Of a DNA stretch of 64,000 bases, positions 1 to 64,000 are shown piece after piece (position 1 is the stretch's first letter; the number at the start of each line of letters is the position of its first letter). The notes under the pieces were generated by a model. It did not search any database and was not told the origin of the DNA. It saw nothing but the letters and a program-made list of their open reading frames with translations. Both the position numbers and the translations under genes were made by a program. This DNA comes from Thioalkalivibrio sp. ALJ21 (GTDB taxonomy: Bacteria > Pseudomonadota > Gammaproteobacteria > Ectothiorhodospirales > Ectothiorhodospiraceae): NCBI RefSeq assembly GCF_000378605.1, contig NZ_KB905155.1, positions 558,001 to 622,000 of the forward strand, written 5' to 3'.

Positions 1-248
1 AGCGTGCGCAGGGCGGGCTCGCTGATGTCGGCGAAGTGCGTGCCGGCGATGGGCAGCCGTGGGCGCATGCCGGGCCCGACTTCAAGGCGTTCGCAGCCGT
101 CGCGGTTCAGCCGGCAGACCAGCGGCCAGGTATTGAACTGATCGGGCGACACCAGTTGCGAATCTTTCCACAAGTCATTGTAGAAACGGCGATTGGTGTC
201 GAGCAGCCGATCGTGATCGGCGGTATGCGGGGAGGCAGAATCAGACAA
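1..248 (-). CDS. SAM-dependent methyltransferase-like protein, N-terminal fragment (cut by window start)
   Basis: The minus strand is open from a TTG at 246-248 to the window edge, giving about 82 residues of an N-terminus. The segment RLEVGPGMRPRLPIAGTHF looks like motif I (the glycine-rich SAM-binding loop) of class I methyltransferases, in a variant seen in hypothetical methyltransferases. No ATG lies upstream in frame, so TTG is the best available start, and no clear ribosome site is seen. It lies about 105 bases after the GGDEF-EAL gene on the same strand and could be cotranscribed with it. The substrate cannot be guessed, and the rest of the gene is outside the window. Confidence 0.6.
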   Translation of the reverse strand, partial: MSDSASPHTADHDRLLDTNRRFYNDLWKDSQLVSPDQFNTWPLVCRLNRDGCERLEVGPGMRPRLPIAGTHFADISEPALRT

Positions 249-352
249 GCGGAATTCCGGGGCGCGAATATGTGAAGAGTATAGGGGTTCTGTCTGGCGC
301 CATGGCGGTTCCCCGGGGGCGCATGTGGGAAGCTGTGAACGGGTCCGGGTTT

Positions 353-2230
353 CTAAAGACGCTTGTGCAGCAGCGGGGTGAGGGCATCCGCCGGCATGGC
401 GCGACCAAAGTAATAGCCCTGGCAATAGGTGCATCCCATTGCGGCCAGCATGCTCGCCGCTTCCGGGTGCTCGATGCCCTCGGCGGTCACTTGCAAATCC
501 AGCGCCTGGGCGAGACCAATGATCGAGCGAACAAGATTGGTGTAGTACGGGTCCTGGCCGAGTGGCTGAACGAAGCTCTTGTCGATTTTGAGCGTGTCGA
601 GGCGTAACCACTGCAGGTAGCCGAGCGCCGAGTAGCCGGTACCGAAATCGTCGAGCGCGATATGTACCCCGCGCTCGCTGATGGCCGCGATTCGGTTGCG
701 GATGCTGGAGTCGCCCTCCAGATACACATTTTCGGTGACCTCCAGGCAGACGCAGTCGGCGGGCAAGGCCGTGTTGGCCAGGGCTTGGTCCAGTACGGTC
801 AGAAAGTGGTCGCGCTTGAGCTGTACCGGCGAAACGTTCACCGAGATGCGCTCAAACTGGTGTCCCGCCGCGCGCCAGTCTGCGGCCTGCTGCATCGCGG
901 TATGCAACACCTGGTCGCCGACTTCCAGCATGAGGCCGAGTTCTTCCAGTATGGGTACGAATTGATCCGGCCCGGGTGCCCCGGGACGCTGCCAGCGCAG
1001 CAGGGCCTCGGCCCCGATGATGCGCCCGCCGGGCAGGGCCACGATCGGCTGAAACCAGGGGATTAGTTCGCCGTTGCCCACGGCAGCGCGGACTTCCTGC
1101 TCCAGCTCACGCCGCCGCGCGCTGCGCTCGGCCAGTGCGGGGTCGAACACCGTCAGGCGGGCCCCACCCTCTGTCTTGGAACGCTGCAGGGCGGTTTCCG
1201 CACAGCGGGTCAGGGCCTCGGCGTTGGGGGCATCCCCGGGAAACACCGCAACACCCGCGCTCAGTCGGGGCTCGAATTCATCGGCTACGTGCATGGAGTA
1301 TCGGTGATGCAAGGCCTTCAATACGCGCTGGCAAAGCCCCTCGACATCCTCGGAGGAGTCGATCCCGTCGAATACCACGACAAACTCGTCACCGCCGATG
1401 CGAGCCGCCGTATCGGTCTCGCGGATGACGCCCTGCAGGCCTTGCGCGAGTGTGATCAGGAGCTGATCGCCGGCCTGCTTCCCGACCATGTCGTTGATGT
1501 CGCGAAAGCGGTCGATGTTGAGTGCCAGAACCGCTACGCACTGATCGGCTCGTCGCGCGCGACGCAGGGCGAACTCAAGGCGGTCGAAGAACAGGGCGCG
1601 GTTACCCAGCCCGGTCAGGCTGTCGAAGTAGGCCATGTGTTCGATCACGCGGCGATCGTGTTCCCGCTTGTACACATGGCCGAGCGCCTGGGCGATCCCC
1701 TCGATGACCTCGCGGCTAAGGTCCGGGTCGATATCCGGGGTGTCGGCGAATGCCTCGATCAGCCCATAGCAATGACCATGGACATAAATGCTGCAGATGC
1801 AGCAGCGTTCCGGGCGGTTGGGGTGTTGGCTGGCGAGCCCAAGTTGGCTCTCGATGCCGCAGGCAGACTCCAGCAGGACACGACCGGCCGGCGTGGGCTC
1901 GACCTCGTCATCCGGTGCCGGCAGGTTCAGGTCGGCGATTCGGCGTAGCTGACCCGCCGGGTCGCGGTAAAGGGCGTGAGCGCGCCGCCAGACGGTGTGG
2001 GCAGCGAGCTGTTGCAGGCCCTGGGTAGTGGTGTCCTCCAGGCTGTCGCTGGCATTGGCTAGTCGAGTGACTTCCAGGATCGTCTCGAGCTTGACCTGTT
2101 CCCGATACAGACGCCGGGTTGCGTCTTCGGCGATTCGCTCGGCTTCCTGGCGAGCTTGGCGTTCGCGTTCCAGGCGGCGGTCGCGCAGTGCTGGCGCCTT
2201 GGCACGATCCTGGTGGTAGGAGTCAGCCAA
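353..2230 (-). CDS. GGDEF-EAL bifunctional cyclic-di-GMP enzyme linked to H-NOX
   Basis: A 625-residue soluble protein, counted from a TTG at 2228-2230 that overlaps the H-NOX stop codon. Order of parts: a charged coiled-coil helix (about 10-50), a GAF-like region (about 55-185) with a cysteine cluster (CCICS), a GGDEF domain (about 204-370) and an EAL domain (about 375-615). The GGDEF motif is intact at 279-283, preceded five residues earlier by RETD, the RxxD inhibitory site. The EAL side keeps EALLRW, DDFGTGYS, KIDKSFV and TAEGIE, so both synthesis and hydrolysis of cyclic-di-GMP look possible. An ATG at 2315-2317 is also in frame, but it would read 29 serine/threonine-rich residues out of H-NOX coding sequence, so I prefer the TTG. 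The coupling suggests that H-NOX controls this enzyme. Confidence 0.9.
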   Translation of the reverse strand: MADSYHQDRAKAPALRDRRLERERQARQEAERIAEDATRRLYREQVKLETILEVTRLANASDSLEDTTTQGLQQLAAHTVWRRAHALYRDPAGQLRRIADLNLPAPDDEVEPTPAGRVLLESACGIESQLGLASQHPNRPERCCICSIYVHGHCYGLIEAFADTPDIDPDLSREVIEGIAQALGHVYKREHDRRVIEHMAYFDSLTGLGNRALFFDRLEFALRRARRADQCVAVLALNIDRFRDINDMVGKQAGDQLLITLAQGLQGVIRETDTAARIGGDEFVVVFDGIDSSEDVEGLCQRVLKALHHRYSMHVADEFEPRLSAGVAVFPGDAPNAEALTRCAETALQRSKTEGGARLTVFDPALAERSARRRELEQEVRAAVGNGELIPWFQPIVALPGGRIIGAEALLRWQRPGAPGPDQFVPILEELGLMLEVGDQVLHTAMQQAADWRAAGHQFERISVNVSPVQLKRDHFLTVLDQALANTALPADCVCLEVTENVYLEGDSSIRNRIAAISERGVHIALDDFGTGYSALGYLQWLRLDTLKIDKSFVQPLGQDPYYTNLVRSIIGLAQALDLQVTAEGIEHPEAASMLAAMGCTYCQGYYFGRAMPADALTPLLHKRL

Positions 2231-2771
2231 CGTTTGGCTCGACGTGGATCTGGAAATGGCAACGGCCGTCGCCTCGATGCTGGCACTCCGGGTGCTCGAC
2301 GTGGACGGTCTGCCCATAGCGGTCCCCCGTGCCCAGCATCAACCCGTGCGCCAGCGAGCAAAGCCCCCGTTCCGAGCGGTAGTCCATCGCCAGCTCTTGC
2401 GGCCCTGTCCGCGTGCAGTCAAAAACGGGAACCCGAGCGCCCGGATAGAGTTTCACGACTTCCGGATGGATCACATCGTTCAGGGCCTGAAGCAGCCCGA
2501 TCGAGTCGGGGTAGTGATCGAAGACGCCCGGATAGGCCTGCTCGAAACGCGGAAGCATCTCGCGTCCGATCCATTGCAGACAGTCGGCGGTATTGAGGCC
2601 CGTGACCTCGCAGGCGGCGCCGACCAGTCGCATCATCTCGTCGTCCTCGTAGTTTCCGAGCGAGGTATAGGCGCCGCTAACCTGCGCCCGGTCCAGGAGA
2701 TCCTCCCAGCCTTCCTCGCCATAGTGCTCCGTCACGATCTCTTCAAGGACGTTGAATACGATGCCTTTCAT
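2223..2771 (-). CDS. H-NOX heme nitric-oxide-binding sensor protein
   Basis: A 182-residue stand-alone H-NOX (HNOB) domain, the usual length for bacterial sensors. The proximal heme ligand is His102 (VIHPEV), and the YxSxR heme-propionate motif is YRSER at 131-135. Cys138, Cys163, His165 and Cys171 (ECQHRGDGRC) resemble the C-terminal zinc/redox site described in some proteobacterial H-NOX proteins. In this family, bacterial H-NOX binds NO at ferrous heme and changes the activity of a partner histidine kinase or diguanylate cyclase/phosphodiesterase. Here the next gene is a GGDEF-EAL enzyme starting inside the H-NOX stop region, and the gene before is a PleD-like regulator. NO-to-cyclic-di-GMP control is therefore a strong inference, although no binding data exist. 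Confidence 0.93.
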   Translation of the reverse strand: MKGIVFNVLEEIVTEHYGEEGWEDLLDRAQVSGAYTSLGNYEDDEMMRLVGAACEVTGLNTADCLQWIGREMLPRFEQAYPGVFDHYPDSIGLLQALNDVIHPEVVKLYPGARVPVFDCTRTGPQELAMDYRSERGLCSLAHGLMLGTGDRYGQTVHVEHPECQHRGDGRCHFQIHVEPNVG

Positions 2772-2852
2772 TCCACTGTTCCCGTTCGCGTGTCCGTCCC
2801 GCGACCCTAAACGATTGAACCAGCGGAAGACAGAGTGGGCGACGGTGGCCGC

Positions 2853-4163
2853 TCAGCCGTAGTGTTCCGCTGCGGGGTTGTGATGTTTTCCGGGGAGGGA
2901 GACGACGCAGTTCCGGCCCTGGGCCTTGGCGTTGTAGACGGCCTCGTCGGCTGCACGGAACAGGTCATTGAGTTCGGCATTGCTGCCGGGCTCTCGGCTG
3001 GTGACACCAAAGGATGCGGTGAGCGGCAGGCCCGCCGGGCGCAGATCCTGGACCCGCTGGCGCAGGTCCTCGGCACGGGTATGGGCATCGAACAGGTCGC
3101 TGCCTGGCATCAGCATCAGCAACTCCTCGCCGCCGAAGCGGACGGGGACCTCGCCGGGCGCGGCAACCGCGCGCAGCAGTTCGCCAATGGCCGCGAGGAC
3201 CTCGTCGCCGACCAGGTGGCCGTGACGGTCATTGATGTCCTTGAAGTGGTCGAGGTCCATCAGGATCAGGGCCAGCGGTTGTTCGTGGCTGCAGGGTTCA
3301 TCGAAGAATCGGCTGGCGAACTCCGTCAAGGCATTGCGATTGCTCAGACCGGTTAGTGGATCAACCATCGCCATCTCGTAGTGCTTCTGGCGCTGGAGGC
3401 GGACCTCTTCCATCAGGCGTTTGTTGTTCAGCAGGTTGTACAGGCGCGCCCGAAGTTCATCCCCCTGGAAAGGTTTGGTAACGAAGTCATTGACACCGAG
3501 TCGAAAAATTTCTGCCCGTCGATGCTGGTCATCCAGGCCCGACATGGCGACGATTGGCATCTCGGTCATGTCCGGGCATTGCTGCCGGATGCAACCCACA
3601 AGCCCCATTCCACTCAGCTCTCCCTCAACCAGGATGTCGCTCAGGACCAGGTCAAACTGCGAGGGGTCGAAGGCCGCGAGGGCTTCGGAGGCACTGGTGT
3701 AGTGCACGATATCGAGGCCCATAGGCTCCAGGGCGCGGCGCAGGTAGCGTGCGGCAGTGGGGCTGTCCTCCACATACAGAATCCGTCCACTGAGGAGGCT
3801 CTCCAGCGGCTGCGCGTAGCGTTCGGCCTGCTGGAACAGTTCCCCAATGTTGGTTCGGTCATGGACATCGGTCGCGCCCGCGGCGAAGGCGCGTTCGCGA
3901 ATGCGCATATCAGGGTTGGACGTAAGGATGATCAGCGGAAGCCCGCGGCCGTAACGCCTCTTGCGCGCCGCGCGGCAGAATTCCAGGCCATCCATGTCGG
4001 GCAGACTTAGCGAAACGCAGGCCAGCTCTGCGCGGAAGATGTCCAGACGTGCGAGCCCCTCGGCGCCGGTGCCGGCCATGCTGGCTTCATGCCCGGCGGT
4101 GCCCACCATGCGGCTCCAAAGGGCGCGGAACACGCGCGAGCGATCGACGACCAGGATCCTCAT
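2853..4163 (-). CDS. PleD-like response regulator: two receiver domains plus GGDEF-type domain
   Basis: A 436-residue protein with REC (1-118), REC (126-245) and a GGDEF-family domain (about 262-430). REC1 looks dead: the aspartate that normally precedes LPDMDG is Ser51, and the acidic pair and the conserved lysine are also lost. REC2 keeps Asp176 (LVLSD) and Lys230 (VTKPF), so it should be phosphorylated. The active-site motif is GGEEL (344-348) instead of GGEEF, and there is no RxxD inhibitory site five residues before it. This resembles Caulobacter PleD, where the first receiver serves as a dimerisation adaptor. It is the first gene of a minus-strand trio, 81 bases before H-NOX. No histidine kinase is in the window. 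Confidence 0.9.
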   Translation of the reverse strand: MRILVVDRSRVFRALWSRMVGTAGHEASMAGTGAEGLARLDIFRAELACVSLSLPDMDGLEFCRAARKRRYGRGLPLIILTSNPDMRIRERAFAAGATDVHDRTNIGELFQQAERYAQPLESLLSGRILYVEDSPTAARYLRRALEPMGLDIVHYTSASEALAAFDPSQFDLVLSDILVEGELSGMGLVGCIRQQCPDMTEMPIVAMSGLDDQHRRAEIFRLGVNDFVTKPFQGDELRARLYNLLNNKRLMEEVRLQRQKHYEMAMVDPLTGLSNRNALTEFASRFFDEPCSHEQPLALILMDLDHFKDINDRHGHLVGDEVLAAIGELLRAVAAPGEVPVRFGGEELLMLMPGSDLFDAHTRAEDLRQRVQDLRPAGLPLTASFGVTSREPGSNAELNDLFRAADEAVYNAKAQGRNCVVSLPGKHHNPAAEHYG

Positions 4164-4379
4164 GATCCCGGCCCCTGTTGGCGATCCGGCCGTGGCCCCC
4201 TGTGCCCGCGCATGTCCTTGCTCCCATTCCGTCCAGAAACCGCAGCGTCCGTGCTGCCGCTCCGTATAGTGCGCGCTGCCAGCGTTTGCAACAACTGCGG
4301 CACTTCGGCTGTGGTGTCAGGGCATGAATGGCGTGTGGGTCGCCTGACTGCGTAAGCGAACCCACGGTACAGTTCCCTC

Positions 4380-5909
4380 ATGAAAGGAGACGACGCTGGC
4401 CAGACACCGGGAGCGCGCGAGTATCGCCAATTGGATGCCTGCGCCTGTGCGGCGGCCGTGCGTGACGGGGAGGTCGCGCCCGAGTCTCTGCTGCGGTGCG
4501 CGCTGGAGCGCCTGGATGCGGTGAACCCCGTGCTCAATGCGGTTTGCATCGATGCCCGTCCGCGTGCCAAGGCGAGAATCGACGAGGGCGTTAAGGGACC
4601 ATTCGCCGGGGTCCCGTACCTGGTCAAGGACCTCCTGCAGGACGTTCAGGGGCTCCCCTCGACCCTGGGCAGTCGGTCCTGCCGTCAGGTGATTGCGTCG
4701 GCCAGTGCTGACACGGTCCACCGGGCCGAAGATGCAGGGTTGGTGATTCTGGGCAAGACCGCGACGCCGGAATTCGGGCTCAAGGGGGTTACGGAGTCCG
4801 CGCTCTGGGGGCCGACGCGAAACCCGTGGGATATCGATCGCTCGCCCGGTGGTTCCAGCGGTGGGGCGGCGGCAGCCGTGGCGGCCGGGATCGTGCCCAT
4901 GGCGGGTGCCAACGACGGGGCCGGGTCGATTCGCATACCGGCCTCGTACTGCGGCCTGTTCGGACTGAAGCCTTCGCGCGGTCGGGTGCCGGTGACGCCG
5001 CTGGCGGGCGAGGCCTGGGAAGGCGCGGTGAGCGAAGGGGTGCTTTCGCGCAGTGTGCGCGACAGTGCTCGAATGCTTGATGTCCTGTCCTCGGGGCGGA
5101 GTGCTTCCGCGCCCTTTCGGGTGGAGCCACCTCCGGCAAGCTTCGAGGAACTCGCCCGACGCGAGCCGGGACGCCTGCGGATCGGCTGGAACGTCGATTC
5201 GCCCGTGGACGGACGGGTCGACCGCGACTGTGTGGAGGCGGTGGAGCGGGCCACCGGTTTACTGGAAGCCCAAGGGCACGTCATTGAGCGTGTGACCAAC
5301 TGGCCGGTGGACGGCCGGCATGTGGCGCGGTCTGTACTGGCGTTGTTGTACGGGCAGGTAGCGGCATTCGTGGCGCGTGCGCGCGAACGGGGTGCGCGCT
5401 GGGACGACTTCGAGCTGGATACACGCACACTGGCGCGGCTGGGGCGGGCGTTGACCGCGGGGGAATACGCCCGCGCCCGGCAGGGCTGGAATCGCGTGAG
5501 TCTGGCGCTGGCGACGCTGTTCGAGCGCTATGACGTCCTGCTGCTGCCGACCGTGGCGATGCCGCCCCCGCGGATCGGCGAGCTGGAGCCAGCCCCCCTG
5601 GTCCGCGCCCTGCAACGGCTTGCCCTGTACCTGCCGGTGGGCCGCTGGATGCTGAACAGCCGCTTTCTGGAGCGGATGACGTTCGAGAACCTGGAGCGCA
5701 CCCCGTTTACCCTGGCCGCCAATCTGGCCGGGATCCCGGGGATGTCGGTACCGCTGCACTGGGATCATGCCGGGCTGCCTGTGGGCGTGCAGTTCATGGC
5801 GCCCTGGGGCGAGGAGGGACGGCTGCTGTCGCTGGCGACACAACTGGAGGCCGCGCAGCCCTGGTTCCACCGGGTGCCGCCAGACCTGCCGGACACTCGC
5901 CAGGGCTGA
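4380..5909 (+). CDS. Amidase signature family hydrolase
   Basis: A 509-residue soluble amidase of the usual family length. It hydrolyses C-N amide bonds with a Ser-cisSer-Lys triad. Visible pieces are the lysine in YLVKDLL (about residue 83), the glycine/serine loop SPGGSSGG with the cis-serine (about 158), and GAGSIRIPASYCGLFGLKP carrying the nucleophile serine. The last block, AGIPGMSVPLHW with LPVGVQFMAP, is typical of AS-family enzymes. The Asp/Glu-tRNA amidotransferase partners gatB and gatC are absent, so this is probably a free-standing amidase rather than GatA. The substrate is unknown. The ATG at 4380 has no good ribosome site; an AAAGGAG lies just inside the gene, so the start is uncertain. 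It is divergent from the response regulator gene. Confidence 0.85.
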   Translation: MKGDDAGQTPGAREYRQLDACACAAAVRDGEVAPESLLRCALERLDAVNPVLNAVCIDARPRAKARIDEGVKGPFAGVPYLVKDLLQDVQGLPSTLGSRSCRQVIASASADTVHRAEDAGLVILGKTATPEFGLKGVTESALWGPTRNPWDIDRSPGGSSGGAAAAVAAGIVPMAGANDGAGSIRIPASYCGLFGLKPSRGRVPVTPLAGEAWEGAVSEGVLSRSVRDSARMLDVLSSGRSASAPFRVEPPPASFEELARREPGRLRIGWNVDSPVDGRVDRDCVEAVERATGLLEAQGHVIERVTNWPVDGRHVARSVLALLYGQVAAFVARARERGARWDDFELDTRTLARLGRALTAGEYARARQGWNRVSLALATLFERYDVLLLPTVAMPPPRIGELEPAPLVRALQRLALYLPVGRWMLNSRFLERMTFENLERTPFTLAANLAGIPGMSVPLHWDHAGLPVGVQFMAPWGEEGRLLSLATQLEAAQPWFHRVPPDLPDTRQG

Positions 5910-5935
5910 AGGAAACGTCCTGGCCCCGTTTGCGG

Positions 5936-7018
<1,083 letters not shown>

Positions 7019-7942
7019 TTACGGGTCGATACGCGTCTCGCTGGCGCCGCCGTGCTCGATCCAGCCATGGATCATGCGTGGGGTCGTCGTGCCGGCCGCA
7101 CAGTGGCCCTCGCGGTCGATCACGATCGCACCGCCGTAGCCATCCAGTCGCTCGTGCAGCCGCCGCAGGCTCGCGTTGAGGGCTTCAGAGGCGCCGAGGC
7201 CGAGCAGCTCGATACGGTCGGCCAGGTCCTTGGCGAAGACACTGCGCAGGAAATGCTCGCCGAGGCCGGTGGCGGAGATGGCGGCGGTGTGATCGTCGGC
7301 GTAGACGCCCGCCCCCGCGATTGGCGAGTCCCCGATGCGACCGGGCCGCTGGCCATTCATGCCGCCGGTGGAGGTTGCCGCGGCCAGGTGGCCGTGCTGA
7401 TCGCGGGCGACCGCACCGATGGTCCCGGGGGCGGGCTCGTCATGGTCAAGCGTGACCATGCCACGCCGGAGCGTCCGTTCCAGTTGCTCCCGCCGCTGCG
7501 CCGTAATCAGTCGGCGTTCGTCGATCAGAGGCCGCCCGGCCTGCCGGGCAAAGCTTGCGGCACCCTCCGCAACCAGCAGCACATGCGCGCCATCCTCCAG
7601 GATCGCGCGGGCCAGTCGAATGGGGTTGGCGATGCCGCGAACCGCGCCCACGGCCCCCACACCGAGGGTTTCACCGTCCATTATCGCGGCGTCCAGTTCG
7701 ACCGTGCCCTCGCGCGTCAGCGCGGCTCCGGTACCGGCGTTGAACAGCGGGTCGTCCTCAAGCAGCGCCGCGCAGTGTTCCACGGTATCGAGTGCGCGCT
7801 CGCCGCGGGCCAGTTGCTCGCGGCCGGCTTCCAGTACCCGCAGTATCGCGACGTGGTACTGCTCGGCAACCAGCGAGTCCTGCGCCTCGCGGATGCGCCC
7901 GGCCCCGCCATGGATCATCAGCGAGAAGGACTTCGAGGCCAT
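7019..7942 (-). CDS. Isoaspartyl peptidase / plant-type L-asparaginase
   Basis: A 307-residue Ntn-hydrolase precursor. The protein is made as one chain and cuts itself before the catalytic threonine, here Thr174 in APGTIGAVARD. N-terminal HGGAG and the later blocks GRIGDSPIAGAGVYAD and SATGLGEHF match the IaaA/plant-type asparaginase family, which hydrolyses beta-aspartyl dipeptides and, weakly, asparagine. Its ATG overlaps the stop codon of the BNR gene by one base (TGATG), so translation is probably coupled. No signal peptide is seen, so it should be cytoplasmic, unlike its exported partner upstream. A role in repairing or recycling isoaspartyl peptides is the family expectation. Confidence 0.9.
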   Translation of the reverse strand: MASKSFSLMIHGGAGRIREAQDSLVAEQYHVAILRVLEAGREQLARGERALDTVEHCAALLEDDPLFNAGTGAALTREGTVELDAAIMDGETLGVGAVGAVRGIANPIRLARAILEDGAHVLLVAEGAASFARQAGRPLIDERRLITAQRREQLERTLRRGMVTLDHDEPAPGTIGAVARDQHGHLAAATSTGGMNGQRPGRIGDSPIAGAGVYADDHTAAISATGLGEHFLRSVFAKDLADRIELLGLGASEALNASLRRLHERLDGYGGAIVIDREGHCAAGTTTPRMIHGWIEHGGASETRIDP

Positions 7943-9309
7943 CAGCGGTCCTGAGCCTGTCCGCGGATCAACAGGATGTCGCTGTGGCTGCCCGGGACAA
8001 AGCGGCTCTGGGCAATCGCGATCTCGCCAGCCGCGTTGGCGGCCATCCGCCGTTTCAGCTGCCCCTGAAGCCCACCGCTGTAGGGTTGGTCGACGGTCCC
8101 GGGGACGGGCTCGACAGGCGCGAACGCCAGGGTGTCCAGTGGAGCGAGGCTAAACGCGAGGCCGTACGGGCGATCAGTCGGGTGTGGATAGCGCTGCCAG
8201 ACGAGATAGAGCCGGTCGGCGGAGCTCGACAGCGTGGGGAAGCCGCCCGGCCAGTCGTCCGCGTCGAGTTCGTTCGCCGGGCTGAACTCAAGGGTGTCCG
8301 CATCGGCCTGGGTGATGTGCATTCGACGGTGGTAGGGCTGGCGGTAGTCCTCCAGGTCGTTCGCCGGGATGGCCCCGAACGCCAGATGCACGGTGCCTTC
8401 GTCATCCACTACCAGCGAAGGGGCGTCGGCGTGACCGGGCGTTTCAAGCGCCGTCGCGGGTGCGGAAAAGCCTTCGCCCAGTTCACCCGAGGTCGCGATG
8501 CGGATATCGGCATACGGGCTGTCGCCCTCCGACCAGGCGAGCAGGATCCGCCCCGAGGGAGCCCGGGCCAGACTCGGTGCGCGGGCCGGTTTGTCGGCCC
8601 CATCGTTGATCGTTTCGGGTTCCGCGAAGCTTTCGCCGTTGTCGGACGAGTAGGTGACGCGCAGTGGACCCCGATATTCGGTCCAGGCCGCGACGACTTG
8701 TCCATTCCCGGCCAGGAGCAGGTCCAGGCTGCCATTGTCCCAGCGATGGGCTGTGATGCGTCCCTTGCCAGCCCCGTCGCGCGAGTTGGACAGGTTCTGG
8801 TGATCCTCGAACGATCGGCCGCCGTCCCGGGAGCGGGCATAGAGGATCTCCCCGCCGTGGTCGCCTCCGGTAAACAGGATCTCCTGCCAGAGCAGGTGAA
8901 CGGTGAAGTCGTCCTCGTCATCCGGTGCCGGCTCGATCGCGACGCGCGGGAGCCAGGAGAAGGTGTCCGGTTGCCCGCCGATACGGGTGGGTTCATCCAG
9001 GACGGCCTGACCGTCGCGGTCGTAGCGTTGCAGCAGGATCGCCTGCTCCACCTGGTCAACCCAGACGACGACCACTTCTCCGTGGTCGTTGATCGCCACC
9101 GAGGCGTCGTCCACATAGCGAAAGTCGGAGGCATTCATGCGCCAGGGGCCTCGGTAGGCCTCGCCGCGGGCGACTTCGACGGGATCCTGCCAGACAACCT
9201 GGCTCTGGGCTTCCTCGTCCGCCAGGATCGGTGTGGGCGCAAACGCGAGAGCAAGCCCGGCGACGAGGCCAATGGCTGGCCATGCGTGTGCGTATGTGGT
9301 TCGAGGCAT
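7942..9309 (-). CDS. Secreted BNR/sialidase-fold repeat protein
   Basis: A 455-residue exported protein. The start at 9309 is chosen because an AGGAGGT ribosome site sits just before it and it begins a clear signal peptide (about 1-31, ending PTPILA). The longer open frame upstream has no such support. The mature part holds repeated Asp-box motifs, SRDGGRSF and SSDNGESF, and related sheets such as DGQAVLDEP, typical of six-bladed beta-propellers of the sialidase/BNR superfamily. I do not see the arginine triad of a true sialidase, so enzymatic activity is uncertain; binding or a structural role is possible. It lies between the rhomboid protease gene (70 bases upstream) and the asparaginase gene. 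Confidence 0.8.
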   Translation of the reverse strand: MPRTTYAHAWPAIGLVAGLALAFAPTPILADEEAQSQVVWQDPVEVARGEAYRGPWRMNASDFRYVDDASVAINDHGEVVVVWVDQVEQAILLQRYDRDGQAVLDEPTRIGGQPDTFSWLPRVAIEPAPDDEDDFTVHLLWQEILFTGGDHGGEILYARSRDGGRSFEDHQNLSNSRDGAGKGRITAHRWDNGSLDLLLAGNGQVVAAWTEYRGPLRVTYSSDNGESFAEPETINDGADKPARAPSLARAPSGRILLAWSEGDSPYADIRIATSGELGEGFSAPATALETPGHADAPSLVVDDEGTVHLAFGAIPANDLEDYRQPYHRRMHITQADADTLEFSPANELDADDWPGGFPTLSSSADRLYLVWQRYPHPTDRPYGLAFSLAPLDTLAFAPVEPVPGTVDQPYSGGLQGQLKRRMAANAAGEIAIAQSRFVPGSHSDILLIRGQAQDR

Positions 9310-9379
9310 GCGACCTCCTGTGGCGAAATCCGGGCAACTGCGCTTTATGGGACCACCGGGGGCCCGGAAGGATTCACGT

Positions 9380-9997
9380 CTATCCCCCAAGCGGCGACAG
9401 GAGCTCCTGCACGAAACGGCCGAGCAGGGCCGGTTCCAGCAGGAGCATGAAGCCCACGCCCCAGGCACCACCCCACAGGTGAGCACTGTGATTCACGTTG
9501 TCCCGTGCCTGCCGTTGCGCCCAGAACGAATAGGCCACGTAGGCGGCCGCGAACACGATCGCCGGCATCGGGATAAAGAACACGAACAGCATCGACCAGG
9601 GCTGTAGCAGGATATAGGCGAACAGGACGGCCGACACTGCGCCCGAGGCTCCCAGGCTGCGGTAGAAGCGGTTGTCCCGGTGACGCAGATGCGTGGGCAG
9701 GATCGCCAGCACGATGCCAGCCAGATAGAACGCCACAAAGCCGAGTACGCCGATCTCCGGGACCAGCACGCGCTCCATGGTCATCCCGAAGAAGAACAGC
9801 GTGATCATGTTGAACGCGAGGTGGGTGCCATCCGCGTGGATGAACCCGTGGGTGATCAGCCGCCAGTATTCGCCCCGGGCCACCGCCGGTGGCCAGTAGA
9901 TCATCCGCTCCATCACGCGTGGGCGCTGCCAGGCCCACACGGAGGTGGCCACCGTGCCTGCGATTATGAACAGCGTGATGTAAAAGTCCTGTTCCAT
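9380..9997 (-). CDS. Rhomboid family intramembrane serine protease
   Basis: A 205-residue membrane protein with about six hydrophobic segments. Catalytic features of rhomboid proteases are intact: the nucleophile Ser118 in LGASGAVSA, the partner His173 in NHSAHLWGG, and the HADGTHLAFNM segment of helix 2 with an oxyanion-hole asparagine (Asn63). The enzyme cleaves substrate helices inside the inner membrane. It is upstream of the secreted BNR protein on the same strand with a 70-base gap. The BNR protein has a signal peptide but no obvious membrane anchor after it, so it is not a clear substrate. Confidence 0.92.
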   Translation of the reverse strand: MEQDFYITLFIIAGTVATSVWAWQRPRVMERMIYWPPAVARGEYWRLITHGFIHADGTHLAFNMITLFFFGMTMERVLVPEIGVLGFVAFYLAGIVLAILPTHLRHRDNRFYRSLGASGAVSAVLFAYILLQPWSMLFVFFIPMPAIVFAAAYVAYSFWAQRQARDNVNHSAHLWGGAWGVGFMLLLEPALLGRFVQELLSPLGG

Positions 9998-10052
9998 TGA
10001 TGACCCACCGCTCCCAAGGGGCCGATTTTTCTGATGGGTTTGGCCCCAGGTA

Positions 10053-10081
10053 TTGAAAAGCTCGCTCGACTTCCTAGGTAT
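10053..10081 (+). promoter_or_regulatory. Possible heat-shock (sigma-32 type) promoter of hsp20
   Basis: TTGAAA at 10053-10058 is followed 14 bases later by CCTAGGTAT. The -35 half matches the sigma-32 consensus CTTGAAA well; the -10 half matches CCCCATNT poorly. It is about 60 bases before the Hsp20 start, where a promoter would be expected. A sigma-70 reading is also possible. Confidence 0.3.
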
Positions 10082-10138
10082 CGGTGTAGGAGCCCTGAAC
10101 GCAAGTGTTCACGACACACGACACGAGGAGGTGACGGC

Positions 10139-10669
10139 ATGGACCTGCAAAAGCTCAAGCCGTGGAACTGGTTCAAGCGCGAGGAACAGGAACAGCCCGA
10201 GGTCCTGCCCGCGCGGAGCGATGACGCCACGGGCGACCCGCTGCTGCGGATGCACCAGGAGATGGACCGGATGTTCGAGCAGTTCTTCGGTCGTGCCCCG
10301 GGCGGTGCCCTCGCGAGGCGTACCGGTCCATTGTGGTTGAAGCCCAGCGTGGACATCGCCGAAGGACGCAAGGCCTACCGGATCTCGGTGGAGGTGCCCG
10401 GGATCGCGGAGGAGGAGATCGACCTTTCGATCGATGGCGACGACCTGATCGTCTCCGGCGAGAAGCGCCAGGAACACGAAGAGGACGAGGAGGGCTACCA
10501 TCGAATCGAGCGAAGTTACGGGCGGTTTCGCCGGGTCCTGAGCCTGCCCGGCGACGCCGACGCGGACGGCATATCCGCGCGTTTCAGGAACGGGGTGCTG
10601 GATATCCACGTGCCCCGCCGCAAGGATGGCGAGCGCCCCGGGCTGCGGCGCATCGAGATTGGCCGTTAG
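10139..10669 (+). CDS. Hsp20 / alpha-crystallin small heat shock protein
   Basis: A 176-residue ATP-independent holdase chaperone. The ATG at 10139 has a strong GAGGAGGTGA ribosome site; a longer frame from 10034 is not supported. The N-terminal arm (1-65) carries MHQEMDRMFEQFFG, the usual amphipathic start. The alpha-crystallin domain (about 70-165) includes PSVDIAEGRKAYRISVEVPG, the GEKRQEHEEDEEGYHRIER loop and the C-terminal strand GVLDIHVPR. The canonical IxI tail is present only loosely as RRIEIGR. It should bind unfolding proteins as oligomers in the cytoplasm. The next gene starts 97 bases downstream on the same strand. Confidence 0.93.
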   Translation: MDLQKLKPWNWFKREEQEQPEVLPARSDDATGDPLLRMHQEMDRMFEQFFGRAPGGALARRTGPLWLKPSVDIAEGRKAYRISVEVPGIAEEEIDLSIDGDDLIVSGEKRQEHEEDEEGYHRIERSYGRFRRVLSLPGDADADGISARFRNGVLDIHVPRRKDGERPGLRRIEIGR

Positions 10670-10766
10670 GCCAAGGAAAGCTAGCCAACGGGGAGCCGAA
10701 CGGCACATGCGCAACGGCCCGGCGCAGTCTAGGCTGAAGAAAGGGTAGGCGGCAGGGAGGCCATGG

Positions 10767-11792
10767 ATGACGCGTCGTATCGTGATCTGCGCGGACGGGA
10801 CCTGGAACCGTCCGGAGGAGGACGTCGAGTCCGACGTCCCGACCAACGTATTGCGCCTGGCGCGGGCGGTGGCGCCCGTGGATGCTGCCGGCGATACCCA
10901 GCAGGTGTTCTATGACTGGGGTGTGGGGTCGTACCACGCCCGGGTCAGTGGCGGAGTAACCGGGCGGGGCATCCACAAAAACATCACCGATGCCTATCGC
11001 TACATCGTGCAGAACTACGCCTCCGGCACGGAGCTCTTCCTGTTCGGGTTCAGCCGGGGCGCGTACACCGTGCGCAGCCTGTGCGGCCTGATCAACAACT
11101 GCGGGGTTCTCCGGCGCCCGGATGCACGCCTGATCGAAGAGGCCTTTCGCCTGTACAAGCGCACAGGGGCGGCTTACAAGCCCGAGGGCAAGCACTCGCG
11201 CGCCTTTCGCGAGACCCACAGCCATCCCTCTCGGACGATCCGTTTCGTGGGTGTCTGGGATACCGTCGGGGCACTGGGCATCCCGTTTTCGGTGCTCGGG
11301 CTGTTCGACCGCACCGACGAGTTCTACGACACCAAGCTCGGCCCGAATGTCCGGATCGCCCGGCATGCACTGGCCATCGACGAGCGCCGCGCGGACTTCG
11401 AACCTACCCTGTGGGAGCCGCGCGAAGGGCTGGATCTGGACCAGCAGTGGTTCGCCGGGGTGCACGCGGATATCGGGGGCGGCTATCCACCCGATGCCCG
11501 GGGGCTGCGGGTCGCCGATATTGCCCTGGACTGGATGCTGGAGCAGGCATCCATCGGAGGACTGGAGTTCGAGCCGCACCTCCCGGCCAGCCTGCGCCCC
11601 GACGCTCGCGCCGCGATCCACCAGTCGCGGCGTCACATCTATCGCTTGCGCCGTACACTGGTCCGGGATCTCGACCAGGGGGATTCCCCGACGCGGCTGC
11701 ACTCGTCGGTCGAAGAACGCTACCGGCAGTCGCGCGACTACCGTCCTCCAAACCTCAAGGCCTATCTCGACAAGCGATCCCGCGACAGGTGA
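10767..11792 (+). CDS. DUF2235 alpha/beta-hydrolase (Tle1-like phospholipase family)
   Basis: A 341-residue protein of the DUF2235 family, to which T6SS phospholipase effectors of the Tle1 type also belong. The family start RRIVICADGTWN is clear. The nucleophile elbow is GFSRG with Ser96, and plausible triad partners are Asp165 (VGVWDTVGALG) and His233 (GVHADIGGGY). A GGGAGG ribosome site precedes the ATG at 10767. No type VI genes, immunity gene or signal peptide are nearby, so a secreted toxin is not supported. A housekeeping lipase or esterase near Hsp20 is as likely. The true substrate is unknown. Confidence 0.85.
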   Translation: MTRRIVICADGTWNRPEEDVESDVPTNVLRLARAVAPVDAAGDTQQVFYDWGVGSYHARVSGGVTGRGIHKNITDAYRYIVQNYASGTELFLFGFSRGAYTVRSLCGLINNCGVLRRPDARLIEEAFRLYKRTGAAYKPEGKHSRAFRETHSHPSRTIRFVGVWDTVGALGIPFSVLGLFDRTDEFYDTKLGPNVRIARHALAIDERRADFEPTLWEPREGLDLDQQWFAGVHADIGGGYPPDARGLRVADIALDWMLEQASIGGLEFEPHLPASLRPDARAAIHQSRRHIYRLRRTLVRDLDQGDSPTRLHSSVEERYRQSRDYRPPNLKAYLDKRSRDR

Positions 11793-11918
11793 CCTCACTG
11801 GCGCCGGGTCGTGTCATCATGAATGCACCGGCACGGGGGCGTTTGGAGGTATAACCGCCGCTTTGGCGGGGGTGCCGGACTCGGGACGAAAGGGTAGCAA
11901 GGACTCCGGGGAGGGGGC

Positions 11919-14291
11919 ATGGCGAGGTCGCGTGACGCGAGCCAGGAACGCTGGATCGATCGGTTTCGTGTGCTGGAGACATTGGGGGAGAGTGCGCGCG
12001 ACGGCCTGTATGTCGCGCATGACGGCGTACTGGACCGGCGCGTGATGGTACGTACGCTGACGCACCAGGCCCTGGGCGATGCCGAGGCGCGTGATGACCT
12101 GATGCGCGCGGCCCGCGCGGTGAGCCGTTTCCGGCATCCCCACAGCGCGGCGATCTTCGAAGCGGGGCCCTGGGACGAGGGTCTCTATCTCGTATGCGAA
12201 TACATCGAGGGCGAAACGCTGGATGCCCTGCTCGCCGGGGGACGGCTGCCGCTGGACCGCGCCCTGGCGCTGATGCGCGAGATTGTCGATGCCCTGGCGG
12301 CTGCGCACGAGCAGGGGATTGTCCATGGGTCGCTGCAGCCTGCGAACATCACGGTTGGCGCGGACGGTCATGCGCGAGTCACCGGTCTGGGTCTCGCGTT
12401 GCCTGAGGGTAGCGAACAGGCCGCGGGGCATCAGACACAGACGCGCCATTACCTGGCCCGGGAGCAGCTGTGTGGAGGGCCGCCGACAGTGGCAGCGGAC
12501 GTGTTCTCGCTGGGCGCGCTGTTCTATGAACTGCTGGCGGGACGGCGGGCCTTTTCCGGGGACGCCGACCGGGATGTGCCGGGTGAGATGGAAGCCGGTG
12601 TCCCCGAACCGCCGTCGAAGCACACAGGCGAGGGCGACGAACGCCTGGATGCCATCGCCCTGAGGGCACTGCGGCCCGATCCGCACGAGCGTTACACATC
12701 GGCCCAGGCGCTGCGCGAGGCGTTTCTCGCCGTGACCGAGGGTCGCGAGACCGAGGCGGGGGATCCGGGCGATTTCATCCTTCGCCGGATTCGGCGCAAG
12801 CCGGATTTCCCGGGGATCTCGGCCCATATCCGCGAGATTACGCAGTGCTCGGGCGACAGCCAGCAGCGCTCGGTCGCCGAGCTGTCGAATGCCGTGCTGA
12901 AGGACTACGCGACGACCCAGAAGCTTCTGCGGCTGGCCAATTCCCCTTTCTACAGCAACTTTGGCGGCAACATCCGCACGGTGTCTCGGGCGGTCGTCCT
13001 GCTGGGGTTCGAGCAGGTGCGCACGGCGGCGCTAGGCCTCGTCCTGCTGGAAAACCTCAAGGGAGGGAGCCAGTCCGCTCGCCTGATGCAGGCGATGGTG
13101 CAAACGCTGTTCAGCGCGATGCTGGCACGCACGCTGGCCCGGCAGCTCGGCGGGGTCGAAAGCGAACAGGCGTTTGTCTGTGCGTTGTTCCACGACATCG
13201 GTCGCATGCTGGCGCTCTACTACCTTCCCGAGGAGGCCGACGAGATTCAGATCCGGCAGACGCAGGGCGTTTCCGAGGGCAGTGCGGCACGCCAGGTGCT
13301 TGGGCTCTCGTACGAGGCACTGGCGCGTGCCGTGCTGGAGGACTGGAACTTCCCGCGCGAGATCGTTCAGGCGGTCGAACGGGCGCCCGAGGGCACGCTG
13401 CCGGCCGTACGCGACCCGGACCAGCGTCTACATCGGATCGTAACTCTGGCCAGCGAGATGGCGGGTCGCATTATCCACCAGGACCCGGCGGAGCAGGATC
13501 TCGCCCTGGCCGAACTGCGGCGACGCTACAAGGCGTCGCTGGATGTCGAAGCCACGGGGATGCACCGGGCCATCCAGGACGGGCGCGAGCATCTCGAGCA
13601 GTTTCTGAGCGTGGTCAAGCTGCCGCGCGAGGGGCAGGAACATCTGCGGCAACTGCGGCGGAATCTGGGGGTTGGCGAGACCGCGCAGGGTGGCGATGTT
13701 CCGGACGAGGAGGCCCTGCTGGATGCCAATGGTGGCCTGGCGGCCGACGCCCCGGGCTCCGGGGCGGCGTCACCGGCCGAGCAGGCGGCGGCGCTGATGG
13801 AGTCGCTGACGGACATGCTCGATGCGATGGTCGAGGGGTTCGAGCTGAACCCGCTGGTCCAGGCGACGCTGGAGAATATCTACCAGGTGCTCGGATTGCG
13901 CCGCGCGATGCTGATGCTGGCGGATCGGGAACGCCGCACGCTGGTGGCCCATACCGCGTTCGGGCATGAGGCGGAATCCCTGTCCGGGCGCCTTCGCCTG
14001 TCGCTGAGCGGCTCCGGCAATGTCCTCTCGCTGGCCATGACACAGCGCAAGGACATGGTGATCAGCGACAGTTCGGACCCGGCGATCAGCCGCTACATTC
14101 CGGGGGAGTTCCGTGATGCGCTGGATGCGCGCAGTTTTCTCTTGCTGCCTCTGGGTGTGCGTGAGCGCTGTGTGGGGCTGCTGTACCTGGAGTTGGCGCC
14201 GGGCAGTACGGAGCTGGACCCGCTGGTGCTGCGCGCTCTGAAATCGGTTCGGAATCAGTTGGCCCTGGCGATCTGCGAGGCGCGGTCCTGA
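11919..14291 (+). CDS. Pseudokinase-HDOD-GAF regulatory protein
   Basis: A 790-residue multidomain protein. Residues 12-272 have the fold of a Ser/Thr kinase but lack its chemistry. The VAIK lysine is Arg45, the HRD loop reads HGSLQPAN with Ser138 for the catalytic aspartate, the DFG motif reads GLG (156-158), and the glycine loop is poor. Residues about 290-500 form an HDOD domain with the HD-like segment ALFHDIGRML. A linker of about 100 residues leads to a GAF domain (about 630-785). HDOD proteins typically serve as signalling scaffolds. A strong GGGGAGGGGG ribosome site precedes the ATG. It probably relays a small-molecule signal sensed by GAF; the output is unknown. Confidence 0.88.
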   Translation: MARSRDASQERWIDRFRVLETLGESARDGLYVAHDGVLDRRVMVRTLTHQALGDAEARDDLMRAARAVSRFRHPHSAAIFEAGPWDEGLYLVCEYIEGETLDALLAGGRLPLDRALALMREIVDALAAAHEQGIVHGSLQPANITVGADGHARVTGLGLALPEGSEQAAGHQTQTRHYLAREQLCGGPPTVAADVFSLGALFYELLAGRRAFSGDADRDVPGEMEAGVPEPPSKHTGEGDERLDAIALRALRPDPHERYTSAQALREAFLAVTEGRETEAGDPGDFILRRIRRKPDFPGISAHIREITQCSGDSQQRSVAELSNAVLKDYATTQKLLRLANSPFYSNFGGNIRTVSRAVVLLGFEQVRTAALGLVLLENLKGGSQSARLMQAMVQTLFSAMLARTLARQLGGVESEQAFVCALFHDIGRMLALYYLPEEADEIQIRQTQGVSEGSAARQVLGLSYEALARAVLEDWNFPREIVQAVERAPEGTLPAVRDPDQRLHRIVTLASEMAGRIIHQDPAEQDLALAELRRRYKASLDVEATGMHRAIQDGREHLEQFLSVVKLPREGQEHLRQLRRNLGVGETAQGGDVPDEEALLDANGGLAADAPGSGAASPAEQAAALMESLTDMLDAMVEGFELNPLVQATLENIYQVLGLRRAMLMLADRERRTLVAHTAFGHEAESLSGRLRLSLSGSGNVLSLAMTQRKDMVISDSSDPAISRYIPGEFRDALDARSFLLLPLGVRERCVGLLYLELAPGSTELDPLVLRALKSVRNQLALAICEARS

Positions 14292-14297
14292 CGCGAT

Positions 14298-14666
14298 TCA
14301 AGGCGACTCCTGCCCGGCGAGTACGCCGATGCGGTAGTCGGGGAGCATGTCGTGAGCGCGGCGGCTGTGGGGGCGGCCGGTACCCTTGGTATCCCATCCG
14401 TGCGAGGCATCCGTTCCGCAGTCGTCCTCGATCGGCGTCGGATGACGCGGCAGGTACTCAGTGAGGTCATAGACCACGCCATGGATCGCCATCCAGCAGT
14501 CGTCTTCGCTGGCGTGGCGGACCAGTTCCTCGTGCGTGATGCCCTCGTCGCCCTCCACAACCGGTGGAGTGGTGTCCGGGCCCAGCAGGTGCACGACCAG
14601 GAGGGTCAGCAGGCTCGCGATAAACGCGACTAGGAGCGTATAGACAGTCTGGCCGGTTCTTGTCAT
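14298..14666 (-). CDS. Membrane-anchored cytochrome b5-like heme-binding protein
   Basis: A 122-residue protein with an N-terminal membrane anchor (about 8-28) and a cytochrome b5-like domain facing the periplasm. The core EELVRHASEDDCWMAIHGVVYDLTEYL is diagnostic (residues 46-72). The first heme ligand would be His75 in HPTP, a divergent form of HPGG; the second is likely His100 or His105. Cys57 and Cys83 could form a disulfide. The start at 14666 lies 7 bases after the stop of the ferric-reductase-like gene, which argues for one transcript and a shared electron-transfer path. A longer open frame upstream overlaps that gene and is not supported. Confidence 0.85.
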   Translation of the reverse strand: MTRTGQTVYTLLVAFIASLLTLLVVHLLGPDTTPPVVEGDEGITHEELVRHASEDDCWMAIHGVVYDLTEYLPRHPTPIEDDCGTDASHGWDTKGTGRPHSRRAHDMLPDYRIGVLAGQESP

Positions 14667-14673
14667 GGCGTGC

Positions 14674-15966
14674 TCACAGTAGATGGAAGGCCTCTGAGTG
14701 GATACGCGAGTTCGGCACGCCTTCGGCATGCAGGAGTCCGCGGACGTAACGATCGACAACCCCCGGACCACAGATCCAGAACTCGGCGGATGCGAAATCC
14801 GCACAGTGCTGCCGCAGGAAATCGGCGCTGAGCAGGCCGTCCCGTTCGCGCAGGTGCAATGTCAGGTCCAGATCCTCGATCGTGTTGGCGAGACGCTCGA
14901 GTTCGTCATGGTAGGCCGCCGCCTCCCGCCGATCGGCCAGCTGGAAAAGGTGCACGGGAGGGTTGGCCGAACGTCCTTCGCGCGCCAGCGCGCGTACCGC
15001 AGACACAAAGGGGGTGATGCCGACTCCCGCGCCCAGCCAGACCGCTGGCTGCTTGCGGTCATGCCCGTCCAGGAAGGTGCCATACGGGCCCTCGACCTGG
15101 ACCGGGCTACCCTTGGCGATCGTCTGCAACGCGCGCGATCCATCGCCCAGGGCCTTGATTCCAATCCTCAGGTATTCCTCCCCGGGCGCGGAGGCGATGG
15201 TAAAGGGGTGTTCTTCGCCCTGGCCGCTGGCCAGTCCCGGGTCGAGCGGCGTCAAATAAACAAACTGGGCCGGTTGATGCGCCAGCGGCTCTCCTTCGGG
15301 ACGCAGACGCAGCTCGACCATGGTCGCGGTCAGCCGCTCGACGCCGTCGACCCGGTACTCATGCCGTCCGATCCGGGGCGAGAGCAGCTTGCGCCACAGG
15401 TAGGCGGCCAGAGCCAGTATCCCGAGCAGCCACCAGGGCCAGGTCGCCTGCGCCAGCGGCCAGGCATGGACAACCCCCAGCAGAAGCGCGAGCCCGGAAA
15501 GCACATGCAGGCGTTTCCAGCGGGCGTATCCGGGTTCGCCGAAGAACTTGAAGGTCGGCGCCAGCACGATGACCAGCACGATCAGTGCCCCCCAGCCGGC
15601 GAGGATGGGCCAGTGATCGGGGCCCGGGAACAGGCGGTGAACGGCGGATGCTACCGAGTGCCCCAGACCCCCGGCGGCGACGAGCCAGACATGGGCGATG
15701 GCCAGGAGCAGGGAGGCGGCGCCCAGGGCGTGGTGGCGTCTCCAGAGATCGATCAGCCCGCCGAACAGGCGGTCGCTGTGCGGGAGCCGGATGCTCAGGA
15801 TGCCGGCCAGCAGCATGCAGGTGAGGGCGAGTACCCCGGAGACCTGCGTCAGCCAGCGGATGACCTCGTCGCGCTCCCAGATGATGGGCGCCAGGTGCCC
15901 ACCGGCCCAGAGCGGGACCAGCAGCGCCAGCAGTAGCAGAAAATCGCCCCGGTGGAGTCGGTTCAC
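14674..15966 (-). CDS. Ferric reductase-like transmembrane protein with FAD/NAD(P)-binding module
   Basis: A 430-residue membrane oxidoreductase. The first half (about 1-190) has six hydrophobic helices with histidines suitable for b-type heme (RRHHALG, IAHVW, RLHVLSG, VVHAW). The second half is a ferredoxin-reductase type module: the FAD segment HPFTIASAPG (about 250) and the NAD(P) segment LGAGVGITPFVSAV (about 315). This is the layout of bacterial ferric reductase/NADPH-oxidase relatives. It would move electrons from cytoplasmic NAD(P)H across the inner membrane. The small cytochrome b5-like protein encoded right after it is a natural acceptor. The start is GTG at 15966. Iron reduction is not proven. 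Confidence 0.88.
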   Translation of the reverse strand: MNRLHRGDFLLLLALLVPLWAGGHLAPIIWERDEVIRWLTQVSGVLALTCMLLAGILSIRLPHSDRLFGGLIDLWRRHHALGAASLLLAIAHVWLVAAGGLGHSVASAVHRLFPGPDHWPILAGWGALIVLVIVLAPTFKFFGEPGYARWKRLHVLSGLALLLGVVHAWPLAQATWPWWLLGILALAAYLWRKLLSPRIGRHEYRVDGVERLTATMVELRLRPEGEPLAHQPAQFVYLTPLDPGLASGQGEEHPFTIASAPGEEYLRIGIKALGDGSRALQTIAKGSPVQVEGPYGTFLDGHDRKQPAVWLGAGVGITPFVSAVRALAREGRSANPPVHLFQLADRREAAAYHDELERLANTIEDLDLTLHLRERDGLLSADFLRQHCADFASAEFWICGPGVVDRYVRGLLHAEGVPNSRIHSEAFHLL

Positions 15967-16014
15967 GGCGGCGCCCTTGAGAATGTCCGTTAAGGAAATG
16001 GCTGCAAGTGGGCG

Positions 16015-16572
16015 TTAGAGCTTGCGCCGGTACCAGTGGATCACGATCCAGTCGTACAGCGCGTGGGTAATGATGACCACCAGCAGGTTGCCCGTCAGAT
16101 AATAGACGAGCCCCAGATAAAGGCCGATGGCTGTCGCAAAGACGAAATAGAGCCGCGTGATCGCATGGGCCAGGCCGAAGACCACCCCGGCGATCAGGAT
16201 CGCCAGGAATGCCGGCAGGTGGGTGTCGAGCCAGGTCTGCAGCACGCCGCGAACCAGGAGTTCCTCGCCGAGCCCGGCCAGCAGCGAGATCAGCAGGATG
16301 GCCCCTGGCCAGGCGTTACCGAACAGCCGCGCGATAAAGTCGCGCACCTGGCCCGAAAGGGTGTCATAGGCGGACCCGCCGAAATGCGCGACCAGCCCCA
16401 GCATCGCCAGCATCGGCAGGACCGCGATCACCCCGATCAGCGCATGATCCGGATCCCAGTGCAGGTGCTCGCCCAGCGGAATCCCGGCGATTGCGGCCAG
16501 GAAGAATGCCAGGGGGATCAGAGCGGCCTGGAACATCAGGCCGATCAGGAGGGGGTGGCTGCGCAGGTTCAT
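16015..16572 (-). CDS. CPBP family intramembrane metalloprotease
   Basis: A 185-residue membrane protein with about six hydrophobic segments. The CPBP (Abi, CAAX prenyl protease-like) motifs are all visible: GEELLVRGVLQ (EExxxR), FGLAHAITRL (FxxxH) and THALYDWIV (HxxxD/N). These supply the metal-binding glutamates and histidines of the Rce1 type. Bacterial members vary in function, from bacteriocin self-immunity to membrane protein processing; nothing nearby points to a bacteriocin. The start could also be a GTG 18 bases upstream (191 residues); neither has a strong ribosome site. Confidence 0.88.
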   Translation of the reverse strand: MNLRSHPLLIGLMFQAALIPLAFFLAAIAGIPLGEHLHWDPDHALIGVIAVLPMLAMLGLVAHFGGSAYDTLSGQVRDFIARLFGNAWPGAILLISLLAGLGEELLVRGVLQTWLDTHLPAFLAILIAGVVFGLAHAITRLYFVFATAIGLYLGLVYYLTGNLLVVIITHALYDWIVIHWYRRKL

Positions 16573-16601
16573 GGGCGCAGGGTAGCGCACCCATGGGGTG
16601 G

Positions 16602-17531
16602 TTACGTGTTTTCCGTCAGTGCATGCACATGGCTGCGTACGCTGCGCGCCAGCGCCGCGAGATCGTAGCCACCCTCAAGCACCGAGACCAGACGGCCGGT
16701 CGCGTGCCGCTCGGCAATGGCCATCAGCTGACGCGTGACCCACTCGAAGTCACTCTCGAGCAGATTGAGCCCAGCGAGCGGGTCGTCCCGGTGGGCATCG
16801 AATCCGGCCGATACCAGGATCAGCTCGGGCCGGAATCGCTCCAGGGCGGGCAGCCAGTCGCGCTCGATCGCCGTGCGAAAGGCGGGTCCGTCTGTCCCCG
16901 CCGCAAGCGGTGTATGGACCAGGTGCTCGCGCCGGGACAGCGGGCGGTTCGGATAGAACGGATGCTGGAAGCTGGAGCAGAACAGCACCCGGGGATCATC
17001 GCGAAAGATGTCCTCGGTCCCGTTGCCGTGATGGACGTCGAAGTCCGTGATTGCGACACGACTCAGGCCGTGTACGTCCAGGGCCCAGAGCGCCGCGATC
17101 GCCACGTTGTTGAACAGGCAAAAGCCCATCGCCCGGTCCCGCTCCGCGTGATGTCCCGGAGGGCGAACTGTGCAGAAGGCATTACGGGCCTTGCCATCAA
17201 GGACCCGGCGCGTCCCTTCGATTGCCGCGCCGGCTGCATGGTGGGCCGCGCGAATGGAATGCTCGTTGATGTGCGTGTCGGGGTCCACGGCCACGCGAAC
17301 GCCCGGATCGGGTTGTGCTGCGTGGATCGCGTCCACATGGGCGCGGGTGTGGGCGCGCAAAAGGTCCTCGTCGGCGGCCGCCGGCGGGTCCTCGATGCGT
17401 TCCAGTCCATTGAGGTTTTGCAGGGCCGCATCGATCGCGGCCAGGCGCTGCGGGCACTCCGGGTGTCCGGGTCCGCCATCATGAAGCCGGCAGGCGGGGT
17501 GGGTGATGTACAGGGTGCGGGCCATCGGCAT
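16602..17531 (-). CDS. Histone deacetylase-like family protein (class II HDAC type)
   Basis: A 309-residue zinc hydrolase of the arginase-deacetylase fold. Catalytic motifs are complete: RPPGHHAERDRAMGFC (the two histidines), DFDVHHGNGT (zinc Asp and His) and SAGFDAHRDDPL (zinc Asp). Such bacterial enzymes include acetylpolyamine amidohydrolases and protein deacetylases; the substrate here is unknown. Three in-frame ATGs lie close together (17543, 17531, 17522). AGAGG just before the second favours 17531, and the mature protein would begin near ARTLYITHP. It lies 36 bases after the DksA-type zinc finger gene on the same strand. Confidence 0.9.
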   Translation of the reverse strand: MPMARTLYITHPACRLHDGGPGHPECPQRLAAIDAALQNLNGLERIEDPPAAADEDLLRAHTRAHVDAIHAAQPDPGVRVAVDPDTHINEHSIRAAHHAAGAAIEGTRRVLDGKARNAFCTVRPPGHHAERDRAMGFCLFNNVAIAALWALDVHGLSRVAITDFDVHHGNGTEDIFRDDPRVLFCSSFQHPFYPNRPLSRREHLVHTPLAAGTDGPAFRTAIERDWLPALERFRPELILVSAGFDAHRDDPLAGLNLLESDFEWVTRQLMAIAERHATGRLVSVLEGGYDLAALARSVRSHVHALTENT

Positions 17532-17567
17532 CGACCTCTGCATAGTGGCCGCGGGATACGGCAGGGT

Positions 17568-17834
17568 TCAGCGCAACTGGCTGTCCTTGGAGGCGCGCCG
17601 GTTGTAGGGGCTGAAGGCCGCGTCCGCTTCGTCATGCGCTTCCTGGCAGGGGACGCACAGGCGTACGCCGGGCAGGGCGCAGCGGCGGGCCTCGGGGATC
17701 GTGGCCCCGCATTCCTCGCACGCCTCGAGGCTCTCGCCCTCGGGGAGCTGGCTGCGCACACGCGCCAGCGCGTCCTCGACGGTGTCGTCGATCTGCTCCT
17801 GTTCCGCACCGTCTTTGGACCAGCCACCCGCCAT
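17568..17834 (-). CDS. DksA/TraR-type C4 zinc finger protein (YbiI-like)
   Basis: An 88-residue protein close to Escherichia coli YbiI in length and pattern. It starts MAGGWSKDGAEQEQIDDT and ends YNRRASKDSQLR, both hallmarks of the YbiI group. The zinc finger is CEECGATIPEARRC followed by LCVPC, the C4 site shared with DksA and TraR. YbiI-like proteins lack the long coiled coil that DksA uses to reach RNA polymerase, so the function is not established. An ATG one codon earlier (17837) is also possible. GAGGGG lies just upstream as a ribosome site. Confidence 0.9.
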   Translation of the reverse strand: MAGGWSKDGAEQEQIDDTVEDALARVRSQLPEGESLEACEECGATIPEARRCALPGVRLCVPCQEAHDEADAAFSPYNRRASKDSQLR

Positions 17835-17899
17835 CACACCCCTCCGTCAAAACCTGTGGGTGTTAGATACCCGGGTCCTGGCACGGAGTTCCCGAGGTG

Positions 17900-19099
17900 T
17901 TAGTCGCCGTGGCCGAATTCGCGGGCGACGTAGTCGATGTCCTTGTCGCCCCGGCCGGACAGGTTGGCGAGGATCGTGACGCCGGGGTTCTCGCGGCCGT
18001 ATTTCATCGCCCAGGCAACGGCATGGGCACTCTCCAGCGCCGGGATGATGCCCTCGGCACGCGACAGGCGATAGAAGGCCTCCAGGGTCTCGTCGTCGCT
18101 GATCGCATGGTAGGCCACCCGTTCGATGGTCTTCAGGTAGGAGTGTTCCGGGCCGACACCGGGGTAGTCGAGGCCCGAGGCGATGGAGTGGACCGGGGCC
18201 GGGTTGCCTGCCTCGTCGGCCAGCAGCATGCACTTGAAGCCGTGGATCATGCCGGGCTTGCCGTAGGTCATGGTGGCGGAGTGTTCGCCCAGCTTCGTGC
18301 CGCGTCCGAGTGGCTCGACCCCGTTGAGCTGGACGCCGGCGTCCTCGATGAAGCCGGCAAACATGCCCATCGCGTTGGAGCCGCCGCCAACACAGGCGAC
18401 CACATGATCGGGCAGCTCGCCGCCGGTCATCTCCATGAACTGCTCGCGCGCCTCGATGCCGACCACCGACTGGAAGTTGCGCACCATCAGCGGGAACGGG
18501 TGCGGACCCACCACGGAGCCGATCGCGAACAGCGCCTGGTCGGCTTGCGACAGGTAGGACTGGAAGGCGGAGTCCACGGCCTCCTTGAGCGAGCGCCCGC
18601 CGAAGGACACCGGCACGACCTGTGCGCCCATCAGCTTCATGCGGGTCACGTTGGGCGCTTCCTTGGCGATGTCGATCTCGCCCATGTGAATCTCGCATTC
18701 CATGCCGAAGTAGGCGGCCGCCGTGGCCAGCGCGACCCCGTGCTGGCCGGCGCCGGTTTCCGCGATCAGCTTGCGCTTGCCCATGTGCTTGGCCAGCAGG
18801 GCCTCGCCCATGCAGTGGTTCAGCTTGTGTGCTCCGGAGTGGTTAAGGTCCTCGCGCTTGAGATAGATATGCGCGCCGGCCTCGCGGCTCAGGTTGTGGG
18901 CGTAGTACACCGGGGTGGGGCGGCCCTGGTAGTGCTTGCGGATGTAGCGCAGCTCGTTCAGGAAGTCGGCCGAGCGGGCGAGCACGAGGTAGGCCCGGTT
19001 GATCTCGGCAAAATGCGGTTCCAGTTCGGGGGGCAGGAACGCACCCCCGAACTCGCCGAAATAGCCTTCCTGGTTCGGAAAATCCTTCAGGTATGACAT
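17900..19099 (-). CDS. trpB: Second tryptophan synthase beta-chain paralogue, not linked to trpA
   Basis: A 399-residue PLP enzyme clearly in the TrpB family. The PLP lysine is Lys92 ([11 protein letters not shown]), the catalytic glutamate is Glu114 ([10 protein letters not shown]), and the phosphate loop is [10 protein letters not shown]. It differs from the canonical TrpB at 45275 in many family positions: [13 protein letters not shown] versus [13 protein letters not shown] at the start, [10 protein letters not shown] versus [10 protein letters not shown] around the lysine. It sits far from trpA, between a luciferase-like oxidoreductase and a zinc finger gene. It may work alone on indole and serine, or on another substrate. 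The start at 19099 gives the family-like MSYLKDF beginning. Confidence 0.88.
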
Positions 19100-19182
19100 C
19101 GCCCGCCCTCGTGCATGTTCGAAAGGGCGAATGATCCTGTGCCGGGCGCCCGTTGCCAAGCCCGTTCGCTTAAACGCGACCC

Positions 19183-20181
19183 TCAGGAACGCGAGAGGCG
19201 GTCGCAGACCTGGGCGGTGAGTTCCAGGGAGCGACGACGGGCGTCGTGATCGAAGGTCGTGGTGGTCAGGATCAGTTCGTCGACCTGCGTGGCCTCGAGA
19301 AAGCGGCGCATCTCCCCCTCGACGGTGTCGGGTGCCCCGATCGCGGAGCAGGCCATGGTCTGTTCCACAATCGCTCGTTCGGCGCGGTCGAGCTGTTCGC
19401 GGTAATGCGGAATCGGGGGCTGGATCGGCTCCGGCCGGCCGCGCCGCAGGCTGATGAAGGCCTGCTCCATGGAACTGGCCAGCGTCTGCGCATCGGTATC
19501 GGTTTCGGCCACATAGACGTTGTAGCCGGCCATCACCCAGGGCGCATCCAGGTCCGGGGCGGGCCGGAATTCGCGGCGGTAGACCGCGATTGCGTCATGC
19601 AGCTGACCCGGGGCGAAGTGCGAGGCAAAGGCGTAGGGCAGCCCCAGGTACGCTGCGAGCTGGGCCCCGAAAAGGCTGGACCCGAGGATCCAGATTGGAA
19701 TGCGCGAACCGGCGCCCGGTATCGCACGAATGGCCTGATCGGGAACGGGATCGGCGAGATAGCTCTGCAGTTCCGCGACATCCCGCGGGAACTGGTCGGG
19801 GTCGCTCTCCGCGCTGCGGCGCAGGGCACGGGCTGTGGCCGGGTCCGTGCCCGGCGCCCGTCCGAGCCCGAGGTCGATTCGACCCGGAAACAGAGCATTC
19901 AGGGTGCCGAACTGCTCGGCCACGATCAGCGGCGCATGGTTGGGCAGCATGATGCCTCCGGCACCCACGCGGATCCGCGTCGTGGCGGCCGCCACCTGGC
20001 CGATTACCACCGCAGTCGCAGCACTGGCGATCCCGGGCATGTTGTGGTGTTCGGCGAGCCAGTAGCGACCAAATCCCAGTTTCTCCGCCAACTGGGCCAG
20101 ATCTAGGGTGTTGTGAAGGGCCTGGCCGGCGTCAGCGTGCGCGGTGATCGGAGCGAGATCGAGAACTGAATATCGAGTCAT
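19183..20181 (-). CDS. LLM-class flavin-dependent oxidoreductase (bacterial luciferase-like)
   Basis: A 332-residue TIM-barrel flavoenzyme of the luciferase-like monooxygenase superfamily. Typical segments are [12 protein letters not shown] at the start, [14 protein letters not shown] (about 40-53), [21 protein letters not shown] (about 69-89) and [14 protein letters not shown] (about 98-111). Its pattern is that of the small MsnO8/YhbW-like group. It should use reduced FMN and oxygen, but the substrate is unknown. It is read on the minus strand, 83 bases before the unlinked trpB gene, and is preceded by a long AT-richer intergenic region. Confidence 0.9.
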
Positions 20182-20549
20182 TCGCCCATTATACGCCCGC
20201 TGTGGTCCCCTTCCCGGGATCCAGGGTGCGCTTCCTCATTCCCGCGACCCGCGGTAGACGAACTAGTTTTCTAATTCGTTAATTTGTGATCAAAACTTGC
20301 GCATCAAATGTCTAAATCAGCACCTACTGACGTTCCCATAATGTTGGTATGGCCATGTATGTCTGAACCCCTCCCGCCTGACCAGTTCCACTAGGTTTGC
20401 TTATGCTGTTCGGCAATTGTTGAAACTGAATCACCCCAGTCTCAACGATTGGATTACTATGGCTTCCCTCATCCATTGGTCACGAGATCCCTGTCAGGGA
20501 ACGGCCGTGGTGGTCTCCTGTATATGGAGGGTTTTGTATATTGCGTCAC

Positions 20550-20571
20550 AAAAAACCCCCTCTGAAGGGGT
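20550..20571 (-). terminator. Weak rho-independent terminator-like hairpin
   Basis: Read on the minus strand the sequence is ACCCC, a 7-base loop, GGGGT, then a run of five to six T. The stem is only five pairs, so it is weak. No gene on the minus strand runs into it from the right; it could end a short untranslated transcript or insulate the monooxygenase gene. Confidence 0.3.
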
Positions 20572-20613
20572 GGTGGGTCGTGTAGATTGCTGGCAGGAAA
20601 TTGGTATTGGCCT

Positions 20614-20666
20614 CCCTTAACATGGGTTAAGGGTTGTCGCTCACGAATATTAACTTGGGTTAAGGG
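20614..20666. promoter_or_regulatory. Pair of palindromic operator-like sites
   Basis: A perfect dyad CCCTTAAC-ATGG-GTTAAGGG lies at 20614-20633. A related half-perfect copy TTAAC-TTGG-GTTAAGGG lies at 20650-20666. The shared 17-base core TTAAC(A/T)TGGGTTAAGGG repeats with a 33-base start-to-start distance, close to three helical turns, so two dimers could bind the same face of DNA. They lie 130-180 bases before the GGDEF start. The binding protein is unknown. Confidence 0.5.
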
Positions 20667-20794
20667 CGTGGCGTAGCTTTCGCGTCGTGAATCCTCTGCA
20701 CTGTGAGCGTCGACGGAGCTGGGTGCGGCCCTCGCGAAACACGATATTCGTCGCATCAACAGAAGACCAAGGCCGGTGCGTTTTAGGAGAACGG

Positions 20795-21937
20795 ATGACT
20801 GTAAGAACACCGGAAGAAATCGAGAACGAGCGTCGCACTGTGCTCGTGAACATCTTTGCAACGTCAGGTTCATTCATTTTGTTCATCTTTGGCGTTCTGT
20901 CGATGTCGACGGGGTTCGTGGTTCTAGGTTCTGTTGTCCTTGGAGCATCGGTATTAAGTTTAGGATTGATGGTATATGGTCGGCTGTCTGGAAGGATCAG
21001 AACGGTTAGTTACCTTTTCTCAGCCCTTGCGTTCATGTTGGCAATATTTCTTGTTGTACATGGTGGTGTGAAAGGTTCCGGAGCCTACTTTTCATTCCCG
21101 CTGGCTGTCATCATGGTGATGACAGGGTTTACGAGCGTTCGTTTTACATTGACGATTTGTTCCCTGTTTCTCTCCGTTGTCGCGCTTGCACTTTTTGGCC
21201 CAGTAGGCGAGGGATGGGTATATCCCTATGGCGCCGATGAAAAGATGCACATCATGCTCGGCCTGGGCGTTCTCGTTTTGCTGGCGGTGTTCTCGGAATG
21301 GATACGGCTGCGGTCCTATTCCGCAACGCTTGACACCCACGAGCAGCTCAGGACGGATGCGCGATACGACGCGTTGACCAAACTGCTGAACAGGAGGGGG
21401 TTCGAGGAGGCGATGGCAGCCCTTCCCCCCGAACGCTTTCCTGTGGTACTGGCGATACTGGATCTTGATCATTTCAAGTCAGTGAATGACGAGCACGGGC
21501 ACGAGGTGGGAGACCATGCACTTCGGGCCTTTGCCCGGCATCTGCGCCCCTGTGTGAGGGGAGGGGATCTGCTTTGCCGCTGGGGGGGGGAAGAGTTCCT
21601 CTTGCTGATCACCGAAGCCGGGCCAGATGAGGCCTTGGCCGTCGTGGACGACATTCGAATCGGCTTCGCGAGCACGGTGTTGCCCGTTGGCGAAAACGGC
21701 TTGAAGCTGACCTTCAGTGCGGGGTTGTCGTGCTTGCAGGATGCCGGGGGGTTTGAACAGGCATTGATCGAAGCCGATGAAAGCCTCTATCGCGCCAAGG
21801 ACAGGGGGCGCAACCATCTGGAGTTGTCTGAAGCGGAACATACGGCGGTGGAGCCTGGCGAGGCCGGGCTTCAGCCTGTGTCTTCCGCGGTACCCCGGAA
21901 CAAAGACCAGAAACCTCCAGATATTCTCCCGGCTTGA
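20795..21937 (+). CDS. Membrane-bound diguanylate cyclase (GGDEF), first of a tandem pair
   Basis: A 380-residue protein with about six hydrophobic segments (about 18-170), a short linker and a GGDEF domain (about 195-345). The active site is RWGGEEF, and RGGD five residues earlier is an RxxD inhibitory site, so an active, feedback-inhibited cyclase is expected. The C-terminal tail (about 350-380) is low in structure. The ATG at 20795 has an AGGAGA ribosome site; a longer frame upstream has none. It is a close paralogue of the gene at 22567, in membrane part as well as catalytic part. It is less GC-rich than its neighbours. Nine consecutive G bases (21582-21590) fall exactly on the GGEEF codons. 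Confidence 0.92.
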   Translation: MTVRTPEEIENERRTVLVNIFATSGSFILFIFGVLSMSTGFVVLGSVVLGASVLSLGLMVYGRLSGRIRTVSYLFSALAFMLAIFLVVHGGVKGSGAYFSFPLAVIMVMTGFTSVRFTLTICSLFLSVVALALFGPVGEGWVYPYGADEKMHIMLGLGVLVLLAVFSEWIRLRSYSATLDTHEQLRTDARYDALTKLLNRRGFEEAMAALPPERFPVVLAILDLDHFKSVNDEHGHEVGDHALRAFARHLRPCVRGGDLLCRWGGEEFLLLITEAGPDEALAVVDDIRIGFASTVLPVGENGLKLTFSAGLSCLQDAGGFEQALIEADESLYRAKDRGRNHLELSEAEHTAVEPGEAGLQPVSSAVPRNKDQKPPDILPA

Positions 21938-22566
21938 GCCAGCAATGCAGGGTTCCTTCATGGAATCCATCAGGGCCTCTGGGCATCGTCGGTCGGCTTC
22001 CTTCAACGGTTCCATTCTGGTCCCGACGTTTCCCCTGGTGGTCGTCTCTCGATCGCTCGCCGTTCGGCGAACGAGCTGGAAGGCTCTCGTGGTAGCGTCC
22101 AGCAGAACGGCCGATTGAGGTCCTCCCGCGAGAGAAGTCGTGCCAGGGGAACCTTGGGTCAGGGTTTGCGCACAGTCGTTGCGTGCTTTGGGACCGAGGA
22201 ACATCGCCAGGGGTTCATCGCGGCGAGCGGAAGGTTTGCGCCATCTGGGCCGTCTCCTGTTCAACAGGGGCGCAATACTCGTGGGCTTTATTCAATCCAT
22301 TGGCGGCCGATAGCGGCCTTCCTGTCTACGTCTCTGTACACTGCTGCTGCCGCGGTGGGCGATGGTTGCAGCCCATCCGGTGTCAGGGCGGTTTGTTGCG
22401 GAGCGTGGCGGTCCGCACTCGAGACGGCTGGCCTCCCGTGTGGGGTGGTGAATGGCAGTGCGGGAAGGGCCGCCGCGGGGTAGCAGGGAGTTTGACGAGC
22501 GCGACAGGATGCTTGCGCTGACCTGGGCCAGGAGGGCGAACCCGGCATTTCCGACGGAGGGGGCGG
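21938..22566. other. Intergenic region between the tandem GGDEF genes
   Basis: About 630 bases with no convincing gene. Open frames on both strands overlap each other and have no ribosome sites or family resemblance. A short dyad TCGCCG-TT-CGGCGA lies near 22055-22068. The second cyclase gene probably has its own promoter here, but I see no clear -35/-10 pair. Confidence 0.5.
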
Positions 22567-23643
22567 ATGGCTGGAAGGACACCCGAGGCGATCGAGGCCG
22601 AACGCCGCGTACTGCTCGTATCGCTGTTTGCGACCGTCGGTTCGACGATCCTCGTGATATTCGGGACATTGGCCGTGATGGCCGGGCGCTCCGGCCTGGC
22701 GCTGGTGCTACTGGTGACGGCGGTCCTGTGTCTGGCGTTCATGCTGTACAGCCGCCTGACGGGGCGAGCCCGGGATGTGAGCTACTTCCTTTCGGCGCTT
22801 GCTTTTCTACTGGGGGTCTTTTTGATCCTGCACGGGGGAGTGGAAGGCACTGGCGTGTATTTCGCGTTTCCAGTGGCGATCATCATGGTGATGGCCGGGT
22901 TCACCAGTGTGCGTTTCACCATGTGGATTTGCGCGCTGTTCATCGCGGTCGTGGCGCTGGGGCTGTACGGGCCCTATAGCCAGGAATGGGTCTACCCCTA
23001 CAGCCTGGTGGAGAAGAGCCGGATCATGGTGGCCCTCGCGGCGCTGGTTCTGCTGGCCGTGCTTGCCGAGTGGATGCGGGTGCGCTCGTACTCCGCGACG
23101 GTCGATACCCATGAACAACTGAGCGTCGATGCGCGCCGGGACCCCCTGACAGGTTTGCTGAACCGGCGTGGCTTCGAGGAAGCGATAGCCGAATTTTCGT
23201 CGGAACGTTTTCCCGCAGTGCTTTCGCTGATGGACCTAGATCATTTCAAGACCGTCAATGACCTACATGGTCACGAGGCAGGCGATGAAGTGATCCGTGC
23301 CTTCGCCGAGCATCTTCGCCGCAATCTCAAGGGCCGCGATCTCCTTTGCCGCTGGGGTGGCGAGGAGTTTGTGGTGCTCCTGGGCCAGGCGCAGCCGGAT
23401 GAGGGTTGGGCCGTGCTCGATGACATTCGGCGGGACTTCGCCGGCACGAGACTGCCGATTGGCGACAATGGACTGCGAGTGACGTTCAGCGCGGGGCTGG
23501 CCTGTATGTGCGATGCACGTGATTTCGAGACGGCCCTCGCCCGGGCGGACCAGTGCCTCTACCGTGCCAAGGATGCCGGACGCAATCGCCTTCAAATCGC
23601 GGAGACCGAATACAAGCAAGGGGTTGCCGAGCCGGTCGGATGA
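22567..23643 (+). CDS. Membrane-bound diguanylate cyclase (GGDEF), second of a tandem pair
   Basis: A 358-residue paralogue of the upstream cyclase. The shared plan is an N-terminal RTPEAIEAERR helix, about six membrane helices including GFTSVRFT, the linker RSYSATVDTHEQL, and a GGDEF domain with NRRGFEEA and RWGGEEF. The RxxD site is RDLL-type: KGRDLLCRWGGEEF places R-x-x-D slightly differently (LKGRD), so RxxD inhibition is less certain than in the first copy. The tail after the GGDEF domain is shorter. A GGAGGGGGCGG ribosome site precedes the ATG. The two copies likely arose by duplication and may respond to related membrane signals. Confidence 0.92.
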   Translation: MAGRTPEAIEAERRVLLVSLFATVGSTILVIFGTLAVMAGRSGLALVLLVTAVLCLAFMLYSRLTGRARDVSYFLSALAFLLGVFLILHGGVEGTGVYFAFPVAIIMVMAGFTSVRFTMWICALFIAVVALGLYGPYSQEWVYPYSLVEKSRIMVALAALVLLAVLAEWMRVRSYSATVDTHEQLSVDARRDPLTGLLNRRGFEEAIAEFSSERFPAVLSLMDLDHFKTVNDLHGHEAGDEVIRAFAEHLRRNLKGRDLLCRWGGEEFVVLLGQAQPDEGWAVLDDIRRDFAGTRLPIGDNGLRVTFSAGLACMCDARDFETALARADQCLYRAKDAGRNRLQIAETEYKQGVAEPVG

Positions 23644-23688
23644 TGCGGGTCTATAGTCCGTGGATAAGGACAGCAAGAGGGCCGCAGC

Positions 23689-24159
23689 ATGGGCATCGCG
23701 AGAACCCTGAGTGATTATCTGGCGGCGCAGGGCGTCGCCTTTGAGTTGGTCCGGCATCCGTATGCCAGCAGTGCGACCCGCACGGCGGAGGCCGCGCATG
23801 TGCCCGGCGATCGACTGGCGAAGGCCGTGCTCGTAGAGGATGCCGGGCATTACATGCTGGCGATCCTGCCGGCATCGCGGCGTCTGCACCTAGGGCAACT
23901 ACACCACCTGATTGGTGAACACGTCGGGCTGGCCACCGAGCAGGAGGTGGCGGAACGCTTCCCCGATTGCGCCCTGGGTGCGATCCCGGCCCTGGCCGAG
24001 CCGTACGGCCTGGAGCCGCTACTGGACGAACATGCCCCCACTGAAGGGGATGTGTATCTGGAAGGTGGCGACCACGAGACTCTGGTCAAATTGCCGGCCC
24101 TCGCCTGGAGGGATTTACTCGGGACTCCCCGTCACGGGCTGTTTAGCCGTCATTTATAA
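23689..24159 (+). CDS. YbaK/ProX-type aminoacyl-tRNA deacylase domain protein
   Basis: A 156-residue single-domain protein of the YbaK/prolyl-tRNA synthetase insertion family. These trans-editing enzymes hydrolyse mischarged aminoacyl-tRNAs. The family core is visible: the N-terminal YPYASSATRTAEAAH-like region (HPYASSATRTAEAAHV), the conserved lysine in RLAKAVLVED (about residue 45), LPASRRLHLGQL and a late GDHETLVKLPALAW. Many proteins of this subtype occur as free-standing hypothetical proteins with uncertain tRNA specificity. A GCAAGAGGG stretch is upstream of the ATG. It is followed by the ABC exporter genes on the same strand. Confidence 0.88.
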   Translation: MGIARTLSDYLAAQGVAFELVRHPYASSATRTAEAAHVPGDRLAKAVLVEDAGHYMLAILPASRRLHLGQLHHLIGEHVGLATEQEVAERFPDCALGAIPALAEPYGLEPLLDEHAPTEGDVYLEGGDHETLVKLPALAWRDLLGTPRHGLFSRHL

Positions 24160-24204
24160 AGCCACTTGGTTGCGCCCTCGGCTTGTGCGGTGAATGCTAC
24201 GCCG

Positions 24205-25167
24205 ATGGGATCAGCGATTCGTTTGCAGGGGCTGGTGCGTTCCTATAACGGCACGCGCGCGGTCGATGGCGTCGATCTGGAGGTCCTGAGCGGGAGCATC
24301 CTGGGGCTTCTGGGCCCGAATGGTGCCGGCAAGACGACAATCGTGCGCGTGCTCTCCACCCTGATCACGCCGGATGCGGGAACAGCGGAGGTGGGTGGCT
24401 TCGATGTCGTGCGCGATGCGGCACGGGTGCGCGAGATCATCGGGCTGACCGGGCAGTACGCCTCGGTCGACGAGAAGCTGACCGGCCGCGAGAACCTGTT
24501 GCTGATCGCGCGGTTGCTGGGCTTGGGCCGTGGTGGCGCTCGCCGACGTGCGGACGAGCTGCTCGGGCAGTTTCATCTTCTGGATGCGGCGAACCGTCCG
24601 GTGCAGACCTATTCCGGGGGAATGCGGCGGCGGCTGGATCTGGCGGCCAGCCTGGTCGGGAACCCCGCCATTCTCTTCCTCGACGAGCCGACCACCGGGC
24701 TGGACCCGCGGGCGCGCCGCGACCTGTGGAGCCTGGTGGGAGAACTGCGGGAGCAGGGAACCACCGTGCTGCTTACGACCCAGTATCTGGATGAAGCGGA
24801 CGCGCTGGCAGATCGGATCGTGGTGCTGGATCGCGGGCGGATCATTGCCGAGGGGACCTCGGCGGAATTGAAGGAACGCGTGGGTGGTCGCTCGCTGTTC
24901 GTGGTGGTGGCGGACACGGCCCGGCTCGATGATGCGGCCGGAGCGATCGCGCCTATCGTCGGGGAACACCCGCAAGCGCGGGACAACACCCTGAGCGTCG
25001 CCGTGACGAGCAGTGCCGTGGTGCCGACCGTGCTGCGAGCCCTGGATCAGGCGGGGATCGAAGTGGTCGAACTCGGCCTGCGCACCGCGAGCCTGGACGA
25101 TGTCTTTCTGGCGCTGACCGGGCATGCGGCCGAGGTTACGTCCGAGACGGCAGAGGAGGGGGCATGA
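24205..25167 (+). CDS. ABC transporter ATP-binding protein (DrrA-like, ABC-2 exporter)
   Basis: About 320 residues. Walker A is GPNGAGKTT, the signature is YSGGMRRRLD, Walker B is ILFLDEPTTGLD and the switch region ends TTQYLDEADALAD. After the ATPase core there is the DrrA-type C-terminal extension (about 210-320), which helps docking to the permease. The stop codon overlaps the permease ATG (ATGA), so the pair is coupled. Possible starts are TTG 24166, GTG 24190 and ATG 24205; none has a clear ribosome site, and I chose the ATG nearest the domain. The exported compound is unknown; relatives move drugs or lipids. Confidence 0.9.
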   Translation: MGSAIRLQGLVRSYNGTRAVDGVDLEVLSGSILGLLGPNGAGKTTIVRVLSTLITPDAGTAEVGGFDVVRDAARVREIIGLTGQYASVDEKLTGRENLLLIARLLGLGRGGARRRADELLGQFHLLDAANRPVQTYSGGMRRRLDLAASLVGNPAILFLDEPTTGLDPRARRDLWSLVGELREQGTTVLLTTQYLDEADALADRIVVLDRGRIIAEGTSAELKERVGGRSLFVVVADTARLDDAAGAIAPIVGEHPQARDNTLSVAVTSSAVVPTVLRALDQAGIEVVELGLRTASLDDVFLALTGHAAEVTSETAEEGA

Positions 25168-25928
25168 AGTCGCTGGACCAGACGCTGGCCCTGGCCTGGC
25201 GCAGTCTCGTGCAGGTGCGTCGCAATCCCTGGGAGCTGGGGGATTACTCCATCCAGCCGATCCTGTTTCTGGTGCTGTTCCTGTACGTGTTCGGCGGCGC
25301 GGTGGCGGGCTCGACCGAAGCCTATCTGCCGTTCGTGCTCCCTGGCGTGATCGCGATGAACATGCTGTTTGTCACCGTTTATGTCGGGCATGGCCTGAAT
25401 ACGGATTTGACGCGTGGGGTGTTCGACCGCTTTCGCGCTCTGCCCATTCCCCGCTGGGCGCCGCTGGCCGGGCGCATCCTGGCCGATCTGCTGAAACAGG
25501 CGCTTTGTATCGCGCTGCTGTTGATCGTGGGGGTGTTGCTGGGCTTTCGGATCGAGACCTCGGTCTGGGAGGTGCTGGCGATGGTGGCGCTGGTGCTGAT
25601 CTTCGCCTCGGCCGCATCGTGGATCATGGTGCTGGTCGGCGTATTGTCCCGCGACCCGGAGCATGTACAGCTGTTCGGTTTCACGGCGTTGTTCCCGGTG
25701 ACGTTCGTCTCCACCGCGTTTGTACCGCTGGAGACGATGCCCGCCGTGCTGCAGCCCTTCGTGCAGGCCAACCCCGTCTCGTTGCTCGCGGACGCATCGC
25801 GCGCCCTGTTGAGCGGAGGCGATGCGCTGGAGCCCGCTTTGTGGACCCTCGTCTGGGCTGCCGCGATTGCGGTGCTCTTTGCACCGCTGTCCGTCTGGGC
25901 CCTGAATCGGCGTCTGGCGCGGGGATAG
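25164..25928 (+). CDS. ABC-2 type transporter permease (DrrB-like)
   Basis: A 254-residue inner-membrane protein with six hydrophobic segments, of the DrrB/ABC-2 family. Typical pieces are RSLVQVRRNPWELGDYSIQP at the start, FRALPIPRWAPLAGRILADL in the cytoplasmic loop (about 92-111) and FPVTFVSTAFVPLETMP late in the protein (about 174-190). Its ATG overlaps the last bases of the ATPase gene. Together they should form a homodimeric or 2+2 exporter. No biosynthetic genes are adjacent that would tell the cargo. Confidence 0.92.
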   Translation: MKSLDQTLALAWRSLVQVRRNPWELGDYSIQPILFLVLFLYVFGGAVAGSTEAYLPFVLPGVIAMNMLFVTVYVGHGLNTDLTRGVFDRFRALPIPRWAPLAGRILADLLKQALCIALLLIVGVLLGFRIETSVWEVLAMVALVLIFASAASWIMVLVGVLSRDPEHVQLFGFTALFPVTFVSTAFVPLETMPAVLQPFVQANPVSLLADASRALLSGGDALEPALWTLVWAAAIAVLFAPLSVWALNRRLARG

Positions 25929-25955
25929 AGGCCCAGGAGAGGCGCCCCTTCGAAA

Positions 25956-27542
25956 TTACATGCGCAGGTCCACGCGCTCGGAGCCCGGTGCGTCGATCCC
26001 GCGGTGCAGCAGCAGCGTACCGCTCGCGTTCAGGAGCTCGGTGGTCAACTGGCGAAAGCGCACAACCGTCTCGGTCAGGCGCAGACGGCTTTCCAGCAGG
26101 TCGCGCTGGGCCTGAGCCACGGCCAGCGCTGTCCCGGCTCCGACGCGGAATCGGGTCTGCTCGACGCGCAGGAGTTCCTCCTGCAGCTCGATGGTCTCTT
26201 CCTGCGCGCGGATCTGCTCGCGCACGCGGGCGGCGTCGAACCAGACCGAGCGCACGTCTTCGATTGCCAGTTGTTCCAGGTTGGCCAGGGTCTCGGCGAT
26301 CTGCTGCCGTGTGAGGCGGGCGCGCGTATGCTCCGCCTCGGCGGCGCGGTTGCCGATCGGCATCTCGAAGCGCAGCCCCGCGGCGAGGTCGTAGCCGTCG
26401 CCCTGGGTATCGCGGAAGGTGCGCCCGAAACTGTCCGCATAGCCGGATTGGCCGAGCGTGACGAAGAAGTCCAGCCGGGGCAGGAGCCCATTGCGGGTGC
26501 GGATCACCTCCAGATCGTCGCGTTGCACTCGCAGGCGGGTTTCGTTCAAATCCGCGCGGTGATCGCGGGCCAGCGCCACGTAGGTATCAAGCGGCTCGAT
26601 CTCGTACCGGTCCAGTGCCGGTTCGGAGCTGGTCAGGAGCCGCGTGTCCCACAGGCCCCCGTCGTCCTGGATCAAGCGCGCCAGGGTGTCCTGGGCGCGG
26701 GCGCGTTCGCTGCGGGCATCGATCAGCCCCTGGCGACGCAGGGCGACCTCAGCGCGTGCGGATACGGCCTCGGTCTCTGGCCGATCACCGGCATCGATGC
26801 GGCGTTGCGTCTCGTCCAGTTGCTGGCTGGCGACCGCCAGGGCCTCCTCGAAGATCTCGATCTGCTCGCCGGCGAGCACCAGGTCCCAGTAGGCGGTCTC
26901 GACGTCCGTGATCAGCTGCTCGACGAACGCGCGCACCTCGTATTCCGTAGCCTCGACGTCCAGCCCGGCCTGCTGCAGGCGCACCAGATTCGACTCGATC
27001 CGGCCTCCACGCAGAAGGGCCTGGGTCAGCGTCAGCCCGGCGCGCGAGGAGAACTGGGTCTGGTCGACGCGCGAACTGCTGGCGCGCTGGCTGCGCACGG
27101 ACAGGCTCAGGTCGGTACCCGTCGGGAGCGCCTGACGAATGCCCGCCTCGCCGAAGCGTTGGGTCGAGGTGACCTCGTCGGTATCTTCTTCGGCCTCCTC
27201 CAGCAGCCGCACGCTCTGGTCACGGCTGACCTCGACCTCGGCGAACAGCTCGGGGTCGAATACGGCGCGCTCCTGTGCCTCGAAGGTACCCGCGATCGCG
27301 GTCTGCAGGCGTTCGGCGCGCAGGCCGCGGTTGCTTTCCAGCGCTCGTGCGACTGCTTCTTCCAGCGAAAGCGTCTCCTCACCGACCGGCTCGCGGGCGA
27401 ACGGATCGATTGCCATCAGCTGTTCGGCCGGCAATGAAAGGCGCAACCCGTTGCCTGTCGGCTCGTCTTCCTCTGCCGTGGCGGGAATGGCCAGGGCCAG
27501 CGAAGCCAGCAGTGGCAGGGCGACTCGGTACAGGCTAGGCAT
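25956..27542 (-). CDS. TolC-family outer membrane efflux protein
   Basis: A 528-residue exported outer-membrane channel. An N-terminal signal peptide (about 1-23, ending PATA) precedes the TolC-type helical repeats; alternating coiled-coil stretches rich in E, R and A fill residues 60-500. The two structural repeats begin near TLSLEEAVARALESNRGL and near DTYVALARDHRADLNETRL. It is the last gene of a minus-strand set whose first two genes encode an adaptor and an RND pump. Its ATG overlaps the end of the pump gene by 8 bases. The three should form a complete tripartite efflux machine. Confidence 0.92.
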   Translation of the reverse strand: MPSLYRVALPLLASLALAIPATAEEDEPTGNGLRLSLPAEQLMAIDPFAREPVGEETLSLEEAVARALESNRGLRAERLQTAIAGTFEAQERAVFDPELFAEVEVSRDQSVRLLEEAEEDTDEVTSTQRFGEAGIRQALPTGTDLSLSVRSQRASSSRVDQTQFSSRAGLTLTQALLRGGRIESNLVRLQQAGLDVEATEYEVRAFVEQLITDVETAYWDLVLAGEQIEIFEEALAVASQQLDETQRRIDAGDRPETEAVSARAEVALRRQGLIDARSERARAQDTLARLIQDDGGLWDTRLLTSSEPALDRYEIEPLDTYVALARDHRADLNETRLRVQRDDLEVIRTRNGLLPRLDFFVTLGQSGYADSFGRTFRDTQGDGYDLAAGLRFEMPIGNRAAEAEHTRARLTRQQIAETLANLEQLAIEDVRSVWFDAARVREQIRAQEETIELQEELLRVEQTRFRVGAGTALAVAQAQRDLLESRLRLTETVVRFRQLTTELLNASGTLLLHRGIDAPGSERVDLRM

Positions 27543-30500
27543 CTTCGGTTCCGACTCGGTAGACGGGTTGCGGGCGTTCTCCGCGACGGTGGAACAGCAG
27601 GTACAGCGTCGGGATCAGCACCAGGGTGATCAGGGTAGACGACAGGAGCCCGCCGATCACTACCCGCGCCATCGGCGCCTGGGCCTCGCCGCCGTCGCCC
27701 ATGCCGATGGCCAGCGGCGAGAGGGCCAGTATCGTAGTCAGCGTGGTCATCAGGATGGGTCGCAGACGCTCGCCCGCGGCGGCCACGACGGCCTCGTGCA
27801 GGTCCATGCCGTCGTCGCGGTGCCGCCGGGCCATGCGGTCCACCAGGAGAATCGCATTGTTCACCACAATGCCGACCAGCAGCAGCACGCCGATCAGCGA
27901 CTGAACGTTGAGCGTGGTGTTGGTGAGGATCAGCGCACCGGTCACCCCGATGATCGCGAGCGGGATCGAGAACATCACGATCAGGGGATCGCGCAGGGAT
28001 TCATACAGGCTGGCCATGACCATGTACACCAGCAGGGTGGCCAGCATCGTACCCAGCAGCAGCTCCGAGAAGGCGGCTTCCTGTTCTTCGATGTCGCCCG
28101 TGACGGAGTAGTCGATCTCCTCGGGCAGCGGGATGTCGGCCAGGGCCTCGCGGACCGAGGCCGCCACTTCACCCAGCGAGCGGTCGCCCAGATTGATGAA
28201 CAGCGTCCGTACGCGGGCCTGTTCACGTCGTTCGATGCTGTCGGGCCCGATCTCGGTGTCGAAGGAAATCAGGCTGCGCAAGGCGACGCGTTCGCCGTCC
28301 TCGCTGCGCACGGTCAGGTTAAGCAGGTCGTCCAGCGAGCTCTGGTCGGCGTCGCGCAGCTGGACCCAGATGCGGGTCTCGTCGCCCCCCGCGCGCAACT
28401 GCCCGGCGCTGGAGCCGCCCAGTGCGGTCTCCAGCGTCTGGGCGATCGTTCGCACATCCACGCCGAGGTCGGCGGCGCGGTCGCGATGGATGCGGGTGGC
28501 GAATTCGGGCTGGCCGCCATCGGTCCCCACCCGCGTGTCCGTAATGCCGGGGACATCGGCCAGCGCCTCCTCGAAGCGCTCGAGTACCGCATTCATGGTC
28601 GAAAGCTCGAAGCCGCGCACCTCGACCGATAGACGCTCCTCGTCATCGCCACGGCCGAATCCGCGGAAGAAGATGTTGCTGGAGGCGCGGACACGAATCT
28701 CGGTTCCCGGCGGGGTGCCCAGGGCCTCGCGCAGGGCAGCGGCAATCTCCTCGGAAGAGCGGCTGCGACTGTCGCGCGAGCCGACCATTACACGCATGTT
28801 GCCGGAAGCGGGCGACGATGCACGGAAGGCCGAGGCGCCCGAGCTGGACACCAGGTTCTGGAGCTCCGGCACCTCGTCGCGAATCACCTCTTCCAGGCTG
28901 GCCATGGTGGAGTACAACTCTTCGAGTGGTGTCCCCGGTTCCATGGAGACATGCACGCGCAGTTCGCCCTCGTCGGTGGCCGGCAGAAACTCGGTGCCGA
29001 CGCCGCGCAGACCGGCCAGTGCGATGACCATCAGCAAGGCACTGATCCCGATCACCATCCAGGGATGCGCCAGCGTGCCGCGCAGAAGGCCCTGATAGCG
29101 CCGTTCCATGCGGGCGAGGGCGCTGGTGTCGCGCCTGGGCATCGGGGCGCGTGCCATCAGCATTGGCACCACGGTCAGGGCCACGATCAGCGAGGCGGCC
29201 AGCGCGAAGGCAACCACGGCGGCGAGTGGTTTGAACAGCTGCCCGGCCAGTTCTTGGGCGAAGAACAACGGCAGAAAGATGGCGACGGTGGTCAGTGTAC
29301 TGGCGATGATCGCGGGTGCCACACGCCCGGTACCACTGACGGCCGCCTCGATCGCGCTTTGCTCCGCGTGTTCTTCCCGCCTTCGGGCGATGCTCTCGAT
29401 CACCACGATCGCGTTGTCGACCATTAGGCCCACACCCAATGCGATCCCGCCCATGGTCATCAGGTTGAGTGAGTGCCCGCCGAAGTAGACGAGTCCGAAG
29501 GTCGAGATGACCGCCAGAGGAATCGCGGTGGCCGCCACCAGTGTGTAACGGATGTTGCGGAGGAAGACGAGCAGAACCAGAACGGCCAGCGCGCTCCCGT
29601 AGAGGATGGACTGACCGACATTGGTGATGGAGCTGCGGATGAATCCCGCCTCGTCCGTGACGGCGCGGATGTCGATCTGCGGGAAGTCGCGGTTGAGACG
29701 GACCAGTTCGGCATGGACCGCTTCGGAGACCTCGACCGTATTGGCGTCCGCCAGTTTGCGCACGGCCAGCTGGACGCCTTCTTCCTGGTTGACTCGGAAA
29801 CGGCGTGTGACGCGCTGGTGGGTATCGCGGACCTCGGCGACCTGATGCAGGTAGGTCACGCCATCCTCGCTGCGCTGGACCACCGTATCGCGTATCTCGC
29901 CCACCGAGCGGAACTCGGCCGGTGTACGCAGCCGGTATTCGCGGCGACCGTCCATGATCGGGCCGCCGGGGGTAATCACGTTGGCATCGCGAATTCGATT
30001 GCGCAGATCGTCCAGCCCCAGGTCGATCGCCTGTATCCGGTCTGGATCGACCTCGACGCGCACCTCTCTCTCCAGCCCGCCAAACGTATCCACCGCGGCC
30101 ACCCCGGGGATGCGCTCCAGGCGCGGGGCAATGCGGTTGTCGATCAGGGTGCGCAGATGGATCGCGTCGAGCTGCGAGCCGACGCCCAGGCGCATGATGG
30201 GCGAGTCCTGGGTGTCGAACTGGCGCACCAGGGGGCGGTCCGCCTCATCCGGCAGCTGACCTTCAATACGCGCCAGACGATCGCGCAGGTCGTCAACGGC
30301 CTGTCGGATATCGGTGCCCCAGGCAAAGTTGACGCGCACATTGCTGTTGCCTTCGGCCGAAGTGGACCGGATCTCCTGGGCCCCGGTGATTGCGGCCGCT
30401 GCCTGTTCCACCGGACGGGTCACCAGTTGCTCGACCTCCTCGGCCCCGGCGTTGGGGTAGGAGGTCATCACCGTGACCACCGGATAGGTGATGTCGGGCA

Positions 30501-30609
30501 GGAGGTCGACCGGGAGGCGGGTCAGCGCGGTCAGGCCCAGGATCACCACGATCAGGGCCACCATGCTGGTCAGCACAGGGCGGTGGACGGTAAGTCGAGC
30601 CGGATTCAC
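27535..30609 (-). CDS. RND efflux pump inner-membrane permease (HAE-1 type)
   Basis: A 1024-residue proton-driven pump. The N-terminus MNPARLTVHRPVLTSMVALI, the TRLPVDLLPDITYPVVTV loop and the TM4 segment GLMVDNAIVVIESIARR are typical of HAE-type pumps. In TM4 only one aspartate is present (VDN) where AcrB has two (VDD), a common variant. The second repeat has VGIVVNNAILLVDR. The periplasmic loops are full length. It overlaps the adaptor gene by four bases (ATGA) and the TolC gene by eight, so the operon is tightly coupled. Substrates cannot be told from sequence. Confidence 0.93.
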   Translation of the reverse strand: MNPARLTVHRPVLTSMVALIVVILGLTALTRLPVDLLPDITYPVVTVMTSYPNAGAEEVEQLVTRPVEQAAAAITGAQEIRSTSAEGNSNVRVNFAWGTDIRQAVDDLRDRLARIEGQLPDEADRPLVRQFDTQDSPIMRLGVGSQLDAIHLRTLIDNRIAPRLERIPGVAAVDTFGGLEREVRVEVDPDRIQAIDLGLDDLRNRIRDANVITPGGPIMDGRREYRLRTPAEFRSVGEIRDTVVQRSEDGVTYLHQVAEVRDTHQRVTRRFRVNQEEGVQLAVRKLADANTVEVSEAVHAELVRLNRDFPQIDIRAVTDEAGFIRSSITNVGQSILYGSALAVLVLLVFLRNIRYTLVAATAIPLAVISTFGLVYFGGHSLNLMTMGGIALGVGLMVDNAIVVIESIARRREEHAEQSAIEAAVSGTGRVAPAIIASTLTTVAIFLPLFFAQELAGQLFKPLAAVVAFALAASLIVALTVVPMLMARAPMPRRDTSALARMERRYQGLLRGTLAHPWMVIGISALLMVIALAGLRGVGTEFLPATDEGELRVHVSMEPGTPLEELYSTMASLEEVIRDEVPELQNLVSSSGASAFRASSPASGNMRVMVGSRDSRSRSSEEIAAALREALGTPPGTEIRVRASSNIFFRGFGRGDDEERLSVEVRGFELSTMNAVLERFEEALADVPGITDTRVGTDGGQPEFATRIHRDRAADLGVDVRTIAQTLETALGGSSAGQLRAGGDETRIWVQLRDADQSSLDDLLNLTVRSEDGERVALRSLISFDTEIGPDSIERREQARVRTLFINLGDRSLGEVAASVREALADIPLPEEIDYSVTGDIEEQEAAFSELLLGTMLATLLVYMVMASLYESLRDPLIVMFSIPLAIIGVTGALILTNTTLNVQSLIGVLLLVGIVVNNAILLVDRMARRHRDDGMDLHEAVVAAAGERLRPILMTTLTTILALSPLAIGMGDGGEAQAPMARVVIGGLLSSTLITLVLIPTLYLLFHRRGERPQPVYRVGTEDA

Positions 30610-31835
30610 GGCTCTTCGGTCTCCGACATGCTCGGGGCGAAGTCCGCGCCGGGCACACTGCGCGGGTCGGTCAGGCGCAGCGGGGTGCCATCGGCGAGCA
30701 GGTGCTGCCCGAGCACCACCACCTCGGTGCCCTCTGGCAACTCGGGCTCCAGCAGTTCGATCCAGTTGCCGTCACGCACGCCGGTAACGGCCATGTGGCG
30801 GCGCGCCTCGGGGCGGTCGCCACTGCGGTCGACGCTGAACAGGGTGGGACCCGCCTCGCGCTGGATGATGGCATCCCGAGGTATCGCCAGGGTGTCCGAG
30901 CGCTGGCCGAGGGTGATCGCGGTCTCGACAAACATCCCGGGCCGCAGCCGTTCATCGTCGTTCGGTACCTCGACCTCGATCCGTGCCTGGCGCGAACCCG
31001 GGCGAAACTCCGGGGAGATCCGTGTGATGGTGCCTTCGAATAACGCGTCGGGGTACGAGGAGGTGCGCACGGTCGCTTCCTGGCCGCGCGAGATCCTCGA
31101 ATAATCCGCCTCGGTGACCGCCAGAATCGCGCGCACCGGCTGCAGGGTGACGAGCGCAAGCGCGGGTTCGTTGGCGCTGATTACCGAGCCGGGGTCGACC
31201 AGGCGTTCGGCCACCCAGCGGGTGGTGCTGCCCGGGTCGGCATCGATACGCGTATAGCCCAGCTGGATCTCGCGGGTGCGCAGGGCAGAGCGGCGTTGTC
31301 GAATCTGGGACTCGGCAAGGGCCACGCGGGTCTGTGCCAGCGCGAGTTCGGTCTCGGCGGCCTCAAGCTCCGAGCGCGAGGCAATTCCCTGATCGCGCAA
31401 TTCGCGGGTGCGCTGCAGGTCGCGCTGGGCGGCGTTGCGGCTGGCGACGGCCTCCGCCAGGCTGGCTTCGGCCACTTCCAGCTCGGCCTCGGCCTGGGTG
31501 ACGTCCTGCTCGAATTCCTCGGTGTCCAGCTGCAGCAGAGGATCGCCCGGTTCCACTCGGTCGCCCAGGTTCACGAAGACTTCGGCGACGCGTCCCCCGA
31601 CGCGTGGTGTCACCACGATGCGATCGGCGCCCTCGATACTGCCGGTGAAGCGGCGGCGTTCCACCAGATCCTGCTGTTGCACGGTGGCGACGGCGACGGC
31701 CACGGGCCGGGTTTCGCCGCCACCGGAGCGCGCGGAAGAGGCCTGTTCGTCATCCGGGCCCCAAAAGAGCCAGGCGAGCACACCGCCCGCCAGGAGGAAC
31801 AGGACCAGGGTGATCAGGGTGGAGAGCTTGGGCAT
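30606..31835 (-). CDS. RND efflux periplasmic adaptor (membrane fusion protein)
   Basis: A 409-residue adaptor. The start at 31835 gives MPKLSTLITLVLFLLAGGVLAWLF, a signal anchor; a longer frame upstream has no support. Then come a biotinyl-lipoyl half (RVGGRVAEVFVNLGDRVEPGDPL), a long coiled-coil hairpin (about 100-175) rich in A, E, Q and R, the second lipoyl half and a beta-barrel domain (about 210-290). It should bridge the RND pump and TolC channel in the periplasm. It is the first gene of the operon and shares a promoter region with the divergent tspO gene. No regulator gene of TetR or MarR type is adjacent. Confidence 0.92.
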   Translation of the reverse strand: MPKLSTLITLVLFLLAGGVLAWLFWGPDDEQASSARSGGGETRPVAVAVATVQQQDLVERRRFTGSIEGADRIVVTPRVGGRVAEVFVNLGDRVEPGDPLLQLDTEEFEQDVTQAEAELEVAEASLAEAVASRNAAQRDLQRTRELRDQGIASRSELEAAETELALAQTRVALAESQIRQRRSALRTREIQLGYTRIDADPGSTTRWVAERLVDPGSVISANEPALALVTLQPVRAILAVTEADYSRISRGQEATVRTSSYPDALFEGTITRISPEFRPGSRQARIEVEVPNDDERLRPGMFVETAITLGQRSDTLAIPRDAIIQREAGPTLFSVDRSGDRPEARRHMAVTGVRDGNWIELLEPELPEGTEVVVLGQHLLADGTPLRLTDPRSVPGADFAPSMSETEEP

Positions 31836-31996
31836 GCACGCGGCTCGAAATGGGTGAACGGGATCACGTTTAGCTGCGAGTGTGCCGCAAGCCGCTGAAT
31901 CGCGCATGAACCTCGTTCAGTTTGCTGATTTCGGTTCAAACTCCCTGCGTCGGGGTCTACAAGCAAGGGTACGGGGCACGCGAGAGAGGAGGGTCG

Positions 31997-32473
31997 ATGA
32001 TTAATACAAGGGACGGAGTCGGACTGGTGGGCTGGGTGGCGCTGGTGTTCCTGGTGGCCTCCGCGGGTGGTTATGCCACCAGCCTGTCGGTACAGGACTG
32101 GTACCAGACGCTGGAGCGACCCGAGCTGAATCCGCCCGATGCCCTATTCGGCCCGGTCTGGACCGTCCTGTTTGCGCTGATGGCCGTGGCCGCCTGGCGG
32201 GTATGGCGTCGCACCGGCTTCGCGGGTGCACCGCTCGCGATGGGGCTGTTCCTCGCCCAGCTGGTGTTGAACCTGGGCTGGTCCGTACTGTTCTTCGGGA
32301 TGCAACGGCCCGATCTGGCACTGGTCGAGATCCTGATCCTCTGGCCCCTGATCCTCGCGACCCTGATCGTCTTCTGGCGCCACGACCGAATCGCGAGCGC
32401 GCTGCTGGTGCCGTACCTGCTGTGGGTAGGTTTTGCGATCTACCTGAACGCGGCTATCGTCGCTCTCAACTAG
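31997..32473 (+). CDS. tspO: TspO/MBR family membrane protein
   Basis: A 158-residue protein with five transmembrane helices. The TspO signature is WYQTLERPELNPPDALFGPVW (split here: WYQTLERPELNPP at about 35, then LFGPVWTVLF), with the later NLGWSVLFFG and YLLWVGFAIYLN blocks. TspO proteins bind porphyrins and cholesterol-like ligands and influence tetrapyrrole and stress responses; in photosynthetic relatives they act as oxygen-linked regulators. A GAGAGAGGAGGG ribosome site decides the ATG at 31997. It is divergent from the RND operon and 75 bases before the GAPDH-ArsJ pair. Confidence 0.92.
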   Translation: MINTRDGVGLVGWVALVFLVASAGGYATSLSVQDWYQTLERPELNPPDALFGPVWTVLFALMAVAAWRVWRRTGFAGAPLAMGLFLAQLVLNLGWSVLFFGMQRPDLALVEILILWPLILATLIVFWRHDRIASALLVPYLLWVGFAIYLNAAIVALN

Positions 32474-32547
32474 GGGCACTGCTCAGTCTGTAATGCGGTT
32501 GTCATGATCGGGAGGTATCCTGACGCGATTTTTCGCGGGAGGGCGTC

Positions 32548-33561
32548 ATGGCCGTACGGGTCGGCATCAATGGGATGGGGCGGATCGGCCGCCTGGCGCT
32601 GCGTGCGGCTTGGGATCGCGATGACCTCGAGATCGTGCACCTGAACGAGGTCGCGGCGGACGGTACGGTTACCGGACACCTGCTGGAGTTCGATTCGGTG
32701 CATGGGCGCTGGGATCACGGCATCCAGGCCGAGCCGGATGCCCTGCGGATCGACGGCCGCAGCCTGCGCCACACGCAGCTGGGCGAACCGGGGCAGGTGC
32801 CCTGGGCCGAGTCCGGTGTAGATATCGTGATCGATGCCAGCGGCGCCTTCCGCACCATGCAGACCCTGCAGCCGCACTTCGACCGCGGGGCCCGGCGCGT
32901 GGTCGTCGCGGCACCCGTGAAAGACGAGCGTGCGCTGAACGTAGTGATGGGCGTCAACGATGCGGCCTACGATCCGGCCCGGCACCGCGTCGTCACCGCT
33001 GCCTCCTGCACCACCAACTGTCTGGCGCCCCTGGTCAAGGTGCTGCACCCGGCCCTGGAGATCCGCCACGGGACGATCCTGACGGTGCATGACATGACCG
33101 CCACGCAGTCGCCTGTGGACCTGCCGCGCGACAATCTGCGCCGGGCCCGTGCGGCCGGGTTGAACCTGATCCCGACCACCACCGGCTCGGCGAAGGCGAT
33201 CGGCGACATCTTCCCGGAACTGAACGGACGGCTGAACGGCCATGCGGTGCGCGTGCCGCTGATGAATGCCTCGCTGACGGACTTCACCTTCGAGGCGGCG
33301 CGCGAGACCTCCGCGGAGGAGGTGAACGAACTGCTGCGCTCGGCGGCCGAGGGCGAGCTCGCCGGCATCCTGGGCTTTGAGGAACGCCCGCTGGTCTCCA
33401 GCGACTTCCGCACCGACCCGCGCTCGTCCATTGTCGATGCGCAGTCGACGATGGTGGTGGATGGGACGCAGGTGAAGGTGCTGGCCTGGTACGACAACGA
33501 ATGGGGCTATGCCAACCGGCTGGTCGAACTGGTCGCGCGCGTGGCCGAGCAGGGCGTGTAG
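32548..33561 (+). CDS. Glyceraldehyde-3-phosphate dehydrogenase of the ArsJ-linked type
   Basis: A 337-residue NAD-dependent GAPDH. The Rossmann start [14 protein letters not shown], catalytic Cys154 (ASCTTNC) and His181 (TVHDMTATQ), and the C-terminal [11 protein letters not shown] are all present. Its direct neighbour is arsJ, 5 bases after its stop. In the characterised arsenic pathway, a GAPDH of this kind uses arsenate in place of phosphate to make 1-arseno-3-phosphoglycerate, which ArsJ exports. That is established for this gene pair in other bacteria; assigning it here rests on gene context. No glycolytic gene is nearby, so a resistance role is more likely than a metabolic one. Confidence 0.93.
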
Positions 33562-33566
33562 GACGG

Positions 33567-34796
33567 ATGGGCAGCCCGGCCGAAACGCCGAACGCACCGC
33601 CCACCCTGGGGCTGGGCGCCTACGCGCGCATCACCGCGAACTACTGGGCGTTTACCGTCACCGACGGCGCGATCCGCATGCTGGTCGTGTTGTTCTTCCA
33701 CCAGCTGGGCTACAGCCCGCTGGAGATCGCGTTCCTGTTCCTGTTCTACGAGCTGTTCGGGGTGATCACCAACCTGACCGGCGGCTGGCTGGCCGCGCGG
33801 CTGGGAGTGAACACGACGATGATCGGCGGGACCTTGTTGCAGGTTGCGGCGCTGCTGATGCTCACGGTGCCCGAGGCCTGGCTGGGCGTGGCCTACGTGA
33901 TGTTCGCGCAGGCGCTGTCGGGCATCGCCAAGGATCTGAACAAGATGAGTGCCAAGTCCGGGGTGAAGCTGGTGGCCGGCGACGGGGAGGGGCGGCTGTT
34001 TCGCTGGGTGGCGGTCCTTACCGGATCGAAGAACGCGCTGAAGGGGGTGGGCTTCTTCGTCGGCGGTGCGCTGCTGTACTCGGTCGGGTTCCAGATGGCG
34101 CTGGTGATCCTGGCCGGGATGCTGGCGGTGGTGATGCTGTTCTCCATCGTCGGCCTGCCGCGCGGGCTGGGGAAGGTCGGGGGCAAGCCGAAATTCACCC
34201 AGATGTTCTCCAACTCCGCCGCGATCAACGTGCTCTCGGCCGCGCGGTTCTTCCTGTTCGGCGCACGCGATGTCTGGTTCGTGGTCGCCTTGCCGGTATT
34301 CCTCAGCGCGACACTTGACTGGAACCACATGCAGGTGGGGGCGTTCCTGGCGCTGTGGGTGATCGGTTACGGGGTCGTGCAGGCCTCGGTGCCGCGCCTG
34401 CTGGGCCGCGGCGGGCTGCATCCGACTGGGCTGACCGCGCGGTTGTGGGCCTTCATCCTGATGCTGCTGCCCATCGGCATCGTAATCGGCCTGGAGACGG
34501 GGCTGGACCCGGCCTGGGTGCTGATGGTCGGGCTGGGCGTGTTTGGCGTGGTGTTTGCGATCAACTCCGCCGTGCACTCGTTCCTGATCCTCGACTACGC
34601 AGAGACCGACCGGGTCGCGATGAAGGTCGGCTTCTACTACATGGCCAATGCCGGTGGGCGTCTGGTCGGCACCGTCGCCTCCGGTGCCATCTTCATGGTC
34701 TGGGCTCTGGAGGGCGCGCTGATCGCCTCCACCCTGTTCATCTTCGCCACCTGGATGATCTCCTCCCTGCTCCCCCGCGAGGCCGCACGCGCCTGA
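33567..34796 (+). CDS. arsJ: ArsJ organoarsenical MFS exporter
   Basis: A 409-residue major-facilitator protein with about 12 hydrophobic segments. It starts at ATG 33567, five bases after the GAPDH stop; a longer in-frame start lies inside the GAPDH gene and is not used. The family-specific segments ANYWAFTVTDGAIRMLVV, FYELFGVITNLTGGWLAARL and AQALSGIAKDLNKMSAKSG are clear. ArsJ exports 1-arseno-3-phosphoglycerate, which breaks down outside to release arsenate, giving resistance. No arsR repressor is adjacent, so the pair may be constitutive or controlled from elsewhere. Confidence 0.92.
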   Translation: MGSPAETPNAPPTLGLGAYARITANYWAFTVTDGAIRMLVVLFFHQLGYSPLEIAFLFLFYELFGVITNLTGGWLAARLGVNTTMIGGTLLQVAALLMLTVPEAWLGVAYVMFAQALSGIAKDLNKMSAKSGVKLVAGDGEGRLFRWVAVLTGSKNALKGVGFFVGGALLYSVGFQMALVILAGMLAVVMLFSIVGLPRGLGKVGGKPKFTQMFSNSAAINVLSAARFFLFGARDVWFVVALPVFLSATLDWNHMQVGAFLALWVIGYGVVQASVPRLLGRGGLHPTGLTARLWAFILMLLPIGIVIGLETGLDPAWVLMVGLGVFGVVFAINSAVHSFLILDYAETDRVAMKVGFYYMANAGGRLVGTVASGAIFMVWALEGALIASTLFIFATWMISSLLPREAARA

Positions 34797-34823
34797 GACG
34801 GTGGTTCGACTGCAGTCATCAAA

Positions 34824-35696
34824 TTACTGTAATTCCTCGATCACCGCCGCAAGGGTTCGCGAGCGGTAGCGGTCCGCGTGGCGGACCCAGCCGAGCTGGC
34901 GGGTGATGGATGGGGCGGGCCATTCGAGGATGGTCAGTTCGTCGGTGGCCATGGTGCGGGGGAGGAAGCCGATCCCGAGGCCGGCGGCGATCATCATGCG
35001 GATGACCTCCAGGTACGGGCTCTCCTGGGCAGCGGCGGGGTGCAGGCCCTCTGCGGCCAGGGCCTGATCGATCTGGCGGCGGGTGGTGGAGCCCAATGGC
35101 GGCAGGATCGCCGGCCAGTCGTGCAGGCGCTGCAGGGTGTCCTGCGGCGCATCCTGGGCGCGACTGCGGGCGATCATCGGGACCAGTTCGTCGGTCCAGA
35201 CGGTGTGCGCCTCGGCGTCTTTTGGCAGGTCGGCGGGCAGGGTGGCCAGGGCCAGGTCGGCGTCGCCGTGCATCACTGCCTCGATGCCGGCCTCGGAATC
35301 CATGAACGCGAGTTCCAGCTCCAGCTCGGGGTAGCGGGTGCGCAGGGCGGCCAGCGGGGCGGGCAGGCGGTGCAGGGCGATGTGGTGCGAGGTGGCCAGG
35401 CGGATGCGGCCACGCACGACCTGGTCGAGGTCGGCCACCTGCTGCTCGATCGCGTGCAGGCGGGCCAGGATCTCGCGTGCCTCGGGCAGCAGGCGCTCGG
35501 CGACCTCGGTGGGTCGTACGCGGCGCCCCTGGCGCTCGAACAGGGGGCGTTGGAGTGTCGCTTCCAGCGACTGGATGCGCTTGCTGATCGCCGGCTGGGT
35601 CAGATGCAGCCGCTCGGCCGCGGCGGAGAAGGCGCCGGTATCGACCACCGCCACGAAGGCCTGCAGGGACTCGATGCTGAGCTGTTCCGGGCGCAT
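34824..35696 (-). CDS. LysR-family regulator divergent from leuC
   Basis: A 290-residue transcription factor. A winged-helix DNA-binding domain (about 3-62) carries the recognition helix LTQPAISKRIQSLE, and residues 90-285 form the LysR effector-binding fold. The start at 35696 (MRPEQLSIESLQAF) is the family-typical start; a longer frame from 35885 adds 63 unlikely residues. It lies divergently next to leuC-leuD-leuB, so control of leucine genes or of a neighbouring operon is likely. LysR proteins commonly bind the shared intergenic region and repress their own gene. The ligand is unknown. Confidence 0.9.
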   Translation of the reverse strand: MRPEQLSIESLQAFVAVVDTGAFSAAAERLHLTQPAISKRIQSLEATLQRPLFERQGRRVRPTEVAERLLPEAREILARLHAIEQQVADLDQVVRGRIRLATSHHIALHRLPAPLAALRTRYPELELELAFMDSEAGIEAVMHGDADLALATLPADLPKDAEAHTVWTDELVPMIARSRAQDAPQDTLQRLHDWPAILPPLGSTTRRQIDQALAAEGLHPAAAQESPYLEVIRMMIAAGLGIGFLPRTMATDELTILEWPAPSITRQLGWVRHADRYRSRTLAAVIEELQ

Positions 35697-35750
35697 CCTC
35701 CGCCTCCGTGGGATAATGAACGGCTGACTGATGCGACTCCGCATCGCCAA

Positions 35751-35767
35751 TTCATAACTATATGGAA
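35751..35767. promoter_or_regulatory. Possible LysR binding site
   Basis: TTCATAACTATATGGAA contains the dyad CATA-N4-TATG inside TTC...GAA ends. It lies 55 bases before the LysR start in an AT-rich part of the lysR-leuC intergenic region, a typical place for a LysR box. The symmetry is imperfect. Confidence 0.35.
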
Positions 35768-35841
35768 TGGTAAAGATAATAAATCGGATTTGAAAGAATG
35801 GAAGAGCGGCCGCAGACTGGCAATGCGGTGGTACCGCTCGT

Positions 35842-35910
35842 CTGCAGGAGGCCAGCCCTCTGGCCGATCCGGCGTCGGGGCCCATCGGCCAGAGGGCTGG
35901 CCTCCTACAG
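35842..35910. repeat. REP-like palindromic element, copy 1
   Basis: Arms of 27 bases (35842-35868 and 35884-35910) pair with a single mismatch around a 15-base loop. The outer sequence ends CTCCTACAG and contains GGAGGCCAGCCCTCTGG. It closely matches the element at 38055. The TGTAGGAGG...CCTCCTACA ends are typical of gammaproteobacterial REP sequences. It lies between the lysR promoter region and leuC. Confidence 0.88.
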
Positions 35911-35976
35911 GGGGCTTTGGCGGGCGCTCACCGAAAATATGGCAGGAACATCGCGGCGCGGCCGCGGGAGCAGGTG

Positions 35977-37389
35977 ATGGCAGGCAAGACACTGTACGAC
36001 AAGCTGTGGGAGGCGCATGTGGTGCGCGAGGAGCCGGATGGCTCGACGCTGCTCTACATCGACCGCCACCTGGTGCACGAGGTGACCAGCCCGCAGGCCT
36101 TCGAGGGTCTGCGTCTGGCCGGGCGCAAGCCCTGGCGCGGGGATTCCGTGCTGGCGGTGCCGGACCACAATGTGCCCACCGCCAATCGCGACCGCGGGAT
36201 CGAGGATCCGGTCTCGCGCACCCAGGTGGAGACGCTGGAGACCAACGTCACGAGCCTGGGGCTGAAGTTCTTCCCGATGGCGGATGTGCGCCAGGGCATC
36301 GTGCATGTGATCGGCCCCGAGCAGGGGGCCACCCTGCCGGGCATGACGGTCGTCTGCGGCGACTCGCATACCTCCACCCACGGCGCGCTGGGCGCGCTGG
36401 CCTTCGGCATCGGCACCTCCGAGGTCGAACACGTGCTGGCCACGCAGTGCCTGTGGCAGAAAAAGACCAAGGCCATGCAGATCCGCGTGGAGGGCGAGCT
36501 GCGCCCGGGCGTGACCGCCAAGGATGTGGTGCTGGCGATCATCGGCCGCATCGGTACCGCTGGCGGCACCGGCTATGCGATCGAGTTCGCCGGCTCGGCG
36601 ATTAGCAGCCTGTCGATCGAGGGCCGCATGAGCATCTGCAACATGTCCATCGAGGCCGGGGCCCGCGCGGGCATGGTCGCGGTGGACGAGAAGACCATCG
36701 AGTACGTGCGCGGCAAGCCACAGGCGCCGAGCGGCGAGTTGTTCGAACAGGCCGCAGAATACTGGCGCACGCTGGTCTCCGACCCCGACGCCGAGTTCGA
36801 CGCGGTGGTGGAGATGGATGCCGCCGAGATCGCCCCGCAGGTGAGCTGGGGCACCTCGCCGGAGATGGTCGCGTCGATCGACGGCCGTGTGCCGGACCCG
36901 GCCGCCGAGTCCGATCCGGTGCGCGCCGAGGGCATGAAGCGTGCGCTGGAGTACATGGATCTGCAGCCGAACACACCGATGACCGAGATCCGTCCGGACA
37001 AGGTGTTCATCGGCTCCTGCACGAACTCGCGGATCGAGGACCTGCGCGCGGCCGCCGAGGTGGTCAAGGGCCGCAAGAAGGCCGACAACATCAAGCTGGC
37101 GATGGTGGTGCCGGGCTCCGGGCTGGTGAAGCAGCAGGCGGAGCAGGAAGGGCTGGACCGGATCTTTCTGGATGCCGGCTTCGAGTGGCGCGAGCCGGGC
37201 TGTTCCATGTGTCTGGCGATGAACGCGGACCGACTGGAGCCGGGCGAGCGCTGCGCCTCGACCTCGAACCGAAACTTCGAGGGCCGCCAGGGGCAGGGTG
37301 GGCGTACCCATCTGGTCAGCCCGGCGCTGGCCGCTGCGGCCGCTGTGGCCGGGCACTTCGTCGAACCGTCGGCACTGAAGGAGGCGTAA
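35977..37389 (+). CDS. leuC: 3-isopropylmalate dehydratase large subunit
   Basis: A 470-residue aconitase-family protein that carries the [4Fe-4S] cluster of isopropylmalate isomerase. The second step of leucine synthesis is the isomerisation of 2- to 3-isopropylmalate with LeuD. Cluster cysteines are in [13 protein letters not shown] and in [10 protein letters not shown], with another in the [13 protein letters not shown] area. The start at 35977 begins [14 protein letters not shown], the usual LeuC start, after a GGGAGCAGGTG ribosome site. An open frame runs 60 bases further upstream but through the REP-side spacer. leuD follows after three bases. Confidence 0.96.
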
Positions 37390-37392
37390 GCG

Positions 37393-38043
37393 ATGCAGGC
37401 CTTTACCGTACACCGTGGGATTGTCGCGCCGCTGGATCGCTCCAACGTCGATACCGACGCGATTATCCCGAAGCAGTACCTGAAATCGGTCAAGCGCACG
37501 GGCTTTGGCCCGAACGCCTTTGATGACTGGCGCTACCTGGACCCGGGCGAGCCCGGCATGGACAGCTCGCAGCGCCGGATCAACCCGGATTTCGCGCTCA
37601 ACCAGGCGCCGTTCGACCAGGCAAGCATCCTGCTGGCGCGCAAGAACTTCGGCTGCGGCTCCTCGCGCGAGCACGCGGTGTGGGCGCTGACCGACTTCGG
37701 CTTTCGCGCGGTGATCGCGCCATCGTTCGCGGACATCTTCTTCTCCAACAGCTGCAAGAACGGGCTGCTGCCGGTGGTGCTGGCAGAGGACGAGGTGCAG
37801 GCACTGTTCGAGCAGGTCGAGGCGAACCCGGGCGCGCAGGTCGAAGTGAACCTGGAAGAGATGACCGTAACGGCGCCGGACGGTACGGTGTTTCGTTTCA
37901 CGCTCGACGAAGACCGGCGCCATCGCCTGCTGAACGGCCTGGACGATATTGCCCTGACGCTGCAGTACGCCGATGACATTCGCGCCTATGAGGAGCGCCA
38001 GCGCCGCGAGTGGCCCTGGATGGCGGAGCACTCGCAGGGCTGA
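37393..38043 (+). CDS. leuD: 3-isopropylmalate dehydratase small subunit
   Basis: A 216-residue swivel-domain subunit, normal for LeuD. Family blocks are [31 protein letters not shown] (read in two parts: [13 protein letters not shown] at 18-30), [15 protein letters not shown] and [20 protein letters not shown]. It completes the isopropylmalate isomerase with LeuC, which starts only three bases upstream on the transcript. After its stop there is a strong palindrome (REP-like copy 2) before leuB, so the mRNA may be protected or partly ended there. Confidence 0.96.
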
Positions 38044-38054
38044 ATGGTGCCCCT

Positions 38055-38126
38055 TGTAGGAGGCCAACCCTCTGGCCGATTGGGCCTGTCCTGGCGCCCA
38101 ATCGGCCAGAGGGTTGGCCTCCTACA
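38055..38126. repeat. REP-like palindromic element, copy 2
   Basis: A perfect 31-base inverted repeat with a 10-base loop, running from TGTAGGAGGCC to GGCCTCCTACA. The inner sequence repeats that of copy 1 (GGCCAACCCTCTGGCCGAT versus GGCCAGCCCTCTGGCCGAT). It lies in the leuD-leuB gap, where a stable hairpin could separate the two transcripts or stabilise the upstream mRNA. Confidence 0.9.
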
Positions 38127-38169
38127 GGTAGAGAAGAAATTCGATTGATCTGATGGTTAGGAGAGGTTT

Positions 38170-39243
38170 GTGAGCCGAATTCTGGTATTGCCCGGGGACG
38201 GGATCGGACCCGAGATCGTGGCCGAGGCGCTGAAGGTGCTGGAGCGTGTAGGCGAGATCGGCGGGCTGGATCTGGAGATCGAGCAGGGCCTGATCGGGGG
38301 CGCGGCGCACGATGCGGCAGGTCACCCGTATCCTGTGGCCACCCGCGAGGCGGCGCGCCGCGCCGACGCGATCCTGCTGGGCGCGGTCGGCGGCCCGCAG
38401 TACGAATCGCTGGAGCGCGACCTGCGCCCCGAGCGTGGCCTGCTGGGAATCCGTTCGGATCTGGGGCTGTTCGCGAACCTGCGCCCGGCGATCCTGTATC
38501 CGCAGCTGGCCTCGGCCTCCACGCTGAAGCCGGAGGTGGTCAGCGGGCTGGATATCCTGATCGTCCGCGAGCTGACCGGCGGGATCTACTTCGGCCAGCC
38601 GCGCGGGATCGAGGAGCGTAACGGCGAGCGCTACGGCTTCAACACGGCCGCCTACAGCGAATCGGAGATCGAACGCATCGCGCGGGTCGGGTTCGAGGCG
38701 GCGATGAAGCGCGGCAAGCGCCTGTGCTCGGTGGACAAGGCCAATGTGCTCGAGGTCTCGGAGCTGTGGCGCGAGGTGGTCGAGCGGGTCGGGAAGGAAT
38801 TCCCGGAGGTCGAGCTGTCTCACATGTATGTGGACAACGCGGCCATGCAGCTGGTGCGTGATCCCAAGCAGTTCGACGTGATGGTGACCGGCAACATGTT
38901 CGGCGACATCCTGTCCGATGCCGCGGCCATGCTGACCGGGTCCATCGGCATGCTGCCCTCGGCCTCGCTGAACAGCGAGGGGGTCGGTCTGTACGAGCCG
39001 ATCCACGGCTCCGCGCCGGATATCGCCGGGCAGGGCAAGGCCAATCCGATGGCGACCGTCCTGTCGGTCGCGATGCTGCTGCGCCACAGCCTGAACCGAA
39101 ACGACCTGGCCGAGCGTATCGAGCAGGCCGTGGGGCGGGTGCTGGATCAGGGCCTGCGCACGCCGGACATCTTCGGGGAAGGCATGACGCTGGTCGGCAC
39201 CCAGGGGATGGGTGATGCCCTGGTGGCCGCGCTGGAGAGCTAG
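38170..39243 (+). CDS. leuB: 3-isopropylmalate dehydrogenase
   Basis: A 357-residue NAD-dependent beta-decarboxylating dehydrogenase, the third step in leucine synthesis. Characteristic segments are [41 protein letters not shown] (begin at about 73), [15 protein letters not shown] and [20 protein letters not shown], the last containing metal-binding aspartates. The start is GTG at 38170 after TAGGAGAG. The gene is 127 bases after leuD, the gap holding the REP-like hairpin. leuA is not in the window. Confidence 0.96.
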
Positions 39244-39248
39244 GCGTT

Positions 39249-39289
39249 GTAGCCAATGATGCGTTTCGCTGCGCTCAACGCATCCTACG
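39249..39289. repeat. REP-like palindromic element of a second type
   Basis: GATGCGTT, an 11-base loop and AACGCATC form the stem, with GTAG and CTAC as outer flanks. The same sequence style (GATGCG...CGCATCCTACG) is a common REP family in gammaproteobacteria. It is unrelated in sequence to the two copies beside leuCD. It lies between leuB and asd. Confidence 0.6.
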
Positions 39290-39342
39290 AGTATTACGAA
39301 TAATCAATATCTTGAAGATAGAACTTAAACCGGGAATGAACG

Positions 39343-40368
39343 ATGAGTGACCGCAAGTTTGACGTGGCCGTGGTGGGCGCAACCGGCGCCGTCGGCGAGA
39401 CCCTGCTCTCCATCCTCGCGGAGCGCGACCTGCCGCTGGGCAAGGTGCATGCGCTGGCTAGTGCGCGCTCGGTCGGCAAGACGGTCGCCTTCGGCCGCCG
39501 CGAGCTGGAAGTGGAGGACCTGGCCACCTTCGATTTCTCGACCGTGCAGATCGGGCTGTTTTCGCCGGGGGCCTCGGTGTCCGCGGAGTACGCGCCGAAG
39601 GCCGCCGCGGCCGGCTGCGTGGTGATCGACAACACTTCGCAGTTTCGCTACGACCCGGAGATCCCGCTGGTGGTGCCCGAGGTCAATCCCGAGGCCGTCG
39701 CCGGCTACAAGAAGCACGGGATCATCGCGAACCCGAACTGCTCCACCATCCAGATGCTGGTGGCGCTGAAGCCGCTGCACGACGCGGTCGGCGTCGAACG
39801 CATCAACGTCGCGACGTACCAGGCGGTCTCCGGCACCGGCAAGGATGCGATCGAGGAACTGGCCCACCAGACGGCGGCACTGCTGAATGGCCGCCCGGTG
39901 GAGTGCAACGTCTATCCCAAGCAGATCGCGTTCAACGCGCTCCCGCACATCGACGTCTTCCAGGACAATGGCTACACCAAGGAAGAGATGAAGATGGTCT
40001 GGGAGACCCGCAAGATCATGGGCGACGAGTCCATCCTGGTGAACCCGACCGCCGTCCGAATCCCGGTGTTCTACGGCCATTCCGAGGCCCTGCACATCGA
40101 GACCCGCGAGAAGATCAGCGCCGAGAAGGCGCGCGAGATCCTGTCCGCCGCACCGGGGGTGACGGTGCTGGACAAGCACGAGGATGGCGGCTATCCGACT
40201 GCCGTCACCGAGGGTTCCGGCAAGGATGCGGTGTTCGTCGGCCGCATCCGCGAGGACATCTCGCACCCCCGCGGGCTGGACCTCTGGGTGGTCTCCGACA
40301 ACGTGCGCAAGGGGGCCGCGCTGAACACAATCCAGATTGCCGAGGTTTTGATCCGGGATTACCTGTGA
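39343..40368 (+). CDS. asd: Aspartate-semialdehyde dehydrogenase
   Basis: A 341-residue NADPH-dependent enzyme making aspartate semialdehyde for lysine, threonine, methionine and cell-wall diaminopimelate. The Rossmann loop VVGATGAVGETLL (10-22), the catalytic Cys133 in NPNCSTIQM and the active-site region TYQAVSGTGKDAIEEL are clear. The placement after leuB and before fimV is the usual one in Pseudomonas and related gammaproteobacteria. It has its own upstream space of 99 bases with a REP-like repeat. Confidence 0.95.
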   Translation: MSDRKFDVAVVGATGAVGETLLSILAERDLPLGKVHALASARSVGKTVAFGRRELEVEDLATFDFSTVQIGLFSPGASVSAEYAPKAAAAGCVVIDNTSQFRYDPEIPLVVPEVNPEAVAGYKKHGIIANPNCSTIQMLVALKPLHDAVGVERINVATYQAVSGTGKDAIEELAHQTAALLNGRPVECNVYPKQIAFNALPHIDVFQDNGYTKEEMKMVWETRKIMGDESILVNPTAVRIPVFYGHSEALHIETREKISAEKAREILSAAPGVTVLDKHEDGGYPTAVTEGSGKDAVFVGRIREDISHPRGLDLWVVSDNVRKGAALNTIQIAEVLIRDYL

Positions 40369-40486
40369 TTTAATCCGGTAAAAGTCCGGGAAAATTCATA
40401 CCCGGCAACACGCGGTCAGGGGGCGCTGGGGCTTTTATTCAAGCCCCATGCGATGACAGGCCGCGCGGCACATTCAGGGGGGATTC

Positions 40487-42964
40487 GTGCGCAAGTTACT
40501 ACTCGGGCTACTGCTCTTGCTGCTGGTTGCACCGGCATCATCGAATTCGGTGAGCTTCGGTGAGGTCAACCTGCAATCCCATCTGAACCAGACCTTGCGG
40601 GCGGAGATTCCGCTGCGAGGCGGTGCCGCGGCCAGTGATTCGCTGCAGGTGCGTCAGGCTTCGGAGAACGAATACCGGCGCGCCGGCATGAGCCGCGGTA
40701 GCGTGCCGGGCGACCTGAACATCCAGGTTCAGGGCGAGGGGGCGGATCGCCGGGTGGTGCTGACCACGCGTCAGCCGGTGCGCGAGCCGTATGTGGGTAT
40801 CCTCCTCGAGGCCCGCTGGGATGGCGGGCGTTCAATGCGTGAAGTCTCTTTGCTGCTTGATCCGCCGGACACCATGCCTTCCGGGGCGGCGGCTCCGGCC
40901 CCGCGTGACACCGCCCGCGAGGCGCCGCGTCGACAAGACACGCCGATGCCCCGCGAAGGCGAGGCCTATACCGTGCGTAGCGGCGACACCCTCTATCGCA
41001 TCGTGGAGCGCGCGGGTCTGGCCGGCATGGCGGATCAGGCGATGCTGGCGTTCCTGGAGGCCAACCCCGACGCGTTTTCTGACCAGAACATCAACAGCCT
41101 GCGCGCGGGCGCTGAACTGACTGTCCCGTCGCGTTCGGAGCTTGAGTCGCGTAGTGCGGCCGAGGCGCGCCAGGAAGTGCAGCGACAGGTTCAGGCCTGG
41201 CGCGAGGGAACGGTGACCGCAGCTCGCGAGGAACCCGAGCCTGAGGAAGCGGCCGATGCCGAGCCGGAAGTCGAGGCGGTCCCGGAAGAGGACGAGGCGG
41301 TAGCGGAGGACGATGAGGCGGTGTCCGAGGACGACGAGGCCGCCGCGGATGATGCCGTGGCCGCCACGGACGAGGACGATGACGCGGCGGCGGCCGACGA
41401 CCGCCTGGAGATCGTGACAGAACTCCTGCCGGAAACGGATGAAGGGGCGGCGGCCGCGGCCGAGTCCCCCGATCTGCTCCAGGAAGCCATGTTGTCCCAG
41501 CGCGCCGAGATGGAAGGGATGCGCGAGCAGATCACCGAACTGCGCGAGGAACTGGGTGAGCGTGGCCGCCTTGCGGAGCTTTCGAGCGAGAACATGGCGG
41601 AGCTCGAGGAGCAGCTGAGCCAGCTGCGGGCGGAACGCAATGAACTGATGGCACGGCTCGATCGGGCAGATGCCGAACGCAATGCGCCGCTGCACGAGCG
41701 GATCATGAATGATCCGCTGCTGCTGATGATGGCGATTGCACTGGTAATCCTGCTGCTGCTGGTGTTGCTGGCCTTTGCGCGTGGTGGTCGGCGCGAAGTG
41801 GTGGTTGAAGAGCGTGCTTCCGGCATGCCGGCGCGGGCGGACAACAGCGGTGTGCGGGCCGCGGCGGCGGATCCCGCCGGCTACGAGGCACGTGAAATCG
41901 ACAGTGCCGGCGCGGGATCGGGCGGCGCCGCTACAGCCGTAGCCGGCGGGGCCGCTGCGGGCCTGGCGGCCGGAGCTGTCGCGGGCAAGGACGACGATCG
42001 CGAACCGCTGGCTGATTCGGACGAGCCAGAGGAGTCGGTGAGTGAGCCTGTAGTGGTGAGCTCCAGTGGCGATGCCTCAGTGGACGACGTGCTGGCCGAA
42101 GTGGATGTTTGCCTGGCCTACGGGATGAATGATCAGGCCGAGGAGACCCTGACCCAGGCCATCGAGCGCGACCCGGACAATACCCAGTATCGTCTGAAGC
42201 TCGTCGAGGCGCGCGTGGCGCTGGGCGACGAGGAAGGCGCCCGTGAGGCGGCATCCGCCCTGCGCGAACGCCTGCCGGCGGACGATGTTGGAACGCGCAA
42301 TCATCTGGCGGAGCTGGAATCGCGCATCGGTGGCGCTGGTGATGACAGCGCAGGGCCCGCGGGCGCTCCGGCGGGGGTAGAAGGTCTGGGCGCTGCAGTG
42401 GAGCCGCAGGCGGCAGATGACAGCGAAGCACCGAACGAGATCGACTTCTCCGGCCTGGATCTCCCAGACGTGGAATCGGAGACCGATGATCTCGGGAAGA
42501 CCGCCGAGCCGCAGGAAGAGACGGACTCCGGGCTGACCTTTGATTTTGACGAGACCTTCGATGAAGGGGCTTCGACGCCAGCGGAGCAGACCCTTTCGGA
42601 GACGGACGAAGCGCGCAGCGATGACCTGAATGACTTGTCGTTCGATATCGACGACAGCGATTTGCCGAACCTGGATGAAGAAACCCGGGAGGATGCGGCC
42701 GGGAGTGATATCCCGGCACTGGATCTGGGCGACGAGGACCTGCCGGCTGCGGGCCAGGAAGATGCCTTGCCGCAAGAGGACGGAGACTCCTCGCCCATCG
42801 GGGCCGACGAAGACAATGAAACGCGCCTGAGTCTGGCGCAGGCCTATGCGGACATGGGCGATGACGAAGGTGCACGCGAACTGATCGACGAGATCGTGGC
42901 CACCGGGTCGGAGGATCAGAAGGCGAAGGCTGAGGCGATTCGTCAGCAGCTGGAGAGCTCCTGA
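40487..42964 (+). CDS. fimV: FimV/HubP-family polar scaffold protein
   Basis: An 825-residue inner-membrane protein. An N-terminal signal peptide (1-19) precedes the FimV N-terminal domain (FGEVNLQSHLNQTLRAEI, about 25-42), a periplasmic LysM domain (YTVRSGDTLYRIVERAGL, about 162-179), an acidic low-complexity linker (about 245-320), a coiled coil, and one membrane helix (LLLMMAIALVILLLLVLLAF, about 408-427). The cytoplasmic half has another very acidic linker and TPR-like repeats, ending with the FimV C-terminal motif TRLSLAQAYADMGDDEGARE. FimV organises the cell pole and type IV pilus function. The start is GTG at 40487. Confidence 0.9.
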   Translation: MRKLLLGLLLLLLVAPASSNSVSFGEVNLQSHLNQTLRAEIPLRGGAAASDSLQVRQASENEYRRAGMSRGSVPGDLNIQVQGEGADRRVVLTTRQPVREPYVGILLEARWDGGRSMREVSLLLDPPDTMPSGAAAPAPRDTAREAPRRQDTPMPREGEAYTVRSGDTLYRIVERAGLAGMADQAMLAFLEANPDAFSDQNINSLRAGAELTVPSRSELESRSAAEARQEVQRQVQAWREGTVTAAREEPEPEEAADAEPEVEAVPEEDEAVAEDDEAVSEDDEAAADDAVAATDEDDDAAAADDRLEIVTELLPETDEGAAAAAESPDLLQEAMLSQRAEMEGMREQITELREELGERGRLAELSSENMAELEEQLSQLRAERNELMARLDRADAERNAPLHERIMNDPLLLMMAIALVILLLLVLLAFARGGRREVVVEERASGMPARADNSGVRAAAADPAGYEAREIDSAGAGSGGAATAVAGGAAAGLAAGAVAGKDDDREPLADSDEPEESVSEPVVVSSSGDASVDDVLAEVDVCLAYGMNDQAEETLTQAIERDPDNTQYRLKLVEARVALGDEEGAREAASALRERLPADDVGTRNHLAELESRIGGAGDDSAGPAGAPAGVEGLGAAVEPQAADDSEAPNEIDFSGLDLPDVESETDDLGKTAEPQEETDSGLTFDFDETFDEGASTPAEQTLSETDEARSDDLNDLSFDIDDSDLPNLDEETREDAAGSDIPALDLGDEDLPAAGQEDALPQEDGDSSPIGADEDNETRLSLAQAYADMGDDEGARELIDEIVATGSEDQKAKAEAIRQQLESS

Positions 42965-42980
42965 GCCGCCAAACTGTGTT

Positions 42981-43715
42981 GTGAAGCAGTATCCTGTCGC
43001 GATGATGCGGCAGGGTTTCGAAAGGGAACAAGAAACGGCCGGGTTGGCGTCCCTCTGGGCGCTCCCGGCCGTTTTGCTGGCGTCGGTGGCTTTGGCGACC
43101 GCAAAGCCGCCCGTGGTCCTGGCAGTGCTGGTCGGGGCGGCGGGGCTGGTTTGGCTCGGGCCGTTCGCCTGGCGTCGCTGCGGGCGCCTGCTCTGGCGAT
43201 TGAAATGGTTCTATCTCTCGTTGCTGGTGTTCTTCGGCGTATGGCCAGTCGAAGCGCAAGGCGGTTCGGCACTGGCCGGCCTGAGCGAGGCCGCGTGGCG
43301 CATCGGGGCGCTGGCGCTGGTGGTTGTCCTGGTGGTCTGGCTGACCGAGCGTTTCTCGCGAGGGGAACTGGTCTCGGCGCTGTCGTCGTTGTTGGCGGGC
43401 CCTCGTGGTTGTTTTGGCGCGTGGGGCACACGCTTCGCGCAGCGGCTTTTTCTGGCCCTGGAGCTGTTCGAGTCGGATCGGGTCAACACCGAACGCGAAC
43501 GTGAGCAACTCCGTGGTGGTTGGCGTGAACGACTGCAGGCGGCGCGCGACTGGCTGATTGTTCGGCTGGACCGTGCCTTGAGTGGGGAGCTGCCCGAGCC
43601 AGCGGCTGGCGATTTCAATCAGGGCATGGGTGGAGTCCGGAAAGGGGGCGCGGTGGCCGTGGCGTGGTTGTGGATGGTTGCGGTCGCAGGCGGCTGGATT
43701 GCCTGGTGGTGGTGA
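42981..43715 (+). CDS. Unknown membrane protein between fimV and truA (CbiQ-like in outline)
   Basis: A 244-residue protein with about four to five hydrophobic segments (around 22-60, 72-92, 105-125 and 222-242) separated by arginine-rich loops. The middle region, from WRLKWFYLSLLVFF to LTERFSRGELVSALSSLL, is faintly like the T-component (CbiQ/EcfT) of ECF transporters, but no ATPase or substrate-binding component is near. It starts 16 bases after the fimV stop with GTG 42981 or ATG 43002; neither has a clear ribosome site. It ends seven bases before the truA start. Function unknown; only the membrane location is well supported. Confidence 0.75.
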   Translation: MKQYPVAMMRQGFEREQETAGLASLWALPAVLLASVALATAKPPVVLAVLVGAAGLVWLGPFAWRRCGRLLWRLKWFYLSLLVFFGVWPVEAQGGSALAGLSEAAWRIGALALVVVLVVWLTERFSRGELVSALSSLLAGPRGCFGAWGTRFAQRLFLALELFESDRVNTEREREQLRGGWRERLQAARDWLIVRLDRALSGELPEPAAGDFNQGMGGVRKGGAVAVAWLWMVAVAGGWIAWWW

Positions 43716-43722
43716 TCGGGTG

Positions 43723-44580
43723 ATGACAAATACGGCGTCGACAATGCGTGATGCAGATCGGGTGTCTGGAGCGGTACGTCAGCGATGGGCGTTGGGGGTC
43801 GAGTACGACGGGCGCGGGCTGCTGGGCTGGCAGCGCCAGAAAGACGGCCCCAGCGTGCAGGGGCATCTGGAAGCAGCGTTGAGTTTCGTGGCTAATGATG
43901 GGGTCGAGCTCACCTGCGCGGGCCGCACGGACGCGGGAGTGCATGCGACCGCTCAAGTGGCGCACTTTGACACTTCGGCGGTGCGTGAACGGCACTCCTG
44001 GGTACTTGGAGCGAACAGTCGCCTGCCGGACGGGATAGCCCTGCGTTGGGCCGAGCCGGTCAATGACGACTTTCATGCGCGCTTCAAGGCCTTTGGTCGC
44101 CGTTATCGCTATGTGATCGCGAATCGAGCGGTGCGGCCCGCGCTGGAGGCGGGGCGGGTGGCCTGGTGGCGACGCCCGCTGGATACCGCGCGGATGCATG
44201 ACGCGGCGCAGACGTTTGTAGGCGAACACGATTTTTCCAGCCTGCGTGCCGCCGGATGCCAGGCGAAATCGCCGATTCGGGAGGTGCATTCCATTGCGGT
44301 CCAGCGGCGCGGTTCGTACGTGGTCCTGGATATCCATGCCAATGCCTTCCTGCATCACATGGTGCGCAACATCGCCGGGGTGCTGCTGGCGATCGGGGAC
44401 GGGCGCGAAGAGCCGGGCTGGGCTGCGCGGATTCTCGCGGCCCGCGACCGGCGGGTCTCGGGCATCACGGCCCCGGCCGATGGGCTTTACTTCGTGCATG
44501 TCGACTATCCACCCGAGTTCACTCTCCCCAGTGCCGAGGGGCCGGCGCTGGAGGGCATCCCCGGCAATGGGGCGATCTGA
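43723..44580 (+). CDS. truA: tRNA pseudouridine(38-40) synthase
   Basis: A 285-residue enzyme that makes pseudouridine in the anticodon stem of tRNAs. The catalytic aspartate is Asp70 in CAGRTDAGVHA; other family blocks are EYDGRGLLGWQRQ, RYRYVI and HHMVRNIAGVLLAIG. The start at ATG 43723 adds a 20-residue extension before the core; ATG 43744 is also possible. A longer frame from upstream overlaps the unknown membrane protein and is not used. The fimV-truA-trpF order is standard in Pseudomonas-like chromosomes. Confidence 0.95.
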   Translation: MTNTASTMRDADRVSGAVRQRWALGVEYDGRGLLGWQRQKDGPSVQGHLEAALSFVANDGVELTCAGRTDAGVHATAQVAHFDTSAVRERHSWVLGANSRLPDGIALRWAEPVNDDFHARFKAFGRRYRYVIANRAVRPALEAGRVAWWRRPLDTARMHDAAQTFVGEHDFSSLRAAGCQAKSPIREVHSIAVQRRGSYVVLDIHANAFLHHMVRNIAGVLLAIGDGREEPGWAARILAARDRRVSGITAPADGLYFVHVDYPPEFTLPSAEGPALEGIPGNGAI

Positions 44581-44639
44581 TTGCGGGAAAGCCGGGCCCG
44601 AGCCCGGGTTCTGGTAGGCTTGCGACTGCGTTTTTCGAG

Positions 44640-45278
44640 ATGGCGGGCATGCGCTACAGGGTCAAGATCTGCGGAATCAAGACGCCGGAGCAGGCGGAGG
44701 CCGCGGCGCGTGCCGGGACCGACGCGATCGGCCTGGTATTCCACCCGCCCAGCCGCCGTTACGTCGAGTCTGACCGCGCGGCGGAGATCGTGGCGGCGCT
44801 GCCCCCGTTCGTGACGACGGTGGGGTTGTTCGTGGACCCGGACCCGGCACGCGTCGAGCAGGTCCTGGCCGGTGTGCGTCTGGACTGCCTGCAGTTTCAC
44901 GGTCATGAGTCGGCAGCGGAATGTACGCGTTTCGGGCATCCCTACCTCAAGGCTGTGTCGATGAACGAGGCCGATGATCCGCGGCCGGTGATGGATGCCC
45001 ACCCCCACGCGCAGGGCTTTCTGCTGGACAGCCATGGAGGCGGGCGTAGCGGGGGATCCGGCCACCGCTTCGACTGGGACACAGTGCCCGAGGCGCTGGA
45101 CCGGCCCTGGCTGCTGGCCGGGGGGCTGGACGAGGATTCGGTACGCGTGGCGCTGGGACACCTGCGCCCGTACGGGGTGGACGTAAGCTCCGGGGTTGAG
45201 AGTGCCCCGGGGGTCAAGGATGCACGGCGCATGGAGGCCTTCGTGAAGGCCGTGCGCCAATGCGAGGTGAATGAATGA
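44640..45278 (+). CDS. trpF: Phosphoribosylanthranilate isomerase
   Basis: A 212-residue TIM-barrel enzyme of tryptophan synthesis that isomerises N-(5'-phosphoribosyl)anthranilate. The catalytic cysteine is in [12 protein letters not shown] (about 9-20); phosphate-binding blocks are [12 protein letters not shown] and [10 protein letters not shown]. The ATG at 44640 or the second ATG nine bases downstream is the start. Its stop overlaps the trpB ATG (ATGA), so trpF and trpB are translationally coupled. A gene region rich in G and C before it shows no attenuator or leader peptide. Confidence 0.95.
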
Positions 45279-46483
45279 GCAAGATCGACTGGGCGGCGTT
45301 CCCGGATGCCCGCGGGCATTTCGGGCCTTATGGCGGGCGCTTTGTGTCCGAGACGCTGATGGGCGCGCTGGACGAACTGCAAAAGGCGTACGAGCAGTAC
45401 ATGGGCGATGCCGATTTCATGGCGGAGCTGGACCATGACCTGAAGCAGTTCGTCGGACGCCCCAATCCGCTGTATCACGCCGAGCGCCTTTCAAAGGAGC
45501 TGGCCGGGGCGCAGGTGTACTTCAAGCGGGAAGACCTGAACCACACCGGTGCGCACAAGGTGAACAACACCATCGGTCAGGCCCTGCTGGCCAAGCGCCT
45601 GGGCAAGACCCGGATCATCGCGGAGACCGGTGCCGGCCAGCATGGCGTGGCGACCGCGACCGTGGCCGCACGCCTGGGACTGGAGTGCGTGATCTACATG
45701 GGCGAGGAGGACACGCGCCGGCAGACCCCGAACGTCTTCCGCATGCGTCTGCTGGGGGCCGAGGTCGTCGCGGTGAAATCGGGTACGCGCACGCTGAAGG
45801 ATGCCCTGAACGAGGCGATGCGCGACTGGGTCACCAACGTCGACGACACCTTCTACATCATTGGCACCGTTGCGGGTCCGCACCCGTATCCGGCCATGGT
45901 GCGGGACTTCCAGGCCGTGATCGGCCGCGAGGCGCGGGCGCAGCACCTGGAGATGACCGGCAAGCTGCCGGATGCCCTGGTGGCCTGCGTAGGTGGGGGC
46001 TCCAATGCCATCGGGCTGTTCCATCCGTTCCTGGATGACGAGTCCGTGGAAATGATCGGTGTCGAGGCCGCGGGGGCGGGCATCGAGTCCGGCCGGCATT
46101 CGGCACCGCTTTGCGCCGGGCAGCCGGGCGTATTGCATGGCAACCGCACCTACCTGATGGAAGACGAGCACGGGCAGATCGTCGGGACCCACTCGGTCTC
46201 CGCCGGGCTCGACTATCCCGGAGTCGGGCCGGAACACGCCTGGCTGAAGGATACCGGCCGTGCGCGCTATGTCGCCGTGACCGATGACCAGGCGCTGGAA
46301 GGCTTTCATCGGCTCACGCGTACCGAGGGCATCATCCCGGCACTGGAAACCTCCCACGCCATCGCGCATGTCCTGGAGCTGGCACCGACCATGCGCCCGG
46401 ATCAGAGCATTATCGTCAACCTGTCGGGCCGGGGCGACAAGGACCTCAACACCGTGGCGGAACGCGAAGGAATCACGCTATGA
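45275..46483 (+). CDS. trpB: Tryptophan synthase beta chain (canonical, linked to trpA)
   Basis: A 402-residue PLP enzyme that makes tryptophan from indole and serine. The PLP lysine is Lys95 ([11 protein letters not shown]), the catalytic glutamate Glu117 ([10 protein letters not shown]), and the phosphate loop [10 protein letters not shown]. Overlaps of four bases with trpF upstream and trpA downstream show one operon. This copy carries the usual alpha-chain partner features; the other TrpB-like gene at 17900-19099 does not sit beside a trpA. The presence of both lets the reader compare them directly. Confidence 0.97.
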
Positions 46484-47313
46484 CCCGCATCGAGCAACGT
46501 TTTGCCAAGCTGCGGTCGGAGAACCGCGCCGCGCTGGTGCCCTATGTGACCGCGGGTGATCCGGAGCCGGCAGCCACCGTGCCGCTGATGCATGCGCTGG
46601 TGAAGGCGGGTGCCGACCTGATCGAGCTGGGGGTCCCGTTCTCCGACCCGATGGCGGATGGGCCGGTGATCCAGAAGGCCTGCGAGCGGGCGCTGCGCTA
46701 CGGCACGAGCCTGCGGGATGTGCTGGGCATGGTCGCCGAGTTTCGCAAGACCGACGTCGAGACGCCGGTGGTACTGATGGGCTATCTGAACCCGGTCGAA
46801 CGGATGGGCTACCAGACCTTTGCCGAAAAGGCCCGCGAGGCGGGGCTGGATGGGCTGCTCACGGTGGACCTGCCGCCCGAGGAATGCGACGACGTCGCGG
46901 GGCTGCTGGAAAACGCGCAGATCGCACCGATTTTCCTGGTGGCGCCCACCACCTCCGACGAACGCATTGCCCATGTGGCGCGCGCGGCGCGCGGGTTCAT
47001 CTACTACGTCTCGCTCAAGGGTGTGACCGGCTCGCAGACGCTGGATACCTCGGCGCTGGCCGCGCGCCTTGAGGCCATCCGCCAGCACACGGACCTGCCG
47101 CTGGGTGTGGGTTTTGGTATCCGCGATGCGGCGACGGCCGGACAGGTCGCGCGCGTGGCCGATGCCGTGGTCGTGGGCAGCGCGATCGTGCGCCTCGCCG
47201 AGGAATTCGACGGGGATCCGGTCGGCTTCGCTCATGCCGCGTCCGAAGTCGTCGCGGGGATGCGCGTAGAAATGGACCGCGTGCGCGCATCCGGCGTCGA
47301 GGCGTCGGTGTAG
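46480..47313 (+). CDS. trpA: Tryptophan synthase alpha chain
   Basis: A 277-residue TIM-barrel subunit that cleaves indole-3-glycerol phosphate and channels indole to TrpB. The catalytic glutamate is in [20 protein letters not shown] (about 46-65); the second catalytic residue, the aspartate, is in [11 protein letters not shown]. The phosphate-binding segment is GVGFGIRDA. Its ATG overlaps the trpB stop. A 35-base gap then leads to accD, so the operon probably continues. Confidence 0.97.
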
Positions 47314-47348
47314 TAGAATGCGGCGCTCGCAGGACTAAGGGATTCAGG

Positions 47349-48305
47349 ATGAGCTGGTTTGAAAAACTGATGCCTTCGCGCATCCGTACCGACAACAGCA
47401 GCAAGCGAGGAGTGCCCGAGGGGTTGTGGGTGCGCTGCGAGGGCTGCGACGCCACGCTGTATCGCCCCGAGGTGGAACGCAATCTGGATGTCTGCCCGAA
47501 ATGCGGGCATCACCGACGCATGAGTGCGCGGCGTCGGCTGGAGACCTTCCTCGACGAGGAGGGGCGCGAGGAAATCGCCGCCCAGATCGAATCTTCCGAT
47601 GTCCTGAAGTTCCGCGACTCCAAGAAATACAAGGACCGCCTGGTCGCCGCGCAGAAGGCGACCGGCGAACGTGACGCGCTGGTCGTCATGCAGGGCCGGC
47701 TGATGGGGCGCCCGCTGGTGGCCTCCGCCTTTGATTTCCGCTTCATGGGCGGATCCATGGGTTCTGCGGTGGGCGAGCGCTTTGTCCGCGGCGCCAACCG
47801 TTCCCTGGAGCAGCGTATCCCGCTGGTCTGCTTCAGTGCCTCCGGCGGGGCGCGGATGCAGGAGGCCTTGTTCTCGCTGCTGCAGATGTCCAAGACCAGC
47901 GCGGTGCTGGCGCGGATGCGCGAGGAGCGTATCCCGTTCATCTCGGTGATGACCGACCCCACGATGGGCGGCGTCTCCGCGAGCCTCGCGATGCTGGGTG
48001 ATGTGAATGTTGCGGAGCCCAACGCCCTGATCGGTTTCGCCGGTCCGCGCGTGATCCAGCAGACCGTGCGCGAGACGTTGCCCGAGGGGTTCCAGCGGTC
48101 CGAGTTCCTGCTCGAGCACGGGGCGGTCGACATGATCATTGAACGCGGCGAGATGCGTCGTCGTCTGGCCTCCGTGCTCGGCATGCTGACGCACGGGCCG
48201 GCCCCGGCCCCCGAGGCGCCTCCGGTCGAGGAAGAAGAGCCGGAGGTGGAAGTGATTCGCGCGGAGGACACCGGCGAATCGGCGGACGCCCCGCGCTCTA
48301 CCTGA
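47349..48305 (+). CDS. accD: Acetyl-CoA carboxylase carboxyltransferase beta subunit
   Basis: A 318-residue subunit that with AccA transfers the carboxyl group from biotin to acetyl-CoA in the first step of fatty acid synthesis. An N-terminal four-cysteine zinc finger ([18 protein letters not shown] then VCPKC, about 27-50) is intact, and the crotonase core has [18 protein letters not shown] and [16 protein letters not shown]. The last 30 residues are an acidic tail ([14 protein letters not shown]) longer than in E. coli. The folC gene starts eight bases after its stop. This trpA-accD-folC order is conserved. Confidence 0.96.
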
Positions 48306-48313
48306 TTCCACCC

Positions 48314-49645
48314 GTGCGCTACGCCACCCTGGCTGAATGGCTGGCCTTCCAGGAGCGATTGCACCCGGTGGGGATGGACCTCACCCTGGAGCGCATCGCC
48401 CTCGTCGCCGATCGGCTGGGCCTGCGGGGTCCGGGCACGCCCCGTACCGTCATTGTCGCGGGGACCAACGGCAAGGGCACGGTTACTACGCGCACGGCAG
48501 CGCTGTTGCAGGCACAGGGTCTGAAGGTCGGGCTGTTCACCTCGCCGCATTTGCTCCAGTACAACGAGCGCATTCGCCTTAACGGCATGCTGGCCTCGGA
48601 CGAAGACCTTTGCCGGGCATTCGAGGCGATTGATCAGGCCCGGGGTGACGATTCGCTGACCTATTTCGAGTTTGCGGCCCTGGCAGCGGCCTGGCTCTTC
48701 CGCGAGGCACGGGTCGACGTGCAGGTGCTGGAGGTCGGGCTCGGCGGGCGGCTGGATGCCGTGAACATCTGGGATGCGGATGTGGCGGCGGTTACCGCCG
48801 TGGACCTCGACCACCAGGCCTGGCTGGGTGATTCGCGCGAGGTAATCGGGCGCGAGAAGGCCGGCATCATGCGCGCTGGGCGCCTCGTGGCGCTCGGCGA
48901 GCTGTCGCCTCCGCAGAGCGTGCTGGACCATGCCCGGGCACTTGGATGCCGTACTGTCCGCCTGGGCCGCGATTTCGATCTCCTGGTCGAACAGGAACGG
49001 CTCGTCTGGCGCTGGAATGGCGCCCAGGTCGAGTGGAATGTCCCGCTGGCGCGCGGGCTTAGCGGCGCCGCCCTGGCGAACACCGCCACCGCGCTGGCCG
49101 TGGTTGAGTCGCTTGGGATGGGCACCGGGCTGAGTGCGGCCACCATGGAGCGTGCCCTGAAGGTGCGCCCGCCGGGCCGCCTGCAGCGCCTGAGTGGCTC
49201 GCCGGAATGGCTCCTGGACGTGGCGCACAACGGCCAGGCCGTCGCCGAGCTCGCCCGCTGGCTGCGCGAGAACCCGTCGGCCGGCCCGACCGTTGCGCTG
49301 GTCGCGGTGATGGCCGACAAGGATCGCAGTGCCATGTGGCGTGACCTGGATGGGCTGGTCGATACCTGGACTCCTGTACCGCTCGATCTCCCGCGTGCGC
49401 TTCCTGCGCCCGATCTGGCGGCGGAGCTGGAACAGGCGGGTCAGTCCGATGTGCGTCCGGCCGCCGGTATCCGGCAAGCGCTGCAACTGGCGACCGATTC
49501 GGCCGGTACCCAGGGGCGGTGCGTGGTGTTCGGTTCCTTTCACACGGTGGCGGCGGTTCTTGAACAGGCGCCGGATCTGGCTGCCGCGGCCTTGCGGGAA
49601 GCCGTCCCGGACGTGGCCGTAGTGGAAGAAGTCCCCCATGGCTAG
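48314..49645 (+). CDS. folC: Bifunctional dihydrofolate / folylpolyglutamate synthase
   Basis: A 443-residue Mur-ligase family enzyme that adds glutamate to folates. The P-loop is VAGTNGKGTVTTRTA (about 49-63); other blocks are LFTSPHLLQYNERIRLNG and EVGLGGRLDAVN. It makes dihydrofolate and extends polyglutamate tails, both in the cytoplasm. The start is GTG at 48314, eight bases after accD. The downstream SPOR-domain gene starts 102 bases after its stop. Confidence 0.95.
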   Translation: MRYATLAEWLAFQERLHPVGMDLTLERIALVADRLGLRGPGTPRTVIVAGTNGKGTVTTRTAALLQAQGLKVGLFTSPHLLQYNERIRLNGMLASDEDLCRAFEAIDQARGDDSLTYFEFAALAAAWLFREARVDVQVLEVGLGGRLDAVNIWDADVAAVTAVDLDHQAWLGDSREVIGREKAGIMRAGRLVALGELSPPQSVLDHARALGCRTVRLGRDFDLLVEQERLVWRWNGAQVEWNVPLARGLSGAALANTATALAVVESLGMGTGLSAATMERALKVRPPGRLQRLSGSPEWLLDVAHNGQAVAELARWLRENPSAGPTVALVAVMADKDRSAMWRDLDGLVDTWTPVPLDLPRALPAPDLAAELEQAGQSDVRPAAGIRQALQLATDSAGTQGRCVVFGSFHTVAAVLEQAPDLAAAALREAVPDVAVVEEVPHG

Positions 49646-49747
49646 GGGGATGCCGACGGATTCCCCCGTTTGCCTTGCCCGAGCAGGCGCCCGCGGCGTA
49701 AGGTCGCGGGGAAGACCCGATGCACGGGACGCCAATGCGCATATGGC

Positions 49748-50332
49748 ATGACCACCGATAATCCCATTCGTTTTCGCCTCACGGGCGCGGTAATCCTGAT
49801 CGTGATTGCCGTGATCTTTCTGCCGTGGCTGTTCGATGGCGCGGGCTACGAATACATGAGCGGTATCGATGACCCGGTGCCCGATGCCCCCACCTTTGCC
49901 GCCCCGGATATCGCGCTCCCGTCCGAGCGCGAGGCGGCGCCTGCGCGGCCCGAACGCGAGGGGGACGGCGAAAGCCGGATCGCCGATCTGCAGGCGGTGG
50001 AGAATGGTGGTGCCGAGGACGGCGAGGACGAGAGCGAGCCGAGTGATGTGGTGAGTCCCGAGCCGGTGCGGCAGGCCCCGGAATCGCGCGCGATTGACGC
50101 GGGATGGGCCGTCCAGGTGGGGAGCTACCGCGACGGAGACAATGCGCGCGAGGAAGAGGCACGCCTGCGCGATGCGGGTCTGCCGGCATTTATCGACGAG
50201 TCCGAGGCCGAGGGACGCAGTATCTATCGGGTGAAGGTGGGGCCCGTGGCGCAACGCGACGAAGCCCAGAAGCTGGGCGAGCAGTTGAAGGACGAGCTCG
50301 ACATTACCGGCATCGTGGTGACCTTCCCGTGA
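49748..50332 (+). CDS. SPOR-domain membrane protein (DedD-like)
   Basis: A 194-residue protein with a short cytoplasmic start, one membrane helix (about 13-29: VILIVIAVIFLPWLF), an acidic linker (about 35-115) and a C-terminal SPOR domain (about 118-194, WAVQVGSYRDGDNAREEEAR ... YRVKVGPVAQRDEA). SPOR domains bind denuded peptidoglycan at the division site, and DedD helps constriction in E. coli. The folC-dedD-cvpA-purF order matches gammaproteobacteria and supports the DedD identity, although the gene name is by position. The ATG at 49748 is chosen because it precedes the membrane helix directly. Confidence 0.88.
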   Translation: MTTDNPIRFRLTGAVILIVIAVIFLPWLFDGAGYEYMSGIDDPVPDAPTFAAPDIALPSEREAAPARPEREGDGESRIADLQAVENGGAEDGEDESEPSDVVSPEPVRQAPESRAIDAGWAVQVGSYRDGDNAREEEARLRDAGLPAFIDESEAEGRSIYRVKVGPVAQRDEAQKLGEQLKDELDITGIVVTFP

Positions 50333-50426
50333 GGCTTCGGCGCTACTCAAGCGTGGGCGAGCCCCTGCGAATTCCCGGTCGCTGCGGTACACTACGCAGC
50401 CTTTTCGCACCCGAAGTCCGCCGCGC

Positions 50427-51005
50427 GTGAACTGGATCGACCTGGTCATCATTGCCCTGATCGTTGTCTCGGGGCTCATCAGTCTGTTTCGTGGCTTCGT
50501 GCGCGAGTCGTTTTCGCTCGCGACCTGGATTGTGGGCATCTGGCTGGGTATTCGACATGCCGCCGAGGTCGCCGAAGTCCTGCCGCAGGCGCTGTCGGAT
50601 GCGACACTGCGCTTGGGGGTTGGCTTTGCCCTGATCTTTATCGCGGTGCTGATCGTGGGCGGCATCCTTGGAGTGCTGGCCAATCGGCTGGTGCGCGGTA
50701 GTGGCCTGACGGGTACGGACCGCTCTCTGGGTGTGATCTTTGGCCTGCTGCGCGGCGTGCTCCTGGTGGCGGTGCTGGTGTTTGCCGCCTCGCTGACGTT
50801 GATGCCGGAGGAGGGCTGGTGGGAGAACAGCCGCCTGATCCCCGAGTTCGAACGTCTGGTGGACTGGATGGTTGCGCAATTGCCCGACAGCTGGCAGGAA
50901 CAGATCGGCAGTCTGCTGGCCGATGATCCTGTCGAGCCCCCCGTGGATGAGCCGGCCAGTGAACCACCGGCCCCGGAAACCGAACCCCCCGCCGACCAAC
51001 GCTAG
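50427..51005 (+). CDS. cvpA: CvpA family membrane protein
   Basis: A 192-residue protein with four hydrophobic segments (about 5-25, 30-50, 68-88 and 105-125) and a disordered proline/glutamate tail (160-192). The start [23 protein letters not shown] is typical of CvpA, linked in E. coli to colicin V production and to envelope stress and bile resistance. The GTG start at 50427 is family-like. It is followed after 29 bases by purF, its standard partner. The acid tail [14 protein letters not shown] is likely cytoplasmic. Confidence 0.93.
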
Positions 51006-51034
51006 TCGATCGCCTTGCTGGAGTCCTGAACCGT

Positions 51035-52543
51035 ATGTGTGGAGTAGTCGGAATCGTCGGGCGTGGCCCGGTGAATCAGCCGCTTTATGATGCCCTGCTG
51101 GTGTTGCAGCACCGTGGGCAGGATGCCGCCGGGATCGTGACCTGTGACGACGAGGGGCGGCTGCACCTGCGCAAGGACAACGGCCTGGTGCGGGACGTGT
51201 TCAACGACCAGCACATGCAGGGGCTGATCGGCAACATGGGCATTGGCCATGTGCGCTATCCGACCGCCGGCAGTTCCAGCTCCGCCGAGGCCCAGCCGTT
51301 CTACGTGAACTCCCCGTTCGGCATCACGCTCGGACATAACGGCAACCTGATCAATGCACGCGAACTGAAACAGGCCCTGTTTGCGACCGACCGCCGGCAT
51401 ATCAACACGGATTCCGACTCCGAGATCCTGCTGAACGTCTTCGCGCAGGAGCTCCTGCGCTATCTGGATAACGGCCTGACCGCCGACTCCGTGTTCAACG
51501 CGGTCGAACGCGTGCACGAGCGCGCCAAGGGCGCGTATGGCGTGGTCGCGATGATTGCCGGGCGCGGCCTGCTGGCCTTTCGTGACCCGAACGGGATTCG
51601 TCCGATCGTCTATGGCTCGCGTGAAGCCGAGGAGGGCGGGCGCGAATGGATGGTCGCCTCCGAGAGTGCCGCGCTGGAATCCCAGGGCTTCGAGCTGGAA
51701 CGCGACCTGGCGCCCGGGGAGGCGGTGTTCATTACGCCCGAGGGCGAGGTCTCGACACGCGTGTGCGCCGAGGACACCCAACTCAACCCCTGCATCTTCG
51801 AGCATGTGTACTTTGCCCGGCCCGATTCGGTGATCGACAACGTATTCGTGCACCGGGCGCGCATGCGCATGGGTACCGCGCTGGGCGAGAAGATCCGCCG
51901 CATCTGGCCGGATCACGACATCGACGTGATCGTGCCGATCCCCGATACCGGCCGCACCGTGGCGCTGGAGATGGCGCACGAACTGAACATCAAGTACCGC
52001 GAGGGGTTCATCAAGAACCGCTACATCGGCCGCACGTTCATCATGCCGGGGCAGACCAAGCGGAGGAAATCGGTCCGCCAGAAACTCAACGCGATCTCGC
52101 TGGAGTTTCGTGGCAAGAACGTGATGCTGGTGGACGACTCGATCGTGCGTGGAACCACCTCGCGCGAGATCGTGATGATGGCGCGCGAGGCCGGGGCCAA
52201 GAAGGTCTATTTCGCCTCCGCCGCCCCCCCGGTGCGTTACCCCAATGTCTATGGCATCGACATGCCCGCGGCGCATGAACTCATCGCCCACGGCAGAGAC
52301 GAACAGGAAGTATGCGAGGCGATCGCCGCCGACCGCCTGATCTACCAGGACCTGGAAGACCTGCAAAAGGCCGTGCGGCGGGGGAACCGGAACATCGAGA
52401 CCTTCGACTGCTCCGTGTTTACCGGCGAGTACGTGACCGGACTGCCCCCGGATTACCTCGAATACCTGGCCTCGCTGCGCGGCGAGGGACTGGTGAATAC
52501 GCCCGTGGCGGGCGAGGTGCTGGATCTGGCCAACAAGAAGTGA
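51035..52543 (+). CDS. purF: Amidophosphoribosyltransferase
   Basis: A 502-residue first enzyme of de novo purine synthesis, making phosphoribosylamine from PRPP and glutamine. The N-terminal nucleophile cysteine follows the initiator Met directly (MCGVVGIVG). Glutaminase blocks are [20 protein letters not shown] and GHNGNLINA; the PRPP loop is [17 protein letters not shown] (about 367-383). The usual cvpA-purF order is kept. No propeptide is present, and the PurF type with an Fe-S cluster is not indicated. Confidence 0.96.
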
Positions 52544-52553
52544 CGAGAGAGTA

Positions 52554-53147
52554 GTGACCTTGCCGAGTTTGCAGTGGATCGAACCGGTCGTGGAAGCGGC
52601 GCGGGAACAGGCGGGAAGCAGCGAAGGTTTGCCGGCGGTCGTGGTGCGCGTGGACCAGCAGCGCCTGTACGTGTGGGAAGACGGAAAGGTCACGGAAATC
52701 TTCGATGTCTCGACCTCCCAGCGCGGCATCGGGAACGAGAACGGCACCTACAAGACGCCCCTGGGGCTGCATCGTATTGCCGAGCGCTTCGGCGATGGTG
52801 CCGAGCGCGGCACCGTGTTTCGGGCGCGCGCGAACACCGGCGAGATCGCCGAGATCCTGACCGGCGAGGGCGAACGCAGCCGGCGCGACAACATCACCTC
52901 GCGCATCCTCTGGCTCGAAGGGCTTGAGCCTGGCCTCAATCGCGGGGGCAGCATCGACTCCTACCATCGCTACATCTACATCCACGGTACGGATGAAGAA
53001 GGGCGGATTGGCCAGCCGGCCTCCGAAGGCTGCGTGCGCATGCGCAACGACGAGGTCATCGAACTGTTTCCCCGCCTCCCGGTGGGGACCCTCGTCGTGA
53101 TCCTGAACGGCCCGGATTACGAAACCGGCCGTATCCTCCCGGTTTAA
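52554..53147 (+). CDS. L,D-transpeptidase (YkuD) family protein without a signal peptide
   Basis: A 197-residue protein. The YkuD catalytic site is SYHRYIYIHGTDEEG and later ASEGCVRM, with His144 and Cys160 as the catalytic pair. The core begins near VVVRVDQQRLYVWEDGKV. L,D-transpeptidases make 3-3 crosslinks or attach lipoproteins in the periplasm, but no signal peptide is seen: the first 25 residues are mixed and acidic. The start is GTG at 52554, ten bases after purF, perhaps with a different start missed. It is the last gene of the purF group. It may be exported by another route or act on a different substrate. Confidence 0.88.
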   Translation: MTLPSLQWIEPVVEAAREQAGSSEGLPAVVVRVDQQRLYVWEDGKVTEIFDVSTSQRGIGNENGTYKTPLGLHRIAERFGDGAERGTVFRARANTGEIAEILTGEGERSRRDNITSRILWLEGLEPGLNRGGSIDSYHRYIYIHGTDEEGRIGQPASEGCVRMRNDEVIELFPRLPVGTLVVILNGPDYETGRILPV

Positions 53148-53295
53148 CCCCCGTCCGACGGCCTCGCGCAGGCGAAGTCCGTCCTGTTCCAGAAATCCCT
53201 AATTTTCTAACAATTTCCGAGGGAACTCCGTCAGTATCGGACGGCTCTCACAATAACCTGCGTCTGGCGTACGTGAATTCACGGCAATCGCCTGA

Positions 53296-53367
53296 TATAA
53301 TCAGGGAATTATTCCTGACAACAACTGTCAGGTAAAAAGGGAATTATTCCTGACTCTGATTGTCAGG
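53296..53367 (+). promoter_or_regulatory. iscR promoter region with two IscR-type operators
   Basis: A perfect TATAAT at 53296-53301 serves as -10; the -35 is weak, as expected for a regulated promoter. Two copies of GAATTATTCCTGAC start at 53306 and 53341, each followed by seven bases and GTCAGG. GAC-N7-GTC is the spacing of type 1 IscR sites. The copies are 35 bases apart. They lie 80-150 bases before the IscR start, so negative autoregulation is likely. Confidence 0.7.
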
Positions 53368-53445
53368 AAAGGTGAACGGATTCGATTCTGTGAATGGATG
53401 TCGACCTCGACACGCACGATCACGGTTTCTCGGAGGCTTTAAGAC

Positions 53446-53925
53446 ATGAAACTCTCAACCAAGGGCCGCTACGCGGTGACCGCCATGATGGATCTCGCGA
53501 TCCATGATCGGGTGGGACCGGTGACCCTGGCCGACATCTCGCAGTGCCAGGGCATCTCGTTGTCCTATCTGGAACAACTGTTTGCAAAGCTGCGCAAGGC
53601 CGACCTGGTGGAAGGCGTGCGGGGTCCCGGCGGCGGTTACCGCCTGGCCAAACGTGCCGACCAGATCAGCATTGCCAACATCATTACGGCAGTCGACGAG
53701 TCGGTGGACGTGACCCGCTGCAAGGGCCACAAGGACTGCCAGGATGGCGAACGCTGCCTGACGCACGAGCTGTGGGATGATCTGAGCCAGCAGCTGTACG
53801 ACTTCCTGGACGGCATTACGCTGGCACAGTTTGCCAACCGTCCGGAAGTACAGAAGGTTGCTCGTCGTCAGGACGAGCGCCGCGGCGCGCGGCACCACTT
53901 CATCTTCCGTAACGACGCGGCCTGA
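53446..53925 (+). CDS. iscR: Fe-S cluster regulator IscR
   Basis: A 159-residue Rrf2-family regulator. The winged helix has [18 protein letters not shown] and the wing [10 protein letters not shown]. The [2Fe-2S] ligands are Cys92, Cys98 and Cys104 ([14 protein letters not shown]), the same positions as in E. coli IscR. With the cluster bound it should repress its own promoter; without it, it turns on iron-sulfur and stress genes. Normally iscS, iscU and iscA follow, but here a strong terminator comes 58 bases after the stop and then a convergent gene, so iscR stands alone in this locus. Confidence 0.95.
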
Positions 53926-53982
53926 TAGCGGCCGGACGACCCAGCGGCCCGGGGCTCCCGGCGCCGCCTCGGAAGACCTGGA

Positions 53983-54020
53983 GGCCCGACCGGATGCTGA
54001 ATCCGGCCGGGCCTTTTTTT
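53983..54020 (+). terminator. Rho-independent terminator after iscR
   Basis: GGCCCG-A-CCGGA, a 7-base loop (TGCTGAA), TCCGG-C-CGGGCC and a run of seven T (54014-54020). A classical strong terminator on the plus strand, placed between iscR and the convergent transglutaminase gene. Confidence 0.92.
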
Positions 54021-54027
54021 GTTGGGC

Positions 54028-56070
54028 TTATGGCATCCGCAGCGAGGCCTGGGCGGCGGCTGGCTCGCGAAGGTCGGATACAGCGAGACGGCGCAGGGCC
54101 GTCAGGTGTCCGGCCCGTTCGTCGGGCCGGGCGGGCGCGAAGCGGGCTCGGTTGTAGTGCTCGGCGAAGGCATCGACGAGGGGCGCGAGATCCGGCCGTG
54201 CAGCCTTGACCCGTCGGGCCCAGGCGACGACGGGCTCGTGCGGGCGCCGGCCAAGCCCCGTGTGCTGTCGTTCGATACGGCGGGAAAGGCGTTGCAGCAG
54301 TCGATCGGCTATCTCACGGGCACGGCGAGGGCGGCGCCAAACGTTCCAGGCCAGCGCTGCGACAGCCAGTAGACCAAAGCCGACACCCAGTGCCGTGACG
54401 ATGTCACGCCAGTCCGTCGCGTCGAGCCCGAAACGGGCAAACAGTTCCCGCTGGCGCTCGGGATCGAATGCCAGCACCCAACTCTCCCAGCGGAACCGGG
54501 CGAAATCGCGCCAGTCTTCGAAGCCAAATCGAAATTGCTGCACCCAGCCCAGCCCGTCACGACGCAGGAAATCGGGCACGGATTCGCCCTCGCCACCGGT
54601 AAGGCCGCCAATGCCGGCCTCAATGCGCTCCGGGGCGATCGCCGCAGTGGGGTCGACGCGAATCCAGCCTTCGCCATCCAGCCAGACCTCGTTCCAGGCA
54701 TGGGCGTCGGCGTTGCGCAGGCGCAGGTATTCGCCCCGCTGCATCCATTCGCCCCCTTGGTAGCCCGTAACCACGCGGGTGGGGATCCCCGCCGAGCGCA
54801 TTAGCACGGCGAACGCGGAGGCATAGTGCTCGCAGTAACCGGCCTGGGTCTCGAACAGGAACTGGTCGGTGACATCCCCCTCGAGCGTGGGGGGCTGCAG
54901 GGTATAGCGATAGGGGGCGGCTGCGAAGCGATCCAGGGCGGCCTGGATGATCGCGCGGTCATCGTCGCCATGCGTGGCGCGCCAGAGGGCGACCTCGGCA
55001 CGGGAGCGAGGGGCTGCGCTGGGTGGGAGCTCAAGAGCGCGTTCACGGGCGGACCTGCTCAGGGCTTCGTCGCCGCCCGGTGGGCGTGTCAGGTCGGCCT
55101 CGGCGTCGTACTGGATGCGGTTTACGATGCGCCGATCGCGTACGACCTGGTGGTTGTCGCGGTACTCGGCGTTGTCCGGCAGGGAAACGGGATAGTCGAG
55201 CACCGGCAGGTAACGCACGCGGGTGGGTTCCAGCGTGGCGGTGTAGGCCACCACCTCGTTCGGGTCGCCCGGCTGGGGCAGGTCAATACTGGATTCCCCG
55301 CCCTCGGCCTGCCAGCGGCGGCCGTCAAAGTCCGTCATTACCAGCGCGCGCCAGTACTGGGCCCGTGGTGGAGGCACGTAGTCGTGGAACTGGACACGCA
55401 TCGCGGTGGTTTCGTCCTGCAGCAGCTCCGCGATGTCGCCGGGGTTCAGTTCGCCGGAGAGGGCCGTGGTAGCCACTTCGTCGCGTTGCGGGTCGCCCCA
55501 CAGTGGTCCCTGTACGCGCGGGAAGGCGACGAACAGGATCAGCATGAACGGGAGGGCATGGACCATCATCCAGCCGGAATGCTTCGCCAGGCGCCGCCGT
55601 TCGAGGGGGCGCCCGGCATGCACCTGGACCAGGGCGGCGGTGAGCAGCCAGGCGGACAGCAGAGACCAGGCGGCGATCAGCATCGACTGGTCGAAGAAGT
55701 AGGTGGTGACGACCACGAAATAGCCGAGGAACAGCCCGATCACGATATCCCGCCGGTTGCGGGTCTCGAGCAGTTTGAGCGCCATCATGACCAGCAACAG
55801 GGCGGTGCCTGCCTCCTGCCCGAACAGGGTGCCGTACTGCAGAAAAGTCAGTCCGCCCGCGAAAGCGGCGAGCAGGGCCATCTGTCCGATGGAAGGGGGC
55901 TTGCGGTCGCGCAGATGGAACCAGCTGCGCAGGAGGATGGCCGCCGCTACGAGCAGCGTGACCCACAGTGGCTGGTGCCAGGCATGTGGCAGCGCGGCCA
56001 CTGGCAGGGCGAGCAGCGCGAGTTCCAGGCCCTGCAACTCCGGTAAATGCTGCCGGCTCGAACGGTTCAC
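54028..56070 (-). CDS. TgpA-like transglutaminase with DUF3488 membrane domain
   Basis: A 680-residue inner-membrane protein. Five to six hydrophobic helices (about 15-185) form the DUF3488 part, followed by a periplasmic transglutaminase-like domain and one more helix near the C-terminus (around 575-595). The catalytic triad is visible: cysteine in QAGYCEHYASAF (about 413), histidine in ADAHAWNEVWL (about 457) and aspartate in RVDPTAA (about 474). TgpA of Pseudomonas is an essential protein of this type. Its ATG overlaps the DUF58 stop (ATGA). It ends the moxR-DUF58-tgpA operon. Confidence 0.92.
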   Translation of the reverse strand: MNRSSRQHLPELQGLELALLALPVAALPHAWHQPLWVTLLVAAAILLRSWFHLRDRKPPSIGQMALLAAFAGGLTFLQYGTLFGQEAGTALLLVMMALKLLETRNRRDIVIGLFLGYFVVVTTYFFDQSMLIAAWSLLSAWLLTAALVQVHAGRPLERRRLAKHSGWMMVHALPFMLILFVAFPRVQGPLWGDPQRDEVATTALSGELNPGDIAELLQDETTAMRVQFHDYVPPPRAQYWRALVMTDFDGRRWQAEGGESSIDLPQPGDPNEVVAYTATLEPTRVRYLPVLDYPVSLPDNAEYRDNHQVVRDRRIVNRIQYDAEADLTRPPGGDEALSRSARERALELPPSAAPRSRAEVALWRATHGDDDRAIIQAALDRFAAAPYRYTLQPPTLEGDVTDQFLFETQAGYCEHYASAFAVLMRSAGIPTRVVTGYQGGEWMQRGEYLRLRNADAHAWNEVWLDGEGWIRVDPTAAIAPERIEAGIGGLTGGEGESVPDFLRRDGLGWVQQFRFGFEDWRDFARFRWESWVLAFDPERQRELFARFGLDATDWRDIVTALGVGFGLLAVAALAWNVWRRPRRAREIADRLLQRLSRRIERQHTGLGRRPHEPVVAWARRVKAARPDLAPLVDAFAEHYNRARFAPARPDERAGHLTALRRLAVSDLREPAAAQASLRMP

Positions 56071-57101
56071 TTCTTTGCTCCCCTGGCCGTTTCCGCGACC
56101 GGCAAGGGGATCGGCTCGAAGCGGAATTCGGCGAGGGCGCGCAGGCCCCGCTCCCGCTGCGCCGGGCCCTGCCCGGGCGGGAGGGTCTGGTCGGGCAGGC
56201 GCAGGCCCCAGGCGCGGCCTTCGGCCTCGGCGGCCAGGATCTGATGGCAGAGCATGGAGAGGCGCGTTTCGGTGTCGCTGGCCGGCATGGAGGACCAGTC
56301 GATCCAGAGCGTGTCACGGCCTCCTGCGACCGTTTCGCGGATGTGCAGCTTGCCGGTGCGAGCCAGGGCCTTCCACAGGATCCGGCCAGGCGGGTCTCCG
56401 GGGCGGTACGGGCGGATGTGATCCGGTGTGGAGGCATCCTGACGCCGCTGGGCGCCGGCTTGGTCTCCGAGGGCGGTATGGGCGGCCCCCGGGTCCACGG
56501 GTTGCGGATACACGAGGATCTCGCTGGTCAGCCCCAGCCAGCTCCAGGCGTTCAGGATGCCGAGCGGGTACTGGGTGCCCAGGTGTTGGCGGGGCAGTCG
56601 GTACACCCCGCGGCCGGGGGCCGGCAGAGACAGGGAGGCCACTTGCTGCCCACGGCCCGGTACCGCAACGGGTTCGCTCGTGTATTCGCCGATGCTCAGA
56701 TGCAGGGCCTCACGGTCGCGCCCGCGCGTATCCTCCAGGCGCAGGGAGACGGACAGAATCTGGTTGGCGAATACCGGTGTGGTGGGCAGCGCCGACACCT
56801 TGAGCCCGAGCAGGTTGCGATGGGTGTACCAGATGGCGTTATGGCCGATCCCGACCAGGAGAAAGGTCAGCAGGAACGCCATGTTGTTGGAATAGTTGAT
56901 TGCCCCCAGCAGCATCACGCCCAGGATCGCCAGCAGCGTGTAGCCGGCCCGGGTCGGCAGGATGTAGATGCGGTCGCGGCCTAGGGTGGTCTGTGCCCCA
57001 TCGTCGCGATGGCGCCGCGTGACCCAGCGGATAACGCCTTCACGCAGGCGCCGCCCCCGGGATCGGAGCCGCTCAGCGGGCCCTAGCGAACTGGCACGCA
57101 T
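56067..57101 (-). CDS. DUF58 membrane protein of the MoxR operon
   Basis: A 344-residue protein with two N-terminal membrane helices (about 45-90) and a DUF58 domain toward the C-terminus, with the typical HIRPYRPGDPPGRILWKALART segment (about 225-246; split as HIRPYRPGDPPGRILWK). DUF58 proteins accompany MoxR ATPases and often have a von Willebrand-like fold. The ATG at 57101 overlaps the moxR end by 19 bases. A longer open frame upstream, inside moxR, is rejected. With the neighbours it likely forms an envelope quality or assembly complex. Confidence 0.9.
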   Translation of the reverse strand: MRASSLGPAERLRSRGRRLREGVIRWVTRRHRDDGAQTTLGRDRIYILPTRAGYTLLAILGVMLLGAINYSNNMAFLLTFLLVGIGHNAIWYTHRNLLGLKVSALPTTPVFANQILSVSLRLEDTRGRDREALHLSIGEYTSEPVAVPGRGQQVASLSLPAPGRGVYRLPRQHLGTQYPLGILNAWSWLGLTSEILVYPQPVDPGAAHTALGDQAGAQRRQDASTPDHIRPYRPGDPPGRILWKALARTGKLHIRETVAGGRDTLWIDWSSMPASDTETRLSMLCHQILAAEAEGRAWGLRLPDQTLPPGQGPAQRERGLRALAEFRFEPIPLPVAETARGAKK

Positions 57102-58009
57102 TCCAGCAGCCGTTCCACCGTGCGTGCGGGGCTGTCCGGTTCGCGGGCGCGGACCCGATGGCCGGCCACGGCCGGCAGGACGTCCGCCAGGTCGTCCGGG
57201 GTCACGTAGTCGCGTCCGTCGAGGAAGGCATGCGCCCGTGCGGCGCGCAGCAGGCCGAGCCCGGCCCGCGGCGAGAGTCCGTGGGCAAAGCGTGCGCGGT
57301 CGCGGCTCGCCTGAATCAGGTCCTGGAGATAGTCCAGCACCACCGGTTCGGCATGCACCTGGACAATCCGGGACTGCCAAGCCTGCAGGTCCTCGGGAGA
57401 TACAATCGCGCTCGGGGCAGGATGGGCAACGGGAGCCGCCGCTGCACCGCCGCGTTCGAGCAACGCGCGCTCGGCGCGGGCATCGGGATAGCCCAGTTCG
57501 ATGCGCATCAGGAAGCGATCCATCTGGGATTCCGGCAGGGGATGTGTGCCGACCTGTTCTTCCGGGTTCTGCGTGGCGATCACGAAGAACGGTTCGGGCA
57601 GGGGGCGGGTCGCGCCCTCCACACTGGCCTGACGCTCTTCCATCGCCTCGAGCAGGGCGCTCTGGGTCTTGGGGGGCGCGCGATTGATCTCGTCGGCCAG
57701 CAGGACCTGGGTAAAGATCGGGCCGGGGTGAAAGCGGAACTCGCCGGAGCCCTGCTCGAACACCGACACCCCGAGGACATCGCCGGGCAGGAGATCGCTG
57801 GTGAACTGCACGCGGCGGTAATCGAGGTTCATCGCCGCGGCCAGGGCATGGGCGAGGGTCGTCTTGCCAACGCCCGGCTGATCCTCGATCAGCAGATGGC
57901 CGTTGGCGAGCAGGCAGGTCAAGGCCAGCCGGACCCGATCGGGTTTGCCCAGCAGGATGTCGTTCAGCGCGCTTTCGACCTGGTGTAGAGCTTCATTGGC
58001 CGCAGGCAT
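57083..58009 (-). CDS. MoxR-family AAA+ ATPase
   Basis: A 308-residue AAA+ ATPase. The Walker A is GVGKTTLAHALA (about 45-56), Walker B LLADEINRAPPKTQSALLEAM (about 105-125), and the sensor region IATQNPEEQVGTHPLPESQMDRF. MoxR ATPases act as chaperones for assembling metal- or membrane-bound complexes with DUF58 and VWA proteins. Here the partners encoded next are a DUF58 protein and a TgpA-like transglutaminase. It is the first gene of the operon and divergent from the lipid transport operon that follows to the right. Confidence 0.93.
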   Translation of the reverse strand: MPAANEALHQVESALNDILLGKPDRVRLALTCLLANGHLLIEDQPGVGKTTLAHALAAAMNLDYRRVQFTSDLLPGDVLGVSVFEQGSGEFRFHPGPIFTQVLLADEINRAPPKTQSALLEAMEERQASVEGATRPLPEPFFVIATQNPEEQVGTHPLPESQMDRFLMRIELGYPDARAERALLERGGAAAAPVAHPAPSAIVSPEDLQAWQSRIVQVHAEPVVLDYLQDLIQASRDRARFAHGLSPRAGLGLLRAARAHAFLDGRDYVTPDDLADVLPAVAGHRVRAREPDSPARTVERLLECVPVR

Positions 58010-58136
58010 TGGGCTCCTCGTGGTGGATGGTGTCGGGCGAAAAAGAGGGCGCCCGATCAGCGTGATGCGTGCGAGATATTTAAGCCCCGCTTCGCGTGTC
58101 GGGTGAGTTTGCGGCTACCATGGCCGCAATTGCCCC

Positions 58137-59297
58137 ATGAGCGACAGTATGGACAAGCAGGCCGCCGATTCGGGCCAGACGTTTCGCTATGATGCCACAG
58201 CCTCGCCGGATGCCTGCCTGCAGCTGTCGGGTCGGCTGGACGTGCATGCGGTGGAGCGTGTCTGGTCGCCTCTGCGCCGCCGCGCCCGCGAGCTGGCCGA
58301 GGGTACGCAGGCTGCGGTGACGCTGGATGTCGGTGACCTCGAGTATTGCGATGGTGCCGGGGCGGCGTTGCTGCATGCCCTGGAGCGCGATATCGAGCGG
58401 GCGGGGCGCCAGGTGGAACTGGTGGGTGTCCAGGGTCTGGTGGAGGAGCAGCTGACCCCGTACCGTGAGCTGGAAACCGTAGAGCCGGCGCGTCACGAGA
58501 CTCGCGGGGGACTGCTGGCCCAGTCACTCGAGGCCGTGTCGCGCGTTGGGCAGGCGGCCTATTCGCAGTTCGGATTCATCGGCGAGCTGACGCGGGCCCT
58601 GGGTTCGGCCGTGCTGAATCCCCGCCAGGTTCGCTGGGGGGACACCTTTCGGGTGGCCGAGGCGGCCGGGTTCCAGGCGCTGCCCATCGTGTCCCTGATT
58701 GCCTTCCTGCTGGGTGTGATCCTGGCATTCCAGTCTGCGATCGCGATGCGGCAGTTCGGTGGCGAGATCTTTGTCGCCAATCTGGTGGCAGTGTCGCTGT
58801 TCCGCGAGCTGGGGCCGTTGATGATGGCAATCCTGCTGGCCGGGCGGTCCGGGGCCGCGTTTGCGGCCGAGATCGGCACGATGAAGGTGAACGAGGAGGT
58901 CAACGCCCTGAAGACCATGGGGCTCGACCCGGTGCGTTTTCTGGTGCTGCCGAAGGTGCTCGCGGGCATCCTGGTCGCGCCGCTGCTGGCGCTGTACGCG
59001 AACATGATTGGCCTGCTGGGTGCCGCAGTGGTGATGCAGGGATTCGGGATCCCCTGGACGGCGTTCTTTAATCAGGTGACCGTCGCGCTCGACCTTTCGG
59101 ACCTGTTCACGGGACTGTTCAAGGCGTTGATCTTTGGCCTGCTGATCGCGGGCGTGGGCTGCCTGCGCGGGCTGCAAACGGCCAGCGGTGCCGCGGCCGT
59201 CGGCATCTCCACTACCAGCGCGGTGGTGACGTCGATCATCCTGATCGTGGTGTTCGACGGCCTGTTTGCCGTCCTGTTCTATCACATGGGGGTCTGA
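58137..59297 (+). CDS. Fused STAS-MlaE permease of a lipid ABC transporter
   Basis: A 386-residue protein. Residues about 15-115 form a STAS/MlaB-like domain (CLQLSGRLDVHAVERVW ... DLEYCDGAGAALLHALE) and residues about 150-386 the MlaE/YrbE permease (LGVILAFQSAIAMRQFGGE, MAILLAGRSGAAFAAEIGTMKVNEE). In E. coli MlaB and MlaE are separate proteins; here they are fused at the N-terminus. It is the first gene of permease-ATPase-MCE-lipoprotein, which should move phospholipids between membranes. An MlaC-like periplasmic carrier is absent. Confidence 0.92.
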   Translation: MSDSMDKQAADSGQTFRYDATASPDACLQLSGRLDVHAVERVWSPLRRRARELAEGTQAAVTLDVGDLEYCDGAGAALLHALERDIERAGRQVELVGVQGLVEEQLTPYRELETVEPARHETRGGLLAQSLEAVSRVGQAAYSQFGFIGELTRALGSAVLNPRQVRWGDTFRVAEAAGFQALPIVSLIAFLLGVILAFQSAIAMRQFGGEIFVANLVAVSLFRELGPLMMAILLAGRSGAAFAAEIGTMKVNEEVNALKTMGLDPVRFLVLPKVLAGILVAPLLALYANMIGLLGAAVVMQGFGIPWTAFFNQVTVALDLSDLFTGLFKALIFGLLIAGVGCLRGLQTASGAAAVGISTTSAVVTSIILIVVFDGLFAVLFYHMGV

Positions 59298-59300
59298 CAG

Positions 59301-60080
59301 GTGGCGAGCGCGGAGCCGGTGATCAAGGTGCGCGACCTCACCATGGGGTTTGGCGACTTTGTGCTGATGCGGGACCTCAACTTCGACGTTCAGCGTGGCG
59401 AGATCTTCGTAATCCTCGGCGGCTCCGGGAGCGGCAAGAGTACGCTGCTCAAGCACATGATCGGGCTCTACACACCGCAGAACGGACACATCTGGGTGGC
59501 CGGCGCCGACATCACGACTGCGGAAGGCAAGGCGCGCGAGGCGATCCTGCGCCGTGTCGGGGTGATGTACCAGATGGGGGCGCTGTTCGGCTCCATGACG
59601 CTGCTCGAGAACGTGCGTCTGCCGCTGGAGGTCCATACCGACCTGCCACGCGAGGCGATGGACGCGATCGCCAGGGCGCGCCTGCAGCTCGTCGGGCTTG
59701 GGGAGTTCGCGGACTTCATGCCTTCGGAGATCAGCGGCGGCATGCAAAAGCGCGCGGCGATTGCGCGTGCGATGGTGCTGGACCCGGAAGTCCTGTTCCT
59801 GGACGAACCCTCCGCAGGGCTGGACCCGATCACCTCGGCGGAGCTCGACCAGTTGATCCTGCGGCTGGCGCGCAGCCTGGACATGACCATCGTGATTGTC
59901 AGCCACGAGCTGGCCAGTATTTTTGCGATTGCCGACCGGGTCATTATGCTCGACAAGGAAAGCAAGGGCATCGTTGCCGAAGGGAACCCGGCGACTCTGC
60001 GTGATACATCCGATCACCCGTGGGTACAGCGGTTCCTGCAGCGGGCCGATTCGGCCGACTCCGAAGAGAGATCTACATGA
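59301..60080 (+). CDS. MlaF-like ATP-binding protein of the lipid ABC transporter
   Basis: A 259-residue ATPase. Walker A is GGSGSGKSTLLKHM, the signature ISGGMQKRAAIARAM and Walker B VLFLDEPSAGLDP. It starts with GTG at 59301, three bases after the permease stop, and its own stop overlaps the MCE gene start (ATGA). It powers the Mla/Pqi-like transport. No C-terminal extra domain is seen. Family naming is by homology to MlaF, although the lipoprotein in this operon is of the PqiC type. Confidence 0.93.
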   Translation: MASAEPVIKVRDLTMGFGDFVLMRDLNFDVQRGEIFVILGGSGSGKSTLLKHMIGLYTPQNGHIWVAGADITTAEGKAREAILRRVGVMYQMGALFGSMTLLENVRLPLEVHTDLPREAMDAIARARLQLVGLGEFADFMPSEISGGMQKRAAIARAMVLDPEVLFLDEPSAGLDPITSAELDQLILRLARSLDMTIVIVSHELASIFAIADRVIMLDKESKGIVAEGNPATLRDTSDHPWVQRFLQRADSADSEERST

Positions 60081-61090
60081 GTGCCCGACAACATTTTCGC
60101 CTGGGATTGTTCATCGTCGGTGGTCTGGTGGCGCTGGTGACCGCGCTGATCATCATGACCGCGGGCAATCTCTTTCGCGCATCGATCCCGATCGAGACCT
60201 ACGTCGATTCATCCGTGCAGGGGCTGGAGATCGGTGCGCCGGTGAAGTTTCGCGGCGTGACCATTGGCGAGATCACGCACCTGGGCTTTACCTCGGTGGA
60301 GTACCAGCAAGACGTGGACCCGCGCGAGCGCAAGCGCTATGTGATGGTCGAGGCCCGGCTCTGGCCGGACCGCTTCGCGGCTAGTGCCCGCGAGCAGGAT
60401 TTCGAGGCGGAAGTCCTGAAGAACCTGGTGGAAGCGGGCCTGCGGGTGCGCATTGCGGCACAGGGCATCACGGGCATGAACTATCTGGAGGCGGACTTCT
60501 CCGATCCGGAAGAACACCCACCGCTGGAACACGACTGGGAGCCGCGGTCGATCTACATCCCGTCGTCCCCGAGTATCGCCGTGCAGTTCATGGAGTACGC
60601 CGAGAATCTGCTCAAGCGGATCGACGGGCTGGATATCGAGGGCACCATCGAGAACCTGAACACGTTGCTGGTGACCGTCGACGACACCGTATCCAGTCTG
60701 GACACTGGGGGGCTGAACCAGCGAGCTGATGACCTGATCTCGGAGCTCGAGCAGACCATGCGCACGGCCGATCGGGTAATGCAGTCGGTCGAGGCCCTGG
60801 TGGACCACCCGGACACACAGGCACTGCCCACCGAGACTCGCAAGGCGATCCAGGAGCTGCGTCGTACGGCCGAGGCTGCCGATGTCGCGGGCCTGGTCGA
60901 ACGCATGGACTCGATGGTCGAGCGACTGGATCGGGGCATGGATGTCAGCGAGTCGAAGCTGCTGGAGACCCTGGACGAGCTGCAAGGCGCGATCTCGGGC
61001 CTGCGCAGCTTGTCGGATGATGTACGCCGCAACCCCGGTGGCACGCTGTTCGGTGCCCCGCCACCGCGCAGCCGCATGGACGAGGAGTAA
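60077..61090 (+). CDS. MCE-domain (MlaD/PqiB-like) protein
   Basis: A 337-residue protein with an N-terminal membrane helix (about 9-30), one MCE domain (about 38-125, VQGLEIGAPVKFRGVTIGEI) and a long helical C-terminal part (about 165-320) that would form the pore tail. MlaD has one MCE domain like this, while PqiB has three; the long helical tail is more like MlaD relatives in operons with DUF330 lipoproteins. It overlaps the ATPase end by four bases, and a lipoprotein gene follows after two bases. Confidence 0.92.
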   Translation: MSARQHFRLGLFIVGGLVALVTALIIMTAGNLFRASIPIETYVDSSVQGLEIGAPVKFRGVTIGEITHLGFTSVEYQQDVDPRERKRYVMVEARLWPDRFAASAREQDFEAEVLKNLVEAGLRVRIAAQGITGMNYLEADFSDPEEHPPLEHDWEPRSIYIPSSPSIAVQFMEYAENLLKRIDGLDIEGTIENLNTLLVTVDDTVSSLDTGGLNQRADDLISELEQTMRTADRVMQSVEALVDHPDTQALPTETRKAIQELRRTAEAADVAGLVERMDSMVERLDRGMDVSESKLLETLDELQGAISGLRSLSDDVRRNPGGTLFGAPPPRSRMDEE

Positions 61091-61092
61091 GC

Positions 61093-61746
61093 ATGAACTG
61101 GTGGAAAGTTCCGACCCTGATGCTCGCCGCGCTGGTCCTGGGCGGGTGCACGCTGTTGCCGGATCGCGAGCCGCTCGATCGCTCCTGGTATCTGCTGGAG
61201 TTGCCGGACGAGCCGCCCGCACGTACGGCGGAGGGGCCGGTGGCCGTCGAACTGGGGTCGGTCCGGGTCGCTCCGGCCTATGCCGGCAATGGGCTGGTGT
61301 ACCGGCTGGGGAATCACCAGTATGAGTCGGATTACTACAACGAGTGGTTCCTGAAGCCGTCGGAGCAGCTTGAACAACTGCTGCGGGAACGCTGGACGCG
61401 CAATGATGCCGCGCTGGAGCTGGTCGACAACGCCTCTGCAGTGCGCGAACAGGGGCGTCCTGCCGTGCGGGTCCATGTCCTGATCACCGCGCTGTACGGA
61501 GACCTGGAAGGGACTGATGAGGTCGGATCCAATGGTCTGGCCGTGATGGGGACCGGGCACATGGGGCTGCGCGCCCAGCTGAGCCAGGGCGATCGCAGCC
61601 GTCTGGTCCACCTGGAATCCGAACAGGCGCTGGAACGGCGTTCGGCCTCACAGCTGGTGTCGGCCCTGTCGCGTGCGACGGCCGAGGTCCTGGCGGATCT
61701 GGAGGATGCGATTCTGGAAGATGTCGAGGCTGCGCGCGATGACTGA
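61093..61746 (+). CDS. ABC-type transport auxiliary lipoprotein (PqiC/DUF330-like)
   Basis: A 217-residue lipoprotein. The signal ends in LVLGGC, a good lipobox with Cys17. After the lipid anchor the sequence has the LAA-type beta-sandwich with SWYLLELPDEP and VRVAPAYAGNGLVYRLGNHQYE, typical of the PqiC (DUF330) family. It should sit in the outer membrane and dock to the MCE tail. The operon has no MlaC, so this may be the outer-membrane end of the channel. Its end overlaps the next gene by eight bases. Confidence 0.9.
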   Translation: MNWWKVPTLMLAALVLGGCTLLPDREPLDRSWYLLELPDEPPARTAEGPVAVELGSVRVAPAYAGNGLVYRLGNHQYESDYYNEWFLKPSEQLEQLLRERWTRNDAALELVDNASAVREQGRPAVRVHVLITALYGDLEGTDEVGSNGLAVMGTGHMGLRAQLSQGDRSRLVHLESEQALERRSASQLVSALSRATAEVLADLEDAILEDVEAARDD

Positions 61747-62242
61747 TGTCTTCGACTTCTCGGTGCCGGCGGCAGATGGCACCGAACAGCCCCTGGGGGC
61801 CTATCGCGGGGATGTCCTGCTGATCGTCAATGTGGCCAGCGAGTGCGGGTTCACCCCGCAGTACGAGGGGCTGCAGGCACTGCAGGAACAGTTCGCCGGA
61901 CGCGGCTTTCACGTGCTCGGCTTCCCCTGCAACCAGTTTGGCAGGCAGGAGCCGGGTGATGCGGAGGCCATACAGGCCTGCGGTGTGCGTTTCGGGGTCG
62001 AGTTTCCGGTGTTTGCCAAGATCGAGGTGAACGGCGAGGGTGCGCACCCGTTGTACCAGCACCTCAAGCAGCAGGCCCCCGGCGCATTGGGCACGCAGGG
62101 GATCAAGTGGAACTTCACCAAGTTTCTGGTCGGTCGTGATGGCTCCGTACTCGACCGCTTTGCGCCCCAGCGCAAGCCGCAGGACCTGGTCGACGTGATC
62201 GAGCGCGCACTCGCCGCACCGCGCCCGGGCGATGGCGGCTGA
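61739..62242 (+). CDS. Glutathione peroxidase (BtuE/GPx family)
   Basis: A 167-residue thiol peroxidase. The peroxidatic cysteine is Cys36 (NVASECGFTPQ); glutamine and tryptophan of the tetrad are in FPCNQFGRQEPG and KWNFTKFLVGRDG. It has cysteine, not selenocysteine. In most bacteria these use thioredoxin rather than glutathione. The first half of the gene overlaps the lipoprotein end, and tadA begins inside its last bases. It probably protects the envelope or cytosol against lipid peroxides, which fits a lipid transport operon only loosely. Confidence 0.93.
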   Translation: MTDVFDFSVPAADGTEQPLGAYRGDVLLIVNVASECGFTPQYEGLQALQEQFAGRGFHVLGFPCNQFGRQEPGDAEAIQACGVRFGVEFPVFAKIEVNGEGAHPLYQHLKQQAPGALGTQGIKWNFTKFLVGRDGSVLDRFAPQRKPQDLVDVIERALAAPRPGDGG

Positions 62243-62759
62243 GGTCGCGTCCGACGCGCGGAGCATGGAACCCGGCGAGCGCGGTCCGGCGCCCACGGAA
62301 CCCGGTGCGCATGCCTACTGGATGGATGTCGCCCTTGCGCAGGCCGAGCGGGCCGCGGAGGTCGGCGAGGTGCCGGTGGGCGCTGTTCTGGTGGATGCGG
62401 AGGGTTATTGTCTGGCCGTCGCCCACAACGCACCGATCGGCGAGCATGACGCCACTGCGCACGCCGAGATTAGAGTCCTCCGTAGAGCCGGAAAGCGGTG
62501 TTCCAACTATCGGCTGACCGGTACCACGCTCTACGTGACCCTCGAGCCGTGTTCGATGTGTGCGGGGGCGATGATCCACGCCCGGGTGGAACGGCTGGTG
62601 TTTGCAGCTTCAGACCCCCGCACAGGGGCCGCCGGAGGCGCCATCGACCTGCTTCATCACCCCGCTCATAACCACCGTCTGGAATGCATCGAAGGCGTGG
62701 CGGCGAAGCGTTCTGCCGAGCTGTTGCGCAATTTCTTTCGTCTACGCCGAAAGCGTTAG
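62232..62759 (+). CDS. tadA: tRNA-specific adenosine deaminase
   Basis: A 175-residue zinc deaminase that makes inosine at the wobble position of tRNA-Arg (ACG). The zinc and catalytic residues are His77 and Glu79 (HAEIR) with Cys107 and Cys110 (EPCSMC). The family core ends at GAIDLLHHPAHNHRLEC. About 26 residues precede the usual start, and an in-frame ATG at 62265 is also possible. The first codons overlap the GPx gene by 11 bases. TadA is normally essential. Confidence 0.94.
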   Translation: MAAEVASDARSMEPGERGPAPTEPGAHAYWMDVALAQAERAAEVGEVPVGAVLVDAEGYCLAVAHNAPIGEHDATAHAEIRVLRRAGKRCSNYRLTGTTLYVTLEPCSMCAGAMIHARVERLVFAASDPRTGAAGGAIDLLHHPAHNHRLECIEGVAAKRSAELLRNFFRLRRKR

Positions 62760-62974
62760 ATCCCCGTGATGTAAAGGCGTTGCCCGGCGGTACGTTGGGG
62801 CGCAGAATCAAGCAAATATGAGAAGGCGTTCACGTTCTGCACATCAACAGTGCGCGCGGATGCCGAGATTCTGTGTCCGGCCACAGGGGTGTACCGATTA
62901 GCCAGCCTCCTTCCAATGATGATCGCGGGGATCCCGTACTGGATCCGGCCACGGGCACACCCGAGTCGGGGTCC

Positions 62975-64000
62975 ATGGGCGATGTGGATGACCGCGAGCC
63001 GGAGTTCCCGATCGTGGATGGGGAGGGCCGTTCGGACAGCCTTCTCGGTGGATTGATCCTGATCGCCCGCATGCACGGGCTGCGTCTGACGCCGGATTCC
63101 GCGCTTGCGGGTCTTCCGCTGGACGACGGGCGGCTGTGCCCCTCCCTGGTCCCGCGTGCGGCACAGCGTGCCGGACTGACCACACGCACCGTCACCCGCG
63201 ACGCCCGCGGACTGAAGGACGACCTGCTGCCCGCGCTGCTGCTGCTGGACGAGAACGAGGCCTGGGTGCTGGTCGGCTGGAACGAAGACAAGAGCGTGGC
63301 CCGGGTGATCGACCCCGAGCTGGGTGATGCGGTCATCGACGTCCCGCTGAAACGGCTCAAAGAGCGTTATGTGGGACGTGCAATCTATGTGCGCCCAGAA
63401 TTCCGCATGGATGCGCGCGCACCGCGGGTCTCGAAGGAGAGCAAGGGGCACTGGTTCTGGCGGGTTATTCGCGAGAACCGGCCGTTGTATCGCGATGTGC
63501 TGATCGCGGCGGTGATGATCAACCTGTTCGCGCTGGCGATGCCGCTGTTCGTGCTGAACGTGTACGACCGCGTGGTCCCGAATCATGCGACCGAGACGCT
63601 GTTCATGTTCGCGGCGGGTGTCGTGATCGTGCTGATCGCGGACCTGATCCTGCGCACCATGCGCAGCCACTTCGTCGACAAGGCGGCGATGCGCGCGGAT
63701 GTAAAACTCTCTTCGCACATCATGGAGCGCGTGCTCGGGCTGCGCATGGAGAACCGCCCGGCCTCGGTGGGTTCGTTTGCGTCGAACATTGGCGCGTTCG
63801 AATCGGTGCGCAGCTTTATATCGTCCGCAACGATCATCGCCTTTGTCGATCTGCCGTTCGCGTTCATGTTTATCGCGATCATCGCGTTGATCGCCTGGCC
63901 GCTGGCGATCCCCGTGGCCATTGGCGCGTTGCTGCTGCTGTTCTATGCCACTGCCATCCATCGCAAGCTGCACGGACTCGCGGAAGAGAGCTACCGCGTG
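62975..64000 (+). CDS. Type I secretion ABC transporter with degenerate C39 domain (LapB-like), cut by window end
   Basis: The first 342 residues of a type I secretion ATPase. Residues about 20-130 form a C39-peptidase-like domain (LLGGLILIARMHGL ... LGDAVIDVPLKRLKERYVG). The catalytic cysteine position is filled by leucine, so it is a non-cleaving recognition domain as in LapB and other RTX exporters. Membrane helices begin near PLYRDVLIAAVMINLFALAMPLFV (about 170-190). The nucleotide-binding domain lies beyond the window. The start could be ATG 62975 or GTG 62873; the first matches LapB length. The secreted adhesin gene is not in view. Confidence 0.88.
   Translation, partial: MGDVDDREPEFPIVDGEGRSDSLLGGLILIARMHGLRLTPDSALAGLPLDDGRLCPSLVPRAAQRAGLTTRTVTRDARGLKDDLLPALLLLDENEAWVLVGWNEDKSVARVIDPELGDAVIDVPLKRLKERYVGRAIYVRPEFRMDARAPRVSKESKGHWFWRVIRENRPLYRDVLIAAVMINLFALAMPLFVLNVYDRVVPNHATETLFMFAAGVVIVLIADLILRTMRSHFVDKAAMRADVKLSSHIMERVLGLRMENRPASVGSFASNIGAFESVRSFISSATIIAFVDLPFAFMFIAIIALIAWPLAIPVAIGALLLLFYATAIHRKLHGLAEESYRV

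Follow-up and report, generated by a model that had tools for sequence, protein, structure and literature searches.

A candidate partner helix may join H-NOX to a predicted phosphodiesterase-biased GGDEF-EAL protein in Thioalkalivibrio

Our analysis of a 64,000-nucleotide stretch of Thioalkalivibrio sp. ALJ21 DNA (the window) suggests that the H-NOX protein and the helix-GAF-GGDEF-EAL protein encoded within positions 353-4163 form a sensor-effector pair that would dock through a helix and have an output biased towards c-di-GMP hydrolysis, with a neighbouring regulator being separate. We regard this reading as reasonably probable. It draws on features read from the sequence, namely the overlap between the two genes, the ligand residues of H-NOX, the order of the domains and a helix at the effector N-terminus that is common to other H-NOX neighbours.

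Locus organization and the H-NOX sensor

The three genes all lie on the minus strand, and their coordinates bear out the gene order proposed in the first-pass annotation, with H-NOX (2771-2223; 182 aa) located between a PleD-like REC-REC-GGDEF regulator (4163-2853; 436 aa) and the GGDEF-EAL protein (2230-353; 625 aa, TTG start), as delineated by Pfam and alignments. The same annotation had placed the start of the GGDEF-EAL gene inside the H-NOX stop region. Indeed, the H-NOX stop and the TTG start share an exact overlap of 8 nt (TTGGCTGA; 2223-2230, minus strand), which is kept in all four Thioalkalivibrio loci with an H-NOX/GGDEF-EAL pair (G000, G029, G004 and G024). The two genes are thus adjacent and co-oriented, and they are probably translationally coupled. 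Rfam gave no match in window positions 1-12000, and no tRNA was found in the whole window.

H-NOX is a predicted heme/NO sensor, as judged by its match to the profile PF07700 (HNOB; E 8.5e-43; 146.5 bits versus a cut-off of 25.5) and its ligand residues. Alignment to solved H-NOX proteins identifies H102, which we take to be the proximal histidine, as well as P115 and Y131-x-S133-x-R135, presumably the Pro and YxSxR heme residues, so that the protein has all heme motifs, as previously claimed. The alignment also reveals a zinc/redox site of the 3-Cys/1-His type (C138/H160/C163/C171), and the H-NOX protein of strain ALJ7 (G024) shows 68% identity. The same type of zinc site is found in the systems covered by the accessible parts of PMC7108781 and PMC12329717.

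Domain composition and predicted activity of the effector

The effector contains clear GGDEF (E 4.2e-39) and EAL (E 6.7e-66) domains, as detected by Pfam. In its GGDEF domain (1163-1633, minus strand), the first aspartate of the DxD motif preceding F[KR]xxND, presumably a metal ligand, is replaced by asparagine in all three aligned orthologues (window, ALJ3 and ALJ7), and the description of the enzyme as an intact GGDEF-EAL protein therefore had to be abandoned, even though it has kept the GGDEF motif, an RETD I-site and the EAL residues. The EAL domain (401-1099, minus strand; Pfam, alignments) retains E408, N465, E500, D527, D528, K548, E584, E587 and Q604, which we take to be its catalytic and metal-binding residues and which are invariant in 7/7 aligned sequences. 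Because the metal aspartate is lost and the EAL residues are kept, an H-NOX-controlled c-di-GMP phosphodiesterase is the more likely activity predicted for this protein. In the related G614 protein, GSDEF stands in place of GGDEF.

A bifunctional enzyme similar to SwDGC, in which NO switches the activity from cyclase to phosphodiesterase, would agree with the retention of the GGDEF motif and the I-site, and the SwH-NOX/SwDGC system described in the accessible part of PMC8846402 provides a precedent. However, this possibility appears rather unlikely given the asparagine shared by the three orthologues and the replacement of GH in the GHxxGD motif, which reads GK in the window and ALJ3 and GT in ALJ7.

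Upstream of the GGDEF domain, the predicted structure contains a diverged GAF domain (1661-2050, minus strand; AlphaFold pLDDT 86.8) that resembles the GAF structure 4g3v in Foldseek (E 2.3e-6). Pfam does not call GAF in this protein, but in homologues it reports GAF_2 at the equivalent position. The domain includes a cysteine cluster (CCICSIYVHGHC; 1769-1804, minus strand) that is present in 3/3 aligned Thioalkalivibrio orthologues, and a narrow pattern derived from it matches, among the loci compared, only the four Thioalkalivibrio pair loci.

An N-terminal helix shared by H-NOX neighbours

The GAF domain is preceded by a predicted H-NOX coupling helix (enzyme residues 14-59; 2054-2191, minus strand), which is delimited by an alignment of 20 rows (A1), genome censuses and an AlphaFold helix spanning residues 4-60. 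Its pattern, approximately RExxARxxAExxxExxxxxLY, is common to H-NOX neighbours from several phyla, including kinases, GGDEF-EAL proteins and a STAS-like protein. The best Pfam match obtained for the 20 members (E 0.0029) falls under its cut-off, and none of the solved chains matches the helix at E<=1. Since the invariant residues are written with several different codons, conservation acts on the protein, and a nucleotide-level signal was rejected as its cause.

In 16 of 17 H-NOX loci taken from genome contigs, the gene adjoining H-NOX encodes the helix, in front of differing outputs. As these 16 loci are also rows of A1, the independent test is a census of the phylum. In this sample of 398 genomes, 35 of the 50 helix places (E<=1e-4) are situated directly after H-NOX on the same strand, at 77-169 nt, and the proportion rises to 23/24 at E<=1e-8 and 14/14 at E<=1e-10. 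Moreover, H-NOX occurs in 46 of the 47 helix-bearing genomes, compared to 103 of 398 in the sample overall. When 29 census loci (L091-L119), 27 of them adjacent places, were compared with the A1 rows, no pair had more than 25 of 36 residues in common. The sole exception at E<=1e-8, in G311, follows an 82-aa frame without a Pfam match that, judged by eye, resembles an H-NOX remnant, and its congener G614 has H-NOX at the matching place. In a class sample of 229 genomes, which overlaps the phylum sample, the helix adjoins H-NOX in 8/14 places, three of these eight being in genomes that had supplied A1 rows.

Based on this distribution, we slightly favour the idea that the helix is an unnamed, dedicated H-NOX docking or coupling module, used across phyla by kinases, c-di-GMP enzymes and STAS-like proteins and serving as a counterpart of the HNOBA domain. 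Conversely, it could be a generic dimerising coiled coil, akin to the signalling helix, that was inherited with the partner genes while H-NOX binds elsewhere, a scenario that we consider unlikely but worth weighing. In line with the latter, the segment is predicted to be helical and shows a heptad pattern, with the invariant residues E10 and R14 (A1 numbering; enzyme residues 23 and 27) occupying a/d positions in the best of seven heptad registers, and the signalling helix is likewise about 40 residues long with polar residues at core positions, according to the available portion of PMC1592074. Similar segments also exist in proteins away from H-NOX, accounting for 15/50 places in the phylum sample and 6/14 in the class sample. 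Weaker helix matches away from H-NOX also occur within the genus, in 12 of 30 genomes, eight of them lacking any H-NOX, and the one such protein scanned (L066) is a GAF-GGDEF-EAL protein. However, a generic coiled coil would not readily account for the strong H-NOX linkage at low E-values in front of otherwise unrelated outputs. In addition, the ERT signature reported for the central heptad of the signalling helix (PMC1592074, same portion) does not look conserved by a comparison of letters, ERT appearing in 2/20 A1 rows (L011 and L012) and at different positions.

The association also has its limits in the other direction. Of 63 stand-alone H-NOX frames, only 33 are accompanied by a neighbouring helix, and in the class sample 7/15 H-NOX places lack an adjoining one. 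At three loci (L081, L120 and L121), HNOBA is present and no helix was found. In G074, the helix is placed mid-protein. No natural fusions were detected, the helix following 0/49 long-frame H-NOX matches, and FIST/NosP neighbours, which we had anticipated for H-NOX-less helix proteins, were not seen by eye in the frames of a subset of loci. The adjacency of H-NOX and helix could also stem from shared descent of one gene pair instead of docking.

The REC-REC-GGDEF regulator as a neighbour of the pair

The upstream regulator has the two receiver domains ascribed to it, but only one of them retains the phosphoacceptor. REC1 (3798-4163, minus strand) is degenerate, with serine at the phospho-Asp position in seven and alanine in one of eight aligned relatives, as read by eye, whereas REC2 (3441-3782, minus strand; Pfam, PleD alignment) keeps Asp, Ser and Lys and looks to be the only phosphorylatable receiver. 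The GGDEF domain (GGEEL; 2910-3371, minus strand) has an intact DxD motif. PleD, the best solved relative, shares the REC-REC-GGDEF order and aligns over REC2-GGDEF (2wb4; E 5.7e-46), although this alignment stops short of REC1, whose serine rests on the alignment of relatives. Unlike PleD, the regulator lacks the phospho-Asp in REC1 and the RxxD inhibition site (APGE in its place), and it scores 194.4 bits against the PleD equivalog NF007135, under the cut-off of 474.

It had been proposed that NO and a phosphorelay meet in this three-gene set. The sensor-effector half of this proposal stands, since coupling of H-NOX to the GGDEF-EAL protein is well supported by the overlapping genes, the conservation of this overlap, known precedents (accessible part of PMC8846402) and the enrichment of the partner helix beside H-NOX, while the three-gene module is weak. 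Gene order in relatives, suggested as a check, likewise upholds the overlapping pair and shows that the regulator also occurs without it. The full-length regulator is found in 13 of 30 genus genomes, nine of which lack H-NOX (one of them, G018, being only 66% complete), and adjoins H-NOX in three (G000, G029 and G004). In the close relatives G025 and G020, the regulator and the downstream gene are present without the pair between them, and in ALJ7 the pair and the regulator are on different contigs. An unrooted tree of the flanks groups G020 with G004 and places G025 next to G000/G029, the two pair-less genomes thus falling in different groups.

A module in which the phosphorylated cyclase and the NO-controlled GGDEF-EAL protein share one local c-di-GMP pool would fit the common strand and the gap of 81 nt between regulator and H-NOX, whose coding strand has no promoter-like or terminator-like site in a simple consensus scan, making co-transcription possible. 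It would also fit the persistence of the triad in G000, G029 and G004 despite about 83% flank identity to G004, and the last codons of the regulator, which by eye look closer among the three pair-bearing than the two pair-less genomes. Against these points stand the distribution described above, the missing REC1 aspartate, the absence of a histidine kinase among the three genes and an in-frame stop in the G029 enzyme gene. We thus consider such a module improbable and do not retain the idea that the three genes form a conserved unit. The regulator is probably a neighbour and not an obligate part of the pair, a separate predicted diguanylate cyclase that would share the locus by chance.

Proposed mechanism and relation to known systems

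In the helix-docked pair that we favour, the effector would dimerise via its helix (residues about 4-60), on which H-NOX would dock. NO binding at the heme, or oxidation of the zinc-site cysteines, may then alter helix packing, a change that the GAF domain could relay to the EAL domain. The probable outcome would be increased hydrolysis of c-di-GMP, with the GGDEF domain having a mainly regulatory role as a weak or inactive cyclase. More broadly, stand-alone H-NOX proteins may use the helix as a general plug to control outputs that are unrelated to one another, in place of the HNOBA domain. The parts of the literature searched contain no mention of a shared partner helix; Rao 2017 and Guo 2018, which reportedly mapped the H-NOX/kinase interface by exchange, may describe it. 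The accessible part of PMC6759604 has no match for coiled, N-terminal, overlap or interface terms. According to exchange experiments, the contact involves helices A-C and F of H-NOX (PMC7108781, in part), and there is no high-resolution structure of H-NOX with a partner, according to the available text of a 2022 review (PMC8738867). A partner-side element common to unrelated outputs would offer a direct target for mutagenesis and, if its role proves true, could make H-NOX clients predictable from sequence and be transplanted as a tag for NO control.

The H-NOX/GGDEF-EAL operon as such belongs to a known class, of which it is an ordinary example, and H-NOX/diguanylate cyclase pairs are indeed on record, as the first-pass annotation had noted (PMC8846402, accessible part). 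In Shewanella woodyi, SwH-NOX controls a GGDEF-EAL partner, SwDGC, here likened by description only (same source). The Thioalkalivibrio locus differs from it by the upstream REC-REC-GGDEF gene and the asparagine at the GGDEF metal position, which probably makes its output, unlike that of SwDGC, phosphodiesterase-biased. In the H-NOX/HnoK systems of Shewanella, Vibrio and Caulobacter, the partner gene also adjoins hnox, the zinc-site cysteines are alike and, in Caulobacter, the reading frames overlap as in the Thioalkalivibrio pair, but the output of these kinases, again likened by description only, is not a GGDEF-EAL protein (PMC12329717 and PMC7108781, in part). HNOBA-type partners (PF07701), finally, also carry an N-terminal module in proteins encoded next to H-NOX, albeit a domain different from the helix.

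Locus organization and the GGDEF-EAL enzyme

The single H-NOX gene in the 2.96-Mb genome of ALJ21 belongs to a three-gene group on the minus strand (window positions 353-4163), which encodes a REC-REC-GGDEF regulator (436 aa), the H-NOX protein (182 aa) and a GGDEF-EAL protein (625 aa, TTG start at 2230). Alignment to solved H-NOX proteins identified the heme motifs mentioned in the first-pass annotation as H102, P115 and YxSxR and revealed the presence of C138, H160, C163 and C171. The reported placement of the GGDEF-EAL start within the H-NOX stop region was likewise borne out, since the two codons overlap in TTGGCTGA, an arrangement kept in all four genus loci with the pair, including that of ALJ7. 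An 8-nt overlap also joins the H-NOX and hybrid-kinase frames of the congener G006 (L029 7542-7549), so such an overlap is not a special feature of the GGDEF-EAL pair.

The enzyme, previously described as intact, is so only in part: its EAL residues are kept in the alignment, whereas Asn takes the place of the first metal-binding Asp of the GGDEF domain in the proteins from the window, from ALJ3 and from ALJ7. This Asp is kept in the other two H-NOX-linked GGDEF-EAL proteins aligned (L013 and L022), and the GGDEF motif reads GSDEF in G614, a relative from another genus. Given the retained EAL residues, the Asn substitution and the GSDEF variant, the H-NOX-linked enzyme would be expected to act mainly as a phosphodiesterase, and the effector of the operon is probably phosphodiesterase-biased. 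Residues 61-190, over which Pfam called no GAF, adopt a GAF fold in the AlphaFold model (pLDDT 86.8; best Foldseek match 4g3v, E 2.3e-6). Its CCIC-x6-C cluster (window 1769-1804), which all three aligned Thioalkalivibrio orthologues share and whose narrow pattern matches, among the loci compared, only the pair loci of G000 (ALJ21), G029, G004 (ALJ3) and G024 (ALJ7), could ligate a metal or an iron-sulfur cluster. In G029, a genome with the triad, the GGDEF-EAL gene (L027 7539-9416) is interrupted at residue 135 by an in-frame stop.

A helix common to H-NOX partners

At 16 of 17 genome_contigs loci, the gene after H-NOX encodes, near the protein start, a helix with the motif RRLxRERxARxEAExIAExxxRxLY or a variant; at the remaining locus (L024), the H-NOX match covers 112 residues only. 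The outputs that bear it differ, comprising GGDEF-EAL proteins, HisKA and HisKA_3 kinases, with hybrid kinases at G006 and G063, and one 195-aa protein with a sub-threshold STAS match. By record title, these loci stem from Gammaproteobacteria, Alphaproteobacteria, Actinobacteria, Polyangiaceae and one Thermoplasmatales-labelled MAG, although MAG labels may be wrong. An alignment of 20 segments (A1) contains seven invariant residues. The best Pfam match to any of the 20 (E 0.0029, 18 bits) fell short of the cut-off of 25 bits, no solved chain matched at E<=1, and no description of the helix as a common element was found in the open papers searched.

With A1 as the query (E<=1e-4), the 229 genomes of the class sample yielded 14 helix places in 11 genomes; H-NOX occurs in this sample at 15 places in 14 genomes, and eight helix places lie in the gene after it, three of them in source genomes of A1 rows. 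The phylum sample (398 genomes, some common to the class sample) yielded 50 helix places in 47 genomes, 35 of which lie 77-169 nt downstream of H-NOX on the same strand; this proportion rises to 23/24 at E<=1e-8 and 14/14 at 1e-10. H-NOX occurs in 46/47 helix genomes versus 103/398 overall (hypergeometric 4e-30, for genomes that are related and not independent), including those of 14 of the 15 non-adjacent places. Viewed from the 116 H-NOX places, 63 are stand-alone frames (141-343 aa), and the helix is next door to 33 of these, all ranking among the 42 best-scoring, but to none of 49 longer frames; the other two adjacent helices follow cut or split H-NOX frames (G376 and G545). Among H-NOX loci lacking a helix match (frames examined at ten, next gene scanned at four), the next gene encodes HNOBA (PF07701) at L081, L120 and L121; at L085, it encodes a kinase with a helix that appears degenerate by eye and no HNOBA match in the scan.

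Weaker matches away from H-NOX occur in 12 of 30 genus genomes, eight of them without H-NOX, and G116 and G245 of the class sample also combine a helix match with the absence of H-NOX, which counts against specificity of the helix for H-NOX. The one genus protein of this kind that was scanned is encoded in ALJ21 itself (contig C2, L066 1435-3108) and is GAF-GGDEF-EAL; six others examined in the genus begin alike. In G311, a frame upstream of a helix protein (L108 1668-1916), with no Pfam match, resembles by eye the tail of a decayed H-NOX; its congener G614 has a full H-NOX at the corresponding place (L094).

The spacing of hydrophobic residues is compatible with a heptad coiled coil: in the best of seven registers, the helix is 65% hydrophobic at a/d positions, compared to 24% elsewhere. 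Invariant Glu and Arg also fall at a/d, a pattern that to us suggests a coil that can switch and is not static. Exchange data reported for H-NOX and its kinases place the contacts in H-NOX helices A-C and F (PMC7108781). H-NOX may thus dock on the N-terminal helix of its partner and alter its packing. The helix represents a testable common element of H-NOX partners.

The regulator and its link to the pair

The regulator was matched (E<=1e-40) in 14 of 30 genus genomes, near full-length in 13 (63-100% identity, best match per genome) and partially in G006, and H-NOX was found in five of the 30, its partner in G006 being a hybrid kinase, not GGDEF-EAL. Four of the 13 genomes have H-NOX, adjacent to the regulator in three, and G025 and G020 lack the pair but carry the regulator and, directly after it, the same downstream gene. 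Within the genus, the pair therefore comes and goes at places that retain the regulator. Gene order in related genomes thus upholds the H-NOX/GGDEF-EAL overlap (4/4 pair loci) but not the regulator (adjacent in 3/13) as a fixed third gene of the set proposed earlier: the operon is of the H-NOX/GGDEF-EAL kind, and the regulator is not tied to it.

Between G000 and G004, the pair is 82.0% identical, close to the flank (82.9%). By eye, the last codons of the regulator gene (window 2853-2900, with L045 and L046) are more alike among G000, G029 and G004, which have the pair, than in G025 and G020, which lack it; the sequences look as if the pair and the end of the regulator gene had been exchanged as a single block. 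ALJ21 carries a second REC-REC-GGDEF regulator (contig C4, L050 4924-6441; 58% identical), a short distance from genes that appear pilin-like by eye.

The best solved relative of the regulator is PleD, from which it differs in that APGE replaces the RxxD inhibition site and REC1 lacks its phospho-Asp (Ser in seven of eight aligned proteins, Ala in one), whereas the Asp of REC2 is kept.
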